Of a DNA stretch of 64,000 nt, positions 1-64,000 are shown piece after piece (within the stretch, counting starts at the first letter, position 1; each line of letters begins with the position of its first letter). The notes beneath the pieces are model-generated. The model searched no databases, had not been told where the DNA came from, and saw nothing but the letters and a program-made list of their open reading frames with translations. This DNA is from Leisingera sp. ANG1 (GTDB lineage: Bacteria; Pseudomonadota; Alphaproteobacteria; Rhodobacterales; Rhodobacteraceae). Where the stretch lies: NCBI RefSeq assembly GCF_000203975.2, contig NZ_AFCF02000001.1, forward strand, positions 875,783-939,782, given 5' to 3'. The translations under genes and the position numbers were made by a program.

Positions 1-1182
1 CCGCAGCTCCAGCGGATCAACTCCCAGTTCGCGCGCGGCGCGGTCCATCACCCGTTCCAGCACATAGATCGCCTCAGGCCGCCCGGCGCCGCGGTAGGCG
101 TCCACCTGAGTGGTGTTGGTATAGATACCCTCCACCTGCAGCCAGGCGGTCTGGATGTCATAGACACCCGCCAGCACCCGGCTGAACAGCTGGGTCTGGA
201 TCGGCTGCCCGAAATGGGCGTTGTAAGCGCCAAGATTGCAGCGGGTCGACACCCTGTAGGCGGTGATCTTCAGATCCTCGTCAAAAGCCAGCTCAGCCAG
301 CGAGGTCAGATCGCGGCCTCCGTTGTCGCTCAGCATGGCCTCAGACCGGTCTGACATCCAGAACACCGGGCGGCTCAGCACCGTGGCGGCGTGGGCCACT
401 GCGAAGTATTCGGGGTAGGCAAAGGCCTTCATCCCGAAACCGCCGCCGACATCCGGCGTGGTGACTTTGATGTCATCCTCATTGAGCCCCAGCTTGGAAG
501 CCAGCTGGGACTTCATGCCCCAAACCCCCTGACCGCCAAAGGTGAAATGCAGCCGCCCCTGCTGCCATTCGGCAAAGCAGCCGCGCGGCTCCATGGTGCT
601 GACCATGATCCGGTTGTCCTCGACCTGGAGGGCAACGGTATGGGCGGCAGTGCGGAAGGCCTCTGCCGTGGCCGCCTCATCCCCCATGCCCCAGTCAAAG
701 GCCTTGTTGTCCGGCACGCTGCCGTGCAGGGCCTCGCCGCCTGGGTGAAGGTCCAGCTTGACCGGCAGGTCGCCGATCTCCAGTTCGATCAGTTCACCCG
801 CATCACGGGCCTGGTCCAGCGTTTCAGCCACGACAACGGCCACCGGCTCCCCGACATAGCGGACCTTGTTGCGGGCCAGCATCGGGCGTTCCGGCGAGGC
901 GCCGTCCGTGCCATCCCGGTTTTTCACCGTGGTGCCATCCATTGAGACGTTGATGCCAGCAGCCTCAAGGTCCGCCAGGGTGATCACCGCATGGACGCCT
1001 TCGGCCTCCAGCGCATCTTCCGTGTGCAGCGCCGTGATCACCCCATGCGCCACCGGGCTGCGCAGCACCCAGGCGCGCAAGGCATCTGCCGGGGCGGCAT
1101 CTTCGACGTAGTTGCCCTGCCCGGTCAGGAACCTTACATCCTCGACCCGTTTTACCGGCTGGCTTTTCCCGAATTTGTCCAT
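1..1182 (-). CDS. Xanthine dehydrogenase / CO dehydrogenase family molybdopterin-binding large subunit, 3' end cut by window
   Basis: Reading the minus strand from an ATG at 1182 gives 394 uninterrupted codons to the window edge, so only the N-terminal half is present. It begins MDKFGKSQPVKRVEDVRFLTG, the usual start of CoxL-like subunits. It has the hammerhead-type N-domain, then DVGGGFGMK near residue 242 and AYRGAGRPE near residue 360, both typical of the xanthine oxidase/CoxL superfamily. Such subunits carry the Mo-pterin cofactor and work with FAD and 2Fe-2S subunits. The substrate cannot be told, because the CoxL-specific active-site loop would lie at or beyond the edge. The gene follows the decarboxylase by 48 bp on the same strand. 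Confidence 0.88.
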   Translation of the reverse strand, partial: MDKFGKSQPVKRVEDVRFLTGQGNYVEDAAPADALRAWVLRSPVAHGVITALHTEDALEAEGVHAVITLADLEAAGINVSMDGTTVKNRDGTDGASPERPMLARNKVRYVGEPVAVVVAETLDQARDAGELIELEIGDLPVKLDLHPGGEALHGSVPDNKAFDWGMGDEAATAEAFRTAAHTVALQVEDNRIMVSTMEPRGCFAEWQQGRLHFTFGGQGVWGMKSQLASKLGLNEDDIKVTTPDVGGGFGMKAFAYPEYFAVAHAATVLSRPVFWMSDRSEAMLSDNGGRDLTSLAELAFDEDLKITAYRVSTRCNLGAYNAHFGQPIQTQLFSRVLAGVYDIQTAWLQVEGIYTNTTQVDAYRGAGRPEAIYVLERVMDRAARELGVDPLELR

Positions 1183-1184
1183 GC

Positions 1185-1222
1185 TCGCCCCCTGTCCGCG
1201 CTGACTGGCTGTCCGGGGGCGA
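1185..1222 (-). promoter_or_regulatory. Hairpin just upstream of the molybdoenzyme start, covering its likely ribosome binding site
   Basis: TCGCCCCC at 1185-1192 and GGGGGCGA at 1215-1222 are perfect inverted repeats with a 22-base loop. On the minus strand the GGGGGCGAG arm nearest the gene ends two bases before the ATG at 1182 and is the only purine-rich segment that could serve as a Shine-Dalgarno. The hairpin could mask initiation or separate expression of the two genes. There is no T-run, so it is not a classical terminator. Function is inferred. Confidence 0.45.
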
Positions 1223-1230
1223 GAGTACCC

Positions 1231-2382
1231 TTAGCTGGCCGGTTGTCCAGCCAGCTCAATCACCGTCGCCACGTCACTGAGGCCATAGCCGTTGAACTGC
1301 GTGCTCATGGCAGAGGAATAGGCGCCTAGCCCCGGAAACAGGACATAGTCGCCGGTGGCGGCATCACAGGGCAGCGGCAGCCCGTCCGGCAGCCTGTCCA
1401 GACTATCGCAGGTGGGGCCGAACACCACCCGCGGCTTGCGCTCGCCCCCGCGATGCTTACCGTCAATACCGACGACCTCTACCCGGCCCGGCAGACCCAT
1501 GTCGCGGATATCAACCAGCCCGCCGTAGATGCCATCGTTGAGAAAGACCACCTCGCCTGCTTTGCGCATTCCCTTGATGCGGGCGGCCAGGGTGAAACTT
1601 TCGGAGACCATGGCGCGCCCGGGCTCACAGATCAGCTTCGGCTTGTCTGCGCCAAAAGCTTGATCTGCCGCATTGCCGATGGCGGCAAAGACCTTCTCCA
1701 GATCCGGTGCCACGCCGTCGCGGTTGGCGGCAAAGCCGCCGCCAACGTTCAGGCGGGTGATGTGCACGCCTGCTTCGTCAATGATCCGCTTGGCGGCATG
1801 GACATATTCGACCCAGGCGCTTTCATCCTCGCATTGGGTGCCGGGGTGGAAACACAGCGCAGGAGTCCAGCCGCGGGCGGCCACCTGCTTCAGCAGTTCG
1901 ACGGCCTCCTCGGGGGCAGCACCGAACTTGCTGCCAAAATCATAGGCCGCGCCTGCAACCGGCAGCGCGAAACGCACAGCGATTTCGCAGGAGCGCGGCA
2001 CCGCGTCCAGCTTCTCAAGCTCGCTCAGCTCATCCACCGACCAGCTCGCGACGCCGTGCTCGATGCCTGCTGCAACCTCCGCCTCAGAACGCATCGGGTT
2101 GTTGTAATGCATGACTGCGTCGGGGCTGGCGGCGCGCACCGCCTCCATTTCCGCGGGCGAGGCCACGTCAAACGCCGTGATCCCAGCAGCCACCAGATTG
2201 GACAGAACCGCCGGGTGCGGGTTTGCCTTGACCGCATAAGTCACCAGGCCCGGAAACCCCTCCCGGAACCGCCGCGCCACCTCATGCAGGACCCGCGGCG
2301 AGAAATACAGGATCGGGTGATCCGGCGTGCTGCGGGCCAGGTGGGACTCAGGCGAAAGCCATAGCGGGGGAATCTGCTGCAT
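1231..2382 (-). CDS. Type III PLP-dependent decarboxylase (ornithine/lysine decarboxylase type)
   Basis: 383 aa, an alanine-racemase-fold (group IV) amino acid decarboxylase. The PLP lysine is K52 in TYAVKANP. FHPGTQ lies at 179-184, the glycine-rich phosphate loop VGGGF at 213-217 and CEPGR at 252-256. The catalytic cysteine of ornithine decarboxylases is C325 in GPTCDS, and FNGY is at 363-366. Length and motifs fit bacterial ornithine/lysine decarboxylases, which make putrescine or cadaverine, better than diaminopimelate decarboxylase. A GAGGAT ribosome site precedes the ATG. It is divergent from an Lrp/AsnC regulator that probably controls it. Putrescine made here could feed the gamma-glutamyl amine genes near 14-19 kb, but that link is inferred. 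Confidence 0.88.
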   Translation of the reverse strand: MQQIPPLWLSPESHLARSTPDHPILYFSPRVLHEVARRFREGFPGLVTYAVKANPHPAVLSNLVAAGITAFDVASPAEMEAVRAASPDAVMHYNNPMRSEAEVAAGIEHGVASWSVDELSELEKLDAVPRSCEIAVRFALPVAGAAYDFGSKFGAAPEEAVELLKQVAARGWTPALCFHPGTQCEDESAWVEYVHAAKRIIDEAGVHITRLNVGGGFAANRDGVAPDLEKVFAAIGNAADQAFGADKPKLICEPGRAMVSESFTLAARIKGMRKAGEVVFLNDGIYGGLVDIRDMGLPGRVEVVGIDGKHRGGERKPRVVFGPTCDSLDRLPDGLPLPCDAATGDYVLFPGLGAYSSAMSTQFNGYGLSDVATVIELAGQPAS

Positions 2383-2417
2383 CGGGTAATCCTCATTCGT
2401 TTTGCATATTTTGCGTG

Positions 2418-2432
2418 AATTGATCGTCGATT
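2418..2432. promoter_or_regulatory. Candidate operator between the decarboxylase and the Lrp/AsnC gene
   Basis: The 15-mer AATTGATCGTCGATT is an imperfect palindrome (5 of 7 pairs match) in the middle of the 105-bp divergent spacer. Lrp/AsnC proteins commonly bind such 15-bp sites between their own gene and a divergent target. The match to any consensus is loose. Confidence 0.3.
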
Positions 2433-2487
2433 CCGGTTGGCACTTTGCCTATAGTGACGAAAACATCCGTCATATCGCAGGCAATCC

Positions 2488-2925
2488 ATGCAAACCGACG
2501 ACACCGATCAGCGCCTTGTCACCCTGCTGCGGGAGAACGCCCGCCGCCCGGTGGCTGAGCTTGCCCGCCATCTGGGTCTCGCCCGCACCACGGTGCAGGC
2601 CCGGATCGAGCGGCTGGAAAGCACCGGCGTTATATCCGGATACACGCTGAAAACTTCTGCTGCCGCCCGCCCGCCACTGCAGGCCACGGTGCTGATGTCG
2701 ATTGAACCGCGGTCAGGGCCAGAGGTGCTGGCCCGCCTGCGCAGCCTGCCGGGGGTGGAGGTGGTGCACACGACCTCAGGCCGGTTCGACTTGCTGGCGC
2801 AGGTGGTGGCGCAAAGCACGGCTGAGCTGGACGAAACCATAGACCACATCGCAGAGGCGCGGGGCGTGCGGTCCTCCGAAAGCCTGATCCACCTGGCCAC
2901 CAAACTGGACCGGAAAGGGCAATAG
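2488..2925 (+). CDS. Lrp/AsnC family transcriptional regulator
   Basis: 145 aa. Residues 1-55 form the AsnC winged helix-turn-helix (DDTDQRLVTLLRENARRP at the start, then LARTTVQARIERLESTGVI). Residues 65-140 form the RAM ligand-binding and oligomerisation domain. Family members bind amino acids and act on nearby genes. It is divergent from the type III decarboxylase, so the likely effector is a basic amino acid or polyamine. The start is the ATG at 2488; no better start lies upstream. Confidence 0.9.
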   Translation: MQTDDTDQRLVTLLRENARRPVAELARHLGLARTTVQARIERLESTGVISGYTLKTSAAARPPLQATVLMSIEPRSGPEVLARLRSLPGVEVVHTTSGRFDLLAQVVAQSTAELDETIDHIAEARGVRSSESLIHLATKLDRKGQ

Positions 2926-2928
2926 AGG

Positions 2929-3810
2929 TCAGGCGCTCCTCACGTAATCCAGAAGCCAGTCGCGGAACAGTTTTGCCGCGGGACGCATGGCGCCGCGGTC
3001 GGGATAGATCAAGTGGTAGGCCTCCTGCCCCGGCACGTCGACGTCCGGAAGGCAACGCACCAGTCCGCTGGCCCTGACCACCGCATCCGACGCAGGTGCC
3101 CGAGCCAATGCAATCCCCATGCCCTGCGCCGACAGTTCCGCCGCCATCAGCGAGTTGTCGGCAAAGAAATAGCGCGCTTGCCCATGGGACAGGCGCAGGT
3201 TCTCAAACAGCTGCACCCAGCTGGCCCGGTGGGTCGAGACTTCGATCAGGGGAAAGCGGAAGAGGTCCTGCGGAGACTGGATTTGCGCGGCGATCTCTGG
3301 CCGGGCCACCGGATAGAGCACCTCCCGCAACAACTCATCCCCTTCGGTGCCGAACAGCGAAGGGTTGCCAAAGACGATCTGCAAATCTGTAAACTGGTTG
3401 GCGAAGTCCGCCGCCATATTGCCGGTGCTGAGCGCCAGGCTGACCTGCGGATGCGCGGCTTGGAACTGCGGCAGCCCGCGCGCCAGCACCCCATGGGCAA
3501 ACAGCAGCACAGATTGCACAAACAGCCGCTGCTCGCGGCTTTCGCCGAACAGGCCGGTGGTGGCGGTTTCCAGCATCAGAAGCGACTGCTGGACCGAGGG
3601 CAGATAGGCCCGCCCGGCCTCTGTCAGCGTCACCGCATGGGCGTGGCGGTGAAACAGAGGCGTGCCCAGCTGCGTTTCCAGCGCCTTCACTTGCTGGCTG
3701 ACGGCAGCGGCCGACATGTTCAACTGCCCGGCCGCGCGGGCAAAGCTTTCGGTGCGTGCCGCGGCTTCAAACACGCGCAGCCAGTTCAGGGAGGGGATCC
3801 GGGTCGCCAT
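2929..3810 (-). CDS. LysR family transcriptional regulator (GcvA-like)
   Basis: 293 aa. The N-terminal winged helix is at residues 5-65 (SLNWLRVFEAAARTESFARAA and AAAVSQQVKALE), followed by a LysR substrate-binding domain. The opening PSLNWLRVFEAAAR is typical of the GcvA-like branch. It ends 3 bp after the convergent Lrp gene and is divergent from the membrane hydroxylase at 3947, its most likely target. A strong palindrome sits directly upstream of its ATG. The effector is unknown. Confidence 0.9.
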   Translation of the reverse strand: MATRIPSLNWLRVFEAAARTESFARAAGQLNMSAAAVSQQVKALETQLGTPLFHRHAHAVTLTEAGRAYLPSVQQSLLMLETATTGLFGESREQRLFVQSVLLFAHGVLARGLPQFQAAHPQVSLALSTGNMAADFANQFTDLQIVFGNPSLFGTEGDELLREVLYPVARPEIAAQIQSPQDLFRFPLIEVSTHRASWVQLFENLRLSHGQARYFFADNSLMAAELSAQGMGIALARAPASDAVVRASGLVRCLPDVDVPGQEAYHLIYPDRGAMRPAAKLFRDWLLDYVRSA

Positions 3811-3816
3811 GAAAGG

Positions 3817-3837
3817 AGGCTAAGCAGAACTTAGCCT
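3817..3837. promoter_or_regulatory. LysR-type operator palindrome AGGCTAAG-N5-CTTAGCCT
   Basis: Perfect 8-bp arms (3817-3824 and 3830-3837) with a 5-base centre contain the T-N11-A core of LysR boxes (T3821, A3833). The site begins 7 bp upstream of the lysR ATG and lies in the 136-bp divergent region, as expected for autoregulation plus control of the hydroxylase gene. Confidence 0.65.
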
Positions 3838-3946
3838 AACCGGCAAGACATACCGTGCTGGGAATTTCCGCCCCTCACATAGGGTTCTCTGCAGCTAACA
3901 CCCGCTGCTTAGGCGGCAAATTCACCAGCCATATGAGACACGAGAC

Positions 3947-4948
3947 ATGACAACTCCCGCCAACGCCCCGCGCCCCAAGCGGAAGATTTGGAACTTCACC
4001 CCCCAGCTTCCAATCCAGACCTCCCCCTATTGGGATTGGCCGATGAAACCGCTGGCTTCGATCAGATACCTGCTGCAAAGCTGGAACCCGCTCGCACTCA
4101 GGGCGCTGCTGCTGGTTTTTGCGATCATCACCTGGACCTTCTTCACCCCCTCGCTGGACCGCATCGCCACCTTCAGTTGGGACTGGGTGTTCGAGATCTG
4201 GTTCCGCAACTTCTGCATCCTGATGGTGGTGGCCGGCGGGCTGCATCTGGCGCTGTGGAAGTTCCGGACGCAAGCGGATGAGTACCGCTATGACATGCGT
4301 CCGATGATGAAGGGCGCCAAGGTCTTCACCTTCAAGAACCAGGTCTGGGACAACATGTTCTGGACCCTTGGCCCCGCACTCACCTTCTGGACCTTCTGGG
4401 AGAGCTTCATCCTATATGCCTATGCCAACGGCTGGGTGACGATGATCACGCTGGAGAGCAATCCGGTCTGGTTCACTGTCATGACTGTCTTCATCCCGAT
4501 CTGGGCGGGCTTCCACTTCTACTGGCTGCACCGGCTGCTGCATGTGGGCGTGCTTTATACCAAGGTGCACGCCTGGCATCACCGCAACATCAACACCGGC
4601 CCCTGGTCCGGCCTGGCGATGCATCCGGTGGAGAGCTTCTTTCTGATGTTCGACACCATGATTTTCTTCTTCCTGCCGGGGCATCCGGTACTGGCGATCT
4701 TCCTGCTGTTCCACCACGGCATCGGCGCGCCGACCTCGCACGCAGGGTTCGAGCATCTGAAACTCGGCAACAAAGCTAAGTTCCTGGTCGGCGATTTCTT
4801 CCACCAGCTGCACCACAGGTTTTTCGACTGCAACTACGGCACCTGGGAAACCCCCTGGGACGAATGGTTCAACACCTTCCATGACGGCACTGAAGAGGGC
4901 AACGAAATGGTCAAGGAACGCCGCCGCAAGATCTGGAGCGCAGGCTGA
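3947..4948 (+). CDS. Sterol desaturase / fatty acid hydroxylase family membrane protein
   Basis: 333 aa integral membrane di-iron enzyme. Histidine clusters HRLLH (195-199), HAWHH (208-212), HAGFEH (265-270) and HQLHH (286-290) match the eight-histidine signature of the family. Hydrophobic segments occur near residues 48-66, 87-104, 140-160 and 172-192. Family members hydroxylate or desaturate lipids such as sterols, carotenoids or ornithine lipids using O2. Which substrate applies here cannot be read from the sequence. It is probably controlled by the divergent LysR gene. Confidence 0.88.
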   Translation: MTTPANAPRPKRKIWNFTPQLPIQTSPYWDWPMKPLASIRYLLQSWNPLALRALLLVFAIITWTFFTPSLDRIATFSWDWVFEIWFRNFCILMVVAGGLHLALWKFRTQADEYRYDMRPMMKGAKVFTFKNQVWDNMFWTLGPALTFWTFWESFILYAYANGWVTMITLESNPVWFTVMTVFIPIWAGFHFYWLHRLLHVGVLYTKVHAWHHRNINTGPWSGLAMHPVESFFLMFDTMIFFFLPGHPVLAIFLLFHHGIGAPTSHAGFEHLKLGNKAKFLVGDFFHQLHHRFFDCNYGTWETPWDEWFNTFHDGTEEGNEMVKERRRKIWSAG

Positions 4949-5277
4949 AGCGGGGCAAGCCAAAGCCTTCCTGCAACCCGATTGCACGGTAGCTAGAATC
5001 GTGCGCCCGGCCCATACCGCGGAATGCGCGTCAGCAGGGGCCGGGCGTCTTTGACTGCGGCGCCGGAACCGGGCGCCTGAAACTTTATGCACCCCGCGGA
5101 CCTGCGTGGCGCATGGTGAAGTTAAAACGCAGCGCCCCGGCCAAAGTTCCAAAAACTGCGCCTGGGCGCATCGCCGCACCTGCCCGCCCGCTGCTGCGCC
5201 GCTGGGACTTTCCCTTTGCCGCCCCTTTCGGTAAGGGATAGCGCGACCCGAAATTACACGCACGCAGGACCTAGCGC
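4949..5277. other. Non-coding spacer before valS
   Basis: 329 bp between the hydroxylase stop and valS. I see no convincing gene, terminator or T-box-like leader. A weak ribosome site (GCAGGA) precedes the valS ATG. It presumably carries the valS promoter, which I cannot place with confidence. Confidence 0.4.
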
Positions 5278-8200
5278 ATGGCGATGGAAAAGACATTCAA
5301 CGCGGCCGAAGCCGAGAGCCGCCTTTACAAGGCCTGGGAAGAGGCCGGCTGTTTCAAGGCAGGCGCCAACGCCAAGCCGGAAGCCTCCACCTATTGCATC
5401 ATGATCCCGCCGCCCAACGTGACAGGCGTCCTGCACATGGGCCATGCCTTCAACAACACGCTTCAGGACATCCTGATCCGCTGGAAGCGTATGCAGGGCT
5501 TTGACACCCTGTGGCAGCCCGGCACCGACCATGCGGGCATCGCAACGCAAATGGTGGTGGAGCGCGAGCTGGCAAAGAACCAGCAGCCGTCGCGCCGCGA
5601 GCTGGGCCGCGAAAAATTCCTGGAGAAGGTCTGGGAATGGAAGGAAAAATCCGGCGGCACCATTGTTGAGCAGCTGAAACGCCTCGGCGCCTCCTGCGAT
5701 TTCTCCCGCACCGCCTTCACCATGGCAGGCGCCCAAGGCGACACCCGCACCGGCCACGAGAACTCCCCCAATTTCCACGATGCCGTGATCAAGGTGTTTG
5801 TGGAGATGTACAACAAGGGGCTGATCTACCGCGGCAAGCGGCTGGTCAACTGGGACCCGCATTTCGAAACCGCGATTTCCGACCTTGAGGTCGAGAACAT
5901 CGAGGTCGCAGGCCACATGTGGCACTTCAAATACCCGCTCGCGAACGGTGCCACTTACACCTATGTGGAGAAGGACGAAGACGGCAACGTCATCCTCGAG
6001 GAGGAGCGCGACTATATCTCCATCGCTACCACCCGGCCCGAGACCATGCTGGGCGACGGCGCGGTGGCCGTGCACCCCTCGGACGAACGCTACGCGCCCA
6101 TCGTCGGCAAACTGTGCGAAATCCCGGTCGGCCCCAAGGAACACCGCCGCCTGATCCCGATCATCACCGATGAGTACCCGGACAAGGACTTCGGCTCCGG
6201 CGCCGTGAAGATCACCGGCGCGCATGACTTCAACGACTATCAGGTTGCCAAGCGCGGCGGCATCCCGATGTACCGCCTGATGGATATGCGCGGCCAGATG
6301 CGGGCCGACGGCGCGCCTTATGCCGAGGCCGCTGGCATTGCCATGGCCGTGGCCAAGGGCGAGCAGACCCTGGGTGAGAACGAAGCCGACGCCGTCAACC
6401 TGGTGCCGGACGACCTGCGCGGGCTGGACCGGTTCGAGGCACGCAAACTGGTGGTCGAGCAGATCACCAGCGAAGGCCTGGCGGTGATGCACATCGTCAC
6501 CAAGACCGATCCGGAGAGCGGTGAAGAGGTCCAAGTGCTGGAGCCTTACGTCGAGAACAAGCCGATCATGCAGCCCTTCGGCGACCGCTCCAAGGTTGTG
6601 ATCGAGCCGATGCTGACCGACCAGTGGTTCGTAGATGCGGAAAAGGTCGTCGGCCCGGCGCTGGATGCGGTCCGCAATGGCGACGTGAAGATCCTGCCGG
6701 AAAGCGGCGAGAAGACCTATTACCACTGGCTGGAGAACATCGAGCCCTGGTGCATCTCGCGCCAGCTGTGGTGGGGCCATCAGATCCCGGTTTGGTACAT
6801 CCCCGGCGAGGACGATTGGTACGCCATTTGTGCCGCGACCGAAGAAGAGGCGCTGGAAAAGGCGCGTCTGCAATCCGTCGAAGGTACCGAATTCCGCATC
6901 GTAGCCGATCAGCATGAAGCCGCAAAGATTCTGGCTGAACAGGTCAAGCTGATGGATGTGCAGGACGAAGGCGCGATCCGCAGCTTTGATGGCCCAATGC
7001 AAGTGCCGATGTTCCGCGACCCCGACGTGCTGGACACCTGGTTCTCCTCCGGCCTGTGGCCGATCGGCACCCTGGGCTGGCCGGAAGACACTGCCGAGAT
7101 GCAGAAATACTTCCCGACCTCGACCCTGGTCACCGGTCAGGACATTCTGTTCTTCTGGGTTGCCCGGATGATGATGATGCAACTGGCAGTGCTGGACGAA
7201 AACCTGCCGGTCAAGGAGCGCATCCCCTTCGACACCGTCTACCTGCATGGCCTGGTGCGCGACGCCAAAGGCAAGAAGATGTCGAAATCCACCGGCAACG
7301 TGGTTGATCCGCTGGAGATCATCGAGGAATTCGGCGCCGACGCGCTGCGCTTTTCCTCCGCCGCGATGGCGGCGCTGGGCGGTGTGCTGAAGCTGGATAT
7401 GGAACGCCTCAAGGGCTACCGGAACTTTGGCACCAAGCTGTGGAATGCGGTGAACTTTGCCCATTTCAACAACGTCTATGACGAAACCGTCCCGGCCTTT
7501 GCGTGCCCGGATGCCAAGGCTGCCGTGAACCAGTGGATCATCGGTGAAACCGCAAAGGTGCGGGTGGAAGTGGACGCGGCACTGGAAGCCTACCGGTTCA
7601 ACGACGCGGCCAATGCGCTTTACGCCTTTGTCTGGGGCAAGGTCTGCGACTGGTATATCGAGCTGTCGAAACCGCTGTTCGGCTCCGAGGATGAGGCGGT
7701 GATCGCCGAAACCCGCCAGACGCTGGGCTGGGTGCTGGATCAGTGCATGATCCTGCTGCACCCGATCATGCCCTTCATCACCGAGGAACTTTGGGGCAAC
7801 ACCGCCAAGCGCGAGAAGATGCTGGTGCATGCCGAGTGGCCCACTTACGGCACCGAGCTGGTCAACGCCGAGGCCGACGCCGAGATGAACTGGGTGATCA
7901 CCGCCATCGAAAATATCCGCTCCACCCGCGCGCAGATGCATGTGCCTGCTGGAGCCAAAATCCCGATGGTCGTCACCGAGTTCTCCGATCAGGCCCGCAC
8001 GGCCTGGGAAAAGAACGAGGCGATGATCCAGAAACTGGCCCGCATCACCTCGCTGGAGCAGGTGGAGAGCTTCCCCAAAGGCTGCGCCAGCGTGGCGGCG
8101 CCCGGTGCGTCCTTCGGTCTGCCACTGGCGGACGTGATCGACGTGGATGCGGAAAAGGCGCGCCTGGAGAAGACACTGGGCAAGCTGGCCAAGGAACTGG

Positions 8201-8349
8201 GCGGCCTGCGCGGGCGGCTGAACAACCCGAAATTCGCGGCCTCCGCGCCGGAAGAGGTTGTGGCGGAAGCCCGCGAGAACCTGGCGGCACGCGAGGAAGA
8301 GGAAGCCAAGGTCAAGGAAGCGCTGGCACGTCTTGCCGAGATCGGCTGA
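5278..8349 (+). CDS. valS: Valyl-tRNA synthetase
   Basis: 1023 aa class Ia synthetase that charges tRNA-Val and edits mischarged threonine. The ATP-binding HIGH motif is HMGH at 53-56 after PPPNVTGVL, and KMSKS is at 667-671. The CP1 editing domain lies between them, the anticodon-binding domain follows, and residues from about 960 form the C-terminal coiled-coil arm ([21 protein letters not shown]). The length is slightly above the E. coli enzyme (951 aa). The ATG at 5278 is used, though an ATG two codons later is also possible. The gene stands alone and is followed by an intrinsic terminator. Confidence 0.98.
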
Positions 8350-8370
8350 TCCCGCTGAAAAATACATTCG

Positions 8371-8398
8371 AAACGCCCGCCTCTTCGGCGGGCGTTTT
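8371..8398 (+). terminator. Intrinsic terminator of valS
   Basis: Perfect 11-bp stem AAACGCCCGCC / GGCGGGCGTTT with a TCTTC loop and a T-run, 22 bp after the valS stop. Confidence 0.92.
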
Positions 8399-8532
8399 GC
8401 TGTTCGCTGCAGCGTGTTGAAACCATTCTGATTTTCATCAGTACGGGGAAATTCCTGGTAACCGCCCCATTGTCTTTGCGGCGGTTTTGTATCAGCCTGC
8501 CGTCAACCATAAGAACAAGGGAGGCTGCAGCC

Positions 8533-8841
8533 ATGCCCAATGAAACCACCCCCAAGGGATACTGGGTGGCCCATGTGGATGTGAACGACATGGAGCGCTA
8601 TCAAGCCTATATCAAGGCAGCGCGGCCGGTGCTGGAGGAGTACGAAGCCAAGTTCCTGATCCGCGGCGGCGAGCGGGAAGTGCGTGAAGGCGCGTTCAAG
8701 GCCCGCACCGTTGTCCTTGAATTCAAGGATTTCGAAACCGCTAAAGCCTGCTATGATTCCGTGGCTTATCAGAACGCCAAGGCCTTTCGCGATCTGGTCT
8801 CGACGGGTGATATGCACATCATCGAAGGGTACGGCGGCTGA
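8533..8841 (+). CDS. DUF1330 domain-containing protein
   Basis: 102 aa, single ferredoxin-like domain of the DUF1330 family (GYWVAHVDVNDMERYQAYIKAA, then VVLEFKDFETAKACYDS). These small cytoplasmic dimeric proteins resemble antibiotic-biosynthesis monooxygenase-like folds but have no settled function. The start at 8533 is chosen because AAGGGAGG lies about 10 bp upstream. An in-frame ATG at 8470 would add 21 residues unlike the family. It is followed by the TerB pair on the same strand after 36 bp. Confidence 0.88.
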   Translation: MPNETTPKGYWVAHVDVNDMERYQAYIKAARPVLEEYEAKFLIRGGEREVREGAFKARTVVLEFKDFETAKACYDSVAYQNAKAFRDLVSTGDMHIIEGYGG

Positions 8842-8877
8842 AGCCGTCTGCCCTGCTGCTCTGCCAGAGGTCTGCCG

Positions 8878-9345
8878 ATGCCCTTGCTCAAGAAATTCTT
8901 TCAAGCGTTCCGCCCGTCTGAGCCGCCCGCCCTTCCCGACCCGGATGCCGAACTGGCGCTGGGGGCGCTTTTGGTGCGGGTGGCGCAATCAGACCGTGAC
9001 TACAAGCTGGAGGAGATCAGCCTGATCGACCGGATCCTGGCGCGGCTTTACCAGCACAACGCGATTGAGGCCGCCAAGGTGCGCGCCACTTGCGAAAAAC
9101 TGCACGCAGCAGCGCCCGAAACAGACACTTTCGGCCGGCTGATCCGCGAGACCACCGGGCTGGAGGAACGCCTGGCGGCGCTGGATGCCCTGTGGGAGGT
9201 GGTGCTGGCAGACGGCAACGAGCACGAGGGCGAAATCACCATTATTGAGGACGCGCGCAAGGCTATGGGCCTGTCCTATGCCGACAGTGAAAAGGCCCGC
9301 GCCCGAGCGGTTGAGAAATTCAGCGGCACAGCGGGGGAGAGCTGA
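8878..9345 (+). CDS. TerB-like protein, first of a tandem pair
   Basis: 155 aa. The body (DAELALGALLVRVAQSDRDYKLEEISLIDRIL, then ALWEVVLADGNEHEGE) matches the all-helical TerB/tellurite-resistance fold, including the acidic D-x-x-Y/E turns thought to bind metal. Its stop overlaps the next start by one base (TGATG), so the two are translationally coupled. The pair shares a layout and probably arose by duplication. TerB-like proteins in this setting are widespread in Rhodobacteraceae and do not by themselves imply tellurite resistance. Confidence 0.82.
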   Translation: MPLLKKFFQAFRPSEPPALPDPDAELALGALLVRVAQSDRDYKLEEISLIDRILARLYQHNAIEAAKVRATCEKLHAAAPETDTFGRLIRETTGLEERLAALDALWEVVLADGNEHEGEITIIEDARKAMGLSYADSEKARARAVEKFSGTAGES

Positions 9346-9785
9346 TGTTCAAGGAACTGCTGAACCGGCTGCTGGAGCCCGCCCCTGCGCAGCTGGATGA
9401 CGAAGGCGCAAAACTGGCGCTGACGGCGCTGCTGGTGCGAATAGCCCGCTCCGACCACAATTATTCCGAAGTGGAGAAGGACCGCATCGACCGGATCCTG
9501 ACTGCCCGCTACGGGCTGGACACCGGCGGCACGCTGATCCTGCGCGAACAGGCGGAGGCCATGGAGGCTGAGGCACCTGATACCGTCCGCTTCACCCGCG
9601 CCATCAAGGACGCGGTGGCCTATGAAGACCGCACCGGCGTGGTCGAGGCGCTGTGGCAAGTTGCGCTGGCCGACGGGCACCGGGACGCCAATGAGGACGC
9701 ACTGCTGCGGCTGTCCTCCAGCCTCTTGGGGGTTTCCGATGTGGACAGCGCCATGGCGCGCAAACGGGCAGAGGCTGCGAAATGA
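9345..9785 (+). CDS. TerB-like protein, second of a tandem pair
   Basis: 146 aa, a paralogue of the preceding protein. It has the same LALTALLVRIARSDHNYSEVEKDRIDRIL core and ALWQVALADGHRDANE second acidic turn. It begins at the ATG of TGATG shared with the upstream stop and ends in ATGA shared with the next start, so three genes are chained by overlaps. It is probably cytoplasmic, with no signal peptide or membrane segment. Confidence 0.82.
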   Translation: MFKELLNRLLEPAPAQLDDEGAKLALTALLVRIARSDHNYSEVEKDRIDRILTARYGLDTGGTLILREQAEAMEAEAPDTVRFTRAIKDAVAYEDRTGVVEALWQVALADGHRDANEDALLRLSSSLLGVSDVDSAMARKRAEAAK

Positions 9786-10555
9786 TTGCACATCTAGGCA
9801 TGTACGACCGCCCGGAAACCGCAGCGGCAAACGACAGGTTCTGGACGGAGATACGCAAACACCTCAGCGGCGGGCCAGAAACGCTGACCCGCGGTGCGGA
9901 TTTCTGGCAGGTCTGGAAATCCCCGGATCTGCTGCTCTCGCAAACCTGCGGTTGCCCCTACCGCACCCGGCTTTACGGAGAGGTGGAGCTGGTGGGCACT
10001 CCCGACTACGGCCTTCCCGGCTGCGAACCCGGCTATTACAACAGCGTGTTTATTGCCCGCAAAGAAGACGCAGGCCAGCCGCTGTCCGCCTTAGCTGGAC
10101 GCCGCTTTGCCTATAACGAATCCCTGTCGCAATCGGGCTGGGCCGCGGCGATGGTGCACCTGCACGACCGCAGTATCCTGCCCGGCGCGCTGGTGGAAAC
10201 CGGCGGCCACCGGCTGTCTGCCGAAGCGGTCGCGGAAGGCCGCGCCGATTTTGCCTCCCTAGATGCGCTGACCTGGGAGTTGATCCGGGAACACGACACC
10301 TTTGCCGCCGGCCTGGCCGAGATTGAGCGCACAGTGCCGACGCCCACCCTGCCCTATATCACAGCCCTGGGCCGGGATGCGGATGAGCTGTTCACCGCCA
10401 TTGAAACGGCCATCAGCGAATTGGATGCAGACACCAAGGCATGCTTGCATCTGAAGGGGCTGGTGCGGTTCACCCCCAGCGACTATCTCGCGGTGCCGAC
10501 CCCGCCCGGCCCGGTGCTGACCGAACAGCGCATCCGTGCAGCGGAGCTGACGTAG
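9782..10555 (+). CDS. PhnD-like phosphate/phosphonate-type binding protein lacking a signal peptide
   Basis: 257 aa of the PhnD/periplasmic-binding-protein type II class. Landmarks are a SQTCGCPYRTRLYGEVELVGTP segment, the LAGRRFAYNESLSQSGWAAAM hinge and the GRADFASLDALTWELI segment seen in phosphonate-binding proteins. Unlike transport proteins it starts directly with MIAHLGMYDRPETAAAND and has no signal sequence. No ABC permease is adjacent, because the importer downstream is of the amino acid type with its own binding protein. The start overlaps the TerB stop (ATGA). A cytoplasmic or sensory role is possible. Confidence 0.8.
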   Translation: MIAHLGMYDRPETAAANDRFWTEIRKHLSGGPETLTRGADFWQVWKSPDLLLSQTCGCPYRTRLYGEVELVGTPDYGLPGCEPGYYNSVFIARKEDAGQPLSALAGRRFAYNESLSQSGWAAAMVHLHDRSILPGALVETGGHRLSAEAVAEGRADFASLDALTWELIREHDTFAAGLAEIERTVPTPTLPYITALGRDADELFTAIETAISELDADTKACLHLKGLVRFTPSDYLAVPTPPGPVLTEQRIRAAELT

Positions 10556-10690
10556 CCGCCGCCTCCGAAATGGGCCGCCAAACCTGCCGTTTTGACAACT
10601 CAGACAGCAGCTTGTGCGGTTTGAACGTTGCATTCGGTCTTTTTTTCGGTCCAATAAGAACGAATTTCCACTTACAGGGACAACGACACC

Positions 10691-11470
10691 TTGACCGATA
10701 CAACGCCCGTTCTGCAAATCCGCGGCCTGCATAAATCCTATGGCGAGCTGGAAGTGATCAAAGGCGTCGACATCACCGCCAAGAAAGGCGACGTGGTGTC
10801 GCTGATCGGGTCTTCGGGGTCTGGCAAATCCACTTTGCTGCGCTGCTGCAACCTGCTGGAGGACAGCCAGCAGGGCGAAATCCTGTTCAATGGCGAGCCG
10901 ATCAGCTGGACTGGCCAGGGGCTGGCCCGACGGCCGGCCGATGCCAAGCAAGTGCTGCGCATCCGAACCAACCTGTCGATGGTTTTCCAGCAGTTCAATC
11001 TGTGGTCTCATATGACCATCCTGCAAAACGTGATGGAGGCGCCTGTCACCGTTCTGGGCCGCGACAAAGCTGAAGTCGAGGAAAAGGCCCGTCACTACCT
11101 GGCAAAAGTCGGCATCGGCGACAAATGCGACGTCTACCCGGCGCAGCTGTCCGGCGGTCAGCAGCAGCGGGCGGCGATTGCCCGCGGCCTGTGCATGGAA
11201 CCGGAGGCGCTCCTGTTCGACGAGCCGACCTCTGCTCTGGATCCGGAGCTGGAGCAGGAAGTGGTCAAGGTGATCAAGGATCTGGCCGCCGAAGGCCGCA
11301 CCATGCTGATTGTGACCCACGACATGAAAATGGCCGCGGATGTGTCCAGCCACGTGGTGTTCCTGCACCAGGGCCTTATTGAGGAAGAAGGTTCACCGGA
11401 CGAAGTCTTTGGCGGCACCCGCTCCGAACGGTTGCGGGCGTTCTTGTCATCGACCCGCCATGAGCAATAA
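10691..11470 (+). CDS. Polar amino acid ABC transporter ATP-binding protein (HisP/OccP type)
   Basis: 259 aa ATPase of a polar amino acid importer. Walker A is GSSGSGKST (40-48), the Q-loop is near Q100, the signature LSGGQQQR is at 153-160, Walker B is LLFDE at 174-178 and the switch histidine is H210. I use a TTG start at 10691 because AGGGA lies about 10 bp upstream and the protein then begins like its relatives; no suitable ATG is near. It is the first gene of a four-gene transporter set with the binding protein and two permeases. Confidence 0.93.
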   Translation: MTDTTPVLQIRGLHKSYGELEVIKGVDITAKKGDVVSLIGSSGSGKSTLLRCCNLLEDSQQGEILFNGEPISWTGQGLARRPADAKQVLRIRTNLSMVFQQFNLWSHMTILQNVMEAPVTVLGRDKAEVEEKARHYLAKVGIGDKCDVYPAQLSGGQQQRAAIARGLCMEPEALLFDEPTSALDPELEQEVVKVIKDLAAEGRTMLIVTHDMKMAADVSSHVVFLHQGLIEEEGSPDEVFGGTRSERLRAFLSSTRHEQ

Positions 11471-11509
11471 TAACGAAATCAATAACCAACCAAAAATGGG
11501 AGTAACTTG

Positions 11510-12217
11510 ATGAAATCTTTGATCCTTGGCACCGCCGCCCTGGCGCTGACCGCGGGCATGGGCCTGGCGGACACCGTGCGCCTGGGCACCGAGGGCGCCT
11601 ATGCGCCGTGGAACTTCGTCAACGACGCCGGTGAGATCGACGGCTTCGAGCGCGAACTGGGCGATGAGCTGTGCAAGCGCGCCGAACTGACCTGCGAGTG
11701 GGTCAAAAACGACTGGGATTCGATCATTCCGAACCTGGTTTCCGGCAACTACGACACCATCATCGCCGGCATGTCGATCACCGACGAGCGCGACGAAGTC
11801 ATCGACTTCACCCAGCCCTACACGCCGCCGGATCCGTCCGCATATGTGGCGCAGTCGGCTGACGTCGATCTGGCAGGCGGCGTGATCGCGGCTCAGGCCA
11901 CCACCATCCAGGCGGCCTTCATCGCTGAGCAGGGCTGGACCCTGGTCGAATTCGCAACCCCGGAAGAAACCGTCGCAGCCGTGCGCAACGGCGAAGCTGA
12001 CGCGGTTCTGGCCGACAAGAGCTTCCTGGACACTGTGGTCGGCGACGACCTGGTGATGCTGGAGAAATCCGAATCCCTGGGCGGCGGCGTTGGCATGGGC
12101 TTCCGCGAGTCGGATGCAGACCTGCGCGGCAAGTTCGACGCGGCAATCCAGTCGATGAAAGACGACGGCTCGCTGAACGAACTGATCGCCAAGTGGGAAG
12201 TGTCCTCACAGTGGTAA
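11510..12217 (+). CDS. Periplasmic amino acid-binding protein of the ABC importer
   Basis: 235 aa. A signal peptide (MKSLILGTAALALTAGMGLA, cleavage before DTV) precedes a HisJ/ArgT-like binding domain: RLGTEGAYAPWNFVNDAGEIDGFERELG, SGNYDTIIAGMSIT and a C-terminal MKDDGSLNELIAKW. The lysine/arginine/ornithine and histidine-binding branch is the closest match by eye. The ATG at 11510 is preferred over the TTG one codon earlier, with GGGAG 6-7 bp upstream. Two hairpins follow the stop, a usual way to make more binding protein than permease. Confidence 0.92.
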   Translation: MKSLILGTAALALTAGMGLADTVRLGTEGAYAPWNFVNDAGEIDGFERELGDELCKRAELTCEWVKNDWDSIIPNLVSGNYDTIIAGMSITDERDEVIDFTQPYTPPDPSAYVAQSADVDLAGGVIAAQATTIQAAFIAEQGWTLVEFATPEETVAAVRNGEADAVLADKSFLDTVVGDDLVMLEKSESLGGGVGMGFRESDADLRGKFDAAIQSMKDDGSLNELIAKWEVSSQW

Positions 12218-12220
12218 TCT

Positions 12221-12269
12221 GATCCTGTTTCAGGATCTTGCAGGCCCGCGAGCCGCGGCACGCGGGCCT
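12221..12269 (+). terminator. Two intercistronic hairpins after the binding-protein gene
   Basis: GATCCTG-TTT-CAGGATC (12221-12237) and AGGCCCGCG / CGCGGGCCT (12242-12250 and 12261-12269) are perfect stems in the 111-bp gap before the permease genes. There is no T-run, so they more likely stabilise the upstream mRNA or cause partial termination. Confidence 0.6.
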
Positions 12270-12328
12270 CATTCATTCGCTTCCGGCGCCTGGTGTGCCG
12301 GGCGTGAGCACAGAAAGACAGGGTACAT

Positions 12329-13213
12329 ATGTTTTCCTATTGCACGGACCCATCCACGCTTGAGGGGCTGAGCTGGCTCAGCTGCTATCTGACCACCGGC
12401 AAGCATGTGAACCTCTACATCTCGGTCTTTGTGGTGCTGACACTGCTGGCGATCACCGCCCCGACAGCCCTGCTGTTCGGTTTCGGCGCTGCCAGTGCCG
12501 CCCGCTCGAAATTCCTGCCTCTGCGCTGGTTCGGCAAAGGCTACACCAGCATTGTACGCGGCGTGCCGGACATTGCCTTCTTCCTGTTCTTCGTCATCGC
12601 GCTTGACCAGGCGTTTGAGTGGATGCGCCACAAGGTGAAATGCCCGGACTGGGACCAGCCGATCCGCCAGGGCATCGACTTTGTGGTCTGCGACGCGGCC
12701 AAGCTGCCGCTCTCGACCTCGCCGCAGTGGGTGCATGAAACCTATGGCTTTTTCCTGGCCGTCCTGACCTTCTCCATCGTCTTTGGCGCCTTTGCCGCCA
12801 ACGTCCTTTACGGGGCGATGCGCGCCGTGCCGCGCGCCCAGATCGAAACGGCGGAGGCCTATGGCATGACCCACCGCCAGGCGTTCTGGCGCATCCTGGT
12901 GCCGCAGATGTGGGTCTATGCACTGCCCGGCCTGTCGAACCTGTGGATGGTGCTGATCAAGTCCACGCCGCTGCTGTTCCTGCTGGGCGTTGAAGACATC
13001 GTCTATTGGGCCAAGGAACTCGGCGGCACCAAGACCGCGCGCTTCACCGACTACCCGCACCCGAACTGGCATGTTGAATACTTCTTCGCGCTGCTGGTGT
13101 TCTACCTCTGCTTCACCAAAGTCTCCGAAGTGGTTCTGGACCGCATCATGACCCGCCTGACCAAGGGCCAGGCCACCGCAGCGGGTGAAGCACAAAGAAA
13201 GGCAGCGGCATGA
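12329..13213 (+). CDS. ABC transporter permease (HisQ type)
   Basis: 294 aa inner-membrane permease. It has several hydrophobic segments and an EAA-loop AEAYGMTHRQAFWRILVPQM that contacts the ATPase. It is longer than classical HisQ (about 230 aa), with extra residues before and between the first segments (near 85-125). It overlaps the next permease by 4 bp (ATGA), indicating translational coupling. Confidence 0.9.
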   Translation: MFSYCTDPSTLEGLSWLSCYLTTGKHVNLYISVFVVLTLLAITAPTALLFGFGAASAARSKFLPLRWFGKGYTSIVRGVPDIAFFLFFVIALDQAFEWMRHKVKCPDWDQPIRQGIDFVVCDAAKLPLSTSPQWVHETYGFFLAVLTFSIVFGAFAANVLYGAMRAVPRAQIETAEAYGMTHRQAFWRILVPQMWVYALPGLSNLWMVLIKSTPLLFLLGVEDIVYWAKELGGTKTARFTDYPHPNWHVEYFFALLVFYLCFTKVSEVVLDRIMTRLTKGQATAAGEAQRKAAA

Positions 13214-14016
13214 GTTGCGTTGAAACCATCCAGGCCTATGCCTTCCGTTCCCTGGGCTTTGGCGAACGGCTGCTGCCGCGCGGCGAATACACCCTGTGCG
13301 AGCATTTCACCCTGATCGGTTCCGGCCTGATCTGGAACGTCTACTTCGGCGCACTGGCGCTGATGACCGGCTTTTTCCTGGCAGTCGCCCTGGCGGTCGG
13401 CAAGTCCAGCCCCAACCCGCTGTTCCGCAAGCCCGCGGAGTGGTTCATCTTCCTGTTCCGCGGCAGCCCGCTGTTCATCCAGTTCTTCTTTGCCTACGCC
13501 TGTTTCCTGAGCCTCAAAAGCGTGTCCAGCTTCTTTGATCCGTTCACATCGGCCTGGCTCGGGGCGCTGGTTGTACTGTTCTGCAATACCGCAGCCTACT
13601 CGGGCGAGATCTTCTATGGCGCACTGCTGTCGATACCAAAGGGCGACATCGAGGCCGCCGATGCCTATGGCATGACCGGCTGGAACCGCTTCCGCCGCAT
13701 CACATTCCCGACCATGCTGCGGCTGGCCTGGCCTGCCTACACCAACGAGGCGATCTTCCTGTTCCATGCCACCACACTGGTGTTCTTCTCCGGCTTCCCG
13801 GCCTGGCGGCAGCAGGGCGATGCACTCTATTACGCCAGCTATTTCGCGGACAAGACCTTCAACCCGTTTGTCCCCTACCCGATCCTGGCCTTCTACTTCA
13901 TCCTGCTGACGCTGGTGATTATCAGCCTGTTCGGCTTTGTGAACCGGCGGCTGAACAAGCATCTGCCGCAGGAGCGGCGGGCCAAGCCCAGACTGAGGAT
14001 CAGCCTGATCCGCTAA
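13210..14016 (+). CDS. ABC transporter permease (HisM type)
   Basis: 268 aa inner-membrane permease, partner of the previous one. The EAA-loop is ADAYGMTGWNRFRRITFPTM, and FIFLFRGSPLFIQFFFAY is the conserved early segment of polar amino acid permeases. The gene closes the ABC operon and is followed directly by an intrinsic terminator. Confidence 0.9.
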   Translation: MSCVETIQAYAFRSLGFGERLLPRGEYTLCEHFTLIGSGLIWNVYFGALALMTGFFLAVALAVGKSSPNPLFRKPAEWFIFLFRGSPLFIQFFFAYACFLSLKSVSSFFDPFTSAWLGALVVLFCNTAAYSGEIFYGALLSIPKGDIEAADAYGMTGWNRFRRITFPTMLRLAWPAYTNEAIFLFHATTLVFFSGFPAWRQQGDALYYASYFADKTFNPFVPYPILAFYFILLTLVIISLFGFVNRRLNKHLPQERRAKPRLRISLIR

Positions 14017-14020
14017 CAAC

Positions 14021-14047
14021 AAAATGGCTCCCTCGGGAGCCATTTTT
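14021..14047 (+). terminator. Intrinsic terminator of the ABC importer operon
   Basis: AAAATGGCTCC / GGAGCCATTTT is an 11-bp stem with a CTCG loop followed by T residues, starting 5 bp after the last permease. Confidence 0.92.
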
Positions 14048-14199
14048 GCTTTTAACGGAGGCCCAGACAGCTTCTCTGCATGGCCAGATGCGCCCATTCG
14101 CACCGACAATCCACCAGCTGCACGGCCATCACATCGAACTTTTGATCAAATTATCTTGGCGAATGGATTTCCATAGGCTAGGGTTGGCGCAACGCATTG

Positions 14200-15531
14200 A
14201 TGGAGCCCCAAATGGACCTGCCCGGACTGAAGACAATCCGCATTGCCGCCTGTGATATGAACGGCCAGATGCGTGGCAAGCGGCTGCCCGCAAGCCAGGC
14301 CGGAAAGCTGGAAAGCGGCGGCGCCCGGATGCCGGTTTCCGCCCTCAACGTCGACCTGTGGGGCCGCGACGTCGAAGACAGCCCGCTGGTTTTTGAAACC
14401 GGCGACGCTGATGGCGTGATGCTGCCCACCAACCGCGGTCCGGTGCCGATGCCCTGGCTCAAGAGTGCCTCGGCGCTAGTGCCCATGGCGATGTACTGGG
14501 AGGATGGCTCCCCTTTCCTGGGCGACCCCCGCCATGTACTGGCAGATGTGCTGTCGCGCTACAGCGCACGCGGCTGGACCGTTGTCGCCGCGACCGAGAT
14601 GGAGTTCAGCCTTCTGGATGACAGCGGTGCCCGCCCGGCCCCGCCGATTGACCCGCTGACGGGCCGCGAGCTGGATCAGCAATCGGTGCTGTCGATTGCC
14701 GAACTGGACGCCTTTGACGAGTTCTTCTCCGATCTCTACGACGGCGCAGAGGCGATGGGCATTCCCGCCCAGGACGCCATCTCCGAGGCCGGCCTCGGGC
14801 AGTTCGAAATCAACCTCCTCCACCAGGACGCCATGCGCGCCGCCGATGATGCGTGGCTATTCAAGGCTTTGGTCAAAGGGCTTGCGCGCAAACACGGATT
14901 TGCCGCGACCTTCATGGCCAAACCCTATGCCGAGGAAGCCGGCAACGGCATGCATGTGCATTTCTCGGTCGAGGATCAGGACGGCAACAACATCTTTGAC
15001 GACGGCAGCGACAAAGGGTCTGATCTGCTGATGCACGCGGTGGCCGGCTGTCTGGCAGCGATGCCCGCCAGCTCACTGATCTTTGCCCCGCACGGCAACT
15101 CCTATGACCGGCTGGTGCCCGGCGCCCACGCCCCGGTCAGCGCCGCTTGGGCCTATGAAAACCGCACCGCCGCCATCCGTATTCCCGGCGGCAGCCCCAA
15201 GGCACGCCGGATCGAACACCGGGTCGCAGGCGGCGACATCAACCCCTACCTAATGCTGGCTACGGTGCTGGGTGCAGCATTGGCCGGGATCGAGGACAAG
15301 ATGCAGCCTCCAGCGCCTTCCGAGGGCAACATTTATGAGATCGAGGGCCTGCCGCAGCTGGCCGCCGACTGGGAGACCGCGATCAACTGGCTTGACACCG
15401 ACCCGCTGATTGCACGCATCCTTCCGGACCTCGCCATCCGCAATCTTGTGATGACCAAGCGGCAGGAGCTCATTGGCTTTGCGGAACGCCCCAAGGAGAG
15501 CCATTGGCTGTCTTGGCTGGAGGCGGTATAA
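14200..15531 (+). CDS. Glutamine synthetase-like gamma-glutamyl amine ligase, copy 1
   Basis: 443 aa protein of the glutamine synthetase family, PuuA-like branch. Visible family elements are EMEFSLLD (metal glutamates), AKPYAEEAGNGMHVHFS (the MHxHxS signature) and NRTAAIRIPGGSPKARRIEHRVAGGDINPY (ATP and glutamate binding). Such enzymes ligate glutamate to an amine such as putrescine as the first step of the gamma-glutamyl catabolic route. The ATG at 14200 is given; an ATG at 14212 has a better-spaced GGAG upstream and is a real alternative. A second paralogue lies two genes on. Confidence 0.85.
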   Translation: MEPQMDLPGLKTIRIAACDMNGQMRGKRLPASQAGKLESGGARMPVSALNVDLWGRDVEDSPLVFETGDADGVMLPTNRGPVPMPWLKSASALVPMAMYWEDGSPFLGDPRHVLADVLSRYSARGWTVVAATEMEFSLLDDSGARPAPPIDPLTGRELDQQSVLSIAELDAFDEFFSDLYDGAEAMGIPAQDAISEAGLGQFEINLLHQDAMRAADDAWLFKALVKGLARKHGFAATFMAKPYAEEAGNGMHVHFSVEDQDGNNIFDDGSDKGSDLLMHAVAGCLAAMPASSLIFAPHGNSYDRLVPGAHAPVSAAWAYENRTAAIRIPGGSPKARRIEHRVAGGDINPYLMLATVLGAALAGIEDKMQPPAPSEGNIYEIEGLPQLAADWETAINWLDTDPLIARILPDLAIRNLVMTKRQELIGFAERPKESHWLSWLEAV

Positions 15532-15616
15532 ACCCGCTTTGCCTGCGGCGCCCGGGAAGCCCCTTGCCCGCCCCGGCATCCTCGGCTAGGCTCAATTTGA
15601 TCAAATTTGGTGACTC

Positions 15617-16297
15617 ATGAAAATCGGCATCCTGCAAACCGGCCACTCCCCCGAAGACCTGTTCGGAGACTTCGGCGATTACGACGCCATGTTCCGCGAC
15701 ATGCTAGACGGCAACGGGTTTGAGTTTCAGACTTGGGCGGTGGTGGACGGTATCCTGCCGGACGGGCCTCAGGACGCCGACGCCTGGCTGATCACCGGCT
15801 CCAAGCATGGCGCCTATGAGGACCACGCGTGGATCCCGCCGCTGGAGGATCTGATCCGTGCCATCCATGCGCGCAAGCAGCCGCTGGCGGGCATCTGCTT
15901 CGGCCATCAGATCATCGCCCAGGCGCTTGGCGGCAAGGTCGAGAAGTTCGAGGGCGGCTGGGCCGTCGGCCCGGTCACCTATCAGGTGGACGGCAAGGAC
16001 CTGACCCTGAACGCCTGGCATCAGGACCAGGTGGTGAAGCGGCCCGAAGACGCGCGGGTGCTGGGCGGCAATGAGTTCTGCCGCAATGGCATCCTTGCCT
16101 ATGGCGATCACATCATCTCCTGGCAGCCCCACCCCGAATTCCCCAACGCCTTCGTTGGCGGCCTGATTGAAAAACGCGGCCGCGGCGTGGTGCCTGACGA
16201 CCTTCTGGATCGTGCAGCCGCCGAGCTGGACACTCCCGTAGACAACCAAGATATCGCAACCCTCCTCGCAGATTTTTACAGGAAAGAGAGGACCTAA
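15617..16297 (+). CDS. Class I glutamine amidotransferase (possible gamma-glutamyl hydrolase)
   Basis: 226 aa class I GATase. The nucleophile is C94 in GICFGHQ, and the triad is completed by H172 and E174 in QPHPEF. It stands alone without a synthetase domain. In this setting it probably hydrolyses a gamma-glutamyl intermediate, the role played by PuuD. It belongs to the GMP-synthase-like GATase group rather than the peptidase C26 PuuD group, so the role is inferred from context. The stop overlaps the next start (TAATG). Confidence 0.85.
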   Translation: MKIGILQTGHSPEDLFGDFGDYDAMFRDMLDGNGFEFQTWAVVDGILPDGPQDADAWLITGSKHGAYEDHAWIPPLEDLIRAIHARKQPLAGICFGHQIIAQALGGKVEKFEGGWAVGPVTYQVDGKDLTLNAWHQDQVVKRPEDARVLGGNEFCRNGILAYGDHIISWQPHPEFPNAFVGGLIEKRGRGVVPDDLLDRAAAELDTPVDNQDIATLLADFYRKERT

Positions 16298-17655
16298 TGT
16301 CAGCCTGGCTCGACACCCTTCCCGAAGCAGCAAAAGCCTATCTGGAGGGGCGTCGTCTCGACGAAGTCGAATGCGTTATCTCGGACCTTCCCGGTATCGC
16401 CCGTGGCAAGGCGGTACCGGCATCGAAGTTCGCAAAGACCGACTATTTCCATCTGCCCGACAGCATCTTCTACCAGACCATCACCGGGGACTGGGCAGAT
16501 GCCGCGGACGAGGACGGCTGGATCGAAAAGGACATGACCCTGAAGCCGGACATGTCCACGGCCACCGCTGCGCCCTGGACCGGCGACTGGACCCTGCAGG
16601 TGATCCACGACGCCTTCGACCGGCATGACCAGCCGATCCCCTACAGCCCGCGCAACGTGCTCAAGCGCGTGGTGCAGCTGTACCGCGATAAGGGCTGGAA
16701 GCCGGTTGTGGCACCTGAGATGGAATTTTTCCTGGTCGCCCGCAACATCGACCCGGCCAAGGAGATTGAGCCGATGATGGGCCGCTCCGGCCGCCCGGCT
16801 GCGGCGCGTCAGGCCTATTCGATGACTGCAGTGGACGAGTTTGGCCCGGTGATCGACGACATCTATGACTTCGCCGAGCATCAGGGCTTTGAGATCGACG
16901 GTATCACCCAGGAGGGCGGCGCCGGCCAACTGGAAATCAACCTGCGCCACGGCGACCCGGTGAAGCTGGCGGACGAGGTGTTCTACTTCAAACGGCTGAT
17001 CCGCGAGGCTGCGCTGCGCCACGACTGCTTTGCCACCTTCATGGCCAAGCCGATCGAGAATGAGCCCGGTTCTGCCATGCATATCCACCATTCGATCCTG
17101 GATGTGGAGACCGGCCAGAACATCTTCTCCGGCCCGCAGGGCGGAGAGACGGACGCGTTCTACAACTTCATCGCCGGGCTGCAAAACCATCTGCCTGCAG
17201 GCATTGCCGTGATGGCGCCCTATGTGAATTCCTACCGCCGCTATGTGAAAGACCACGCCGCGCCGATCAATCTGGAATGGGCGCGCGACAACCGCACCAC
17301 CGGCATCCGCGTGCCGCTGTCGGGGCCGGAAGCGCGGCGGGTGGAAAACCGCATCGCCGGCATGGATTGCAACCCCTACCTGGGCATCGCCCTGTCGCTG
17401 GCCTGCGGCTATCTCGGCCTGGTCAACGAGGAACGCCCGCGCAAGCAGTTCAAAGGCGACGCCTATGAAGGCGAAGGCGATATCCCTCAGGTGATGGGTC
17501 AGGCGCTGGACCTGTTCGACGAGGCCAAGGAGCTGCACGAGGTGCTGGGCCCGGACTTTGCCCGCGTCTACTCAATCGTGAAGCGCGCGGAGTATGAGGA
17601 GTTCCTGCAGGTCATCTCCCCCTGGGAGCGCGAGCATCTGCTGATGAACGTCTGA
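16297..17655 (+). CDS. Glutamine synthetase-like gamma-glutamyl amine ligase (PuuA-like), copy 2
   Basis: 452 aa glutamine synthetase family protein. EMEFFLVA, AKPIENEPGSAMHIHHS and NRTTGIRVPLSGPEARRVENRIAGMDCNPY match the PuuA-type ligases that make gamma-glutamylputrescine from putrescine, glutamate and ATP. It is translationally coupled to the amidotransferase and followed by an FAD oxidase, the usual order of the route. It differs clearly from copy 1, for example in its longer N-terminal region, so the two probably act on different amines or form a hetero-oligomer. Confidence 0.87.
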   Translation: MSAWLDTLPEAAKAYLEGRRLDEVECVISDLPGIARGKAVPASKFAKTDYFHLPDSIFYQTITGDWADAADEDGWIEKDMTLKPDMSTATAAPWTGDWTLQVIHDAFDRHDQPIPYSPRNVLKRVVQLYRDKGWKPVVAPEMEFFLVARNIDPAKEIEPMMGRSGRPAAARQAYSMTAVDEFGPVIDDIYDFAEHQGFEIDGITQEGGAGQLEINLRHGDPVKLADEVFYFKRLIREAALRHDCFATFMAKPIENEPGSAMHIHHSILDVETGQNIFSGPQGGETDAFYNFIAGLQNHLPAGIAVMAPYVNSYRRYVKDHAAPINLEWARDNRTTGIRVPLSGPEARRVENRIAGMDCNPYLGIALSLACGYLGLVNEERPRKQFKGDAYEGEGDIPQVMGQALDLFDEAKELHEVLGPDFARVYSIVKRAEYEEFLQVISPWEREHLLMNV

Positions 17656-17662
17656 AGCCTCT

Positions 17663-17689
17663 GGCGCTGCACCGCGGTGCAGCGCCTTT
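17663..17689 (+). terminator. Hairpin after the second ligase, terminator or attenuator
   Basis: GGCGCTGCAC / GTGCAGCGCC is a perfect 10-bp stem with a CGCG loop followed by only TTT. It stands 8 bp after the ligase stop and about 75 bp before the oxidase start, so it may only lower read-through. Confidence 0.6.
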
Positions 17690-17762
17690 GCAATTGAGTA
17701 TTTGGGCAAAGAAGAACAGCGGGATCCCTTCCGGGAAATCCCGCCAACAGGTGAGGTGCGGG

Positions 17763-19073
17763 ATGGCGATGAACCTGCTCTATTCCAATGACCGCAAAGG
17801 CGAGTATCCAAGCAGCTGGTATGCGGCCACCGCCGCGCCGCTGGAGCGCTTTCCCGCGCTGGACAGCGATGTAAAGGCGGACGTCTGTATCGTCGGCGGC
17901 GGCTACACGGGCCTGTCTGCTGCACTGCATCTGGCAGAAGCAGGCCTGTCCGTTGTTCTGCTGGAAGCGCAGCGGGTAGGCTTTGGCGCTTCGGGCCGCA
18001 ACGGCGGCCAGCTCGGCAGCGGCCAGCGGATGGAGCAGGACGGGCTGGAAAAGCTGGTCGGTTTGGATGATGCCCGTAAGCTCTGGGATCTGGCCGAAGG
18101 TGCCAAGGATCTGGTGAAGGATCTGGTGGCCCGCCACGGCATCGACTGCCACCTGAAGCCCGGCGTCGCGCACGCCTGTTTCTCCAATGGCGAAACGGCG
18201 CATGAGCACGCCTACGCGGAACATCTGCAAAACCGCTACGGGTATGATCAGATCGAACTGCTGGACCGCGACGCGATGCAGGCGCTCTGCCCGTCACCCG
18301 CCTACGTCGGCGGCTCTCTCGATATGGGTGCGGGCCATCTGCACCCGCTGGCCTACGTTCTGGGTCTTGCCCGCGCAGCCGCAACTGCAGGAGCTGTCAT
18401 CCACGAAGGCAGCGAAGTTCTGGACATTCAGGAAGGCAGCCAGCTGCGCATCCGCACCGTGGGCGGCACTGTGACAGCAGATCACCTGATCCTGGCCTGC
18501 AACGGTTATCTCGGCGGGCTGAACGGCCAGGTCGCTGCACGGGTTATGCCGATCAACAACTTCGTGGTGGCCACTGAACCGCTGGGCGATGACGCCGCCC
18601 GTGTTCTGGCCCGCGACGTGGCGGTCGCTGACACCAAGTTCGTGGTGAACTACTTCCGCCTCAGCCATGACAAGCGGCTGCTGTTCGGCGGCGGCGAAAG
18701 CTATGGCTACCGGTTCCCGGCAGACATCTCCGCCACCGTCCGCAAGCCGATGGCGGAGATCTTCCCGCATCTGAAGGATGTGCAGATCGACTATGCCTGG
18801 GGCGGCACCCTGGGCATCACCATGAAGCGGATGCCTTATCTGGCACGGCTGGCGCCCAATGTGCTGACAGCCTCCGGCTACTCGGGCCACGGTGTCGGCA
18901 CCGCCACCCATGCGGGCCAGTTGATGGCACAGGCGATTCAGGGACAGGCCGAAGGGTTTGATACCCTGGCCCGCGTCCCTGCCCCGCGCTTCCCCGGCGG
19001 GCCGCGGATGCGCTCGCCGCTGCTGGTGCTGGCGATGACCTGGTTTGCCATGCGCGACCGGCTGGGCATCTGA
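17763..19073 (+). CDS. FAD-dependent oxidoreductase (gamma-glutamylputrescine oxidase, PuuB-like)
   Basis: 436 aa DAO-type flavoprotein. The dinucleotide-binding GxGxxG is in VCIVGGGYTGLSAALHLAEAG near residue 40, and GASGRNGGQLG follows. The C-terminal FAD segment has GYSGHGVGTATHAGQLMA. PuuB-like enzymes oxidise gamma-glutamylputrescine to the aldehyde with H2O2 release. The ATG at 17763 is chosen because GAGG lies 6 bp upstream, and relatives begin close to MNLLYSNDRKGEYPSSWYAAT. An aldehyde dehydrogenase (PuuC) for the next step is not in the window. Confidence 0.88.
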   Translation: MAMNLLYSNDRKGEYPSSWYAATAAPLERFPALDSDVKADVCIVGGGYTGLSAALHLAEAGLSVVLLEAQRVGFGASGRNGGQLGSGQRMEQDGLEKLVGLDDARKLWDLAEGAKDLVKDLVARHGIDCHLKPGVAHACFSNGETAHEHAYAEHLQNRYGYDQIELLDRDAMQALCPSPAYVGGSLDMGAGHLHPLAYVLGLARAAATAGAVIHEGSEVLDIQEGSQLRIRTVGGTVTADHLILACNGYLGGLNGQVAARVMPINNFVVATEPLGDDAARVLARDVAVADTKFVVNYFRLSHDKRLLFGGGESYGYRFPADISATVRKPMAEIFPHLKDVQIDYAWGGTLGITMKRMPYLARLAPNVLTASGYSGHGVGTATHAGQLMAQAIQGQAEGFDTLARVPAPRFPGGPRMRSPLLVLAMTWFAMRDRLGI

Positions 19074-19217
19074 ACAGCGGCCTGAGCCGGATTCCGCGCA
19101 ACTCCGCAACAATTCTGTGAAATTTTGCCGGGCGCAGCAGATTCCGCTGCGTCCAGCCTTGGCTTCCCGGAAAGTTAGTTTTACATTTCCCAAAGAAACA
19201 ATTCAGGATTTTGAAAT

Positions 19218-20423
19218 ATGGCTCTGCCGCCCAACGTTCATGACGCTGAACCCATTCCCGCAGCCGCCCGCGACGCCATCGATGCCCTGATGCAATCAGG
19301 CGACCTGTTCCGCTACACCGCGCCCCAGGATGCGCCGGTCACGCTGCTGGAACAGGAATATGCGGATCTTCTGGGCTGCAAATATGCGCTGGCGGTGTCT
19401 TCCTGTTCGGCGGCTCTGTTCCTGTCTTTGAAGGCGCTTGGCCTGCCCCGCGACGCCCGCGTTCTGATTCCAGCCTTCACCTTTGCTGCCGTGCCCTCCT
19501 CCGTCGTGCATGCCGACTGCGTGCCGGTGCTGTGTGAAGTGGCTGACAACTACCGAATCGACATGGCCGATTTCGAGGCCAAGCTGGACAGCGTGCAGGC
19601 GGTGATCATCAGCCATATGCGCGGCCATACCTCCGACATGGATGCGATCATGGCGCTATGCGATGCCCGCGGCATACCGGTGGTCGAGGACGCCGCCCAT
19701 TCGCTGGGCACCACTTGGAACGGCCGGAACATAGGCACCATCGGCAAGGTGGGCTGCTTCTCCTTCCAGTCCTACAAGATGGTCAACGCCGGCGAAGGCG
19801 GCATCCTGATCACCGACGACGCCGACTTGGTTGCCCGCGCCGTGATCATGTCCGGCGCTTATGAGCACAACTGGAAAAAGCACAAAGGCCCGCACGGCGA
19901 AAACACCCCGGACCTGGAACAGGCCTTTGCCAAGTGGCAAAACCAGCTGCCGCTCTATAACCTGCGGATGAGCAACCTCTCTGCCGCAGTGATCCGCCCG
20001 CAGCTGCCGGAACTGGCCCGCCGGGTGCGCGACGGCCTCGCCAACCACGATTACGTGGCGGAGCGGCTGAACGCCTCCCCCTTCTTTGACGTGCCCGCAC
20101 CGCTGGGGCCGGAGCGCCGGGCGCCGGATTCAATCCAGTTCAACCTGGTGGATCTCAGCGAGGCACAGACCCGCGCCTTTGCCGCCGCAGCAGAGGCCAA
20201 GGGCGTCAAGGTCCAGGTCTTCGGCCTGTCCACCGACAACGCCCGCGCCTTCTGGAACTGGCAGTTCCTGGGCAATGTCCCTGAGCTGCCCCAGACCCGT
20301 GACATGCTGATGAAGGCCTGCGACGTGCGCCTGCCGGTGCGGCTGACCCGGGCGGAGCTGGACGTGATTGCCGGCATCCTGCTGGCCGCCGCAGAAGAGA
20401 CCATGGGCAAGGCTGCCGCCTGA
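19218..20423 (+). CDS. DegT/DnrJ/EryC1/StrS family aminotransferase
   Basis: 401 aa PLP-dependent aminotransferase. VVEDAAHS contains D158, which contacts the pyridine nitrogen, and K187 in SFQSYKMVNAGEGG is the Schiff-base lysine. The family mostly acts on nucleotide-linked keto-sugars, but no sugar-nucleotide genes are nearby. Following the amine set, it might transfer the amino group of an amine or aldehyde product; that is inference. It has its own 144-bp upstream region and an intrinsic terminator. Confidence 0.85.
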   Translation: MALPPNVHDAEPIPAAARDAIDALMQSGDLFRYTAPQDAPVTLLEQEYADLLGCKYALAVSSCSAALFLSLKALGLPRDARVLIPAFTFAAVPSSVVHADCVPVLCEVADNYRIDMADFEAKLDSVQAVIISHMRGHTSDMDAIMALCDARGIPVVEDAAHSLGTTWNGRNIGTIGKVGCFSFQSYKMVNAGEGGILITDDADLVARAVIMSGAYEHNWKKHKGPHGENTPDLEQAFAKWQNQLPLYNLRMSNLSAAVIRPQLPELARRVRDGLANHDYVAERLNASPFFDVPAPLGPERRAPDSIQFNLVDLSEAQTRAFAAAAEAKGVKVQVFGLSTDNARAFWNWQFLGNVPELPQTRDMLMKACDVRLPVRLTRAELDVIAGILLAAAEETMGKAAA

Positions 20424-20448
20424 GAATATCAGTGCTTTAGCGAATACC

Positions 20449-20475
20449 AGCCCCGGCCTCCGCGCCGGGGCTTTT
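20449..20475 (+). terminator. Intrinsic terminator after the DegT-type aminotransferase
   Basis: AGCCCCGGC / GCCGGGGCT is a perfect 9-bp stem with a 6-base loop followed by TTTT. Confidence 0.88.
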
Positions 20476-20516
20476 CGCGATTGCAATCCAGGCTTGTGCC
20501 GTCCACGGTGCCGCTC

Positions 20517-21038
20517 ATGAAAGGCCCATTGAAATTCAAACGGCGCCCGGCCACCGCGCTGGTGGCGATGGCAAACTCCCTGAGCATGGGCGATGCAGTC
20601 CCCGGTGATGAGCTGCGCCAGATCATTGGCGCGGTTGTGTCGGACCGCGCGGAACGGGCGGCGCTGCTCGCCGCGCTCCGTGCGTCCAACGACCCGGACT
20701 GCGGCCTGGCCGTGGCCGACCTGCTGACCGCCTTTGCCACCGAGGCGGCAGAGGCGGAAGCCCAGGCCCGCGACGCGGATCAGGTTATCGGCCAATGGGC
20801 GCAGCGTCTGGCCGCCGGCGCGCTGCTGGCAAGCTTTGGCGCCACGATTGCAGACACGGTGACCGGCGGGCTGGCCTTTGGCCTCACCCTGCTGTCTTTT
20901 TCAGGATTTGTTTTTGCCACCGCCTCCCGCATCGGAGGAAGGGTGAAAATGCGCCGCCGAGCGCAGGAGCGGGAAAGCGCCGAGACCCTGGCCCGCCACG
21001 TGCTGGAAGCAGGCAAACTGAAGAAGGAGGGGAAGTGA
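20517..21038 (+). CDS. Hypothetical protein with two membrane segments
   Basis: 173 aa, no family recognised. It begins MKGPLKFKRRP, then has an acidic helical region rich in alanine and glutamate (ATEAAEAEAQARDAD). Two adjacent hydrophobic segments around residues 97-130 (LAAGALLASFGATIADTVTGGLAFGLTLLSFSGFVFA) are followed by a basic tail. It looks like a small inner-membrane protein. The start at 20517 is chosen for the basic N-terminus; a start 12 codons earlier is possible but has no ribosome site. Confidence 0.6.
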   Translation: MKGPLKFKRRPATALVAMANSLSMGDAVPGDELRQIIGAVVSDRAERAALLAALRASNDPDCGLAVADLLTAFATEAAEAEAQARDADQVIGQWAQRLAAGALLASFGATIADTVTGGLAFGLTLLSFSGFVFATASRIGGRVKMRRRAQERESAETLARHVLEAGKLKKEGK

Positions 21039-21091
21039 TATGGAATTTTCAGCTTTCCTGCCCTATATTGGCAGTGCAAACGGAGAAACGC

Positions 21092-21286
21092 ATGTTTGAA
21101 GCCATGGGACTTGAGACTGTCATCGTCAGCACGATCGTCGGCGCCTGCGCCCTGTCTTTTGGTGCCAGCGCCTATCTTTTCATGCGCGCGCGCCCCGCAG
21201 CGGAGGCAAAGGACCTGGACAAGATCGTCCAGAACGCTCCCTATCACCGGTTGCACAACGTGCTGAAGGTCGAGGCCGGCTCCTGA
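21092..21286 (+). CDS. Small membrane protein, 64 aa
   Basis: Begins MFEAMGLETVIVSTIVGACA with GGAG 8 bp upstream. A single hydrophobic segment at residues 8-31 is followed by a charged tail ending in VLKVEAGS. It is 53 bp downstream of the previous membrane protein on the same strand, so the two may be co-transcribed. No family recognised. Confidence 0.6.
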   Translation: MFEAMGLETVIVSTIVGACALSFGASAYLFMRARPAAEAKDLDKIVQNAPYHRLHNVLKVEAGS

Positions 21287-21313
21287 TCCGCACTCGCATG
21301 TACCTGCCCGTTG

Positions 21314-21351
21314 AAAAAGCCCCCGCCGAACCGGACAGGGGGCTTATCTTT
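21314..21351. terminator. Bidirectional terminator between the small membrane gene and phaR
   Basis: AAGCCCCC / GGGGGCTT (21317-21324 and 21338-21345) with a 13-base loop. On the minus strand the stem is followed by TTTTT, so it best terminates phaR. On the plus strand it is followed by ATCTTT. Confidence 0.75.
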
Positions 21352-21382
21352 AGGCTGTGCTTTCAGCGCTGGGCGCTGCGCC

Positions 21383-21937
21383 TCATTTCATCTTCGACAG
21401 TTTATCCTGCAGCGCTGCCAGCTGTTTCTTGATGTCGTCCAGATCTTCGCCGCTGCTGTCGGACTTCTCTTCCTCAGCACCGCCGGTCCAGCCCGCGGCA
21501 CCGAAACCGCCGGTCATTGCCTTCAGGAACGCCTCCTGCTGCGCCTTCATCGCCTCGAACCCGGGCATCTTGGACATCGGGTTCATAGCGGTCATGTTCT
21601 CCACCATTTTCGACTGGCTTTCTCGCAGCATGTCAAAGGAGGTCTGCAGGAACTGCGGCATCACCCCGCCGCCCGGCACCATGTAGCTGCGCACCAGGTC
21701 GTTGAGCACATTGACCGGCAGAACATTCTCGCCGCGGCTTTCATGCTCGGCGATGATCTGCAGGAGATACTGGCGAGTCAGGTCATCGCCAGTCTTCAGA
21801 TCGACAATCTGCACTTCTCGGCCTTCCCGGATGAACCCCGCGATATCCTCCAGCGTGACGTAATCGCTGGTCTCGGTGTTATAGAGCCGCCGGCTCGCAT
21901 ACCGTTTGATCAGCAAGGGTTTGTCCTGTTCTGTCAT
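21383..21937 (-). CDS. phaR: Polyhydroxyalkanoate synthesis repressor PhaR
   Basis: 184 aa. The N-terminal PHB/PHA accumulation regulator DNA-binding domain spans residues 8-70 (IKRYASRRLYNTETSDYVTLEDIAGFIREG). The PHB-binding central part follows (VLPVNVLNDLVRSYMVPGGGVMPQFL), and a helical C-terminus ends in KKQLAALQDKLSKMK. PhaR binds both PHB granules and DNA, repressing phasin genes until polymer forms. It has a strong site GGGAGGGATCAC before the ATG. The probable operators are upstream of phaP and between phaC and phaZ in this same window. Confidence 0.95.
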   Translation of the reverse strand: MTEQDKPLLIKRYASRRLYNTETSDYVTLEDIAGFIREGREVQIVDLKTGDDLTRQYLLQIIAEHESRGENVLPVNVLNDLVRSYMVPGGGVMPQFLQTSFDMLRESQSKMVENMTAMNPMSKMPGFEAMKAQQEAFLKAMTGGFGAAGWTGGAEEEKSDSSGEDLDDIKKQLAALQDKLSKMK

Positions 21938-22134
21938 GTGATCCCTCCCCGGTCATGACGCATTGCAGCGAAGCCTATGCCAGCGCAGAACAAAAGGGAA
22001 GCCTTGGCGTGTTTTCCGCAACAATTGTTCTGTACAGCCCTGCTGCAGCTGCATTCAAAGCGCTTGACCTGAACCTGGCTTGAGCTTTTATGAGTGATCC
22101 CGCACCAGAATCCGAAGCGGGAGAGCATACAGTA

Positions 22135-23004
22135 ATGAAAGTCCTGATCCTCGGCGGCACGGGATCCATAGGCACCGCCGTTACCCAAGAACTGATCCGC
22201 CACGGTCATGATGTGACCGGTCTCAGCCGGTCGGAGCTGTCGGACCGCAAACTGGAAAGGATGGGCGCCCGCCCCCTGCGCGGCGACCTGCGCACCCCTG
22301 GCGCCTGGGTCCGCGAGGCGGCCCGCACCGACGGCCTGATCCAGCTGGCCGCCACCTTCGACGAAGACATGGGCCAGGCCGATACAGCCGCCATCAACGC
22401 AATCCTGCGGCAAGCCGCCTTGCGCCCGCAGCCGCTGCGGATGATCTACACCGGCGGCTGCTGGCTTTATGGCGCCACAGGCAGTCAGATCGCGGATGAG
22501 ACCAGCCCAATGCGCCCGATTAAACCCTTTGCCTGGATGCAAGAGAACGCCCGCCTGGTGCTGACCTCCCCGGACGTCTCAGCCGCGGTGATCCATCCGG
22601 CGCTGGTCTATCACGAGGACGGCGGCGCATTCTCCCGCTACCTGGAGGCCGCCAGCACAGCCAAGCCGTTCGAGATCTGGGGCAGCATCTCCACCCGCTG
22701 GCCACTGATCCAACGCGAGGACCTTGCCCGCGCCTACCGGCTGCTGCTGGAAAACCCGGACCTCAGCGGTCACTTCAACGCCAGTGCCCAGGATGGCGTT
22801 CCGGTTGCCGAGATCACCCGTGAAATCGCCCGCCGCCGCGGCCATGATGGCGGTTATGTGGTACGCAGTCTGAAACATGTCCTGTGCAAATACGGCAGCT
22901 GGGCGGAAGGCCCCACGCTGGACCAGCAGATGGGATCCGAAAAGCTGCGCCGCCTGACCGGCTGGCAGCCCCGGTATTCCAGCTTCCACACTGCGCAGTT
23001 TTGA
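22135..23004 (+). CDS. NAD-dependent epimerase/dehydratase family protein
   Basis: 289 aa extended short-chain dehydrogenase-like protein. The Rossmann motif is LILGGTGSIGTAV at residues 4-16. The central part has AGCW-type loops rather than a clear YxxxK catalytic pair, so it may be an atypical reductase. The start at 22135 gives the usual MKVLILGGTG N-terminus with GGGAG about 10 bp upstream; an ATG at 22090 would add 15 residues. It sits between phaR and the cyclase gene without obvious functional linkage. Confidence 0.78.
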   Translation: MKVLILGGTGSIGTAVTQELIRHGHDVTGLSRSELSDRKLERMGARPLRGDLRTPGAWVREAARTDGLIQLAATFDEDMGQADTAAINAILRQAALRPQPLRMIYTGGCWLYGATGSQIADETSPMRPIKPFAWMQENARLVLTSPDVSAAVIHPALVYHEDGGAFSRYLEAASTAKPFEIWGSISTRWPLIQREDLARAYRLLLENPDLSGHFNASAQDGVPVAEITREIARRRGHDGGYVVRSLKHVLCKYGSWAEGPTLDQQMGSEKLRRLTGWQPRYSSFHTAQF

Positions 23005-23029
23005 AGACAGGCCGGAACCCATTGAAGAA

Positions 23030-23083
23030 ATATCATATTATTTGCATCTAAATTCCCGCAAAAAACTCTCAATATGATATAAT
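23030..23083 (+). promoter_or_regulatory. AT-rich promoter region with 10-bp inverted repeat before the cyclase gene
   Basis: ATATCATATT (23030-23039) and AATATGATAT (23071-23080) are perfect inverted repeats 31 bp apart. The second arm overlaps TATAAT at 23078-23083, a perfect minus-10. No good minus-35 is seen at standard spacing, which fits an activated promoter. The segment is far more AT-rich than its surroundings. Confidence 0.5.
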
Positions 23084-23119
23084 AAAGGTCAGGTCTTTGA
23101 GTCTGTGGTGGCGGGGAAT

Positions 23120-24868
23120 ATGGCTGACCAAGGGGACAGACAGAGACAAGCTGCCATACTGATCGCTGACGTGGCCGGTTTTTCCGCGATGGTGGAAACC
23201 GGAGAAACCGAGGCCGTTTCCGCGGTGCGTAAACTGGCCGACAAGGTCATCGTGCCCGCAGCGCTTCAGTATTCGGGCCAGCTTGTCAAAACACTGGGGG
23301 ACGGCTTTCTGCTGGAGTTCCCTTCCTCCTTGCAAGCCGTGAAGGCTGCCTTGTTGATCTCCAAGAAAACCGCAAGCCAGGGCACCAGCCTTGGGCATCC
23401 GCGTCTAGCCTTGCGGATGGGGATCCACACCGGGAATGTCATCTCTGCCGGTGACGACCTGTTCGGAAACTGCGTCAATATTGCAGCCCGGCTTGAAAGC
23501 CTTGCAGGTCCTGGCGAAATCTGCGTTTCGGGCACTGTGCAAGAACAGGTCCGCGGCCGGATCAACGCTGCCTTCGACGATCTTGGCCTGCAGGTCATCC
23601 GCAATATCTCCGATCCGGTGCGGATCTTCCGCATTGCCGAAAACACCATGCCGCAGCTGGATCCCGAAGGCCCGGCCTATGAAATCTCCGTTGCGGTGCT
23701 GCCGTTTGCCGGCAAACCCGCTGCCGCAGACAGCGCCAGCAGCCTGGCGGACTCGCTGACCGAAGATATCACAATCGGCCTTTCCAGGTTCCGCGAACTG
23801 CGGGTGATCTCCCGCACTACGGCTCTGCGTTATGCCAGCAGTGCCTCGGAGACCTCCCTTGCCGCTGTTGAACTGGGCGTGCGCTACCTGGCTGAGGGCA
23901 CCGTGCGGCAGCTTCCTGGCAAACTGCGGGTTGCGGTCTCGCTGGCGGATGGCATCAGCGGCAGCACTCTGCTCAGCGAACAATACCACTTGGCAGCTGG
24001 TGCGGATATCACCCAGCAGGACGCGCTGGCCCGGCAGATCACCCAAACTCTTGCCGGACAGCTGCAGGCCACCGCAAAGCGGAGGTCGGCTGCAATTGCC
24101 GCAGCAAGCACTCCCCTGACCGCGCGGGAGCTTGTTCTCAGAGCCAAGGCGCTGATCCTGGATACCCGCGATGCGCTGATGCAGTGCCGCAGCCTGTATC
24201 AGCAGGCCAGCGACTCCGATCCCGGAAATGCCACAGCCTGTTCAGGGCTCGCTCTGACCTATCTGGTGGAATGGATGAGCGGCTGGGGTAAGTCACCCGC
24301 GGAAACCCTCGACCGGGCCTTCCCGCTGCTGCGCCGTGCAGCGCGTATCGACCCGCTGGACAGCGTTGCCCAGCGGCGTCTCGCGGTCATGCACCTGTTC
24401 AAGGGAGAGTTTTCACTGGCAGAGGATCATTTCCAGCGTGCGCTGGCGCTTAATCCGAATGACACCGACGCCATGGCCTTCCGCGGTTTGTCCCTGGTTT
24501 ATCAGGGCATGCCGGAAAAGGCGCTTGCCGAGCTGGATGAAGCCACAGCACGCAACCCGTTCCATCCGACCTATTTTCATTGGTTCAAAGGGCTGGCGCT
24601 ATACATGTGCCGGGAATACCAGCCGGGCATCTCAGAGGTGAACAAGGCGGTCGGCCTGTTTCCGGGGTTCCCGGCACCGCGCCGCCATCTGGCAGCCTGT
24701 TACGGCCAGCTGGGTGACCGTACCGCCGCAGCCCAGGAATGCGGGCGCATCCTGCAGCTGGAGCCCGGGTTCTCAGTCAGCCGCATCCGCAGCACGCTGC
24801 CCTTTGCCAAGGAAGAAGACCTGGAGCATTACTGCGACGGGCTGCGCCGCGCCGGGCTGCCGGACTGA
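23120..24868 (+). CDS. Class III adenylate cyclase with C-terminal TPR region
   Basis: 582 aa from the ATG at 23120 (a GTG at 23105 is also possible). The cyclase domain (residues 8-165) has all catalytic positions: metal aspartates D17 (IADVAGF) and D61 (TLGDGF), adenine-specifying K57 and D113 (DDLFG), and transition-state N120 and R124 (NCVNIAARLE). A segment like the FlgO/TolB-type domain follows (VAVLPFAGKPAAADSASSLADSLTEDITIGLSRF), then TPR repeats from about 350 (FPLLRRAARIDPLDSVAQRR, FSLAEDHFQRALALNPNDTDA). No membrane segment is visible, so it is a soluble protein-sensing type common in Rhizobiales and Rhodobacterales. Confidence 0.88.
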   Translation: MADQGDRQRQAAILIADVAGFSAMVETGETEAVSAVRKLADKVIVPAALQYSGQLVKTLGDGFLLEFPSSLQAVKAALLISKKTASQGTSLGHPRLALRMGIHTGNVISAGDDLFGNCVNIAARLESLAGPGEICVSGTVQEQVRGRINAAFDDLGLQVIRNISDPVRIFRIAENTMPQLDPEGPAYEISVAVLPFAGKPAAADSASSLADSLTEDITIGLSRFRELRVISRTTALRYASSASETSLAAVELGVRYLAEGTVRQLPGKLRVAVSLADGISGSTLLSEQYHLAAGADITQQDALARQITQTLAGQLQATAKRRSAAIAAASTPLTARELVLRAKALILDTRDALMQCRSLYQQASDSDPGNATACSGLALTYLVEWMSGWGKSPAETLDRAFPLLRRAARIDPLDSVAQRRLAVMHLFKGEFSLAEDHFQRALALNPNDTDAMAFRGLSLVYQGMPEKALAELDEATARNPFHPTYFHWFKGLALYMCREYQPGISEVNKAVGLFPGFPAPRRHLAACYGQLGDRTAAAQECGRILQLEPGFSVSRIRSTLPFAKEEDLEHYCDGLRRAGLPD

Positions 24869-24883
24869 CCTCCCCTGAAACGC

Positions 24884-24912
24884 AAAAGGACAGGCCTTGC
24901 GGCCTGCCCTTC
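24884..24912 (-). terminator. Probable terminator of phaP
   Basis: CAGGCC-TTGC-GGCCTG (24891-24906), extendable by flanking AAGG/CCTT with a bulge. On the minus strand it is followed by CCTTTTGC. It lies about 60 bp beyond the phaP stop. Confidence 0.55.
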
Positions 24913-24965
24913 TTCACAATCCGGCTCCGTCAGGGAGGAGAGCGAGGGCCGGATCGTGGTCGTTC

Positions 24966-25415
24966 TTACTTGGCAGCTGCCGAAGCTTTCTTCGCTGCGG
25001 AGGTCACCTCTTCGGTGGCCTTTTTCACGGCAGCGGTTGCTTCTTCGGTTGCGTCTTTGCCGGCCGCCATCATCAGTTCGACGGTGTCCATCTGGACTTT
25101 CTTTGCAACTTCAGCAAAGGCAGCCATGTTTTCGGCAGCCACTTCAGCGGAAGCGGACGCGAAATCGGTTGCGGCCTTGGCATAGTCTGCCGGGTCAGCC
25201 TGAACCTTGGAAACGTCGCTCAGCTTGGCGATGGTTTCTTTGGTCCACTTGTTGGAGATCTCGGCGGATTTGCCGGCGGCGTCCAGTGCAACAGCGGACA
25301 GCTTCTCGTTCAGAGCTGCGGTGTTCTTGAATGCGTCTTCCATCGCTTTGGTGTCGACCGGGAAGGCGCCCATGAAGTCTTTCATCATCGCGGTGAAGTC
25401 TTGGGTCTTTGCCAT
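24966..25415 (-). CDS. phaP: Phasin family protein
   Basis: 149 aa, a polymer granule surface protein. It matches the phasin fold: MAKTQDFTAMMKDFMGAFPVDTKAMEDAFKNTAALNEKLSAVALDAAGKSAEISNKWTKE followed by an alanine/lysine-rich amphipathic helical C-terminus (EEATAAVKKATEEVTSAAKKASAAAK). Phasins coat PHB granules and are induced when PhaR leaves the DNA. The upstream region holds several CTGC/GCAG palindromes. It lies downstream of phaC on the same strand with its own promoter region. Confidence 0.93.
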   Translation of the reverse strand: MAKTQDFTAMMKDFMGAFPVDTKAMEDAFKNTAALNEKLSAVALDAAGKSAEISNKWTKETIAKLSDVSKVQADPADYAKAATDFASASAEVAAENMAAFAEVAKKVQMDTVELMMAAGKDATEEATAAVKKATEEVTSAAKKASAAAK

Positions 25416-25432
25416 AGTTCTAATTCCTCAGA

Positions 25433-25545
25433 AAGCTGCAGCAGGACCATCCTGCGCTCTTAGCATGAGGGGAATATGCGTGCCGCACCGCAGCATTTCA
25501 AGAGATTTTTGCTGCGGTGCAGAAAAAAGTTTTCTGCACCTGCAA
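25433..25545 (-). promoter_or_regulatory. phaP promoter region with PhaR-type operators
   Basis: CTGC-GGT-GCAG at 25512-25522 fits the CTGC-N3-GCAG consensus I recall for Rhodobacter PhaR. A second, imperfect copy CTGCACCTGCA is at 25534-25544. Weaker TGC/GCA clusters occur at about 25434-25442 (CTGCAGCAG) and 25484-25493. They lie 100-130 bp upstream of the phaP start, within the 132-bp phaP-phaC spacer. Confidence 0.7.
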
Positions 25546-25547
25546 AA

Positions 25548-27350
25548 TCAACGGTTTGCTTTCACCTTCACATAGGATCCCGGGGCCGGCATCAAAGAAG
25601 GGAAGCCCGAATCCCCCACCTCGCGGGCGGGAACCTGCTTGCCTGCGCGCTTCTTGAGCCAATCGTTCCAGCGCGGCCACCAGGAGCCCTCGTGGTAATC
25701 CGCGCCTTCCATCCAGGCCTCCTGATCCCCCTTCAGATCGTCATTGGTGTAGTGGCCGTATTTCTTCTTGCTGGGCGGATTGACGATGCCGGCGATATGG
25801 CCGGATTCCGACACGATGAAGCTCTTGCTGCGTGACCCCATCTGCTGCACGCCGGCATAGCAGTCCTTCCAGCGGGCGATATGATCGGTCTCGCAGGTGA
25901 TCGCCATCAGCGGCACATCCACGTCCTTGATATGCAGTTTGTGGCCCATCAGCTCGAACCCGTCGCCAACAAACTCGTTGTTCTGGCAGAGGCCCCGCAG
26001 ATACTGCACCGCCATCCGGCCCGGCAGATTGGCACCGTCGCCGTTCCAGTAAAGCAGATCGAATGCAGGCGGCGTCTCGCCCATCATGTAGCTTTTCACA
26101 GCCGGGCCGTAGATCAGGTCCTTGGAACGCAGGAACGACATGGTGCGCGCAATCACCCAGGACCGCAGCAGCCCTTCTTCCTCCACCTGCGCCTCGATCC
26201 CGTCGACGAAATCGTTCTGCAGGAACGGCGTGAACTCGCCCTGATCGCCGAAGTCCGTCAGCGTGGTAAAGAAGGTGGCCGATTTCACCGACTTGTCGCC
26301 GCGCTGCTTCAAGAGCGACAGTGTCAGGCTCAGCGTGGTGCCGGCAATGCAATAGCCCACTGCATTGACCTGATCGGTCTTACAGATCTCCTTGGCGGTC
26401 TCGATTGCGGTCAGGAAGCCCTCCTGAATGTAATCCTCCATCCCCACGTCGGCATGACTGGCGTCGGCATTGACCCAGGAGACCACAAACAGGGTGTAGC
26501 CCTGCTCCGTCACCCATTTGATCAGGCTGTTCTGCGCCTTGAGGTCGAGGATATAGAACTTGTTGATCCAAGGCGGGAACAAAACGATCGGCGTCTCATG
26601 CACGGTCTCGGTCACCGGCTTGTACTGGATCAGCTCCATCATCCGGTTGCGGTAGACCACGTCGCCCGGCGTGGTGGCGATGTTGCCGCCCAGCTCAAAG
26701 GCGCTCTCATCCGCCAGCCGCACCACAAGCTCGCCATTATTGGCTTCCAGATCGGTGACCAGGTTCTCCAGCCCGTCGATCAGCGACTGGCCTTCGGTTT
26801 CCACCGCCTTTTCCAGCGCGTCCGGGTTGGTGGGCAGGAAATTGGTTGGCGCCATCATCTCGATGATCTGATCGGCGAAATAGGTCAGCCGCTGCTTGTC
26901 CTTGCGGTCCAGGTCCACCGCATCCTGCACCGCCTTGCGGATCGCATCTGCGTTGGTCATGTACTGCTGCTTCACGAAACTGAAGTACGGGCTGCTCTCC
27001 CACAGCGGATTCGAAAAACGGCGGTCCTTCGGGCCGCCGTCATCCGTGCTCTCCGGTTTTCCAGCCAGGGCTTTCTGCGCTTCTGCGAAATTCAGCACAG
27101 ACTTGCTCCAGTATTCGACCTGCTGCTCAAGGATCTTGGCCGGGTTCTGCATGGCTTCGGCCCAATAGGCAGTTGCTGCACGCGCATAAAGCTCTTGATT
27201 CGGACCGTCCAAAGCCGGGTTATGCGGCACCTTCCGGGACATGACATCGGCCAGACGCTTGCTCAGCTCCTCCACACGGGTCAAGTTTTCCTTAAGCTTT
27301 TCAATGCTCTCAGAATTGGCCGCTGCGGATAATTCGTCACTAGTTGTCAT
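25548..27350 (-). CDS. phaC: Class I poly(3-hydroxyalkanoate) synthase
   Basis: 600 aa, polymerises (R)-3-hydroxybutyryl-CoA into PHB at the granule surface. The catalytic triad is C334 in GYCIAG (lipase-box-like), D489 in ETDHIA and H518 in SGHIAG. The N-terminal 100 residues are variable, as usual for class I enzymes, and the C-terminus ends with GSYVKVKANR. The length fits class I enzymes (about 590-630). It is divergent from the depolymerase gene across a 133-bp region that carries a PhaR-type operator. Confidence 0.97.
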   Translation of the reverse strand: MTTSDELSAAANSESIEKLKENLTRVEELSKRLADVMSRKVPHNPALDGPNQELYARAATAYWAEAMQNPAKILEQQVEYWSKSVLNFAEAQKALAGKPESTDDGGPKDRRFSNPLWESSPYFSFVKQQYMTNADAIRKAVQDAVDLDRKDKQRLTYFADQIIEMMAPTNFLPTNPDALEKAVETEGQSLIDGLENLVTDLEANNGELVVRLADESAFELGGNIATTPGDVVYRNRMMELIQYKPVTETVHETPIVLFPPWINKFYILDLKAQNSLIKWVTEQGYTLFVVSWVNADASHADVGMEDYIQEGFLTAIETAKEICKTDQVNAVGYCIAGTTLSLTLSLLKQRGDKSVKSATFFTTLTDFGDQGEFTPFLQNDFVDGIEAQVEEEGLLRSWVIARTMSFLRSKDLIYGPAVKSYMMGETPPAFDLLYWNGDGANLPGRMAVQYLRGLCQNNEFVGDGFELMGHKLHIKDVDVPLMAITCETDHIARWKDCYAGVQQMGSRSKSFIVSESGHIAGIVNPPSKKKYGHYTNDDLKGDQEAWMEGADYHEGSWWPRWNDWLKKRAGKQVPAREVGDSGFPSLMPAPGSYVKVKANR

Positions 27351-27374
27351 ATAAAAGAATCCCTCATAGGCTTT

Positions 27375-27385
27375 CTGCTATGCAG
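27375..27385. promoter_or_regulatory. PhaR-type operator between phaC and phaZ
   Basis: CTGCTATGCAG matches the CTGC-N3-GCAG palindrome exactly, 25 bp upstream of the phaC start. A further TTCTGCA half-site occurs about 10 bp away (27393-27399). The location allows control of the divergent phaC and phaZ promoters. Confidence 0.7.
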
Positions 27386-27483
27386 AATACTCTTCTGCAT
27401 TTTTCAGGGCAAAGCGGCGATTGGTCCGATAGTCCGGATTTGATGGTCCGATGACGCAGGGGCAAAGCCCGAAGGAGACGCGC

Positions 27484-28761
27484 ATGCGATACATGATGAC
27501 CTACGACCTGATGGAGACCGTCCGGAACACCAACCAATGGTTGGGCGCCACGGCCCTCTCCATGGCATCTTACCCGGTCTTTTCCGCCTTGCCAAACCCT
27601 GCCCTCAGCTGGATGGCCGCCTGGGGCGAAGTGACGGAACGTACTTACCAGCGCATGGTGGTGAAACCCGACTGGGGCATTCCCTCCTTCACCTGCGAAG
27701 ACGGCAAGGACCATGTGGTTGAAATTGCCAACGTGGTCGAGCGCCCCTTTGGCGACCTCATCCATTTCAAGGTCAGCGGACGCGATGAACAGCCCCGCAA
27801 GGTGCTGCTTGTTGCCCCGATGTCCGGCCATTACGCCACCCTCCTCCGCTCTACCGTGCAAAGTCTGATCAGAAACTGTGAAGTCTATGTGACGGACTGG
27901 CACAACGCCCGCGACATCCCTGTTTCCGCGGGGAAATTCGACGTCGAGGATTACACGCTCTACCTCGTTGATTTCATGCGCGAGCTGGGACCGGACATCC
28001 ATGTTGTTGCGGTCTGCCAGCCGGTGCCGTTGACCCTGGCCGCCACCGCCTATCTGGCAGAGCAGGACCCCAAGGCGCAGCCCTCCTCGCTGACGCTGAT
28101 CGGCGGCCCGGTGGACCCGGACGCAACCCCGACCGAAGTCACAGATTTCGGCCGCCGCGTCACCATGGGCCAGCTGGAGGAAACCATGATCCAGCGCGTC
28201 GGCTTCAAGTATCCCGGCGTCGGCCGCAAGGTCTACCCGGGCCTGCTGCAGCTGGCGTCTTTCATGTCGATGAACGGCGAACGGCACTCCAAGGCCTTCA
28301 TGGATCAGATCCAGCGGGTTTCCCGCGGCGAAGCATCCGACCACGATGCCCACAACCGGTTTTATGACGAATATCTCGCCGTGATGGACATGACGGCGGA
28401 ATTCTACCTGTCCACGGTCGAACGCATCTTCAAGAACCGTGAGATCGCCCGCAATGAATTCGTGGTGAATGGCCACAAGGTCGATTTCTCCAAGATCACC
28501 GATGTGGCGGTGAAAACCGTCGAAGGCGCCAAGGACGACATCTCCGCCCCCGGCCAATGCATCGCCGCACTGGATCTCTGTACCGGTCTGCCGGAAGAGA
28601 AGAAGGCCAGCCACGTCGAACCTGGCGCCGGCCATTACGGCATCTTCGCGGGCCGCAGCTGGCGCAACAATATCCGGCCGCTGGTGATCGACTTCATGAA
28701 CGCCAACAGCCGCAAGAAGCCGGCAGCTCACAAACCCGCCAACAAGAACACGGCTGCCTGA
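27484..28761 (+). CDS. phaZ: Intracellular polyhydroxyalkanoate depolymerase
   Basis: 425 aa. It matches the PhaZ1-type intracellular depolymerase of Ralstonia: an N-terminal MRYMMTYDLMETVRNTN, and the catalytic cysteine C178 in AVCQPVP. C178 sits in a lipase-box-like place but uses Cys instead of Ser, as in that family. The C-terminal half contains GAGHYGIFAGRSWR with a likely catalytic histidine. Start 27484 has AAGGAG 7 bp upstream. It mobilises stored PHB. Confidence 0.95.
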   Translation: MRYMMTYDLMETVRNTNQWLGATALSMASYPVFSALPNPALSWMAAWGEVTERTYQRMVVKPDWGIPSFTCEDGKDHVVEIANVVERPFGDLIHFKVSGRDEQPRKVLLVAPMSGHYATLLRSTVQSLIRNCEVYVTDWHNARDIPVSAGKFDVEDYTLYLVDFMRELGPDIHVVAVCQPVPLTLAATAYLAEQDPKAQPSSLTLIGGPVDPDATPTEVTDFGRRVTMGQLEETMIQRVGFKYPGVGRKVYPGLLQLASFMSMNGERHSKAFMDQIQRVSRGEASDHDAHNRFYDEYLAVMDMTAEFYLSTVERIFKNREIARNEFVVNGHKVDFSKITDVAVKTVEGAKDDISAPGQCIAALDLCTGLPEEKKASHVEPGAGHYGIFAGRSWRNNIRPLVIDFMNANSRKKPAAHKPANKNTAA

Positions 28762-28765
28762 ATAT

Positions 28766-29338
28766 ATGGCGGAGGGGCTGGCGTTTTCCTGCAATTGCGG
28801 GGCCTTGCGCGGTGAAGTCGCGGCGCAAGGCATCAAGACCGGTACCCGCGTTGTCTGCTACTGCGCCGACTGCCGTGCCAATGAGCTGTACCACGGCCAG
28901 CCCGACCCGGCCCCGGACCCGGTCGACCTCTTTCAGCTCGCCCCTGATACCATCACCATCACCCAAGGGGCAGAGCATCTGAAGGCGCTCCGCCTCGGCC
29001 CCCGCGGGCCGTTGCGCTGGTTTGCCTCCTGCTGCGGCACGCCCTTTGCCAATACGCTGGCCAAACCCGGCCTGCCCTTTGCCGGCATGCGCTCTGATCT
29101 GTTCCAGGACAAATCCGCCCTGGGCAAGATCCGGTCCAGGGCCTTCATCCCCGCCCCCGGCAAGCAAGCCCGCACCAAGGGCGGAGGCGCCATGGCCTGG
29201 GGCATCCTCAGCCGGATGATCACCGCGCGGCTGTCCGGCCGGTGGAAGGAGACGCCGTTCTTTGATGCGGAGACCGGAAAACCTGTGGCGGAGCCGCAGC
29301 TGATCAGCAAGGCAGAGCGCGCGAAACTTTATCCCTGA
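28766..29338 (+). CDS. DUF6151 family protein (GFA-like zinc protein)
   Basis: 190 aa, starts 4 bp after the phaZ stop with no separate ribosome site, so it is probably coupled to phaZ. FSCNCGALRGEV and CYCADCRA give a cysteine set like the glutathione-dependent formaldehyde-activating (GFA/Gfa-like) zinc fold, and WFASCCGTPFAN carries more. The family is of unknown function. The 3' end overlaps the convergent hydrolase gene by 10 bp. Confidence 0.75.
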   Translation: MAEGLAFSCNCGALRGEVAAQGIKTGTRVVCYCADCRANELYHGQPDPAPDPVDLFQLAPDTITITQGAEHLKALRLGPRGPLRWFASCCGTPFANTLAKPGLPFAGMRSDLFQDKSALGKIRSRAFIPAPGKQARTKGGGAMAWGILSRMITARLSGRWKETPFFDAETGKPVAEPQLISKAERAKLYP

Positions 29339-30090
29339 GCGTAAAGGGCGGTCTCCGCAGCGGGTTCGGCTACCGGCTCTGCCAGCCAGTGCAGCAATGC
29401 CCGGTTCACGGCATCCGGCTGCTCCAGCACTGGAAAATGACCGGCATCCGGCAGGATTTCCAGCCGCGCCTCCGGGATCAGCTGTGCCAGCAGGTCCAGC
29501 TTGGCCGGGGGTACGATCGTGTCATGCTCTCCGCCGAGAACAAGCGTAGGCACATGCACCCGCCGCATTGCGGCCTGCTGGTCCGGCCTCCGCTGCAATG
29601 CGCGTGCCTGCGCCACATACATCTCCGGCCCCAGCTCCATCCCCATCCGGCAGAACAGCTTGTGCACCTCCAGCCGCAAGGGGCCCGGGGCAAGCGCTTC
29701 CGCCGGCAATGTCTCGCGCAGCACATCCTCCAGCCGTCCGGCGCGCGCCGCGACGATCTGCGGTTCCCGGCTGGCGGCCTGGTCCGGCGTCTCGGCCAGC
29801 GGACTGGCCCCGATGATACACAGGCGGCTGATCCGTTCCGGGGCCCGGCGCACCAGTTCCATCGCCAGAATGCCGCCCATGGAAAACCCCGCCAGCGCAA
29901 AGCGCGGCGGCAGATGGCTCAGCATCCGAGCGGCGATCTTCTCTACCGTGTCACCGCCAGCCAGCGGCAGCACCATCACCGGCATGCTGCCGGAAAATGT
30001 CCTGACCTGAGCGTAAAAGATCCGGCCGTCGCACATCATACCCGGCAGCAAAACCAGGGGTTCGCGGCACGGTTGCTGATCATAAGGCAT
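29329..30090 (-). CDS. Alpha/beta hydrolase
   Basis: 253 aa. The nucleophile is S70 in AGFSMGG, the acid is in GEHDTIVPP and the histidine is in DAGHFPVLEQP, a complete triad. Start 30090 is preferred because GAGG lies 9-10 bp upstream; a GTG at 30117 would add nine residues. No substrate can be inferred. It is probably a cytoplasmic esterase-like enzyme, transcribed alone. Confidence 0.83.
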   Translation of the reverse strand: MPYDQQPCREPLVLLPGMMCDGRIFYAQVRTFSGSMPVMVLPLAGGDTVEKIAARMLSHLPPRFALAGFSMGGILAMELVRRAPERISRLCIIGASPLAETPDQAASREPQIVAARAGRLEDVLRETLPAEALAPGPLRLEVHKLFCRMGMELGPEMYVAQARALQRRPDQQAAMRRVHVPTLVLGGEHDTIVPPAKLDLLAQLIPEARLEILPDAGHFPVLEQPDAVNRALLHWLAEPVAEPAAETALYAQG

Positions 30091-30211
30091 GTCCTGCCCT
30101 CGCGGTTTGCCTCCCACCCGTTTGTCAACTCTGTGGACGGAAAACCCTTAGATCAAGAAAAACCTCGGGGCGGCGGCAATTTACAGAAAAGCTGCCGCCA
30201 CCCTGCCACGC

Positions 30212-30637
30212 TCAGTAACCGTTCCAGCGGAACGCGCCGTCCTCCGCCAGCGGCGAGAACGGGTTGAAGGCGATTTCCCAGACATGCCCGTCCGGGCTGC
30301 GGAAATACCCGTGATGGCCGCCCCAGAACACATCCTGCGCAGGCTTCAGCACCTCCGCACCGGCGTCCTCTGCCGCGGCCAGGAGCTGTGCCACCTCTTC
30401 CTTGCTGCGGGTGTTGTGGCTCAGCGTTATGGCACCGGTTCCCAGAGCCTCAGGCGGCAGGCCGACATCTTCCGCCAGCGCCACCAGCGGATAGAGACCC
30501 AGTGTCTGCGAAATCAGATCAAATGCAATGACGCCATCCGGGCTTTCGGCCCGTTTCCAACCCAGAGCCTCGTAAAAGGCGGCGGCCTTCTCCATGTCCG
30601 GCACGCCCAGCGTAATCAGGCTCACCCTTTGTTCCAT
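30212..30637 (-). CDS. VOC family protein (glyoxalase/bleomycin-resistance fold)
   Basis: 141 aa with the two-module VOC fold: VSLITLGVPDMEKAAAFYEALGW at the N-terminus, then GHHGYFRSPDGHVWEIAFNPF at the C-terminus. Last gene of a three-gene minus-strand operon. Its ATG overlaps the stop of the hydrolase upstream (TAATG). It may act on a small molecule, but the role is unknown. Confidence 0.82.
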   Translation of the reverse strand: MEQRVSLITLGVPDMEKAAAFYEALGWKRAESPDGVIAFDLISQTLGLYPLVALAEDVGLPPEALGTGAITLSHNTRSKEEVAQLLAAAEDAGAEVLKPAQDVFWGGHHGYFRSPDGHVWEIAFNPFSPLAEDGAFRWNGY

Positions 30638-31626
30638 TACTCAAATCCTTTTGTGTTCAACCAACTTAATATCCCATCCACCGTTGCCTGCGTCTGGCTG
30701 GGCGATACGATGTCTCCGGCCAGAATATGGCCGTGCACATCGTCTGCAGCCCCCGGCGGCACCAGATTCACCGCAACCGGACCACCCCAGGCTGCGGCAA
30801 CCTCCGCAGTGATGTCAGGCCGCACCACCTTATCGCCATCTGAATACCAGAACAATGCAGGAACATCCGTTTGACTGAAGTCCAGTTTGCTGACCGTTTT
30901 CAGCATTGCCGCCATCGGAAGCACGGCCTGCGACGGGTACCGCGTGGTCCAGAACCGCCCATAGGCTTCGCTGCGCACCGGCAGCTCTACCTCGCGCGCG
31001 GCCAGCGGCGGCAGCCAGTAGCGTGAAGCGGGCCAGGTCAGCAGCGGAGCAAAAACCGTGTTCAACCCGTAGTTCGGCGACATCAGTACCATTGCATCAA
31101 TGCTCTGCGACAACTCCGCATCCAACGCCGCCACCGTGGCGAGGGTTGCACCCGTGGAATTGGCGATAACCACGACCCGCTTCCCCACCTGTGCCGCCGC
31201 CGCCAGCGCCTCTGCCGTGTCCTGCATCCAGGCCTTGGGCGTGGCCTCCAGCATTGCAGCCCCGGAACGCCCGTGGCCGGTCAGCCGGGTAAACACCAGA
31301 TTGGCGCCCAAGGCTTCAGCCACCCGGTCCGGCACCGGGCGGATTTCCTCGGAGGTCGCGGAAAACCCATGGATGTAGAGGACCGACACTGGCGTCCGTG
31401 TCTCTGCCTGCCCAGCCCAAACCACGCGCTTTTCCGTGCCAGGCGTAATGTCGCCGTAGCGGCTCTCGACGCTTTCAAAGTAGACCTGAACGCCTTCACC
31501 AAACTTGCGCGCATCAAAACTGGTAGTGAGGTCCACGTCCTCATAAGGGCCAAAGACCGTCAGCGCCGCAACGGGCACCGCCAGGGCCAGCAGCCCCCGT
31601 CCCAAGCCGCTCCCGAACCTGCGCAT
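30637..31626 (-). CDS. Alpha/beta hydrolase with N-terminal membrane anchor
   Basis: 329 aa. Residues 8-26 are hydrophobic (GRGLLALAVPVAALTVFG), suggesting a membrane anchor with the enzyme in the periplasm or at the membrane. The nucleophile is the serine in IANSTGA (a GxSxG variant), with an acid in SDGDKVV and a histidine in DVHGHI. It overlaps the genes on both sides by one base (TGATG upstream, TAATG downstream), so it sits in a tightly translated operon. Confidence 0.82.
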   Translation of the reverse strand: MRRFGSGLGRGLLALAVPVAALTVFGPYEDVDLTTSFDARKFGEGVQVYFESVESRYGDITPGTEKRVVWAGQAETRTPVSVLYIHGFSATSEEIRPVPDRVAEALGANLVFTRLTGHGRSGAAMLEATPKAWMQDTAEALAAAAQVGKRVVVIANSTGATLATVAALDAELSQSIDAMVLMSPNYGLNTVFAPLLTWPASRYWLPPLAAREVELPVRSEAYGRFWTTRYPSQAVLPMAAMLKTVSKLDFSQTDVPALFWYSDGDKVVRPDITAEVAAAWGGPVAVNLVPPGAADDVHGHILAGDIVSPSQTQATVDGILSWLNTKGFE

Positions 31627-32375
31627 CAGGCGCCGCCCAGAACGTCCAGAACCGCGTCTTCGATCATCTTCAGGCAGGCCTCATCCGAGAAGCGGTGATC
31701 GGCATCTTTCACCAGGTTCAGCCGCATGTCCGGGCAGGTTGCATGATCCATCAGCCGCAGCGCGGTCTCTGTCGACACCGCCGTATCTGCTGTTCCCTGC
31801 AGGCAGCGCACCTTGAACGGCAGGAACAGCGGCGTACGCAGCAGCAGCCGCTTGCGCCCGTCCTCAATCATCCGTTTCGAGATGTGATAGGGCTCCATAT
31901 AATCGCTCGGGAGCTCTACATAACCGCGGCTCTCGAGTTCCGCCTTTTGCGCCTCCGAGAAATTTGCCCAATAGCCGTCCTCGGTGAAGTCCGGCGCTGC
32001 GGCGATAGTCACCAGGCCCTTGATCCGCTCCGGCATCTCGCGCGCCAGCAAGAGCGCCTGCCAACCACCCATCGAAGACCCTACAGGAACGATCTCCCCC
32101 TCAGTCAGCTGCGCCACCGCCTCCAGCGTGTCCTCGTGCCAGTCGCCGATGCAACCTTCCTCGAACGTTCCTGAGCTTTCGCCATGGCCGGAATAGTCGA
32201 ACCGCAGAAACGCCTGCCCGCGTGCCTTGGCCCAGGCCTCCAGATGCACCGCTTTGGTGCCCTCCATGTCCGACTTCAGCCCGCCCAGGAACACCACGCA
32301 CGGCCCCTGCCCCTCGCTCTTGTGATAGGCAATCCGGCGGCCCTGAGAGGTCTCAAGGTAAGATGCAGCTGGCAT
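31626..32375 (-). CDS. Alpha/beta hydrolase (ABHD10/thioesterase-like)
   Basis: 249 aa. Nucleophile S101 in VGSSMGGW, acid in GTADTAV, histidine in DADHRFSD. The opening HKSEGQGPCVVFLGGLKSDMEGTKA resembles ABHD10-type acyl-protein thioesterases and related bacterial esterases. Start 32375 has AGGAGAG 7-8 bp upstream. First gene of the operon with the anchored hydrolase and the VOC protein. Substrate unknown. Confidence 0.82.
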   Translation of the reverse strand: MPAASYLETSQGRRIAYHKSEGQGPCVVFLGGLKSDMEGTKAVHLEAWAKARGQAFLRFDYSGHGESSGTFEEGCIGDWHEDTLEAVAQLTEGEIVPVGSSMGGWQALLLAREMPERIKGLVTIAAAPDFTEDGYWANFSEAQKAELESRGYVELPSDYMEPYHISKRMIEDGRKRLLLRTPLFLPFKVRCLQGTADTAVSTETALRLMDHATCPDMRLNLVKDADHRFSDEACLKMIEDAVLDVLGGA

Positions 32376-32509
32376 GTCTTTGCTCTCCTGTGCTTTTCCC
32401 AAGATGTGGCACGGCTCCGCCCGCCCCGCAAGCAGGTGCACAGCCTGCTTGCAACTCCCCCGCTGCCTTCCTTATGGTCCGCAAAAATTTTTTGAAGGAC
32501 CGTGGGGGC

Positions 32510-33517
32510 ATGTTCAGACTCATCAAGGGCGTTTTCACTGGCGCCGCCATCCTTGCGGTGGCCCTTGCGACAGTTTGGGCGGTTATGGCCCTGTGGTACC
32601 GTCTGCCGTTTGAAGCTCTGGGCCGGGGTGCGCTGGCGGGCGGCATTGCCCTCTTGGGTCTTGCCGTCATTGCCGGGCTGTTCCGCCGCCGCGCCTTGCG
32701 CGCGCTCACTACTTTCGTTCTGGCACTGGCTGCGGTGATCCTGTGGTGGTCCACCCTCACCCCGCCCGCAGACCGCAACTGGTCGCCCGATGTGGCCCGC
32801 CAGGTGACCGGCACGGTCGAGGGCGACATCCTCACCCTAAGCGGCGTTCGCAATTTCACCTGGGACACACCGGAAAACTTCACCGAGGCCTGGGAATCCC
32901 GCAGTTACGATCTGACCAAGCTGCAATCCACCGACCTGTTCATGTCCTACTGGGCCGGGCCGCAGATGGCGCATATGATCGTCAGCTTCGGCTTTGAGGG
33001 CGGCGAGCATATCGCCTGGTCGGTTGAGGTGCGGCGCCAGCTGGGCGGCGGTTTCTCCCCCATCGCCGATCTGTTCAAATCCAACACGCTGGTTCTGATC
33101 GCCGCGGATGAACGCGATCTGGTCGGGACCCGCACCAATGCCCGCGGCGAAGACGTGCAGCTTTTCCGCATCGGCGTCAGCCCCGACACCGGCCGGGAAC
33201 TGCTGCTGAAATACGTCGAGACCGCCAACAGCCTGGCAGCACAGCCCCAGTGGTACAACTCGCTGACCACCAACTGCACCACGGTAGTGATGACCCTGAT
33301 CCGCAGCTTCGCGGAGGACGTGCCGCTGGACTGGCGGGTGCTGGCGAATGGCTACCTGCCGGAATTTGCCTGGGAACAGGGCGTTCTGGATCAAAGCCGC
33401 AGCGTCGAAGACCTGCGCGCGCTTGGCAGCATCACCCCGATCGCGCAGGCGCATGGGGTCGGTCCCGACTACTCCGCCATGATCCGCGAAGGCGTGCCGG
33501 CGCCCGCACAGGACTGA
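32510..33517 (+). CDS. DUF4105 domain membrane protein
   Basis: 335 aa. Three hydrophobic segments are at residues 8-28, 39-58 and 63-80. A soluble domain of the DUF4105 type follows (AGPQMAHMIVSFGFEGGEHIAWSVEVRRQ and WYNSLTTNCTTVVMTLI, with the conserved NC). The domain is of unknown enzymatic role. The start at 32510 gives MFRLIKGVF; an in-frame ATG at 32474 is possible but lacks a ribosome site. Confidence 0.78.
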   Translation: MFRLIKGVFTGAAILAVALATVWAVMALWYRLPFEALGRGALAGGIALLGLAVIAGLFRRRALRALTTFVLALAAVILWWSTLTPPADRNWSPDVARQVTGTVEGDILTLSGVRNFTWDTPENFTEAWESRSYDLTKLQSTDLFMSYWAGPQMAHMIVSFGFEGGEHIAWSVEVRRQLGGGFSPIADLFKSNTLVLIAADERDLVGTRTNARGEDVQLFRIGVSPDTGRELLLKYVETANSLAAQPQWYNSLTTNCTTVVMTLIRSFAEDVPLDWRVLANGYLPEFAWEQGVLDQSRSVEDLRALGSITPIAQAHGVGPDYSAMIREGVPAPAQD

Positions 33518-33529
33518 CCGGCATCTTTA

Positions 33530-33573
33530 TGGTTTAAAATACCCCGGGGAGCGCGAGGGGCTGGCCCCTCGCT
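33530..33573. repeat. Dispersed roseobacter-type intergenic repeat, copy 1
   Basis: Core GGTTTAAAATACCCCGGGG followed by GCGAGGGGC-TG-GCCCCTCGC. A sister copy with the same core (GGTCTCAAATACTCCGGGG) and a G/C-rich hairpin is at 61912-61963. Both lie just after gene ends, so they may also act as terminators. Confidence 0.6.
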
Positions 33574-33587
33574 TGCCTGACGGCTGA

Positions 33588-33836
33588 TCAGGACAGACTA
33601 GCGGCAGGTGTCCCGTCGGCCTTCTGAACCTGCAAGCGGCCTAGCAGGTTCCGGATCCGGCTCAGCATCTCCCCGGTCTGCACGGCCTTCTCCGCGTTTG
33701 CCCCGCCTTCGATCTGCGCGCCATGCTCATAAGACAGATGGCGGTGCGACAGGATCTTTTGCGACTGGCACAGCGCGGTTTCAATCAGATCCACATCTTC
33801 AACCGTCAGGTCAAAGTTCGGGTTCGGGCGGGTCAT
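33588..33836 (-). CDS. Hypothetical protein, 82 aa
   Basis: Begins [27 protein letters not shown]. It is a helical, probably cytoplasmic protein without signal or membrane segments. The text reads like a conserved Rhodobacterales protein, but I recognise no family. Transcribed divergently from thrS. A ribosome-like CAGGAGTGTTCC lies just upstream of the ATG. Confidence 0.65.
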
Positions 33837-33889
33837 TGGAACACTCCTGGTATGTCCTTGGGTCTCAGGTTTCGGTCACCCTGCCCTAG

Positions 33890-34115
33890 CGCCGCGTCCA
33901 TGACAACAGTTTTTTTGTTATTTTTCAATTGCTTACCTGTATACATATATGTGCAATCGCATGCACAGGCACACAAACGGAAATTCCTGCGCAATTACAA
34001 CCGCATGCAAAGCCGCCTTGACTTGCCTCTGTATTGGCAGCAAAACGCGCAGACCAAACACATACCCGCAACCGGGCGTTCTGTGGGCGCCAAACCGACG
34101 AGGAGCAGCCAGACT
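33890..34115 (+). promoter_or_regulatory. AT-rich leader region of thrS
   Basis: 226 bp before the thrS ATG, clearly richer in A and T than the genome (33900-33970), with TATACATATATG and a GTGCA-N6-TGCAC repeat. It should hold the thrS and divergent promoters; no T-box is expected in this group and none was seen. Confidence 0.4.
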
Positions 34116-36062
34116 ATGGCCCAAATCTCTCTCACTTTCCCCGATGGCAATGCACGATCCTATGACGCAGGCGTCACGCCCGCGCAGGTGGCCTCCGGCA
34201 TTTCCACCTCGCTGGCCAAGAAGGCCATCTCCGCCACCGTCAACGATCAGCACTGGGATCTGCAGTGGCCGATCGACAGCGACGCCACCATTGCCATCCA
34301 CACCATGAAGGACGAGGTCCAGGCCAATGAGCTGATCCGCCACGATCTGGCACATGTGATGGCGCGCGCGGTGCAAGAAATCTGGCCCGATACCAAGGTC
34401 ACCATCGGCCCGGTCATTGAAAACGGCTGGTACTACGACTTCGACCGCGCAGCCCCCTTCACCCCCGAAGACCTCGGCGCCATCGAGAAAAAGATGAAGG
34501 AAATCATCAACAAGCGTGATGAGGTCCGCACCGAGGTATGGGAACGCGACCGCGCGATCCAGCATTACACCGACAACAACGAGCCTTATAAGGTCGAGCT
34601 GATCGAGAGCATCCCGGGCGATGAGCCGCTGCGCATGTACTGGCACGGTGACTGGCAGGACCTCTGCCGCGGCCCGCACCTGCAGCACACCGGCCAACTG
34701 CCGGGCGATGCGTTCAAGCTGATGTCGATTGCCGGCGCCTACTGGCGCGGCGACAGCTCCCGCGCGATGCTGCAGCGCATCTACGGCGTTGCCTTCACCG
34801 GCAAGGAAAAGCTGAAGGCGCACCTCCACATGCTGGAAGAGGCCGCCAAGCGCGACCACCGCAAGCTGGGCCGCGAGATGGACCTGTTTCACATGCAGGA
34901 AGAGGCACCGGGGCAGATCTTCTGGCACCCGAACGGTTGGACCGTCTACACCCAGTTGCAGGACTACATGCGCCGCCAGCAGCGCAAGGGCGGCTATGTC
35001 GAAGTGAACACCCCGCAGGTCGTGGACCGCAAACTGTGGGAGGCCTCGGGCCACTGGGACAAGTACCAGGAGAACATGTTCATCGTCGAAGTGGACGAGG
35101 AACACGCCCGCGAGAAGGCTGTGAACGCTCTGAAGCCGATGAACTGCCCCTGCCACGTGCAGATCTTCAACCAGGGCCTCAAGTCCTACCGCGACCTCCC
35201 GCTGCGCATGGCCGAGTTTGGCTCCTGCAACCGGTATGAGCCCTCGGGCGCACTGCACGGCATCATGCGGGTGCGCGGCTTCACCCAGGACGACGGCCAC
35301 ATCTTCTGCGCCGAGGATCAGATCGAATCCGAAACCGCGGAATTCATCGACTTCCTGTCGAAGATCTACAAGGATCTGGGGTTCGAGAAGTTCTCGGTCA
35401 AATTCTCCGACCGCCCGGACACCCGCGCCGGGTCCGATGAAGTCTGGGACAAGGCAGAGGCCGCGCTTCTGTCCGCCACCCGCGCCGCCGGGATCGAACC
35501 GGAACTGAACCCGGGCGAAGGCGCCTTTTATGGCCCCAAGCTGGAGTTTGTGCTGACCGATGCCATCGGCCGTGACTGGCAGTGCGGCACCCACCAGGTG
35601 GACTTCGTGCTGCCGGAACGCCTGGACGCCACCTATATCGGCGCCGACGGTGCCAAGCACCGCCCGGTCATGCTGCACCGCGCCACCCTCGGCTCTTTCG
35701 AGCGTTTCATCGGCATCCTGATCGAGGAACACGCAGGCAAGCTGCCGTTCTGGCTGGCGCCGCGCCAGGTTGTGGTCGCCTCGATCACCTCCGACGCCGA
35801 TGACTACGTGCAAGAGGTCGTGGCCGAGCTGAAGAAGGCCGGCGTGCGCGCCGAGGCTGACATCCGCAACGAGAAGATCAACTACAAAGTCCGCGAGCAT
35901 TCCGTGGGCAAGGTTCCGGTCATTCTCGCCGTCGGCCACCGCGAGGTGGAGGAGCGCACCGTCTCTGTCCGCCGCCTTGGCGAAAAGCAGACCAAGGTGG
36001 AAAGCCTCGAAAATGTTACAAAGTCGCTGGCGGTGGAGGCCACCCCGCCGGACCTTCTGTAA
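34116..36062 (+). CDS. thrS: Threonyl-tRNA synthetase
   Basis: 648 aa class II synthetase. The N-terminal TGS domain is at residues 1-62 ([16 protein letters not shown]). Editing-domain residues follow ([21 protein letters not shown]). The catalytic core begins near 255, with class II motifs such as [41 protein letters not shown] and [29 protein letters not shown]. The anticodon-binding domain is at the C-terminus. The start at 34116 is set by GAGGAG about 10 bp upstream and the [11 protein letters not shown] start typical of the family. Confidence 0.98.
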
Positions 36063-36087
36063 CATTCCGTCCCGAAAACAGCATCAG

Positions 36088-36111
36088 CGGCCCCCATCCG
36101 GGGGCCGTTTT
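36088..36111 (+). terminator. Intrinsic terminator of thrS
   Basis: CGGCCCCC-ATCC-GGGGGCCG perfect 8-bp stem followed by TTTTG, 25 bp after the thrS stop. Confidence 0.9.
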
Positions 36112-36162
36112 GTTTCAAAATCCGGTAAAACCCCGCGATTTCAGCTCTTTGCGCTGCAATCC

Positions 36163-36194
36163 TGTCTCACATACGCTGACGCAGACGTGAGACA
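36163..36194. promoter_or_regulatory. Inverted repeat upstream of the bufferin operon
   Basis: TGTCTCAC (36163-36170) and GTGAGACA (36187-36194) are perfect 8-bp arms 16 bp apart, about 90 bp before the bufferin start. This is a plausible operator for a metal-responsive regulator. The cognate regulator is not in this window. Confidence 0.5.
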
Positions 36195-36283
36195 CGGCCT
36201 CGTGACTTAATTTCCTGAAAGCCCCGGGTTAGTGTTTTCCTGTCAACACGACACCGCATGTTAAACCGAAAGGAATTCACGAG

Positions 36284-36589
36284 ATGTCGACCACCGCAAA
36301 ATCCCTGGCCGTTGCCAGCGCCGTTGCCGCCGCTCTGACCGCAGCTTCGACCATCCCCGCTGCTGCTGCCACCAAGGAAAAATGCTACGGCGTTTCGCTG
36401 GCAGGCCAGAACGACTGCGCCGCCGGCCCCGGCACCACCTGCGCCGGCACCTCGACCACCGACTACCAGGGCAATGCCTGGACTCTGGTGGACGCAGGCA
36501 CCTGCGAGGGCATGGAACTGCCCGCGATGGCAGACGGCACTGAGCGCAAGGGCTCGCTGGAGCCGCTGGAGCGCGACCTGCCGGCATAA
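36284..36589 (+). CDS. bufA1: Bufferin-type RiPP metallophore precursor (DUF2282)
   Basis: 101 aa DUF2282 protein, now described as the precursor of bufferins: ribosomal, post-translationally modified copper-binding peptides exported to the periplasm. An N-terminal signal peptide runs to about residue 29 ([18 protein letters not shown]). Four cysteines, C34, C45, C53 and C74, are the expected sites of modification by the MNIO enzyme. It is 69 bp upstream of that enzyme, separated by a hairpin, which suggests more precursor than enzyme is made. AAGGA lies 9-10 bp before the ATG. Confidence 0.9.
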
Positions 36590-36605
36590 GACCGGCTTGA
36601 ATTCA

Positions 36606-36635
36606 GGGGCGGGAGTGTCAATTCCCGCCCCTTTT
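36606..36635 (+). terminator. Attenuator between the bufferin precursor and its modifying enzyme
   Basis: GGGGCGGGA / TCCCGCCCC (36606-36614, 36623-36631), 8-base loop, followed by TTTT. As a partial terminator it would give an excess of precursor transcript over the downstream genes. Confidence 0.8.
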
Positions 36636-36658
36636 GCACCCGGACCACAGGACCCGCC

Positions 36659-37513
36659 ATGCTTGACACTGCTGCACATGACAGGCTGCCCGCCGCCCCC
36701 GGCGTTGGCTACAAGCCGCAGCATTTCGCCCAGATCACCGCCGAACCGGGCAGCGTCAAATGGCTGGAAATACACGCCGAGAACTACATGGGCGACGGCG
36801 GACGTCCAATTGCGCAGCTGCGCCACCTGTCCGAACGCTTTGCTATGTCAGTTCACGGCGTCGGCCTGTCGATCGGCGGCGAGGGCGCCCTGGATGCGGA
36901 CCACCTCGCCCGGCTCAAGCATCTGGTTGGCTGGCTGAACCCTGCCAGCTTCTCCGAGCATCTGGCCTGGTCCACCCACGACAGTCATTTCTACAACGAC
37001 CTGCTGCCGCTGCCCTACACGGACACCAGCCTGCAGCGGATTTGTGATCATATCGACGAACTGCAGGACACCATTGGCCGCAGGATGCTGCTGGAAAACC
37101 CTTCCAGCTACCTCGCCTTTGCCGAGAGCACCTGGTCCGAGCCTGAATTCCTGGCCGAAATCTCCCGCCGCACCGGCTGCGGGCTGCTTCTGGACGTGAA
37201 CAACGTCTTTGTGTCCGCCACCAACCTCGATTTCTCGCCCCAGGGCTACATCGACGCCTTCCCGCTGGACAAGGTCGGCGAGATCCACCTTGGCGGCCAC
37301 GACGAGGATGAGGACGACCACGGCCGCCCGCTGCTGATCGACAGCCACGGGCGCGAAGTGGTGGATCCGGTCTGGGCGCTCTTGGATTACACGCTGGCAA
37401 AATCCGGCCCCAAGCCGGTGCTGATCGAATGGGACAACGACGTACCGGACTGGCCCGTGCTGGAAGCCGAGGCCGCCCGCGCCGCAACCGCGTTGGAGCG
37501 CGTTCCGGCATGA
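36659..37513 (+). CDS. bufB: MNIO/DUF692 family bufferin-modifying enzyme
   Basis: 284 aa TIM-barrel-like protein of the multinuclear non-heme iron dependent oxidative enzyme family. Metal-ligand candidates are H66 (SVHGVG), E146/N147 (LLENPS), D179/N181 (LLLDVNN), H210 and H214 (EIHLGGHDE), D228/H230 (IDSHG) and E257 (IEWDND). Related enzymes modify cysteine residues of bufferin precursors. The stop overlaps the next start by 4 bp (ATGA). Confidence 0.9.
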   Translation: MLDTAAHDRLPAAPGVGYKPQHFAQITAEPGSVKWLEIHAENYMGDGGRPIAQLRHLSERFAMSVHGVGLSIGGEGALDADHLARLKHLVGWLNPASFSEHLAWSTHDSHFYNDLLPLPYTDTSLQRICDHIDELQDTIGRRMLLENPSSYLAFAESTWSEPEFLAEISRRTGCGLLLDVNNVFVSATNLDFSPQGYIDAFPLDKVGEIHLGGHDEDEDDHGRPLLIDSHGREVVDPVWALLDYTLAKSGPKPVLIEWDNDVPDWPVLEAEAARAATALERVPA

Positions 37514-38265
37514 GTGTGACCCAGACAGAATTCACCCGCGCCATGATGGATGCGGGCCAGCCGGTGCCGGACGGTCTGATCGACCATCAGGCCCAGCCCG
37601 CCGGGCGCCGCTTCAGCGTGTACCGCAACAATGTGGCCGTCTCCCTGACCGATGCCATGCACAGCGCCTTTCCGGTGATTGCCAAGCTTCTGGGAAAGCA
37701 GAACATGGACGGGCTGGCAGGCATCTACCTGCGCCAGCATCCCCCTTCCTCACCGCTAATGATGTTCTACGGCGAACATTTCCCTGCCTTCCTCGAAGGC
37801 ATGCAGCAGCTCAAGCACCTCGGCTACCTTGGCGATGTCGCCCGGCTGGAATTGGCCCTGCGCCGCGCCTACCATGCTGCCGATGCCGCGCCCATTACCC
37901 CTGACGCGCTTGGAGCCCTTCCGCCAGACCAGCTGATGAACACTTGGCTGACGCTTGCGCCCGCAGTGCAGGTCATCTGTTCGCCTTGGCCCGTCCACGC
38001 CATCTGGCGCTTCAACACCGAGGACGGCGCGCCCAAGCCTGAACCGCAGGCCCAGGATGTGCTGGTCACCCGTCCTGAATTCGACCCCATTCCCCAGGCT
38101 CTGCCCCTCGGCGGGGCCCTCTGGATCCGCGCCCTGATGAAGGGCGCCACCATCGGCGAAGCGCTGGAACAGGCCGCCGCCGCAGACGAAACCTTCGACC
38201 TGGGTGCCACGCTGGCCCTGCTGTTGCAGGGCCACGCGATCACCGGATTGGACAGCAAAGGGTAA
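37510..38265 (+). CDS. bufC: DUF2063 protein, probable substrate-recognition partner of the MNIO enzyme
   Basis: 251 aa. The N-terminal DUF2063 domain (QTEFTRAMMDAGQPVPDGLI, RFSVYRNNVAVSLTDAMHSAFPVIAKLLG) is the usual partner of DUF692 enzymes and is thought to deliver the precursor. It is translationally coupled to the enzyme (ATGA overlap), so the two probably form a complex. Database names as a DNA-binding domain are misleading for this family. Confidence 0.88.
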   Translation: MSVTQTEFTRAMMDAGQPVPDGLIDHQAQPAGRRFSVYRNNVAVSLTDAMHSAFPVIAKLLGKQNMDGLAGIYLRQHPPSSPLMMFYGEHFPAFLEGMQQLKHLGYLGDVARLELALRRAYHAADAAPITPDALGALPPDQLMNTWLTLAPAVQVICSPWPVHAIWRFNTEDGAPKPEPQAQDVLVTRPEFDPIPQALPLGGALWIRALMKGATIGEALEQAAAADETFDLGATLALLLQGHAITGLDSKG

Positions 38266-38269
38266 ATCC

Positions 38270-38833
38270 ATGCACGCACTTGTCTCCATTCACGACGCCG
38301 TCTTCCGCCAGGTGGAAAGGGGCGGCAACTGGCTGCTGCCGCTGGCAGCGCGCTTTGTTTTCGCCTCCACCCTGCTGCTCTACTTCTGGAACTCCGGCCT
38401 GACCAAGCTGGGCGACGGCATCCTCGGCCTGTTCAGCCCTTCGATCGGCGCCTACAGCCAAATCTTCCCGAAACAGCTGGAGGCGGTCGGCTATGACGTC
38501 TCCCAGTTCGGGCTATTCCAGAAACTGGTTGTGCTGGCCGGCACCTACGCCGAGTTCATCTTGCCGCTGCTGATCGTGATCGGCCTTCTGACCCGCCTCG
38601 CTTCGCTTGGCATGATCGGCTTTGTCATCGTGCAATCGCTGACCGACATCTACGGCCACGGTGCAACCGACGACAAAACCCTTGGCGCGCTGTTCGACCG
38701 CTTCCCTGACGCGGTGATCCTGGACCAGCGGCTGTTCTGGGTCTTCTTGCTGGCGGTCCTGGTGGTCAAAGGCGCCGGAGCGCTCTCTGTGGACGCCCTG
38801 CTACGCAACCGGATGGAACCGGCCATCGCCTGA
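38270..38833 (+). CDS. DoxX family membrane protein of the bufferin operon
   Basis: 187 aa with four hydrophobic segments (LPLAARFVFASTLLLYFWNSG, LVVLAGTYAEFILPLLIVIGLLTR, LASLGMIGFVIVQSL, LFWVFLLAVLVVKGAGALS). DoxX-type proteins often close bufferin operons, perhaps maintaining redox balance or membrane delivery. It starts 4 bp after the bufC stop. A strong bidirectional terminator follows. Confidence 0.87.
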   Translation: MHALVSIHDAVFRQVERGGNWLLPLAARFVFASTLLLYFWNSGLTKLGDGILGLFSPSIGAYSQIFPKQLEAVGYDVSQFGLFQKLVVLAGTYAEFILPLLIVIGLLTRLASLGMIGFVIVQSLTDIYGHGATDDKTLGALFDRFPDAVILDQRLFWVFLLAVLVVKGAGALSVDALLRNRMEPAIA

Positions 38834-38854
38834 CACTGAACAATTGGCAAAAAC

Positions 38855-38889
38855 AAAAGGCGCCCTGCCCCCGGCAGCGGCGCCTTTTT
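38855..38889. terminator. Bidirectional terminator ending the bufferin operon and the next convergent gene
   Basis: AAAAGGCGCC / GGCGCCTTTTT outer stem (38855-38864, 38879-38889) with an inner CTGCC/GGCAG stem. It has A-run and T-run on both sides, so it serves convergent genes in both directions. Confidence 0.9.
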
Positions 38890-38908
38890 CATGCGGTTCC
38901 GCTAAGGA

Positions 38909-39277
38909 TCAGAAATGCGCCTTGGGCTCATCCGGCTTGCCCGCCGCCAGCGCCATCAAGCCGCCCACCGCAGCAAAGCTAAGCGGGAAGATGGTGAAGA
39001 CATTGAGGCCAAAGCCCGCATACATCCCCGCCGCCGATCCCAACAGCAGGATACCACCCCACAAGGCCCGCGCCCGCGCCATCGCGCCGCCGGCAATCGC
39101 CAGCAGCGGCGACAGCACAGCCAGCAGCCGCAATTTCTCGACGTTCTCGACCTGTTCGGCCAGCCCCTCGACCTCGCCAAAATGCTCCACCGCGGCGGTA
39201 TAGCCATAGCCGAAGAACCCCACCACCATGCCGAAAATCCCGGCGATGATCCCCAGAACAAGGGCTGCATTCCGCAT
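38909..39277 (-). CDS. Hypothetical membrane protein, 122 aa
   Basis: Four hydrophobic segments (residues 4-24, 50-67, 71-87, 91-112), with a short soluble loop after the first (AAVEHFGEVEGLAEQVENVEKLR). It is a small inner-membrane protein with no family recognised. Convergent with the bufferin operon and separated by the strong terminator; probably unrelated to it. Confidence 0.65.
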   Translation of the reverse strand: MRNAALVLGIIAGIFGMVVGFFGYGYTAAVEHFGEVEGLAEQVENVEKLRLLAVLSPLLAIAGGAMARARALWGGILLLGSAAGMYAGFGLNVFTIFPLSFAAVGGLMALAAGKPDEPKAHF

Positions 39278-39319
39278 TATACGTCTCCTGAAATCTGCCG
39301 TAACGACATATGCGCCGCC

Positions 39320-39637
39320 TTAGGCCGCGCCAAGGGCCGCCTTCGTGTTCTGATCCCATCCCAGGAATAATTCCCCGTTACGCTCAATCAGTGGCCGCTT
39401 CATCAGTGCCGGATGCGCGCGCAGCAGGTCCAGCGGCTCCCCCGCACGTTCTTCTTCGCTTAACCCCCGCCAAGTGGTGGAGCGGGTATTGACCAGCTTG
39501 ACCCCGAACTGAGCATGGGCTGCTTCCAGCAGGCCGTCCGGCATCCCGTCCGTGCGGATATCGACCAGACTCGAATCCGGAAGCGCTTTCAACGCCTTAC
39601 GGCAGGTATCGCAGTTCTTGAGTCCATAGATTTTCAT
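39320..39637 (-). CDS. ArsC/Spx-family thioredoxin-fold protein
   Basis: 105 aa. YGLKNCDTCRKALKALPD at the N-terminus gives the CxxC motif of the ArsC-like YffB/Spx group, and RPLIERNGELFLGWDQN is the C-terminal signature. Relatives are arsenate reductase-like with unproven activity; no other arsenic gene is near, so arsenate reduction is unproven. Single cytoplasmic domain. Confidence 0.83.
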   Translation of the reverse strand: MKIYGLKNCDTCRKALKALPDSSLVDIRTDGMPDGLLEAAHAQFGVKLVNTRSTTWRGLSEEERAGEPLDLLRAHPALMKRPLIERNGELFLGWDQNTKAALGAA

Positions 39638-39826
39638 GTTGCCTTCACTCTCCCCAGCCGGAATTCACACAATTTATGGTGGAATTATCCGGTTTCTCTT
39701 GATTTTCGGCCAACCCGTGTAAAACTCTAGGTTGTCCAGCCTCGCCTTGCCCTTCGCGGTCAGGGTACAGGCCGGATGCCCCGGGATGCCCCTGGGCGAC
39801 GTGCAAAGTAGAAGGAGACACGGGAA

Positions 39827-40033
39827 ATGCCAAGCGGCACCGTGAAGTGGTTCAACACCACCAAAGGGTACGGGTTTATTGAACCCGATGAAGGCGGCAA
39901 AGATGTGTTTGTGCACATTTCAGCGGTGGAGCGGTCGGGCATGACCGGCCTCGCCGACAATATGAAAATCGCCTATGAGCTGTCCGAAGGCCGTGATGGC
40001 CGGCAAATGGCAGCAGAGCTTAAGGCTGTATAG
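39827..40033 (+). CDS. Cold-shock domain protein (CspA family)
   Basis: 68 aa single OB-fold domain. RNP1 is KGYGFIEP and RNP2 is DVFVHISAVE. It binds single-stranded nucleic acid and is usually an RNA chaperone. Start 39827 follows GAAGGAGACACGGGAA. Divergent from the ArsC-like gene, with nearly 190 bp between them. Confidence 0.95.
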   Translation: MPSGTVKWFNTTKGYGFIEPDEGGKDVFVHISAVERSGMTGLADNMKIAYELSEGRDGRQMAAELKAV

Positions 40034-40048
40034 CCTATCAATTCTGCA

Positions 40049-40075
40049 CTGCGCCCGGGTGCTGACTGGGCGCAG
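40049..40075 (+). terminator. Hairpin after the cold-shock gene
   Basis: CTGCGCCC / GGGCGCAG with an 11-base loop, no T-run. Lies in the 57-bp convergent spacer before folA. Confidence 0.4.
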
Positions 40076-40090
40076 GCACTGCCAGCGGCC

Positions 40091-40570
40091 TCAGGACCGC
40101 CGCAGGTATTCCACCATCACACAGGCCGGATCGCTGTCGCGAAGCACTGTTTCTCCGGCCTTGAACCACTTGTCTGCCTGAAACTCCGGGAAATAGGCAT
40201 CTGCATCCTCGATGGTCAGATCCACCTCGGTGACCAGCAGCCGGTCCGCCATATCCAGCATCCCACGATAGATCCCCTCACCGCCAATGCCATAGACGCG
40301 CCGGTAGCCTTGCGCATAGGCTGCTTCCACCGCCGCCTCGATCGACGGAAGCACAATCTCCGCTGCCTGCGGGTTGGAGGACACCACCAGATTGAGCCGG
40401 TTCTTCAACGGCTTCACCGGCAGGCTGTCCCAGGTGTTGCGGCCCATGATGATGGCGCCGCCCAGGGTCTCACGCTGGAACGCCTTCAAATCCTCCGGCG
40501 CAAACCAGGGGATATCATTGTCCTTGCCGATGGCACCGTTGCGCGCCCGCGCAGCGATCAGGGTAATCAT
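40091..40570 (-). CDS. folA: Dihydrofolate reductase
   Basis: 159 aa. MITLIAARARNGAIGKDNDIPWFAPEDLKAFQRET, then IIMGRNTWDSL and IGGEGIYRGMLDMADRLLVTEVD, give the active-site and NADPH-binding motifs of DHFR. It regenerates tetrahydrofolate consumed by thymidylate synthase, encoded just upstream and probably co-transcribed (31-bp gap). Confidence 0.96.
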   Translation of the reverse strand: MITLIAARARNGAIGKDNDIPWFAPEDLKAFQRETLGGAIIMGRNTWDSLPVKPLKNRLNLVVSSNPQAAEIVLPSIEAAVEAAYAQGYRRVYGIGGEGIYRGMLDMADRLLVTEVDLTIEDADAYFPEFQADKWFKAGETVLRDSDPACVMVEYLRRS

Positions 40571-40601
40571 GCCTGTTGTCCTTGCCCGTGTTACTTGCCT
40601 G

Positions 40602-41435
40602 TCAGACCGCCACCGGCGCCTTGATCACTGGGTCGGGGTCATAGTTCAGGATTTCAAAGTCATCAAAGGTGAAATCGAAAATCGAATTCACCTGCCGCTT
40701 GATCTGCAGCTGCGGCAGCGGCTTGGGACTGCGCGAGAGCTGCAGCTGCACCTGCTCCACATGGTTCGAATAGATATGCGCGTCGCCCATCGTGTGCACG
40801 AAATCCCCAGCCTCGTAACCGGTCACATGCGCCAGCATGGCCAGAAGCAGAGAATAAGACGCGATGTTGAACGGCACCCCCAGGAACATGTCGGCGGAGC
40901 GCTGATAGAGCTGCATGTGCATCTTGCCGCCTGCAACCCGCACCTGCCACAGCGTATGGCAAGGCGGCAGCGCCATGTCCGGCACATCCGCAGGGTTCCA
41001 GGCTGAGACGATCAGGCGGCGGCTGTCCGGGCTTTTGCGGATCATCTCCACCAGATCCGAAATCTGGTCGACACTGCCCGCACGGTACAGCGGCTCATCC
41101 CCTAGGGTCCCTTCAGCCAGTTCCAGCTTGGGAAAGCGGCGCCACTGGTGGCCGTAAACCGGTCCCAAGTCGCCGTTCTCATCCGCCCACTCGTCCCAGA
41201 TCGACACCCCGTTTTCCTTCAAGTAGCGGATGTTGGTGTCGCCGGACAGGAACCACAGCAGCTCATGAATGATGGAGCGCAGATGCAGCTTCTTGGTGGT
41301 CACCAGCGGAAAGCCTTCCGCCAGGGAATAGCGCGCCTGCATCCCGAAACAGGACAGCGTTCCGGTGCCGGTCCGGTCATCCGACGGCACCCCGTGATCC
41401 AGAATGAATTGTAGCTGATCGTGATACTGCTGCAT
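40602..41435 (-). CDS. thyA: Thymidylate synthase
   Basis: 277 aa, methylates dUMP with methylene-THF. The active-site cysteine is C159 in ALPPCH. DRTGTGT (20-26), [10 protein letters not shown] (59-68), [21 protein letters not shown] and HIYSNHVEQ are conserved. Slightly longer than E. coli ThyA (264 aa) because of a short insertion near residues 102-122. It precedes folA on the same strand, the common thyA-folA pairing. Confidence 0.97.
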
Positions 41436-41683
41436 TTCCGCCCCCTGCCGCTGCCCGGAATATCACCCCGGCATACTCAATGCCACGCCGCACGCCAAGA
41501 CAGAAAATACCCCCTTTGGCACCCCGTCACCCTACCATATCTGCCACTCAACGCGATACAGGAAACTACATGCAGGTAGCGCATCCGCCACGGTTGCGCC
41601 CAAAACCGCGCTGTTCAATTGACAAGCGCAGCGCTGCGGCCGAAGGTAGCGCAAAACGATAAAACATATTGAGGTAGAGGCAG

Positions 41684-42601
41684 ATGAGGCGCTTTTGGCT
41701 AGGGCTCGCGGCAGCGTCCGTGGTGTCCGCATGCGGCGGGGGGAATCCCTTCACCACAACGACTGATGACGATACGGACACCGGCACGGATACCGAGTCG
41801 GCGATCCCAGATGCTTTGGCAAACGATCTTGAAAGCGTTAGCTATGACCCGTCCAATCAAACGCTGACCGTGTCAGGCGTGAGTTTGGATGAAACACCGT
41901 TCTCCGCCTCCTACGTTCGCAAGACCGCCCTAGACCGGGACGGTTACGAAGCCTACACGGTTCAAGACTCGTCCCTTGACCGCCATTCCACCGCCTATGT
42001 CCGCCAGATCGAGGGCGGATACGCCGTTGTTGTCGCAACAGGCGGGCAGTTCAACTACTACTTCGCCGGTACAAACTATGGCCGCACCGGCAGCTATTCT
42101 GCGCCAGACACGGATCAGCCTTCTGGCGGTCTCGTCAGTTATGCAGGGTCGTATGTAGGCCTCTTGAACACTGCTGGAAGCGGAGAAGACCTTCTTCCTG
42201 TTGCCGCCGGTACGCCATCGGAGCTTCAGCCCGACCAAGCCGCGGAAATAACGGGAGATGTGTTTATTAACGCTGATTTCGCCGATAACACTGTAAACGG
42301 CCTGATCTACAATCGTGCCGTTACGGACAACGGGTCAGCGTCTCCAGCCAATTTGGAGCTGGCACCGACGTCCATTACCGAGGACGGAACGTTCACTGGT
42401 GATGTTTCGATCGACAAAACCAATTTCGGCGAGTACGGTGGGATATTCTCCGGCACTGATGCAGCAGCCGTAGCTGGGAGCGTTCACGCTACAGGTCATA
42501 TCGACGGGTATTCTTCAGACATTGAGGAATACGGCGTGTTTGTTCTCGGGCAATGCGGGGGCGACAACAGCGACCCGGTCTGCGATCAGCCAACCCCGTA
42601 A
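41684..42601 (+). CDS. Slam-dependent-type surface lipoprotein candidate
   Basis: 305 aa. The lipobox is SVVSAC, with C17 as the lipidation site, followed by an acidic low-complexity linker (TTTTDDDTDTGTDTESA). The soluble part ends with EYGGIFSGTDAAAVAGSVHATG, like the beta-barrel lobe of TbpB/hemophilin-like proteins handled by Slam translocons. It is immediately upstream of a Slam-like barrel gene (2-bp gap), strong context for an exported surface lipoprotein. The GC content looks lower than its neighbours by eye. The ligand is unknown; metal or haem binding is only a possibility. Confidence 0.8.
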   Translation: MRRFWLGLAAASVVSACGGGNPFTTTTDDDTDTGTDTESAIPDALANDLESVSYDPSNQTLTVSGVSLDETPFSASYVRKTALDRDGYEAYTVQDSSLDRHSTAYVRQIEGGYAVVVATGGQFNYYFAGTNYGRTGSYSAPDTDQPSGGLVSYAGSYVGLLNTAGSGEDLLPVAAGTPSELQPDQAAEITGDVFINADFADNTVNGLIYNRAVTDNGSASPANLELAPTSITEDGTFTGDVSIDKTNFGEYGGIFSGTDAAAVAGSVHATGHIDGYSSDIEEYGVFVLGQCGGDNSDPVCDQPTP

Positions 42602-42603
42602 AC

Positions 42604-44037
42604 ATGCACAGGTTTGTGGCAGCATTTGTTGGGCTGGCCGTTTCCATCGGCCAGCCACAGGCACAGGAGTCCCCGAAGACTCAGGCCCATCTGACATTGG
42701 AGCAAGGTCAGATTCTGGCTGCGCACGCTCTCGACAACGGCAATCCGCAGCTGGCCTTGCGGGTGTCTGACGCGCTGCTGCAAGCCAATCGCAAGAACCA
42801 CATAGCCTGGCAGCTGCAAGCGGTGGCCTATGCCCAAGCCGGTCAGCACGCCAAAGGCCGCAAGGCCGCCGCCCGTGCTTTTCGCTTTGCTCCCGACAGT
42901 GCCGCCAAGTTCCAGATGGGCCAGCTGGCCTCGCGCCTGGCGTTCCAGGGCGGCAGCCCGGCCTTGTCTCAATACTGGCTGCGCCGGACGGCAGTTCATT
43001 CCCCGGACAGCAAATCCGACGCGCTGATTGCCAAGGATTACCAGGCCCTGCGCCGGATCAGCCCCTGGTCCTTCCGCCTCAGCGGCGGGGTGAAACCGTC
43101 GAACAACGTGAACAACGGCTCTGACGCGGCGACTCAGGAAATCGACGGGCTCAGCTCTCACCAGAACAGATTCGGCCCGCGCGCCATTGCCCTTTCCGGT
43201 CTTATCGGAACCCTGGACAGCAGCCTCGGCCGCCGCCTGCGGCAAAGCGAAACCAGCCTGACGTCTCTCAGCGGGCGCCTCTACGTCCAGCGCGTCGCCC
43301 TGTCTTCCAGCGCCAAGGAAGAAGCCGCCGCACTGGCTGCGCAGACCGGCACCAGCGTGCCCCGCAATTCCGAATTCGGCTCCACCTACGGCGAAATCAC
43401 TCTGAGTCACGCCTTTGCCGCAGGCCCCAAGGAAAGCGCCGGCAGTGCCCGTGTCGCCCTGACCGGTGCAACCTCCTGGTATGGCGGCAGGCGCAACTAC
43501 AATCTGGTAAAGCTGTCAGGCGCCCGCAGCTGGGCCCTCTCCAGCCAGAACCGGCTCACCATCAACGGCAGCGCCGAACACCGGATTGATCCGCGCCTGA
43601 GCTTGCTGAGGGCCGACGTGTTCGGCCTCGGCGCCTCGCTGTCGCGAAAGCTGGAAAACGGCAACAGCCTCAGCTTCTCCCTTGGATTGCGCGACACCCA
43701 CACCAGCAATGTCAACTCCGCAGGAACTACGGCAACCCTGCGCATCGGCTACGCTATTGCAGAGGCCATCGGCCCGGCCAAAGTCAGCACAGGACTGATT
43801 TTGGGAGCCGCCGACTATCCCGATCACATTTTCCACAACGGTTTTGGCTGGCAAACCATACCCGGCGGCCGCCAGGATCAGTCGCTTTATGCGGATTTGA
43901 ACGTATTCTTTGAAGATTATGATTACGCAGGGTTTGCCCCCATGCTGCGGGTCCGCGCGGGCAAGCGCAGTTCCAATCACAGCCGCTTTGACAGTTCGGA
44001 ATTTTCCGTTTCTCTGGGCATTGAATCAAAGTTCTGA
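42604..44037 (+). CDS. Surface lipoprotein assembly modifier (Slam)-type outer membrane protein
   Basis: 477 aa. A signal peptide runs to about residue 21 (QPQAQ). An N-terminal periplasmic TPR region follows (LALRVSDALLQANRKNHIAWQLQAVAYAQAGQHAKGRKAA). From about residue 155 the sequence alternates hydrophobic and polar residues as transmembrane beta strands (FRLSGGVKPSNNVNN, LSFSLGLRDTHTSN) and ends SVSLGIESKF with a C-terminal Phe. TPR plus barrel matches Slam (DUF560), which moves lipoproteins to the cell surface. It follows the lipoprotein gene, the usual arrangement. Confidence 0.82.
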   Translation: MHRFVAAFVGLAVSIGQPQAQESPKTQAHLTLEQGQILAAHALDNGNPQLALRVSDALLQANRKNHIAWQLQAVAYAQAGQHAKGRKAAARAFRFAPDSAAKFQMGQLASRLAFQGGSPALSQYWLRRTAVHSPDSKSDALIAKDYQALRRISPWSFRLSGGVKPSNNVNNGSDAATQEIDGLSSHQNRFGPRAIALSGLIGTLDSSLGRRLRQSETSLTSLSGRLYVQRVALSSSAKEEAAALAAQTGTSVPRNSEFGSTYGEITLSHAFAAGPKESAGSARVALTGATSWYGGRRNYNLVKLSGARSWALSSQNRLTINGSAEHRIDPRLSLLRADVFGLGASLSRKLENGNSLSFSLGLRDTHTSNVNSAGTTATLRIGYAIAEAIGPAKVSTGLILGAADYPDHIFHNGFGWQTIPGGRQDQSLYADLNVFFEDYDYAGFAPMLRVRAGKRSSNHSRFDSSEFSVSLGIESKF

Positions 44038-44108
44038 CCCCGTATCTGTTCAGCACGGGCCTGCACGGTGAATGCACCGGGGCCGCAAACCCAAACAGGA
44101 GACCGCCA

Positions 44109-44537
44109 ATGCCCCTCACCTATCTGCACACCATGGTCCGGGTGAAAGACCTGGAGAAATCCATGGCCTTCTTTGCGCTGCTGGGCCTCAAGGAGACCCG
44201 CCGCTGGGACAACGAGCAGGGCCGGTTCACCCTGGTGTTCATGGCGCCCCCGGGTCAGGAGGACGCCCCGGTCGAGCTCACTTGGAACTGGGACGGGGAC
44301 GACGCGCTGCCCAGCGACAGCCGCCATTTCGGCCACCTTGCCTATGGGGTGGACGACATTTATGCCGTTTGTCAGCACCTGATGGACAACGGCGTCACCA
44401 TCAACCGTCCGCCGCGCGACGGGCACATGGCTTTTGTGCGCTCGCCCGACAATATTTCCATCGAACTGCTGCAAAATGGCGGGTCCCTGCCCCCGGCAGA
44501 GCCTTGGGCCAGCATGGAAAATACCGGCCACTGGTAA
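44109..44537 (+). CDS. gloA: Lactoylglutathione lyase (glyoxalase I)
   Basis: 142 aa. Metal-ligand positions correspond to H7, E56, H76 and E119 of the GloA pattern. HTMVRVKDLEKSMAFFALLGLKETRRWDNEQGRFTLVFMA, then VELTWNWD and HFGHLAYGVDD, closely follow E. coli GloA. It isomerises the hemithioacetal of methylglyoxal and glutathione. ACAGGAGACCGCC precedes the ATG. Confidence 0.93.
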   Translation: MPLTYLHTMVRVKDLEKSMAFFALLGLKETRRWDNEQGRFTLVFMAPPGQEDAPVELTWNWDGDDALPSDSRHFGHLAYGVDDIYAVCQHLMDNGVTINRPPRDGHMAFVRSPDNISIELLQNGGSLPPAEPWASMENTGHW

Positions 44538-45055
44538 GGCAGGCCTTTGGCGACGGGACAAACGGCGGCTCATGCCATTGGAAAGGCTGCCTGGCCTGCC
44601 GGTGGCGGGCCGCAGAGCCTGGCATCAGATACAGCGGGAAGCGGCACGCAGCGCGCCCGGAAGTCAGGCGCAGGCTTAACCGCGGCCAACAGCAGCGCTG
44701 AGCCGCCGTGAAAACCAGGCTGCAAGGCCAGCAAGCCCCCCGGCCGGAACAGGCGCCAAAGGCCGAACGGCCAAGGCCAGCTTGCCACCCGGCCAGGATA
44801 AGAGCCTTTTGCAACTCCAAAAACCGGCGCAGCCCCCAATGGGGGCTGCCGGTGCCGTCTGATCGTCTCTTACAGACTTCGATCCCGGAAAAAGGGCGGC
44901 GCTTCTGCGGCCTTCTGCCGTGACCCCGTCCGGGGCCCGGCGCTTTCCCTTTGCTTTCGGTCAGAGCATGGTTTCCCCTCATGCCCTGTCAGCGGCCTGC
45001 CGGTGTTCCCCGGCTCTGCGGCCTCTTGCCTGCTGGTCTGTTTCCCAGTCTGGCT
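44538..45055. other. 518-bp spacer without a recognised gene
   Basis: No open frame here looks like a known protein. It has a perfect hairpin GCAGCCCCC-AAT-GGGGGCTGC (44829-44849) and several G/C-rich palindromic bits. The base composition does not look like a normal coding segment, although it could be a decayed gene or carry a small RNA. Confidence 0.35.
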
Positions 45056-45553
45056 TCAGTAAATGTAGCGGATCTGATCCGACCAGTAGCGCTCCATCCG
45101 CTTCAGCGAGGCGGTAATGTCCTCGATCCCTTCGGAGGAAATCACGTTCTTGCCTTCCAGCCCTTCGGCATGGCGGGAGAACAGCGCTGACACGATGTCG
45201 CGGATCTCGCGGCCGCGCGGGGTCAGACGCACCCGGACGGAACGGCGGTCGATCTCGCAACGCTGATGGTGCATATAGCCCATTTCGACCAGCTTCTTGA
45301 GGTTGTAGCTGACGTTGCTGCCCTGATAGTAGCCGCGGGTTTTCAGTTCCCCGGCAGTCACCTCATTGTCACCGATGTTGAACAGCAAAAGCGCCTGGAC
45401 CGCATTGATCTCCAGCACGCCGACGCGCTCAAACTCATCCTTGATGACATCCAGCAGCAGGCGGTGAAGGCGCTCAAGCAGACCCAGCGCCTCCAGATAG
45501 CCAGTCATGAAACCTTTGCGGTCCGTCTGGCCAATTGGCAATTCCATACTCAT
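45056..45553 (-). CDS. MarR-type winged helix transcriptional regulator
   Basis: 165 aa. The winged helix is around residues 45-110, with the recognition helix near YYQGSNVSYNLKKLVEMGYM and the wing at RSVRVRLTPRGREI. Start 45553 is chosen for GGAG 7 bp upstream. An upstream in-frame ATG at 45598 would add 15 residues with no ribosome site. Similar regulators in Rhodobacterales and Rhizobiales (LdtR-like) control cell-envelope genes, but this target is unknown. Downstream of sdhE on the same strand. Confidence 0.85.
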   Translation of the reverse strand: MSMELPIGQTDRKGFMTGYLEALGLLERLHRLLLDVIKDEFERVGVLEINAVQALLLFNIGDNEVTAGELKTRGYYQGSNVSYNLKKLVEMGYMHHQRCEIDRRSVRVRLTPRGREIRDIVSALFSRHAEGLEGKNVISSEGIEDITASLKRMERYWSDQIRYIY

Positions 45554-45629
45554 TCGCATCTCCGACTCGAATTTGCTTCTAAGACAAGATGCCAACAATT
45601 CCCGAAAAATCAGTTAAGCCGGAATTTTA

Positions 45630-47613
<1,984 letters not shown>

Positions 47614-47627
47614 CAGGAGACACGAGC

Positions 47628-48041
47628 ATGAGCGCCGATCTGCCGGAGTATTACTTCCGCGTCCGTGAGAACGGCGCTTTTGTCTTCCGTGTCGATACCG
47701 AGAACCGCAACCGGCGGATCGAGATGGACCAGATCGCCGTTGTGAACATCCGCAACGGCGAGATCAAACCGCACGGCCAGCGCCAGCTGACCGGTCAGGA
47801 CCTCGCCGAGATCAAATCCTGGATGGCGGCCCGTGCCGCCACCCTGGCAGCCCGCGACGTGGACGACATCCACCGCGCCATCGACCATTTGAACCTCACC
47901 GCTCAGTGGGCCAACAGCCGCGCAACGGAGGAGCAGCTGGAAGACGTGACCGACGCGCTTTTGCTGGCGATGCACGACCTGCGCAGCGTGCTGGTGCGCA
48001 AAAAAGCCGACCGGCTGATGAAAGAGCGCAGCGGGGAATAA
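47628..48041 (+). CDS. Hypothetical protein, 137 aa
   Basis: Starts 14 bp after aspC with AGGAG upstream, so it is likely co-transcribed. It begins MSADLPEYYFRVRENGAFVFRVDTENRNRRIEMDQIAVVN and continues as a mostly helical protein rich in charged residues, ending KKADRLMKERSGE. No signal or membrane segment and no recognised family; the text reads as a Rhodobacterales-conserved protein. Confidence 0.7.
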   Translation: MSADLPEYYFRVRENGAFVFRVDTENRNRRIEMDQIAVVNIRNGEIKPHGQRQLTGQDLAEIKSWMAARAATLAARDVDDIHRAIDHLNLTAQWANSRATEEQLEDVTDALLLAMHDLRSVLVRKKADRLMKERSGE

Positions 48042-48051
48042 GACCGCCGCG

Positions 48052-48831
48052 TCAACCGCAGTACAGCGACCGCACGGAATATGACCGGAACCCGCTTTGA
48101 AACCGCGTCAGCTGGGGCGGGCTGAGAAATTGCGGCATGTGCCTCGGCAGACCCGGATTTCCCAGCACAAACAGGCTGCGCTGCCACAGCGCGTCCGGCG
48201 TGCCCGGCTCCACCCCGGTCAGGCCCAGGCGCCACCTCAGATGCAGAACAGCCCTTGCATGCATATTGCCGCCCAGGATGAACCCGCGGGGCGGCTCCGC
48301 CTGAATCCGGGACGGCTCAGCCCCCTCCAGGCTGGCAATCTGGCAAACGAATTGCCCTTTGACCTCGGCCCGCAACCCGCCGCCCGAAGACTCCCGTGTC
48401 AGCGTCACCAGATGACCAGCCTTAAGACCCGCACCGCGGACTGCAAACTCCAGCACCTGCGGCAGTTCAAACACCACGGTGTCAGGCCCGAACAGCCGCT
48501 CTTCATCCTTCCAGTCCCTGCCGCTGGCAAAGCGCAGCTTAAAGCGCCCCGGCGGCACCAGTACCTTAAAGAAGGCACCGCCCCGAACATAGGCCGCCAG
48601 TGCGTCACCGCCGCTGCCGGACAGCACCAGATAGTAATCAGCGCCTGCAGGCGATTTGACTTGCAGGGGAAACACTGCGGGCAGCCCCGTGCGGTTCCAC
48701 ATCAGCCCGGAACGGGGAGCCGCCTGCCGGTCCGCCTGTTCTGCCAGCGCCGCGGGCAGGCACAGAAACAGTCCGGCCAGTACCCCAGCCGCCAGCCGGC
48801 GCCAGGCCAGCCCTGCGAAGTCCTGCACCAT
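48052..48831 (-). CDS. Secreted/periplasmic hypothetical protein
   Basis: 259 aa. A signal peptide (RRLAAGVLAGLFLCLPAALA) has cleavage near residue 30. The mature part is beta-rich (LPAVFPLQVKSPAGADYYLVLSGSGG, AFFKVLVPPGRFKLRFASG), with a C-terminal DALWQRSLFVLGNPGLP and a final RSLYCG. No family recognised. Convergent with the 137-aa gene and divergent from the asparagine-synthetase-like gene. Confidence 0.65.
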   Translation of the reverse strand: MVQDFAGLAWRRLAAGVLAGLFLCLPAALAEQADRQAAPRSGLMWNRTGLPAVFPLQVKSPAGADYYLVLSGSGGDALAAYVRGGAFFKVLVPPGRFKLRFASGRDWKDEERLFGPDTVVFELPQVLEFAVRGAGLKAGHLVTLTRESSGGGLRAEVKGQFVCQIASLEGAEPSRIQAEPPRGFILGGNMHARAVLHLRWRLGLTGVEPGTPDALWQRSLFVLGNPGLPRHMPQFLSPPQLTRFQSGFRSYSVRSLYCG

Positions 48832-49041
48832 GGCCTTCTGCTCCCGCCTGTCACAGACAGCGTAAGCCTAGCACAGCTGCAGGCCTTCCCAAACACAAGG
48901 CGCCCTTCCCAGGCAAAAGCCCGGGCCGCAGCGCCCGGCGTGATGTGAATGCTACGGCCCGGTTTCAATCACAGGCAGAAACCCCGATACTGCTGGCCGG
49001 CGCTCAAGATCCCGGTCTAAATCACAGCATAACAACAAAAG

Positions 49042-50682
49042 ATGAGGGCCGGAGCACCATCCGCTCCGGCAGAGCAGATGCTTGAAGCGCAAAGACTTTG
49101 GCCCTACCGCCCGCGGCTGTTCGCCAAGGCGTTCCGCTACCAGTACGTGGTGTCGCGGCAAGTGGAACAGATCCATTCCTTTGCCCGCCGCACCTGCGGC
49201 CAATGGCATATTCATTCCGGCAAGGACTTGCCCGCCTGCACCCTGCATGATGCACAGGGCCGCCAATTCGGCGTCCTCCTAGGCATCGCAGTCGGCCCGG
49301 CGGGCCTCCTGTCCGGACCGCAGCAGCACCTGCCGCTGGACAGTACCGCTGCGGATTTCTGGAACCATCTTGAAGCCTTCATCACGGACACCGCAGGCCG
49401 TTTTGCCATCATCGCCGAAAGCGGTGGCCAAGCACGGTTTTACACCGATCCGGTCGCCATGATCGGCGCCGTCTATGACCCGCTGGCACGCCGCGTTGCC
49501 GCCTCTCCTCTGCTGGCGCTGGACCGTCCGGTGGTGCCCAATCCCAAAGTCGACCTGGATAACGTCGAAAACCACGGCGGCAAGATTTCCCTGTTCCATA
49601 CAGCTGACAAGCATGTCCGGCGCCTCAATCCGAATTGTTACCTGGATCTGCGCACCTTCCGCGAGCACCGCTTCTGGCCCCGCGAGGACGACAGCCTGGA
49701 CGCCCCGGCAGACCCGGTAGAGATCTACGACCGGATCTATGCCCAGGCCAGTTTCAACATCGGTGCCATTGCTGCTGCCCACCCAACGGCGCTGCCGGTG
49801 ACCGGCGGCCAGGACAGCCGCCTGCTCATGACGTTTGCCAAGCCCCATGCGGGCCGCATCCGGCATTATTTCTCCCATATCAACAACTACGCAACACGGC
49901 GCGACGCCGCCATCGGCGGCATCCTGTGCCAGCGCCTGAACCTGCGCCATGAACCGCTGGACAAACGCGATTTTTCCCTGCCGGAAGCCGAAGTCGAAAA
50001 GCGGCGCAGCATCTATCACCTGACAACCGGCGCCCCGATGCCGCCGCCGCTTGAGCATCTGAACGGCACTGCCAACGGCCTGCCCGAAAACACCGTCATT
50101 CTGCGCGGCCATCAAACCGACCTTTTGCGTGCCGTCTTTGTGACGAGGCCGCAAGGGCTGTGGGATGTGATCAACTGGCAGATCAGAAAGCTGCTGATTG
50201 TGCCCAGCAATATGTTCGGGCCTGAAACGGCCGCGCTGTTCCGGGACGATTTCACTGCCTGGCAGCAGTCGCTGAACACACCCGCCCGCAGCAAAGCAGT
50301 CGATTTCCTGTTTCTTGAGGTCTACTACAGCTCCACCATCGGTGCCGTGTTTCCGGGCCTGTGGCAGCACTTCTACATGTCGCCCTTCAACAGCCGCAAA
50401 CTGATCGCCTTGTCGCTCAGCTTTGCGGACAAGCACCGGGTAGAGTCGGTGCCGGTCTTCGACATCATTGAACGCTTTGCCCCGCAACTGTCGGATGTGC
50501 CCTTCGATTTCGAGGCCCCCGCGGACCTGGATGCGCTGCACGGCTGCGAGGGCAGTTACGGCCCCATGACCCGCGCACGCCGATTGGCCGCAATCAAGCG
50601 TCTGACCCGCGCGCTGCCGGACCAGGCCAGCCAGACCCGGCCAGAGGAAGAGCAGCCTGCAGCCGCAGCCGGAACGGCCTGA
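49042..50682 (+). CDS. Asparagine synthetase-like protein with degenerate glutaminase half
   Basis: 546 aa. The PP-loop TGGQDSRL is at 254-261, as in the ATP-pyrophosphatase (AsnB-like) synthetase domain. An N-terminal region corresponds to the class II glutaminase fold (ITDTAGRFAIIAESGGQARFYTDPVAMIGAVYD at 114-146). There is no Cys at position 2, so glutamine hydrolysis is unlikely. The C-terminal part (HFYMSPFNSRKLIALSLSF) matches the tail of such enzymes. Possible roles are amide or peptide-bond formation on a non-amino-acid substrate. No typical RiPP or polysaccharide gene is adjacent. The start is uncertain: ATG at 49042 or 49078, neither with a good ribosome site. Confidence 0.75.
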   Translation: MRAGAPSAPAEQMLEAQRLWPYRPRLFAKAFRYQYVVSRQVEQIHSFARRTCGQWHIHSGKDLPACTLHDAQGRQFGVLLGIAVGPAGLLSGPQQHLPLDSTAADFWNHLEAFITDTAGRFAIIAESGGQARFYTDPVAMIGAVYDPLARRVAASPLLALDRPVVPNPKVDLDNVENHGGKISLFHTADKHVRRLNPNCYLDLRTFREHRFWPREDDSLDAPADPVEIYDRIYAQASFNIGAIAAAHPTALPVTGGQDSRLLMTFAKPHAGRIRHYFSHINNYATRRDAAIGGILCQRLNLRHEPLDKRDFSLPEAEVEKRRSIYHLTTGAPMPPPLEHLNGTANGLPENTVILRGHQTDLLRAVFVTRPQGLWDVINWQIRKLLIVPSNMFGPETAALFRDDFTAWQQSLNTPARSKAVDFLFLEVYYSSTIGAVFPGLWQHFYMSPFNSRKLIALSLSFADKHRVESVPVFDIIERFAPQLSDVPFDFEAPADLDALHGCEGSYGPMTRARRLAAIKRLTRALPDQASQTRPEEEQPAAAAGTA

Positions 50683-50849
50683 CGGCCTCTCTGGAAGCGG
50701 AACAGCGCCCCCGCCGCTGCATTGGCAAAGCTTTGCCGCTACCGGCAGGGCTGCACCGCCGCCGCTGGACCCAGGCACCGCTCCGTGGTTGAGGTTGTGC
50801 TGTTTCCGCCGGGTCTCTGCCCGGCCCCTGGCAGAATACGAGACCGCTC

Positions 50850-51524
50850 ATGCGCCCCGCTTTCCTCCTCCGCAGCTTACCGTTTCTCTGCGCCTTGGCC
50901 CTGCCGCATCCCGCTCTGGCCGGCGGGCCCTCGATCAAGGTTCAGGACAAGGGCAACCAGTACAAATACGAGTACAAGGATCATCGCTGCCAGTTCAAAT
51001 ACCACCTGAAATACGGCAAGGGGGACGCCAAGACCTCTTCCAAGGGCGACTGCTCCCATATTGCCCATTTCCCGCAATTTGCGCCGCCCGCTGCCTATGC
51101 GCGCGGCAGCAGCCGTCCGGCACCGCAGCCCGCGCCCTGGCCTTCTTGCAGCTCGCAAGCCCTGGGCCGCTTGCTGGGCGGCGCGGCTGGGGCAGCGGCA
51201 GGGTCCCGGGCCGGCGACGGCGACCTCGTCACGATTGCGGCCGGAACCGTGCTGGGCGCCCTGCTGGGCGGTGAAATCGGCCGCCGCCTGGGCGCGGACG
51301 ACCGCCGCTGCATCGGCTCAGCGCTGGAATACGCAGGCAACAGCCAGGTCTTCGACTTCAGCAGCCCCCAGACCGGCCTCGCCTATGCGCTGCGCCCGCT
51401 GTCGCGCAGCAGCCAAAACGGCACGCTCTGCCGCAGCTTCGATGCCCGGTTTGACGGCGGTTCCTGGCGCCGCGGCCTGGCCTGCCGCGAGGGCGGCGAA
51501 TGGCGGATCGTCAGCCTGGACTGA
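50850..51524 (+). CDS. Glycine-zipper outer membrane protein, 17-kDa surface antigen-like
   Basis: 224 aa. Signal peptide to about residue 25 (FLCALALPHPALA). A basic, Lys/Tyr-rich region follows, then the glycine zipper LGRLLGGAAGAAAGSRAGDGDLVTIAAGTVLGALLGGEIGRRLG, and a C-terminal RT0821/Rv0821-like domain with WRRGLACREGGEWRIVSLD. Likely outer-membrane associated. Convergent with the reductase at 51541. Confidence 0.8.
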   Translation: MRPAFLLRSLPFLCALALPHPALAGGPSIKVQDKGNQYKYEYKDHRCQFKYHLKYGKGDAKTSSKGDCSHIAHFPQFAPPAAYARGSSRPAPQPAPWPSCSSQALGRLLGGAAGAAAGSRAGDGDLVTIAAGTVLGALLGGEIGRRLGADDRRCIGSALEYAGNSQVFDFSSPQTGLAYALRPLSRSSQNGTLCRSFDARFDGGSWRRGLACREGGEWRIVSLD

Positions 51525-51540
51525 CGGCCCGCCTAGGATA

Positions 51541-52524
51541 TCAGGACGCCTTGGCGGCGGCGGCCTCCTTCATCGCATCGACACCCTTCTTCCACAGGTT
51601 GCCCTGCCACAGCTCTTCTAGGCCGGTCTCGCCGCTGGCCCCCTTGGTGGTCAGGTAATCGTAGTAAGACGTCGGCTTGTGCCCGGTGATGTTGTAGAAA
51701 TCCGGGCTGCAGCGGGTGTAGAAGCCATTGGTCAGATACTCAAAGAATTCCGCCCGCGTGGCGCCGAAATCAGCTTCGAACTGCTCCATGGATTGCGGGC
51801 GGTATTCGATCTCCCGGCCCATCGCGCGGCCCAGATCGGCGGCAATTTCCGCCATCGACTGCGGCGCCGGGCCGGTGATGTCATAGAACTTGTTGCCGTG
51901 CCGCTCCGGACCCTCCGCCAGCACCACTGCCGCCGCCTCGGCAATGTCGCGTGTGGCGACAAAGGAATTGCGCATGCTGCCCAGAGGGTTGGAGAACCAG
52001 CCTTCGTTTTCAATGGTTTCGCAGTCGGTCTTCAACAGGTGATTCATGAAGAAGTTATTGCGCAGCGCGGTGACATTCAGCCCTGCATCAATCAGCGCCT
52101 TCTCGCCCCACCAGTAGTGCTGCAGCATCAGCGGTATGCCTGCGCCCGCGCGTGACGCATGGGTATCCGCATCATAGTCAGCGGTATTGGTATCCGCCCC
52201 CATGCAGCTGACGCGCACAACATGTTTGATCTGCGCCTTGCGCGCCCCCAGCGCCTTGCAGAAGTTCAGATGCCCCTCCAGCATCGGGTCCAGCGAGGCG
52301 GAATAAACCGCCGATACGCCCTCCAGCGCCGCGTCCCAGGTGGCCGGATCCGACAGGTCGAATTTCACGACCTCATCAGCTCCCAGCGCCTTCAGCTGTT
52401 CCGCCTTGGCTTCGCTGAAGTAGCAGGCGCGCACGGTGAACTGCTGCCCTTGCGCCAGCCGCGCCACCAGCTCGCGGCCGATGCGGCCGGTGGCCGAGGT
52501 GATAAGAACGATCGGTTTGGACAT
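51541..52524 (-). CDS. NmrA-like NAD(P)-binding reductase
   Basis: 327 aa atypical short-chain dehydrogenase. The Rossmann motif is ITSATGRIGRELVARLA at residues 8-24, then FDLSDPATWDAALEGVSAVYSASLD. No catalytic YxxxK is obvious, in line with NmrA-type sensors and quinone reductases. AGGAGG 8 bp before the ATG at 52524 sets the start. Role unknown. Confidence 0.85.
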   Translation of the reverse strand: MSKPIVLITSATGRIGRELVARLAQGQQFTVRACYFSEAKAEQLKALGADEVVKFDLSDPATWDAALEGVSAVYSASLDPMLEGHLNFCKALGARKAQIKHVVRVSCMGADTNTADYDADTHASRAGAGIPLMLQHYWWGEKALIDAGLNVTALRNNFFMNHLLKTDCETIENEGWFSNPLGSMRNSFVATRDIAEAAAVVLAEGPERHGNKFYDITGPAPQSMAEIAADLGRAMGREIEYRPQSMEQFEADFGATRAEFFEYLTNGFYTRCSPDFYNITGHKPTSYYDYLTTKGASGETGLEELWQGNLWKKGVDAMKEAAAAKAS

Positions 52525-52668
52525 CGGGGGGGCCTCCTGAGGGCGCGGGCGCGTGGCTGCCCGGCGCTGCGGTTTCAAATCTGCGCAGACCCTACAGGCA
52601 AGCCGCCGGCGGCTGCCCCCGAAACCCGACGGGAAATGCACCGCAACCGCCACCCGCCGGACATGCAA

Positions 52669-52697
52669 AAAAGGCCCCGCAACCCGCGGGGCCTTTT
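52669..52697 (-). terminator. Intrinsic terminator downstream of the EF-hand gene
   Basis: AAAAGGCCCCGC-AACCC-GCGGGGCCTTTT, a perfect 12-bp stem flanked by A and T runs on both strands. It lies about 100 bp past the EF-hand stop and before the NmrA gene. It would also terminate in the other direction. Confidence 0.88.
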
Positions 52698-52798
52698 CTG
52701 CGCTGTGCCGCCGCCTGCGCGGCTGGAAGGGACTATGCGCCTCCCCCCGAAAGGCAAGAGGGGTGCAAGTGACGGCACACTGGCGGTTCAGCCCGGGA

Positions 52799-53047
52799 TC
52801 AGCCCGCGTTGGCCAGAACGCCGGCTTCCATCGCCGCTGTGACCTCTTCCGCGTCGGCTTCGCCATCCGCATTGGCATCAATGGTGGCAAAGGTTTCCGC
52901 GGTCAGCTCCGGGAACGCCAGCTGAAGCTCTTCCAGCGAGAAAGTACCGTTGCCATCTGCGTCCAGCTCTGCAGCCAGGTCCTTTGCAGCCAGCGGCGAA
53001 GCGGTCAGAGCAGCAACGGCGGCGGCGGTCAGGGCAAACTTTTTCAT
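52799..53047 (-). CDS. Small secreted EF-hand calcium-binding protein
   Basis: 82 aa. Signal peptide (MKKFALTAAAVAALTASPLAA) followed by two EF-hand loops, DADGNGTFSLEE at 28-39 and DANADGEADAEE at 57-68, in a short acidic protein. Probable periplasmic calcium binder. GGAG about 9 bp before the ATG at 53047 sets the start. An upstream open frame to 53392 has no support. Confidence 0.85.
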   Translation of the reverse strand: MKKFALTAAAVAALTASPLAAKDLAAELDADGNGTFSLEELQLAFPELTAETFATIDANADGEADAEEVTAAMEAGVLANAG

Positions 53048-53432
53048 GTGAGACACTCCAGTCATCATTTGGTTTGTTGCAGCCCGCGGTGTGTCCCGCG
53101 AGCCGTGGCAAACAGCTAGGACGTGCCCGGTCGCGGCACCATCCCCCAACCGCATCCGGCCAAAACCCCGGCGCAACAGCGCCGTTTTTCCCGTTTCAAA
53201 TAAGCAGGTTACCGCCCTCACAGCCGGGTCGGCCTTTGTCCGCGCAGGCCCGGCAGGCGTTCCTGCGGCTTTCCGCCCGCCCCGCGGAAAATGCACCGGA
53301 GCCGGGAACCAAACCGCACTCAGCAATTCGCGTTTTGCCGCAACGCAACCGAGGTTAAGGCCAGCTCGCAGGATTATTGCTAGACTCCGCACCTAGCCTC
53401 ATCTTCCCGTGAGCCGCCGTTGCGGTACTGCC
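53048..53432. other. 385-bp divergent spacer
   Basis: Between the EF-hand gene and the CNB-cyclase gene. It is G/C-rich, and I see no RNA gene, repeat or clear promoter motif. It must hold the two divergent promoters. Confidence 0.35.
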
Positions 53433-54545
53433 ATGAAACCGAAAATCGAGAAACTGAACACGCTGGGGTCCCGCTATGCGGAGGCCATGGCGATGTGCGG
53501 CCTGGCCGATGATCTGCTCGATCCCGACCTGCTGGACGCCCGCCCCTTCCGCTTTGCAGAAGGCGAGCATCTCTGCTCCCGCGGCGATCCGGCGACCTGC
53601 CTCTGGATCGTGGTTGAGGGCTCCGTTGCGATCCGGGAAGACGGCCACACGCTGTTTGTCCGCCGCCGCAACGAGGTGGTCGGAGAGCAGCATCTGGTCG
53701 GCAACGGCTACCAGCGGATCTATGACCTGGTGGCCAATGAGACCAGCGTCGAGGTGCTGGTGGTCGACAAGGCCAAGATTGAACAGCATCCGGAAGCCGG
53801 GAAGATCTGGCGCAACATCGCCAAGATCATCTCGATCAAGCTGCGTAGCGCCAGCCGCCGCACAGCCTCGCTCAGCCAGCAGCTGGCCGATGACACCCGC
53901 ATTCTGCACGCCTACACCAACGAATACGCGCTCAGCCGCCGGATGCAGGCCGGCGCGGGCCAGCAGACCGGTTACGCGGTCGACCGGGCGGTGATCTGGT
54001 TCTCGGACGTTGTCAACTTCAGCGGCTACACCACCAGAACGCCGCCGGAGCGGATCGCCGACATCGTGCAGCGGTTCTTCAATGCCCAGACCCAGCCGAT
54101 CCAGCAGCATGGCGGCCATATCGACAAGTTCATCGGCGACGGGCTGATGGCCTTCTGGGTGCTCGGAACCGCTGACGGCTCCGCCCGCAGCATCTGCACC
54201 TCCGCGCTGCGCGCCGCCGAGGAAGCGGTGGCCGCAGTGGCGGACATCTCCATCGGACAGCAGCCGCTCGGCCTGCGCATCGGCCTGCACGCCGGTTACG
54301 TTCTCAGCGGCGATTTCGGCTCCGCCACCCGCCACCAGTTCACCCTGATCGGCCCGGAGGTGAACAAGGCCGCCCGGCTGGAACAGGCGCATCAGGAAGA
54401 CGTGATGGAGGGCGGGCAAATCGGGCCGGTCCGCATCAGCGCGGAGCTACGCAATGAACTGGGCGGGATCGACCAGAAGCACTACGGAAGCAAATTCGCC
54501 GTCCGTGCCAAGAACATCGGCACGCTGGAGTTTTTCACCAGCTGA
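53433..54545 (+). CDS. Class III nucleotide cyclase with N-terminal cyclic-nucleotide-binding domain
   Basis: 370 aa. Residues 20-130 form a CNB-like domain (GEHLCSRGDPATCLWIVVEGSVAI). The cyclase domain (185-365) has metal aspartates D192 (SDVVNFSGYT) and D236 (IGDGLMAF), adenine-type K232 and the N311/R315 pair in EVNKAARLEQA. The other specificity position is Thr (T304 in HQFTLIG), a common variant. The soluble architecture suggests feedback by a bound cyclic nucleotide or another ligand. The ATG at 53433 is used; a GTG at 53409 is possible. Confidence 0.87.
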   Translation: MKPKIEKLNTLGSRYAEAMAMCGLADDLLDPDLLDARPFRFAEGEHLCSRGDPATCLWIVVEGSVAIREDGHTLFVRRRNEVVGEQHLVGNGYQRIYDLVANETSVEVLVVDKAKIEQHPEAGKIWRNIAKIISIKLRSASRRTASLSQQLADDTRILHAYTNEYALSRRMQAGAGQQTGYAVDRAVIWFSDVVNFSGYTTRTPPERIADIVQRFFNAQTQPIQQHGGHIDKFIGDGLMAFWVLGTADGSARSICTSALRAAEEAVAAVADISIGQQPLGLRIGLHAGYVLSGDFGSATRHQFTLIGPEVNKAARLEQAHQEDVMEGGQIGPVRISAELRNELGGIDQKHYGSKFAVRAKNIGTLEFFTS

Positions 54546-54560
54546 CAGACGGGGGCAGGA

Positions 54561-55007
54561 TTATTCTGCGATGTCCTCGGACCACAGCTCCGGCTTCTCG
54601 CGGATGAACCGCTCCATCAGCGCGATGCAGTCCGAATCCTCGGCAATCACCACCTCAACGCCCTTGGAGCGCAGGAAGTCCTCGTTGCCGCCAAAGTTCT
54701 GCGTATCGCCAATCACCACCCGCGGAATGCCGAACTGCACGATGGTGCCGCTGCACATCATGCAGGGCGACAGCGAGGTATAAAGCACCGTGTCCCGGTA
54801 GGTCTTTTGCCGCCCGGCCTTGCGCAGCGCATCCATTTCGCCATGGGCAATCGGGTCGCCCTTCTGCACCCGCTGATTGCGCCCCTGCGCCACCACCTGG
54901 CCGCCCCGCGCCAGCACTGAGCCGATCGGGCAGCCGCCCTCTTCGAATCCCGCCTTGGCTTCCTCATAGGCGATGCGCAGCAGGCGCTTGTCGTCATCTG
55001 TCATCAT
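54561..55007 (-). CDS. Nucleoside/cytosine deaminase of the yeast Fcy1 type
   Basis: 148 aa zinc deaminase. Catalytic H55-x-E57 in AHGEM and P81-C82-x-x-C85 (LSPCMMCSG) are complete. GGCPIGSVL, GIPRVVIGDTQNFGGNEDFL and the final ELWSEDIAE follow yeast cytosine deaminase (FCY1) almost to the end, more closely than TadA or bacterial CodA. It likely makes uracil from cytosine, though a related base is possible. Convergent with the cyclase, 15-bp gap. Confidence 0.85.
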   Translation of the reverse strand: MMTDDDKRLLRIAYEEAKAGFEEGGCPIGSVLARGGQVVAQGRNQRVQKGDPIAHGEMDALRKAGRQKTYRDTVLYTSLSPCMMCSGTIVQFGIPRVVIGDTQNFGGNEDFLRSKGVEVVIAEDSDCIALMERFIREKPELWSEDIAE

Positions 55008-55072
55008 TTTGAAACTGCCCTTTCCGTTTTTGCTAGTATTTCAGTCCAGCCTCCCAGCCCGCACAGGGGCGG

Positions 55073-55930
55073 TCAAGACGCTACCGATGCACCTTCGATC
55101 ACCGGCCGCAGCGGCTTCAGGCGTTCGGCAATGAAATCCGCCACCGCCCGCACCCGCGCCATCTGCCGCAGATCCTTGTGCACCAGCAGCCACAGATCCA
55201 GGTCCGGCTTCACCTCTGCGCCCGGCAGCCGCTGCAGCCCTTCGTGGCTGTCCCCCAGAAAACACGGAAGCACCCCAACCCCCAGCCCCGCCTTCAGCAG
55301 TTCCGCCATCGCCAGGATACTGTTGGCCTGGATGTGCGTGTCTGCAGTGCCTTCAAGGGTCCGCGCGGGCCCGTAGTCCAGCCCGATCCAGCGGTCCGGC
55401 ACCGGCCGCACCTCCAGATAGGCAGGCGCCGCATAGACACACAGCGGGCTATGGGCAACGCGGCGCCCATAGGCGGTCTCCGGCGGGCTGGCAGTTAGCC
55501 GCAGCGCCAGATCGCTCTCCCGCCCTGCCAGGTTCACCAGACGGTCCGACAGCAAGAGCCGCAGCGTGATCTTTGGGTAGAGCATCCGCAGCTCCGGCAA
55601 CAGCGGCGCAATCAGCACCGTTGCCACCGCCTCCGGCAGCGCCAGGCTTACCGGGCCGCTCAGCTTGGCATCTATCGACAGCACTTGCCGCTCCAGATCC
55701 CGGATGCTGCTCTGCGCCTCCAGCGCCTTGGGCAGCACCGCCCGCCCCGCCTCGCTCAGCTGATGGCCGGCCGGGCTGCGCTCGAACAATGTGGCCCCGA
55801 TCCGCGCCTCCAGCGCCCGGATGCGCCGGGTCACCGTCACATGGGTCACACCCAGCTGCTCCGCTGCGCCGCGGATTGTGCCGCCCTCGGCCAGCGCCAG
55901 AAAGATGCGGATATCGTCCCAATTCTCCAT
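55073..55930 (-). CDS. LysR family transcriptional regulator
   Basis: 285 aa. N-terminal winged helix DDIRIFLALAEGGTIRGAAEQLGVTHVTVTRRIRALEARIGATLF, then a substrate-binding domain. The start at 55930 gives MENWDDIRIF; a TTG at 55960 is weaker. Divergent from two small genes of unknown function that are likely its targets. The effector cannot be inferred. Confidence 0.88.
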   Translation of the reverse strand: MENWDDIRIFLALAEGGTIRGAAEQLGVTHVTVTRRIRALEARIGATLFERSPAGHQLSEAGRAVLPKALEAQSSIRDLERQVLSIDAKLSGPVSLALPEAVATVLIAPLLPELRMLYPKITLRLLLSDRLVNLAGRESDLALRLTASPPETAYGRRVAHSPLCVYAAPAYLEVRPVPDRWIGLDYGPARTLEGTADTHIQANSILAMAELLKAGLGVGVLPCFLGDSHEGLQRLPGAEVKPDLDLWLLVHKDLRQMARVRAVADFIAERLKPLRPVIEGASVAS

Positions 55931-56027
55931 TGGTACAAATTTGTTCCAAAGCGGTTCCAATCTGGTAGATATTCTAACAACTCCGTCCGCGATAGCAATT
56001 CCCCATCACAGCAACGGAGACACCGAA

Positions 56028-56315
56028 ATGACCTATCAGCTCACCCTGAAATCCGCCGATGTGCCAGACGTGATGACCGGCAGCCTCAGCCTTGGCATCC
56101 AGTATCAGAACGCGGAGGCCGCCAGCATCGACGTCACCTGGACCCAGGAGCATTTCACCGCCCGCTTCAACGGCTTCGCGCCGGGGATGCCGGTGCCTGC
56201 GCATCCCTTGGCATTTGTCAAAGGCGCCATGGATGCACTTAACGCCGCCAAGGCCGCCCCGGATGAACCTGCCGCCAGCGTCTTCGGCCGCGGGCCTGTC
56301 AGCTTTGAAGTTTAA
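56028..56315 (+). CDS. Hypothetical protein, 95 aa
   Basis: MTYQLTLKSADVPDVMTGSLSLGIQYQN at the start, then a compact alpha/beta sequence ending GPVSFEV. CGGAG 8 bp upstream sets the start. Soluble, no signal peptide. Divergent from the LysR gene and 10 bp upstream of the secreted gene, so they form a small operon. No family recognised. Confidence 0.65.
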   Translation: MTYQLTLKSADVPDVMTGSLSLGIQYQNAEAASIDVTWTQEHFTARFNGFAPGMPVPAHPLAFVKGAMDALNAAKAAPDEPAASVFGRGPVSFEV

Positions 56316-56325
56316 GGAGACGCAT

Positions 56326-57003
56326 ATGAAGCCCCTCGCTTTCGCCGCCGCCCTTTCCACAGCAACGCCTGCACTGGCCGAGACCGGCCTGTTCCTTGCT
56401 TGGCCCGCACAGCCCGCAGCAGCTCTCACCCATTGGGATCCGGCTGCCGCCCCGCTCCTCCAGGACGCAGGGTGCAGCCTGCACCGCTCCGGCACGATCT
56501 CCGGCAGCCTCGGCCCGCTGGACTGGCCGCAAATGAAGGGCTTCCGCCTTTACCGCTGCGCCAGCCCGGTCCTGGGTGCGCTCTCTGCCTCTGGCGCCAG
56601 CGCGCTGCTGGCCCGCCACGGCCAGCAGCCGGTGCTGTTCGAGGGCAGCCTGACGCTCTTACCAGCTGATGCACCAGATGCGGAGGCCGAATATATCGTG
56701 AAGCTTTCACACTACAACAATCTGGACACGGAACAGCGCGCTGCCGATCTCACCACCCTTGGCAGCGTCATCTCAGATCTCGAAAACGTCTGGCAGACAG
56801 AGGCTGTGCTGACCCCGGCCACAGCCCTGGGCACTCTGCGCCCGGATGACATCACTTTCCTCTACTACAGCTCTGGCGCAGAGGCCGAGGCCTTCCGCGC
56901 CGCCAATCCCGGCGTGCTGGAACAGGTGGGCCAGTTCAACAAGGCACATCTGACGGCCTTCACTTATCTCGGAGCAACGGTCCTGTCCCAGCCGGTGAAC
57001 TGA
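56326..57003 (+). CDS. Hypothetical secreted protein with possible cyclophilin-like features
   Basis: 225 aa. Signal peptide MKPLAFAAALSTATPALA, then a mature part with YIVKLSHYNNLDTEQRAADLTTLG and a C-terminal FNKAHLTAFTYLGATVLSQPVN. I see no recognised family. AAGGAGACGC lies just before the ATG. Second gene of the two-gene operon divergent from the LysR regulator. Confidence 0.6.
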   Translation: MKPLAFAAALSTATPALAETGLFLAWPAQPAAALTHWDPAAAPLLQDAGCSLHRSGTISGSLGPLDWPQMKGFRLYRCASPVLGALSASGASALLARHGQQPVLFEGSLTLLPADAPDAEAEYIVKLSHYNNLDTEQRAADLTTLGSVISDLENVWQTEAVLTPATALGTLRPDDITFLYYSSGAEAEAFRAANPGVLEQVGQFNKAHLTAFTYLGATVLSQPVN

Positions 57004-57011
57004 GCCATGCG

Positions 57012-57037
57012 GCGCCTGCCCTCCATCGGGCAGGCGC
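57012..57037. terminator. Hairpin between convergent genes
   Basis: GCGCCTGCCC / GGGCAGGCGC is a perfect 10-bp stem with a 6-base loop. There is no T-run, but the convergent position between the secreted protein and MATE genes suits a terminator. Confidence 0.5.
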
Positions 57038-57042
57038 ATATC

Positions 57043-58422
57043 TCAGGCCGCGGCCCCCACCGTCAGGATCGAGCGGCGCCAGAACCGCAGCATCAGAAAC
57101 AGCCCGGCGCAGGTCAGCCCGGCAACCAGCCCCATCCAGACGCCAACGCCGCCCCAGCCCAGCAGGAAGCCAAAGACATAGGAAGCCGGAATGCCCACCG
57201 CCCAATAGCTGAGCGCTGCAATCACCATCGGCACGCCGGTGTCCTGCACCCCGCGCAGCAGGCCCAGCGCCACCGCCTGCATCCCGTCCATCAGCTGAAA
57301 CAGCGCCGCCGCCGCCAGCAGCACGCCGCCAATCAGCAGAATCTGATCCTTCTGTGGATCCTCGGCATCCAGGAACAGCGACATCAGAGCATCCGGAATG
57401 GTCAGGAACAGCACAATCGCCACCGCCGAGACCAGCAGCGACATCACCGTCACCACCTTGCCGCCGCGCGCCAGATGCTCCCGGTCGCCGCGGCCAAAGG
57501 CATTGCCGGCCCGGATGGTCGCGGCATTGGACAGGCCCAGATGCACCATGAACGTCAGCCCGCCGAGCGAGATCGCAATGCCGTGTGCGGCCAGCGGCAC
57601 CGTGCCCAGCCAGCCCATCATCATGGCTGAGGCCGCAAACAGGCTGGCTTCCGCCAGGGTCGTCAGCCCGATCGGGGTGCCCATGCGGAACACCTTGCCC
57701 AGCATCTCCCAGTCCGGCCGGTGGAAGTTCTTCAGCAGTTCATGCTGCGGCAGCACCTTCAGCGCATAAGCCAGCACCAGCACAAAGGACACGCCATTTG
57801 TCACCAAGGAAGCAATCGCCGCCCCGGCAATCCCCAGTTCCGGCGCCCCCCAGTTGCCAAAGATCAGCGCATAGTTCACCAGCGCATTGATCACCGCCGC
57901 AAAAACCGACAGCCACAGCACGATCTGAGTGCGCTCCAGCGCCGCCAGATAGGATTTCGCCACCATATACAATAGCGCCGGAAACAGCGCCCAGCCGGCA
58001 ATCCGCAGGTACTCCGCCGCGTCATGCGCCACTTTCGCCTCCTGCCCCAACACCAGCAGGATCGCCTCCGACCACCACAAGAGCGGCATCGCCGCCACGC
58101 CGTACGCCAGCGACAGCCACAGCCCCATCCGGGTCGAACGGCGGATCTGCCGCTCCTCTCCGGCACCAGCCGCCGCTGCCACCATCGGCATCACCGCAAA
58201 GGCAAAGCCGGAACCCAGCAAGAAGATTGAGAAGAAATAGGACGAGCCCAGCGTCACCGCCGCCAGTTCCTCCACCCCGTACCACCCCAGCATGACGGTA
58301 TCCGTCAGGCCGATGGCAAACTGCGCCACATGGCCGCCGATCAGAGGCAGGCCAAGAACGGCTATCGCCCGGGCGTGGCTGCGCACAGGCATCTCGGAAT
58401 GTTTGGTCGCTAACGTGCTCAT
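57043..58422 (-). CDS. MATE family efflux transporter
   Basis: 459 aa with about twelve membrane segments and typical MATE features: PLIGGHVAQFAIGLTDTVMLGWYG near the N-terminus, GSGFAFAVMPMVAAAAGAGE, then the second bundle GTPIGLTTLAEASLFAASAMMMGWLGT. It exports cationic or amphipathic compounds by Na+ or H+ antiport; the compound is unknown. Start 58422 gives MSTLATKHSEMPVRSHARAIAVLG. Convergent with the orphan gene pair. Confidence 0.92.
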   Translation of the reverse strand: MSTLATKHSEMPVRSHARAIAVLGLPLIGGHVAQFAIGLTDTVMLGWYGVEELAAVTLGSSYFFSIFLLGSGFAFAVMPMVAAAAGAGEERQIRRSTRMGLWLSLAYGVAAMPLLWWSEAILLVLGQEAKVAHDAAEYLRIAGWALFPALLYMVAKSYLAALERTQIVLWLSVFAAVINALVNYALIFGNWGAPELGIAGAAIASLVTNGVSFVLVLAYALKVLPQHELLKNFHRPDWEMLGKVFRMGTPIGLTTLAEASLFAASAMMMGWLGTVPLAAHGIAISLGGLTFMVHLGLSNAATIRAGNAFGRGDREHLARGGKVVTVMSLLVSAVAIVLFLTIPDALMSLFLDAEDPQKDQILLIGGVLLAAAALFQLMDGMQAVALGLLRGVQDTGVPMVIAALSYWAVGIPASYVFGFLLGWGGVGVWMGLVAGLTCAGLFLMLRFWRRSILTVGAAA

Positions 58423-58534
58423 CCTGCCAGCCTTAGGCGCCCCCGCACGCCCCGGCAAGGGAAGAGTTTCCTTGCCTGCGCACAGGCTCATGGTGGTATT
58501 CTGCACAGGCAACCCTTTGCAGGAGCCCTTTTGA

Positions 58535-59185
58535 ATGACCGACGCCTTTGCCCAGCTGATCCCCGACGCCCGTGCCTTTCTGGCGGAGCTTGCGCAGAAC
58601 AACAGCCGGGATTGGTTCACTGCGCATAAGGACCGGTACGAGGCGCAGCTGAAATCCCCCGCGCTCCTGCAGATGGACGAGGTGGCGCAGGCGATCAGCC
58701 GCCGCAGCGGCGCGCAAGTCACCGCCAAGCTATTCCGCCCGCAGCGCGACGTGCGGTTTTCCAAGGACAAGACGCCGTACAACACCCATCTGCACATGAT
58801 GTGGACCCTGAACGGCGCAGGCTGCGCGCTGTTCTTCGGCATCGCGCCGGACTATTGCACCGCAGGCGGCGGCATCATGGGCTTCAGCAAGGCGCAGCTG
58901 CCGCGCTGGCGGCAGGCCATCGACGGTGCCTTCGGCGATGAAACCGCGGCACTAGTGGATATCCTCGCGCTCAAAGGATTTGCCGCCAAGGACCCGGAAC
59001 TGAAACGCGTCCCGGCCCCCTATGGCAAGGCACACCCCCACGGCGCGCTGCTGCAGCGCAAGTCGCTGACTTTCTGGCATGAGATGTCAGTCCGCGAGCA
59101 GGCCACCCCGATGGGCGCGCTGATGTCGGCCTACCTGACGCAGGAACCGATGTTTGCCCTGCTGGAGAGTGCTTTGGCTGATTGA
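58535..59185 (+). CDS. DUF2461 / TIGR02453 family protein
   Basis: 216 aa. FLAELAQNNSRDWFTAHKDRYE, FRPQRDVRFSKDKTPYNTHLHMMW and YLTQEPMFALLES are typical of the TIGR02453 (DUF2461) family, soluble proteins of unknown function. AGGAG about 8-10 bp upstream sets the start. Convergent with the NicO gene. Confidence 0.9.
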   Translation: MTDAFAQLIPDARAFLAELAQNNSRDWFTAHKDRYEAQLKSPALLQMDEVAQAISRRSGAQVTAKLFRPQRDVRFSKDKTPYNTHLHMMWTLNGAGCALFFGIAPDYCTAGGGIMGFSKAQLPRWRQAIDGAFGDETAALVDILALKGFAAKDPELKRVPAPYGKAHPHGALLQRKSLTFWHEMSVREQATPMGALMSAYLTQEPMFALLESALAD

Positions 59186-59188
59186 GGC

Positions 59189-60154
59189 CTACAAGGCCCG
59201 CAGCATGATCTGGCTGGCCAGCACCGCCACCACGGCACCGGCAAGGATCTCCAGCACCGCCGCCGCCCGCAGCGCGCCGGTGCCTTGCATCTGCGCCAGC
59301 GCCCCCTTGCGCATTGTCACCGCAGCAATGGCCACAGCCACCGTCACCGTCGCAGTGCCGGCCCCCATGGCAAAGGCACCGGCAATCCCGGCCCACAGCA
59401 CCCCCATCCGCCAGGTCAGCAGCAGCAGGAATACCGCACCGGTACAGGGCCTAAGCGCCACCGCGCCGATGATCGCCAGCGCATCGCGCAGCGAGTGCAC
59501 ATTGGCGGCTTCCTCCACCGTCGGCCCGTGCCGGTGCCCGCAGGAGGCGCAGACCCCGTCAGTATGATCATGATCATGATGGTGATGGTGATGCTCATGG
59601 CTGTGCCCGTGGTGATGGTGCCCTGCATGGGCTGCCACCTGAACCGGGCCGCTCGCCAGCAGCCGCCGCACACCCCGCACCAGCAGCCACAGGCCCACCA
59701 GCGCAATCAGCCCGTATGACAGCGGCGCCAGCACATCCTCCGCCGCGCTGGTCAGCTGCTCGCGCCCCCAGTCCAGCAGCATCAGCCCGCCCGCTACCAG
59801 CACGACGGCTGTGGCCGCCTGCGCCAGCGAGGACGCCAGCGCCAGCCCCGCCAGCCGCATGAGCGGCACCGGCTTGCCCATGCCATAGCCACCAATGACC
59901 AGCTTGCCATGGCCCGGCCCGGCAGCGTGAAAGAACCCGTAGGCAAAACACAGGGACAACAGCGCCAACAGCGCCCCCGGCTCCCCGGCGCGCAACGCCC
60001 GCAGCCCCCGCGCCATCGCATTCTGCGCCTCGCGCTGGCCCTCGGCCGCCCAAACGGACACCATCCCGGCACCGCCAAAGCCCCAAAGCCACACAGCCAG
60101 CGCCGCCACGCCCAGCGCCGCAATTGTTAAGAAAATCTTCACCTTACGCGCCAC
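59189..60154 (-). CDS. Nickel/cobalt transporter (NicO/RcnA type) with His-rich loop
   Basis: 321 aa with at least six membrane segments. The metal-binding motif is [11 protein letters not shown] near residue 74. A cytosolic loop around 176-210 is rich in histidine and aspartate ([25 protein letters not shown]). RcnA/NicO relatives move Ni or Co. A DUF1007 partner lies upstream on the same strand and overlaps by 11 bp, and the two likely cooperate. Confidence 0.88.
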
Positions 60155-60779
60155 AGCTCAAGCGCACGGTGTCGGCAAAGGCTTCCCCCACCTCAGGGTA
60201 TGCCTCTTCTGCCTGATTTGCAGGCATCGCATAGAGCAGCTCTTCCACCAGGGTATAGGCCTGATCCAGGTTGGGCGGGGTGATGCTGGCCTGGCAGCCG
60301 CCGCTGACCTCCAGCCCCTGGTTCACCGTATAGGCCGTGTAATAGGTCGGATCATAAGCCTTGATCACCACGCCGTCCGCGGCCTGCGGCTGTGTCAGAA
60401 CCCGCCGGTGCCGGGTGGTGATCCGCCCGTCCTTCACCTCGGTCGACAAATGCTCAGGCGCGCCCAGGCCCAGCGCCCCGCCGCCAAGGGTCAGATAGGT
60501 GTCGCCCTGGAACCCCTCGCTCCGGGCCAGATCAAAGCCTTGCAGCTGCGCCAGTTCCTCTGCCGTCAGGCTGCCGTCAAAATCGCTGTCCAGCCCCTTA
60601 TCCTCGAAGATCAGCAGCGAATAGAACTCATCATAGGCCCAGGTGATCTCCACCGCCTGCAGCTGCCCGCCGTCTGAGACCACCAGTTTCATTCCGGTGT
60701 CGACAAAGATATGCGGATGCGCCCCGGCACCCGCAGGGGCCAGCAGCGCAAGTGCCAGAAGTGGAGCAAGATGTTTCAT
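60144..60779 (-). CDS. DUF1007 family secreted protein, partner of NicO
   Basis: 211 aa. Signal peptide [20 protein letters not shown], mature [37 protein letters not shown] with the AHPH metal-binding start typical of DUF1007. An EF-hand-like stretch near residues 64-75 is [12 protein letters not shown]. The C-terminus overlaps the NicO start by 11 bp. Probably delivers or senses the metal in the periplasm. Confidence 0.87.
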
Positions 60780-60841
60780 GCCCAAAGACTTAAGCCCAGT
60801 TCGACGGCCCCGCAAGCGCCGGGCCGCACCGCAAGCGGGGA

Positions 60842-61783
60842 TCAGCGCGTCCGTGTTTCAGGATGCAGCGCCTTGCCCAGGATGTGATCGGACTGGTGGA
60901 TCACATGATGCGCCTGGCCGACAATCAGCGGATCCGGTGCCCGCGCGATCTCCGGATCCTTGCCCGGATAGTCCAGCGAGGCCAGGAAATGCCGCATGCA
61001 GTTGATCCGCGCGCGCTTCTTGCAGTTCGACTTGATCACCGTCCAGGGCGCATCCGCGGTGTCCGTATAAAAGAACATCGCCTCCTTGGCCTCGGTGTAA
61101 TCGTCCCATTTGCCAAGCGACGCCTTGTCGATCGGCGACAGCTTCCACTGCTTCAGCGGGTCGGTCTCGCGCGAATTGAACCGCCGCTTCTGTTCGGCCT
61201 GGGTGACAGAGAACCAGTATTTGTACAGCCGGATACCCGACCGCGCCAGCATCCGCTCAAACTCCGGCGCCTGGCGCATGAACTCCAGGTATTCGTTCGG
61301 CTCGCAGAAACTCATCACCCGCTCGACGCCCGCGCGGTTGTACCAGGACCGGTCATAGAACACGATCTCACCGCTGGTCGGCAGATGCCGCACGTAGCGC
61401 TGGAAATACCACTGGCCGCGCTCCTCGTCCGACGGCTTGTTCAAGGCGACCACCCGGGCAGAGCGCGGGTTCAAATGCTCTGTGAACCGCTTGATGGTGC
61501 CGCCCTTGCCCGCGGCATCGCGGCCCTCGAACAGCAGAACAAACTTCTCACCGGTCTCCTGCGCCCACAGCTGCACCTTCAGCAACTCTGCCTGCAGACG
61601 CGCCTTCTCCGCCTCATAGGCCTTGCGCTGCATCTTCTTGGGATACGGGTACTTGCCGCTCTCAAACGCCCGGCGGATGTCCTCGGCACTGGGCCCCCGG
61701 GCCTCGGCCGAGGCGCTGGCGGGGGGCTGAACCGGCACTGGGCTTGCGGTTTTACCGGCACTCTTTTTCACTGCGGCGTCCAT
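60842..61783 (-). CDS. Polyphosphate kinase 2 family protein
   Basis: 313 aa. The Walker-A-like GRDAAGKGG (87-95) and DRSWYNR (144-150) are the PPK2 active-site motifs. The N-terminus (first 35 aa) is low-complexity and the rest is the compact PPK2 domain, one-domain type. It uses polyphosphate to phosphorylate nucleotides, mostly GDP or ADP. GAGGGAG is 6-7 bp before the ATG at 61783; a TTG one codon earlier is not preferred. Confidence 0.92.
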   Translation of the reverse strand: MDAAVKKSAGKTASPVPVQPPASASAEARGPSAEDIRRAFESGKYPYPKKMQRKAYEAEKARLQAELLKVQLWAQETGEKFVLLFEGRDAAGKGGTIKRFTEHLNPRSARVVALNKPSDEERGQWYFQRYVRHLPTSGEIVFYDRSWYNRAGVERVMSFCEPNEYLEFMRQAPEFERMLARSGIRLYKYWFSVTQAEQKRRFNSRETDPLKQWKLSPIDKASLGKWDDYTEAKEAMFFYTDTADAPWTVIKSNCKKRARINCMRHFLASLDYPGKDPEIARAPDPLIVGQAHHVIHQSDHILGKALHPETRTR

Positions 61784-61911
61784 CAAAAACTCCCTCTTTC
61801 AATCTGCGCCGCAACCCTAATACCGCCACCGTTCCCCCGCCCTGACCTGCATCAAAAGATTAGCCGTCTGCACAACAAATAAGACGGCCGTAACGGGCCG
61901 CCTGCTTCTTT

Positions 61912-61963
61912 CTGGTCTCAAATACTCCGGGGTGAGGCCCAAAGGGGCCGAGGGGCAGCGCCC
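61912..61963. repeat. Dispersed roseobacter-type intergenic repeat, copy 2
   Basis: Contains GGTCTCAAATACTCCGGGG followed by GAGGGGC-AGC-GCCCCT, matching the core of copy 1 near 33,530 and also just past a gene end. It abuts the stop of the AhpD-like gene. Confidence 0.6.
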
Positions 61964-62572
61964 CTATTTATGCCCCCAATCGTCCGGGTTCTCCGAATTG
62001 TTCGGGCTCAGCCCCAGCACATCCCCTTTGGTGGAGCACCCCAGCCCCAGCACCGTCCGGTTGGCATAGGAGAAATAGGCGGTTACCTGATTGATCTCCA
62101 GGATCTCGCCATCCTCGAACCCGGCTTCCCGCAGGGCTTCGATATCCGCTTCTGTCACGCTGGACGGCTCCTCCGTCAGCATCCTCGCATAACCCATTGC
62201 CAGCACTTGTGCAGGCTCCAGCGGGGCCGCTTCCGGCTCCCGCGCCTCGATCGCGGCCCGGATCGCCAGACCGCGCTCCGTATCGCCCAAGAGCCGCTGC
62301 AGCCCGGCAAAGTGATGCTCGACGCAATAGGCGCAATCGTTCAGCGACGATACCCAGACCCCCAGCACCTCCAGGAACCACTTGGGGATCTTGTTGCCGG
62401 TGTGGTGCAGCACATTCTTGTAGAGCGCCATATGGCCTTCCATCGAATGCGGCCGCAGGGAGTGCACCATCATGATGTTGTCGACATTGCCCCCCGGCCC
62501 GGTCACCCGCTCATAGAGCTTCTTCAGCTTGCCGGTTGCCTCTTCAAACGGAACGGTCCTGATCCAGGCCAT
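61964..62572 (-). CDS. Peroxidase-related carboxymuconolactone decarboxylase (AhpD-like)
   Basis: 202 aa. Redox motif C80-AY-C83 followed by H86/H87 (CAYCVEHHFAGL) in the AhpD/CMD fold, plus DNIMMVHSLRPHSMEGHMALYKNVLH. It belongs to the peroxidase-related enzyme branch. Likely reduces peroxides or quinones with a dithiol partner. Transcribed alone. Confidence 0.9.
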   Translation of the reverse strand: MAWIRTVPFEEATGKLKKLYERVTGPGGNVDNIMMVHSLRPHSMEGHMALYKNVLHHTGNKIPKWFLEVLGVWVSSLNDCAYCVEHHFAGLQRLLGDTERGLAIRAAIEAREPEAAPLEPAQVLAMGYARMLTEEPSSVTEADIEALREAGFEDGEILEINQVTAYFSYANRTVLGLGCSTKGDVLGLSPNNSENPDDWGHK

Positions 62573-62678
62573 GTCTCTCTCCCTGACTGTCTGGCCCGGA
62601 GAGTAGCGGGTTCAGATCATACGGAAAGACGAAACCGAACGTCACAGTTTCTCAGCCTGGCGGCACCACCGCCCCGCT

Positions 62679-64000
62679 CTACTTCGCCGCCTCCCGCGCC
62701 ACCGCTGCAATCGCTGCCCGAACATCTGCCTCGCGGCTTCGGTGATTGGTGATCGCAGCGCGCAGCATTACTCTGCCGCCTGCACGGGTGGTCGAGAACA
62801 CGGCCTCGCCGCTTTCCTGCAGGGTCTGGGCGATATGCGCGTTCAGCGCCGACTGCGCGTCCGGTTCCAGATCGCTGCGCGCGGTGAACACGCAGACGTT
62901 CGACACCACCGGCGCCCCCAGCGCCATATGGGGCTGCGCCTCAACCTCCGCCGCCATGAAACCCGCCAATTCGCAATTGCCGGTGATCGCCTCTGAGAAC
63001 GCCGCCTCGCCATAAGTCTCCAGCGCCGTCCAGACTTTCAGCGCCCGGTTGCCGCGGCTGAGGTCGATGCCGTAGTCGCAGAACCACGGCTCGCCGCCCG
63101 CCAGCCCGCGCTCGGCCCCTTCCAGATACGCCGGTCGCGCCGCAAAGGCCGCCCGGTGCTCGTCCTCATTGCGCAGCAAGGCCATGCCGCAGTCATAGCC
63201 CACATACATCCACTTGTGAAAATCCAGCGCAATGCTGTCTGCCCGCCCAATCCCATCACTCAACGACCGGTAGGGCTCCGCCGCAATCCGCGTCCAGGCA
63301 CCAAAGGCCCCGTCCACATGCAGCCACAGCCCCAGCTCCGCAGCCGCATCCGCCAGCGCATTCAGATCATCAAACAGCCCCAGATCCACGGTGCCCGCAT
63401 TGCCGACCACCAGAAAGGGCACCGCGCCCGCGGCTTTGTCCTCTGCCACCATCCGGGCCAAGGCTGCGCAGTCCAGCTTGCCATCTGCCAACGGCACCTT
63501 GCGCAGGTTGTCTGAGCCGATGCCCAGCAGTTCCACCGCCTTCAGCGTCGCATTGTGCACGCCCTCGCCCGCATAGGCGGTCAGCCGCACCGCGCCCTGC
63601 CCGGACTTGCGCAGGTCCTTCAGCACCCGCAGCCGCGCCGCCTGAAAGGCAATCACCGTCGCCTGCGAGGTGCCGGTCACCAGAATACCGCTGGCACTTT
63701 CCGGCATGCCCATCCTGGCCCGCGTCCAGTCGACCACCGCGCGTTCCATGTAGTTCGCGCCGTGATCGCGCCCGCCCATATTGGCATTGACCGCCGCCAC
63801 CGCGAGGGAGCTGATCAGGTCCGAGGCCAGCCCCGATCCCTGCACCCAGCCCCAGAACCGCGGATGAATATTGCCGCCGTGATAGGGCAGCACGTCCTCG
63901 ATGATCCGGTCCACGGTCTCCTGCGGCCCGCGCGCCTCCGCCGTCACCGCATAGCGCGCATCGATGTCCTCCGGCACTGGCTGCCACGGGCGCTCTACCG
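62679..64000 (-). CDS. Group II PLP-dependent decarboxylase (aromatic/histidine decarboxylase-like), 5' end beyond the window
   Basis: At least 440 codons run in frame to the right window edge without a stop, so the true start lies beyond 64,000. The visible N-terminus is VERPWQPVPEDIDARY and continues IEDVLPYHGGNIHPRFWGWVQG. The PLP lysine is in IALDFHKWMYVGYDCG, and LWLHVDGAFGAW and TSQATVIAFQAARL fit the fold. Group II members act on glutamate, aromatic amino acids or histidine; the exact substrate cannot be read. Stop at 62679. Confidence 0.9.
   Translation of the reverse strand, partial: VERPWQPVPEDIDARYAVTAEARGPQETVDRIIEDVLPYHGGNIHPRFWGWVQGSGLASDLISSLAVAAVNANMGGRDHGANYMERAVVDWTRARMGMPESASGILVTGTSQATVIAFQAARLRVLKDLRKSGQGAVRLTAYAGEGVHNATLKAVELLGIGSDNLRKVPLADGKLDCAALARMVAEDKAAGAVPFLVVGNAGTVDLGLFDDLNALADAAAELGLWLHVDGAFGAWTRIAAEPYRSLSDGIGRADSIALDFHKWMYVGYDCGMALLRNEDEHRAAFAARPAYLEGAERGLAGGEPWFCDYGIDLSRGNRALKVWTALETYGEAAFSEAITGNCELAGFMAAEVEAQPHMALGAPVVSNVCVFTARSDLEPDAQSALNAHIAQTLQESGEAVFSTTRAGGRVMLRAAITNHRSREADVRAAIAAVAREAAK

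Follow-up and report, generated by a model that had tools for sequence, protein, structure and literature searches.

The lipoprotein gene and the outer-membrane protein (OMP) gene that lie side by side at positions 41684-44037 of the 64,000-nucleotide stretch of Leisingera sp. ANG1 DNA analysed here (the window) very probably encode a dedicated cargo and its translocon, of the Slam or type XI secretion system (T11SS) kind and of the branch termed marine cluster 3, with the lipoprotein being exported to the cell surface. The linkage of the two genes, the homology and predicted folds of their products and the phyletic co-occurrence of the pair are documented below; lipidation, periplasmic chaperoning, recognition, translocation and surface exposure would follow by analogy with the Slam systems that have been studied. 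Comparison across the family also makes it likely that the Rhodobacteraceae inherit the marine cluster 3 T11SS vertically, as a core surface system, and that this branch is neither cargo-poor nor repurposed. Most OMPs would then have one dedicated and closely linked lipoprotein, endowed with a conserved N-terminal domain and hidden from Pfam by divergence. Such a system would have no need of DUF1194 proteins and would not serve host-specific ligand piracy.

The lipoprotein and the OMP of the window

The upstream gene (41684-42601, forward strand; ATG at 41684, TAA stop at 42599-42601) specifies the candidate surface lipoprotein, of 305 aa. Its first 17 residues (41684-41734, forward strand) read, from the sequence alone, as a Sec signal peptide ending in the lipobox VSAC, with an uncharged hydrophobic stretch ahead of Cys17 and a Gly at +2; the cysteine is invariant across 109 aligned cargo proteins, a set itself chosen by its lipobox. 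Further along the same strand come an acidic and Thr-rich linker (residues 18-45; 41735-41818) with pLDDT below 50, an N-terminal beta domain in the handle or effector position (residues 46-149; 41819-42130), whose modelled strands span residues 52-128, and a C-terminal eight-stranded barrel (residues 150-290; 42131-42553) recognised in the model and by Foldseek. The open reading frames confirm the pair of genes, the lipobox at Cys17 and the 2 bp between the lipoprotein stop codon and the OMP start codon that an earlier note on this DNA had reported. The acidic linker and the C-terminal motif mentioned there are present as well; the motif, GGIFSGTDAAAVAGSV, sits within the barrel, some 40 residues from the C-terminus, which reads EEYGVFVLGQCGGDNSDPVCDQPTP.

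In Pfam, the lipoprotein scored below the curated cut-offs with both TbpB_B_D (20.2 bits, E 9e-4) and FHBP_C (18.1 bits), as it did with the NCBIfam family "Slam-dependent surface lipoprotein" (slam_lipo; 18.1 bits, cut-off 80). A phmmer search of the PDB sequences returned no match to it, TbpB included, and a profile of the 109 cargo reached fHbp at E 0.05 only, leaving TbpB unmatched. The structural model, built from an alignment of five sequences (the window's and those of loci L001-L004), has a mean pLDDT of 59.8. Block means in the barrel are 70-90, but 40-55 at residues 161-190; the N-terminal domain is modelled with low confidence (50-65). The 50 PDB matches of the model listed by Foldseek were to fHbp (best E 2.1e-8, 4ayd), TbpB (2.3e-6, 3hol) and HphA (8.2e-6, 8glo), all known T11SS cargo or, for HphA, of a known cargo type according to the part of PMC12282271 considered here. 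Over the whole chain the superpositions were loose, with TM-scores of about 0.35-0.45 when normalised by query length and rmsd values mostly of 8-12. The model thus bears out the C-terminal barrel lobe that had been suspected from the sequence.

The downstream gene (42604-44037, forward strand; ATG at 42604, stop at 44035-44037) encodes the T11SS/Slam-type OMP, of 477 aa, whose N-terminus reads as a signal sequence. In its model (mean pLDDT 78), a periplasmic TPR domain of seven helices (residues 32-152; 42697-43059, forward strand) precedes an outer-membrane barrel of 14 long strands (residues 155-477; 43066-44034, forward strand) with Phe as the final residue; two extra three-residue strands lie within a loop. 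This is the layout, TPR plus a 14-stranded barrel, described for Slam (PMC5449769, in part). The OMP itself stayed below the Pfam cut-offs, with 20.1 bits for TPR_14 (E 9e-4) and 15.5 bits for SlipAM/DUF560 (PF04575; cut-off 22). SlipAM was matched by 81 of 122 OMP homologues at E<=0.01 (best E 4e-11), so that the DUF560 match on which the earlier note had set its identification was obtained through relatives and not for the window protein alone. Searches of the bacterium's own genome with SlipAM and TbpB_B_D gave nothing at E<=0.001. Against PDB sequences, phmmer gave two weak and irrelevant matches to the OMP and no solved Slam structure, and the best 60 of 134 matches to an OMP profile were essentially TPR proteins or designs. 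Since the Pfam and NCBIfam scores all fell below cut-offs, the window pair alone is suggestive rather than proof. The proposed Slam/DUF560 identity of the pair gains support from SlipAM in the relatives, from the TPR plus 14-strand architecture and from the barrel fold of the cargo.

By analogy with studied systems, one could envision Sec export of the lipoprotein, followed by its lipidation at Cys17 and its delivery, unfolded, to the outer membrane in the hold of a chaperone, the part that Skp plays in a reconstituted Slam system (PMC9090332, in part). The OMP, product of the closely following gene, would recognise the C-terminal eight-stranded barrel domain of the cargo, and the cargo chain would pass through the OMP barrel. 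Folding outside the cell, the lipoprotein would stay tethered by its lipid and display its conserved N-terminal beta domain, which might bind a putative target.

Linkage of cargo and OMP across the family

The genome of the strain contains one copy of the OMP and one of the cargo. A sample of the family with roughly one genome per genus, 295 in all, contained OMP homologues in 141 (among the matches listed). From these 141 we chose 117 genomes, yielding 120 stretches of 7.9-13.5 kb which, together with L001-L004 and the window, make up the 125 loci compared below; 23 genomes, many of them with partial or weak matches, were left out (G019, G028, G032, G060, G061, G067, G079, G087, G095, G114, G126, G133, G139, G155, G156, G159, G160, G180, G212, G214, G216, G233 and G245). 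Locus L002 belongs to Leisingera aquaemixtae CECT 8399, which has the pair.

In 117 of the 125 loci the OMP gene is preceded by a gene for a related lipoprotein. An automatic search found an upstream lipobox ORF in 111, including L094 and L150, where gaps of 377 and 464 bp lie beside an interrupted OMP frame. Six more, L060, L109, L139, L142, L149 and L098, came from inspection by eye of the remaining upstream ORFs or matches, the cargo of L060 and L098 being cut by the contig end. Eight loci lack a lipoprotein (L064, L081, L103, L110, L113, L114, L115 and L154). The median gap in the 111 automatic loci is 4 bp; it is 50 bp or less in 100, and the genes touch or overlap in 37. Linkage of this kind is more than chance: in the 122 loci that passed the conditions of the script (3 were dropped), 109 of 122 OMP genes had a lipobox ORF no more than 120 bp upstream, compared with 12 of 496 instances of eight genes taken as controls from those stretches. 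Widening the interval to -200 to 900 bp gave 110 of 122 and 22 of 496. Slam genes and those of their cargo are linked in many species (PMC5449769, in part), and the same holds here, both in the window and among its relatives.

Whole genomes tell a similar story. Cargo and OMP occurred together in 132 of the 295, a figure not independent for the many genomes on which the cargo profile (A1) was trained before being searched; the OMP occurred alone in 9, the cargo alone in 5 and neither in 149, the OMP counts referring to the matches listed and the genome lists having been compiled by hand. In view of the training of A1, the informative part is that genomes devoid of the OMP are mostly devoid of the cargo. 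Distance matrices of cargo and OMP were correlated (Mantel r 0.66, 0 of 999 permutations), as expected of co-inheritance, and shared vertical descent alone would give the same result.

The cargo behave as one family. Their alignment (n=109) omits L124, with a C-terminus unlike its relatives, and L150, which is cut short; on the OMP side, A2 omits the three proteins of 400 aa or less, from L094, L149 and L150. Of 90 other cargo, a barrel profile built on 19 members of the clade that includes the window recovered 69 at E<=1e-3 and 77 at 0.05, missing 13; for an N-terminal domain profile the figures were 61 and 78. Among the 4209 ORFs searched, which include the cargo ORFs themselves, each profile had four other matches at 1e-3, all of them cargo missed by the lipobox filter or list. 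When single cargo were searched at E<=0.01, TbpB_B_D matched 20 and FHBP_C 18 of the 109, and the NCBIfam family matched 25 at E<=1e-3 (best 3.5e-9; the window's not included), as counted by E-value without application of the family's own 80-bit cut-off. In the 141 genomes with an OMP, Pfam TbpB_B_D detected cargo beside the OMP in 9, 6 of them over the cut-off (among the matches listed, with coordinates compared by eye).

These numbers bear on an analysis of the marine cluster 3 branch published in 2025 (PMC12282271), parts of which report a TbpB barrel domain in 8 of 145 loci and 0.21 cargo per OMP. As the Pfam yield of 9 in 141 resembles 8 in 145 while direct inspection gives 117 in 125, the reported scarcity of cargo in this branch is most likely a limit of detection. 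Our data suggest that nearly every OMP of the marine branch keeps such a lipoprotein partner. Beyond the family, 240 genomes sampled across the class gave matches to the cargo profile in four besides the strain's own genome, all weak and at limited positions of the 318-position model (156-299 in G335, 138-279 in G368, 62-279 in G459 and 9-143 in G350), which leaves this sample without a full-length cargo of the window type outside the family. Two of these matches, in G335 and G459, have an OMP-profile match less than or about 2 kb away.

In 107 relatives, the N-terminal domain and the barrel are equally close to the window lipoprotein (34% versus 33% identity), and the linker is the least conserved region besides the C-terminal tail. 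That the N-terminal domain is conserved as much as the barrel would argue for one old function, as opposed to a fast-diversifying host ligand. The mature window protein has three His, retained in 29%, 11% and 19% of 108 aligned cargo, and haem capture through conserved His was rejected on these grounds, though other residues may bind haem.

The earlier note had also remarked that the lipoprotein gene is less GC-rich than its neighbours and possibly acquired. The composition is as described, with 57.1% G+C against 62.7% in the window and a GC3 of 61% against 74-85% in all but one of the eleven further window genes that were measured. The suggestion of acquisition did not survive comparison. Cargo G+C is below that of the OMP partner in 95% of the 111 pairs (mean difference 3.8 points; 5.1 in the window). 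As cargo genes of this family are commonly low in G+C, we see no sign of acquisition, and horizontal transfer was rejected on this ground and on that of conserved gene order. The cargo-OMP difference in GC3, negative in 77% of pairs, is -12.5 in the window and exceeds the mean of -3.5 (sd 4.5), which places the window gene at the low end of the family range; L001, at -10.9, is similar.

Gene neighbourhood and alternative explanations

The window locus comprises genes for threonyl-tRNA synthetase, a cold-shock protein, DHFR, thymidylate synthase, the cargo, the OMP and a glyoxalase, along with MarR- and HTH-type regulators and a class I/II aminotransferase. The GloA-like glyoxalase gene (44109-44537, forward strand; Pfam Glyoxalase) is a conserved neighbour, found downstream of the OMP on the same strand in 112 of the 125 loci at a median of 68 bp. 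The position of thyA (40602-41435, reverse strand; Pfam Thymidylat_synt) is conserved too: ThyA occupies it in 23 loci and a motif that we take to be that of ThyX marks it in 91, so that either is present in 114 and both in none. This neighbourhood fits the marine cluster 3 locus, in which parts of PMC12282271 place glyoxalase in 89 of 145 cases. DUF1194 was found downstream of the OMP in 79 of the 125 loci, with a profile built from 18 of the loci later scored. It had no match within the 64-kb window and a single one elsewhere in the genome. The window thus lacks the combination of DUF1194 and flavin-dependent thymidylate synthase that marks the syntenic locus, ThyA replacing ThyX.

Three other explanations deserve consideration; the probabilities that we attach to them are not mutually exclusive with the Slam-type reading. 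The OMP could instead export exopolysaccharide, as a channel of the PelB/BcsC/PgaA kind, with the lipoprotein as an accessory in the periplasm. Its model invites the comparison, since the Foldseek ranking is led by PelBC (9h80, E 7e-9) and BcsC (9b8a, 3e-8), ahead of OmpG, CymA, other porins and autotransporter barrels, and a Slam structure is absent from the 50 matches listed; moreover, PgaA-like proteins were formerly included in PF04575 (PMC8406197, in part). The PelB and BcsC matches would be explained by a shared layout, TPR helices followed by an outer-membrane barrel. The 14 long strands of the OMP agree with Slam and not with the 16 of the PgaA-like cluster (same source), and no polysaccharide synthase or other polysaccharide synthesis gene was recognised in a Pfam scan of the 16 flanking proteins between 34.1 and 50.7 kb, three of which had no Pfam match. 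Unlike such channels, the OMP has as its linked partner a cargo-like lipoprotein whose barrel resembles known T11SS cargo. Together with SlipAM in the relatives, these points led us to reject an exopolysaccharide channel as very improbable.

The two remaining possibilities concern the role of the lipoprotein. It might be a relic or accessory, the real cargo of the branch being DUF1194/vWA-like proteins, which parts of PMC12282271 raise as possible cargo; the share of our loci with a downstream DUF1194 is near the 102 of 145 given there. Against this, the lipoprotein is kept in 40 of the 46 loci where DUF1194 was not found, the window included (one of the 46, L003, stops 183 bp past the OMP and is uninformative on this point), as well as in 76 of the 79 loci with it (77 counting the contig-edge L098). 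Likewise, DUF1194 occurs in 234 of the 295 genomes against 141 for the OMP (among the matches listed). Because those 40 loci retain the cargo, DUF1194 is not needed for the cargo-OMP pair to be kept. DUF1194 as the only cargo was rejected as most unlikely, but it may be a second one. The other possibility is that the lipoprotein stays in the periplasm, where it plugs the OMP barrel or helps to assemble it, as could be imagined from the single copies of cargo and OMP in the genome and from an N-terminal domain conserved as much as the barrel. We know of no T11SS partner that remains periplasmic or acts in such a way, and the barrel fold matches surface-exposed lipoproteins; this arrangement appears very unlikely.

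Marine cluster 3 and other known systems

The Slam-type pair of the window may be set beside the Neisseria systems Slam1/TbpB and Slam2/HpuA. These share with it a TPR plus 14-strand barrel, a lipoprotein with an eight-stranded barrel and linked genes (PMC5449769, in part). The window cargo differs in having one barrel lobe instead of two and no sequence match to PDB TbpB, and no TonB-receptor or other receptor family was found among the 16 flanking proteins (34.1-50.7 kb). With fHbp and the hemophilins (HphA) it shares the predicted fold of the C-terminal barrel, but none of its mature His is well conserved and its N-terminal domain is poorly modelled.

The closest parallel is the marine cluster 3 locus itself. 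The parts of PMC12282271 considered describe a syntenic locus shared by 11 genomes, 10 of which have a cargo lipoprotein (282-375 aa), and place all seven verified systems in cluster 1. For the marine cluster 3 OMPs they offer three options, namely distant cargo, cargo below detection or none. Our family-wide comparison favours adjacent cargo below detection and argues against DUF1194 as sole cargo. Adjacent cargo would therefore provide a directly testable substrate for a branch that, in those parts, has no verified one, and the N-terminal domain, conserved as much as the barrel, is a prime structural target.

The same paper tempers the earlier note's description of the lipoprotein as "undescribed". 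This was too strong, given that a syntenic locus and a cargo of this kind are reported in Rhodobacteraceae/Roseobacteraceae; no other report of such a pair in Rhodobacteraceae was found in the literature within our scope, which excluded most subscription journals and all bioRxiv preprints. The published locus and that of the window come from related bacteria and have in common a cargo lipoprotein with a C-terminal eight-stranded barrel, a T11SS OMP, glyoxalase, thymidylate synthase, aminotransferase, cold-shock protein, DHFR, threonyl-tRNA synthetase and an HTH regulator. They differ in that the window has thyA and DHFR instead of thyX and no adjoining DUF1194, and cargo are called rare in that paper whereas they are nearly universal in the 125 loci compared here. 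Since its gene content fits the syntenic locus of PMC12282271, as far as the parts considered describe it, the window locus is a further case of the already described marine cluster 3-type T11SS locus.

Partner genes apart and interrupted frames

At loci L064, L081, L103, L110, L113, L114, L115 and L154, no cargo lipoprotein gene adjoins the homologue of the TPR and beta-barrel outer-membrane protein (OMP); four of the genomes concerned (G140, G217, G229 and G294) have matches to TbpB_B_D, the Pfam barrel domain of the cargo type, elsewhere. Five genomes match the cargo profile and lack the window-type OMP: G115, G198 and G287 each contain another match to SlipAM, the Pfam DUF560/Slam barrel domain, and the cargo-profile matches in G167 and G227 are only weak and partial. 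A stop breaks the OMP reading frame at L094, L149 and L150 (genomes G269, G038 and G184), where the cargo gene is retained or partial. It is possible, judging from these frames, that the system is decaying in single genomes.

Genomes rich in barrel-domain matches

Between 5 and 12 TbpB_B_D matches, located away from the window-type OMP, occur in each of G294 (12 matches), G001 (8), G146, G014 and G217. The OMP search of G001 returned no window-type protein; this genome has two SlipAM matches, and on contig C12 roughly 0.6 kb separates one of these from the TbpB_B_D match that precedes it. The five genomes may harbor a multi-cargo T11SS of another branch within the family.

C-terminal cysteines

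The window lipoprotein has cysteines at residues 291 and 300 (42554-42583), downstream of the barrel, matched in 46-47% of aligned cargo. They might perhaps form a disulfide clasp at the C-terminus.

Genes near the pair

ThyA is encoded near the cargo-OMP pair at 23 of 125 loci and a ThyX motif at 91 (window 40091-41435, L001-L004, L035-L154); in these neighborhoods the two never occur together (0/125). It looks as if the thymidylate synthase type had been swapped in place. Consecutive genes at 36284-38833 encode a DUF2282 peptide (36284-36589), an MbnB/TglH/ChrH-family enzyme (36659-37513), a DUF2063 protein (37429-38265) and a DoxX protein (38204-38833). This row of genes resembles a bufferin-type, copper-related RiPP operon.
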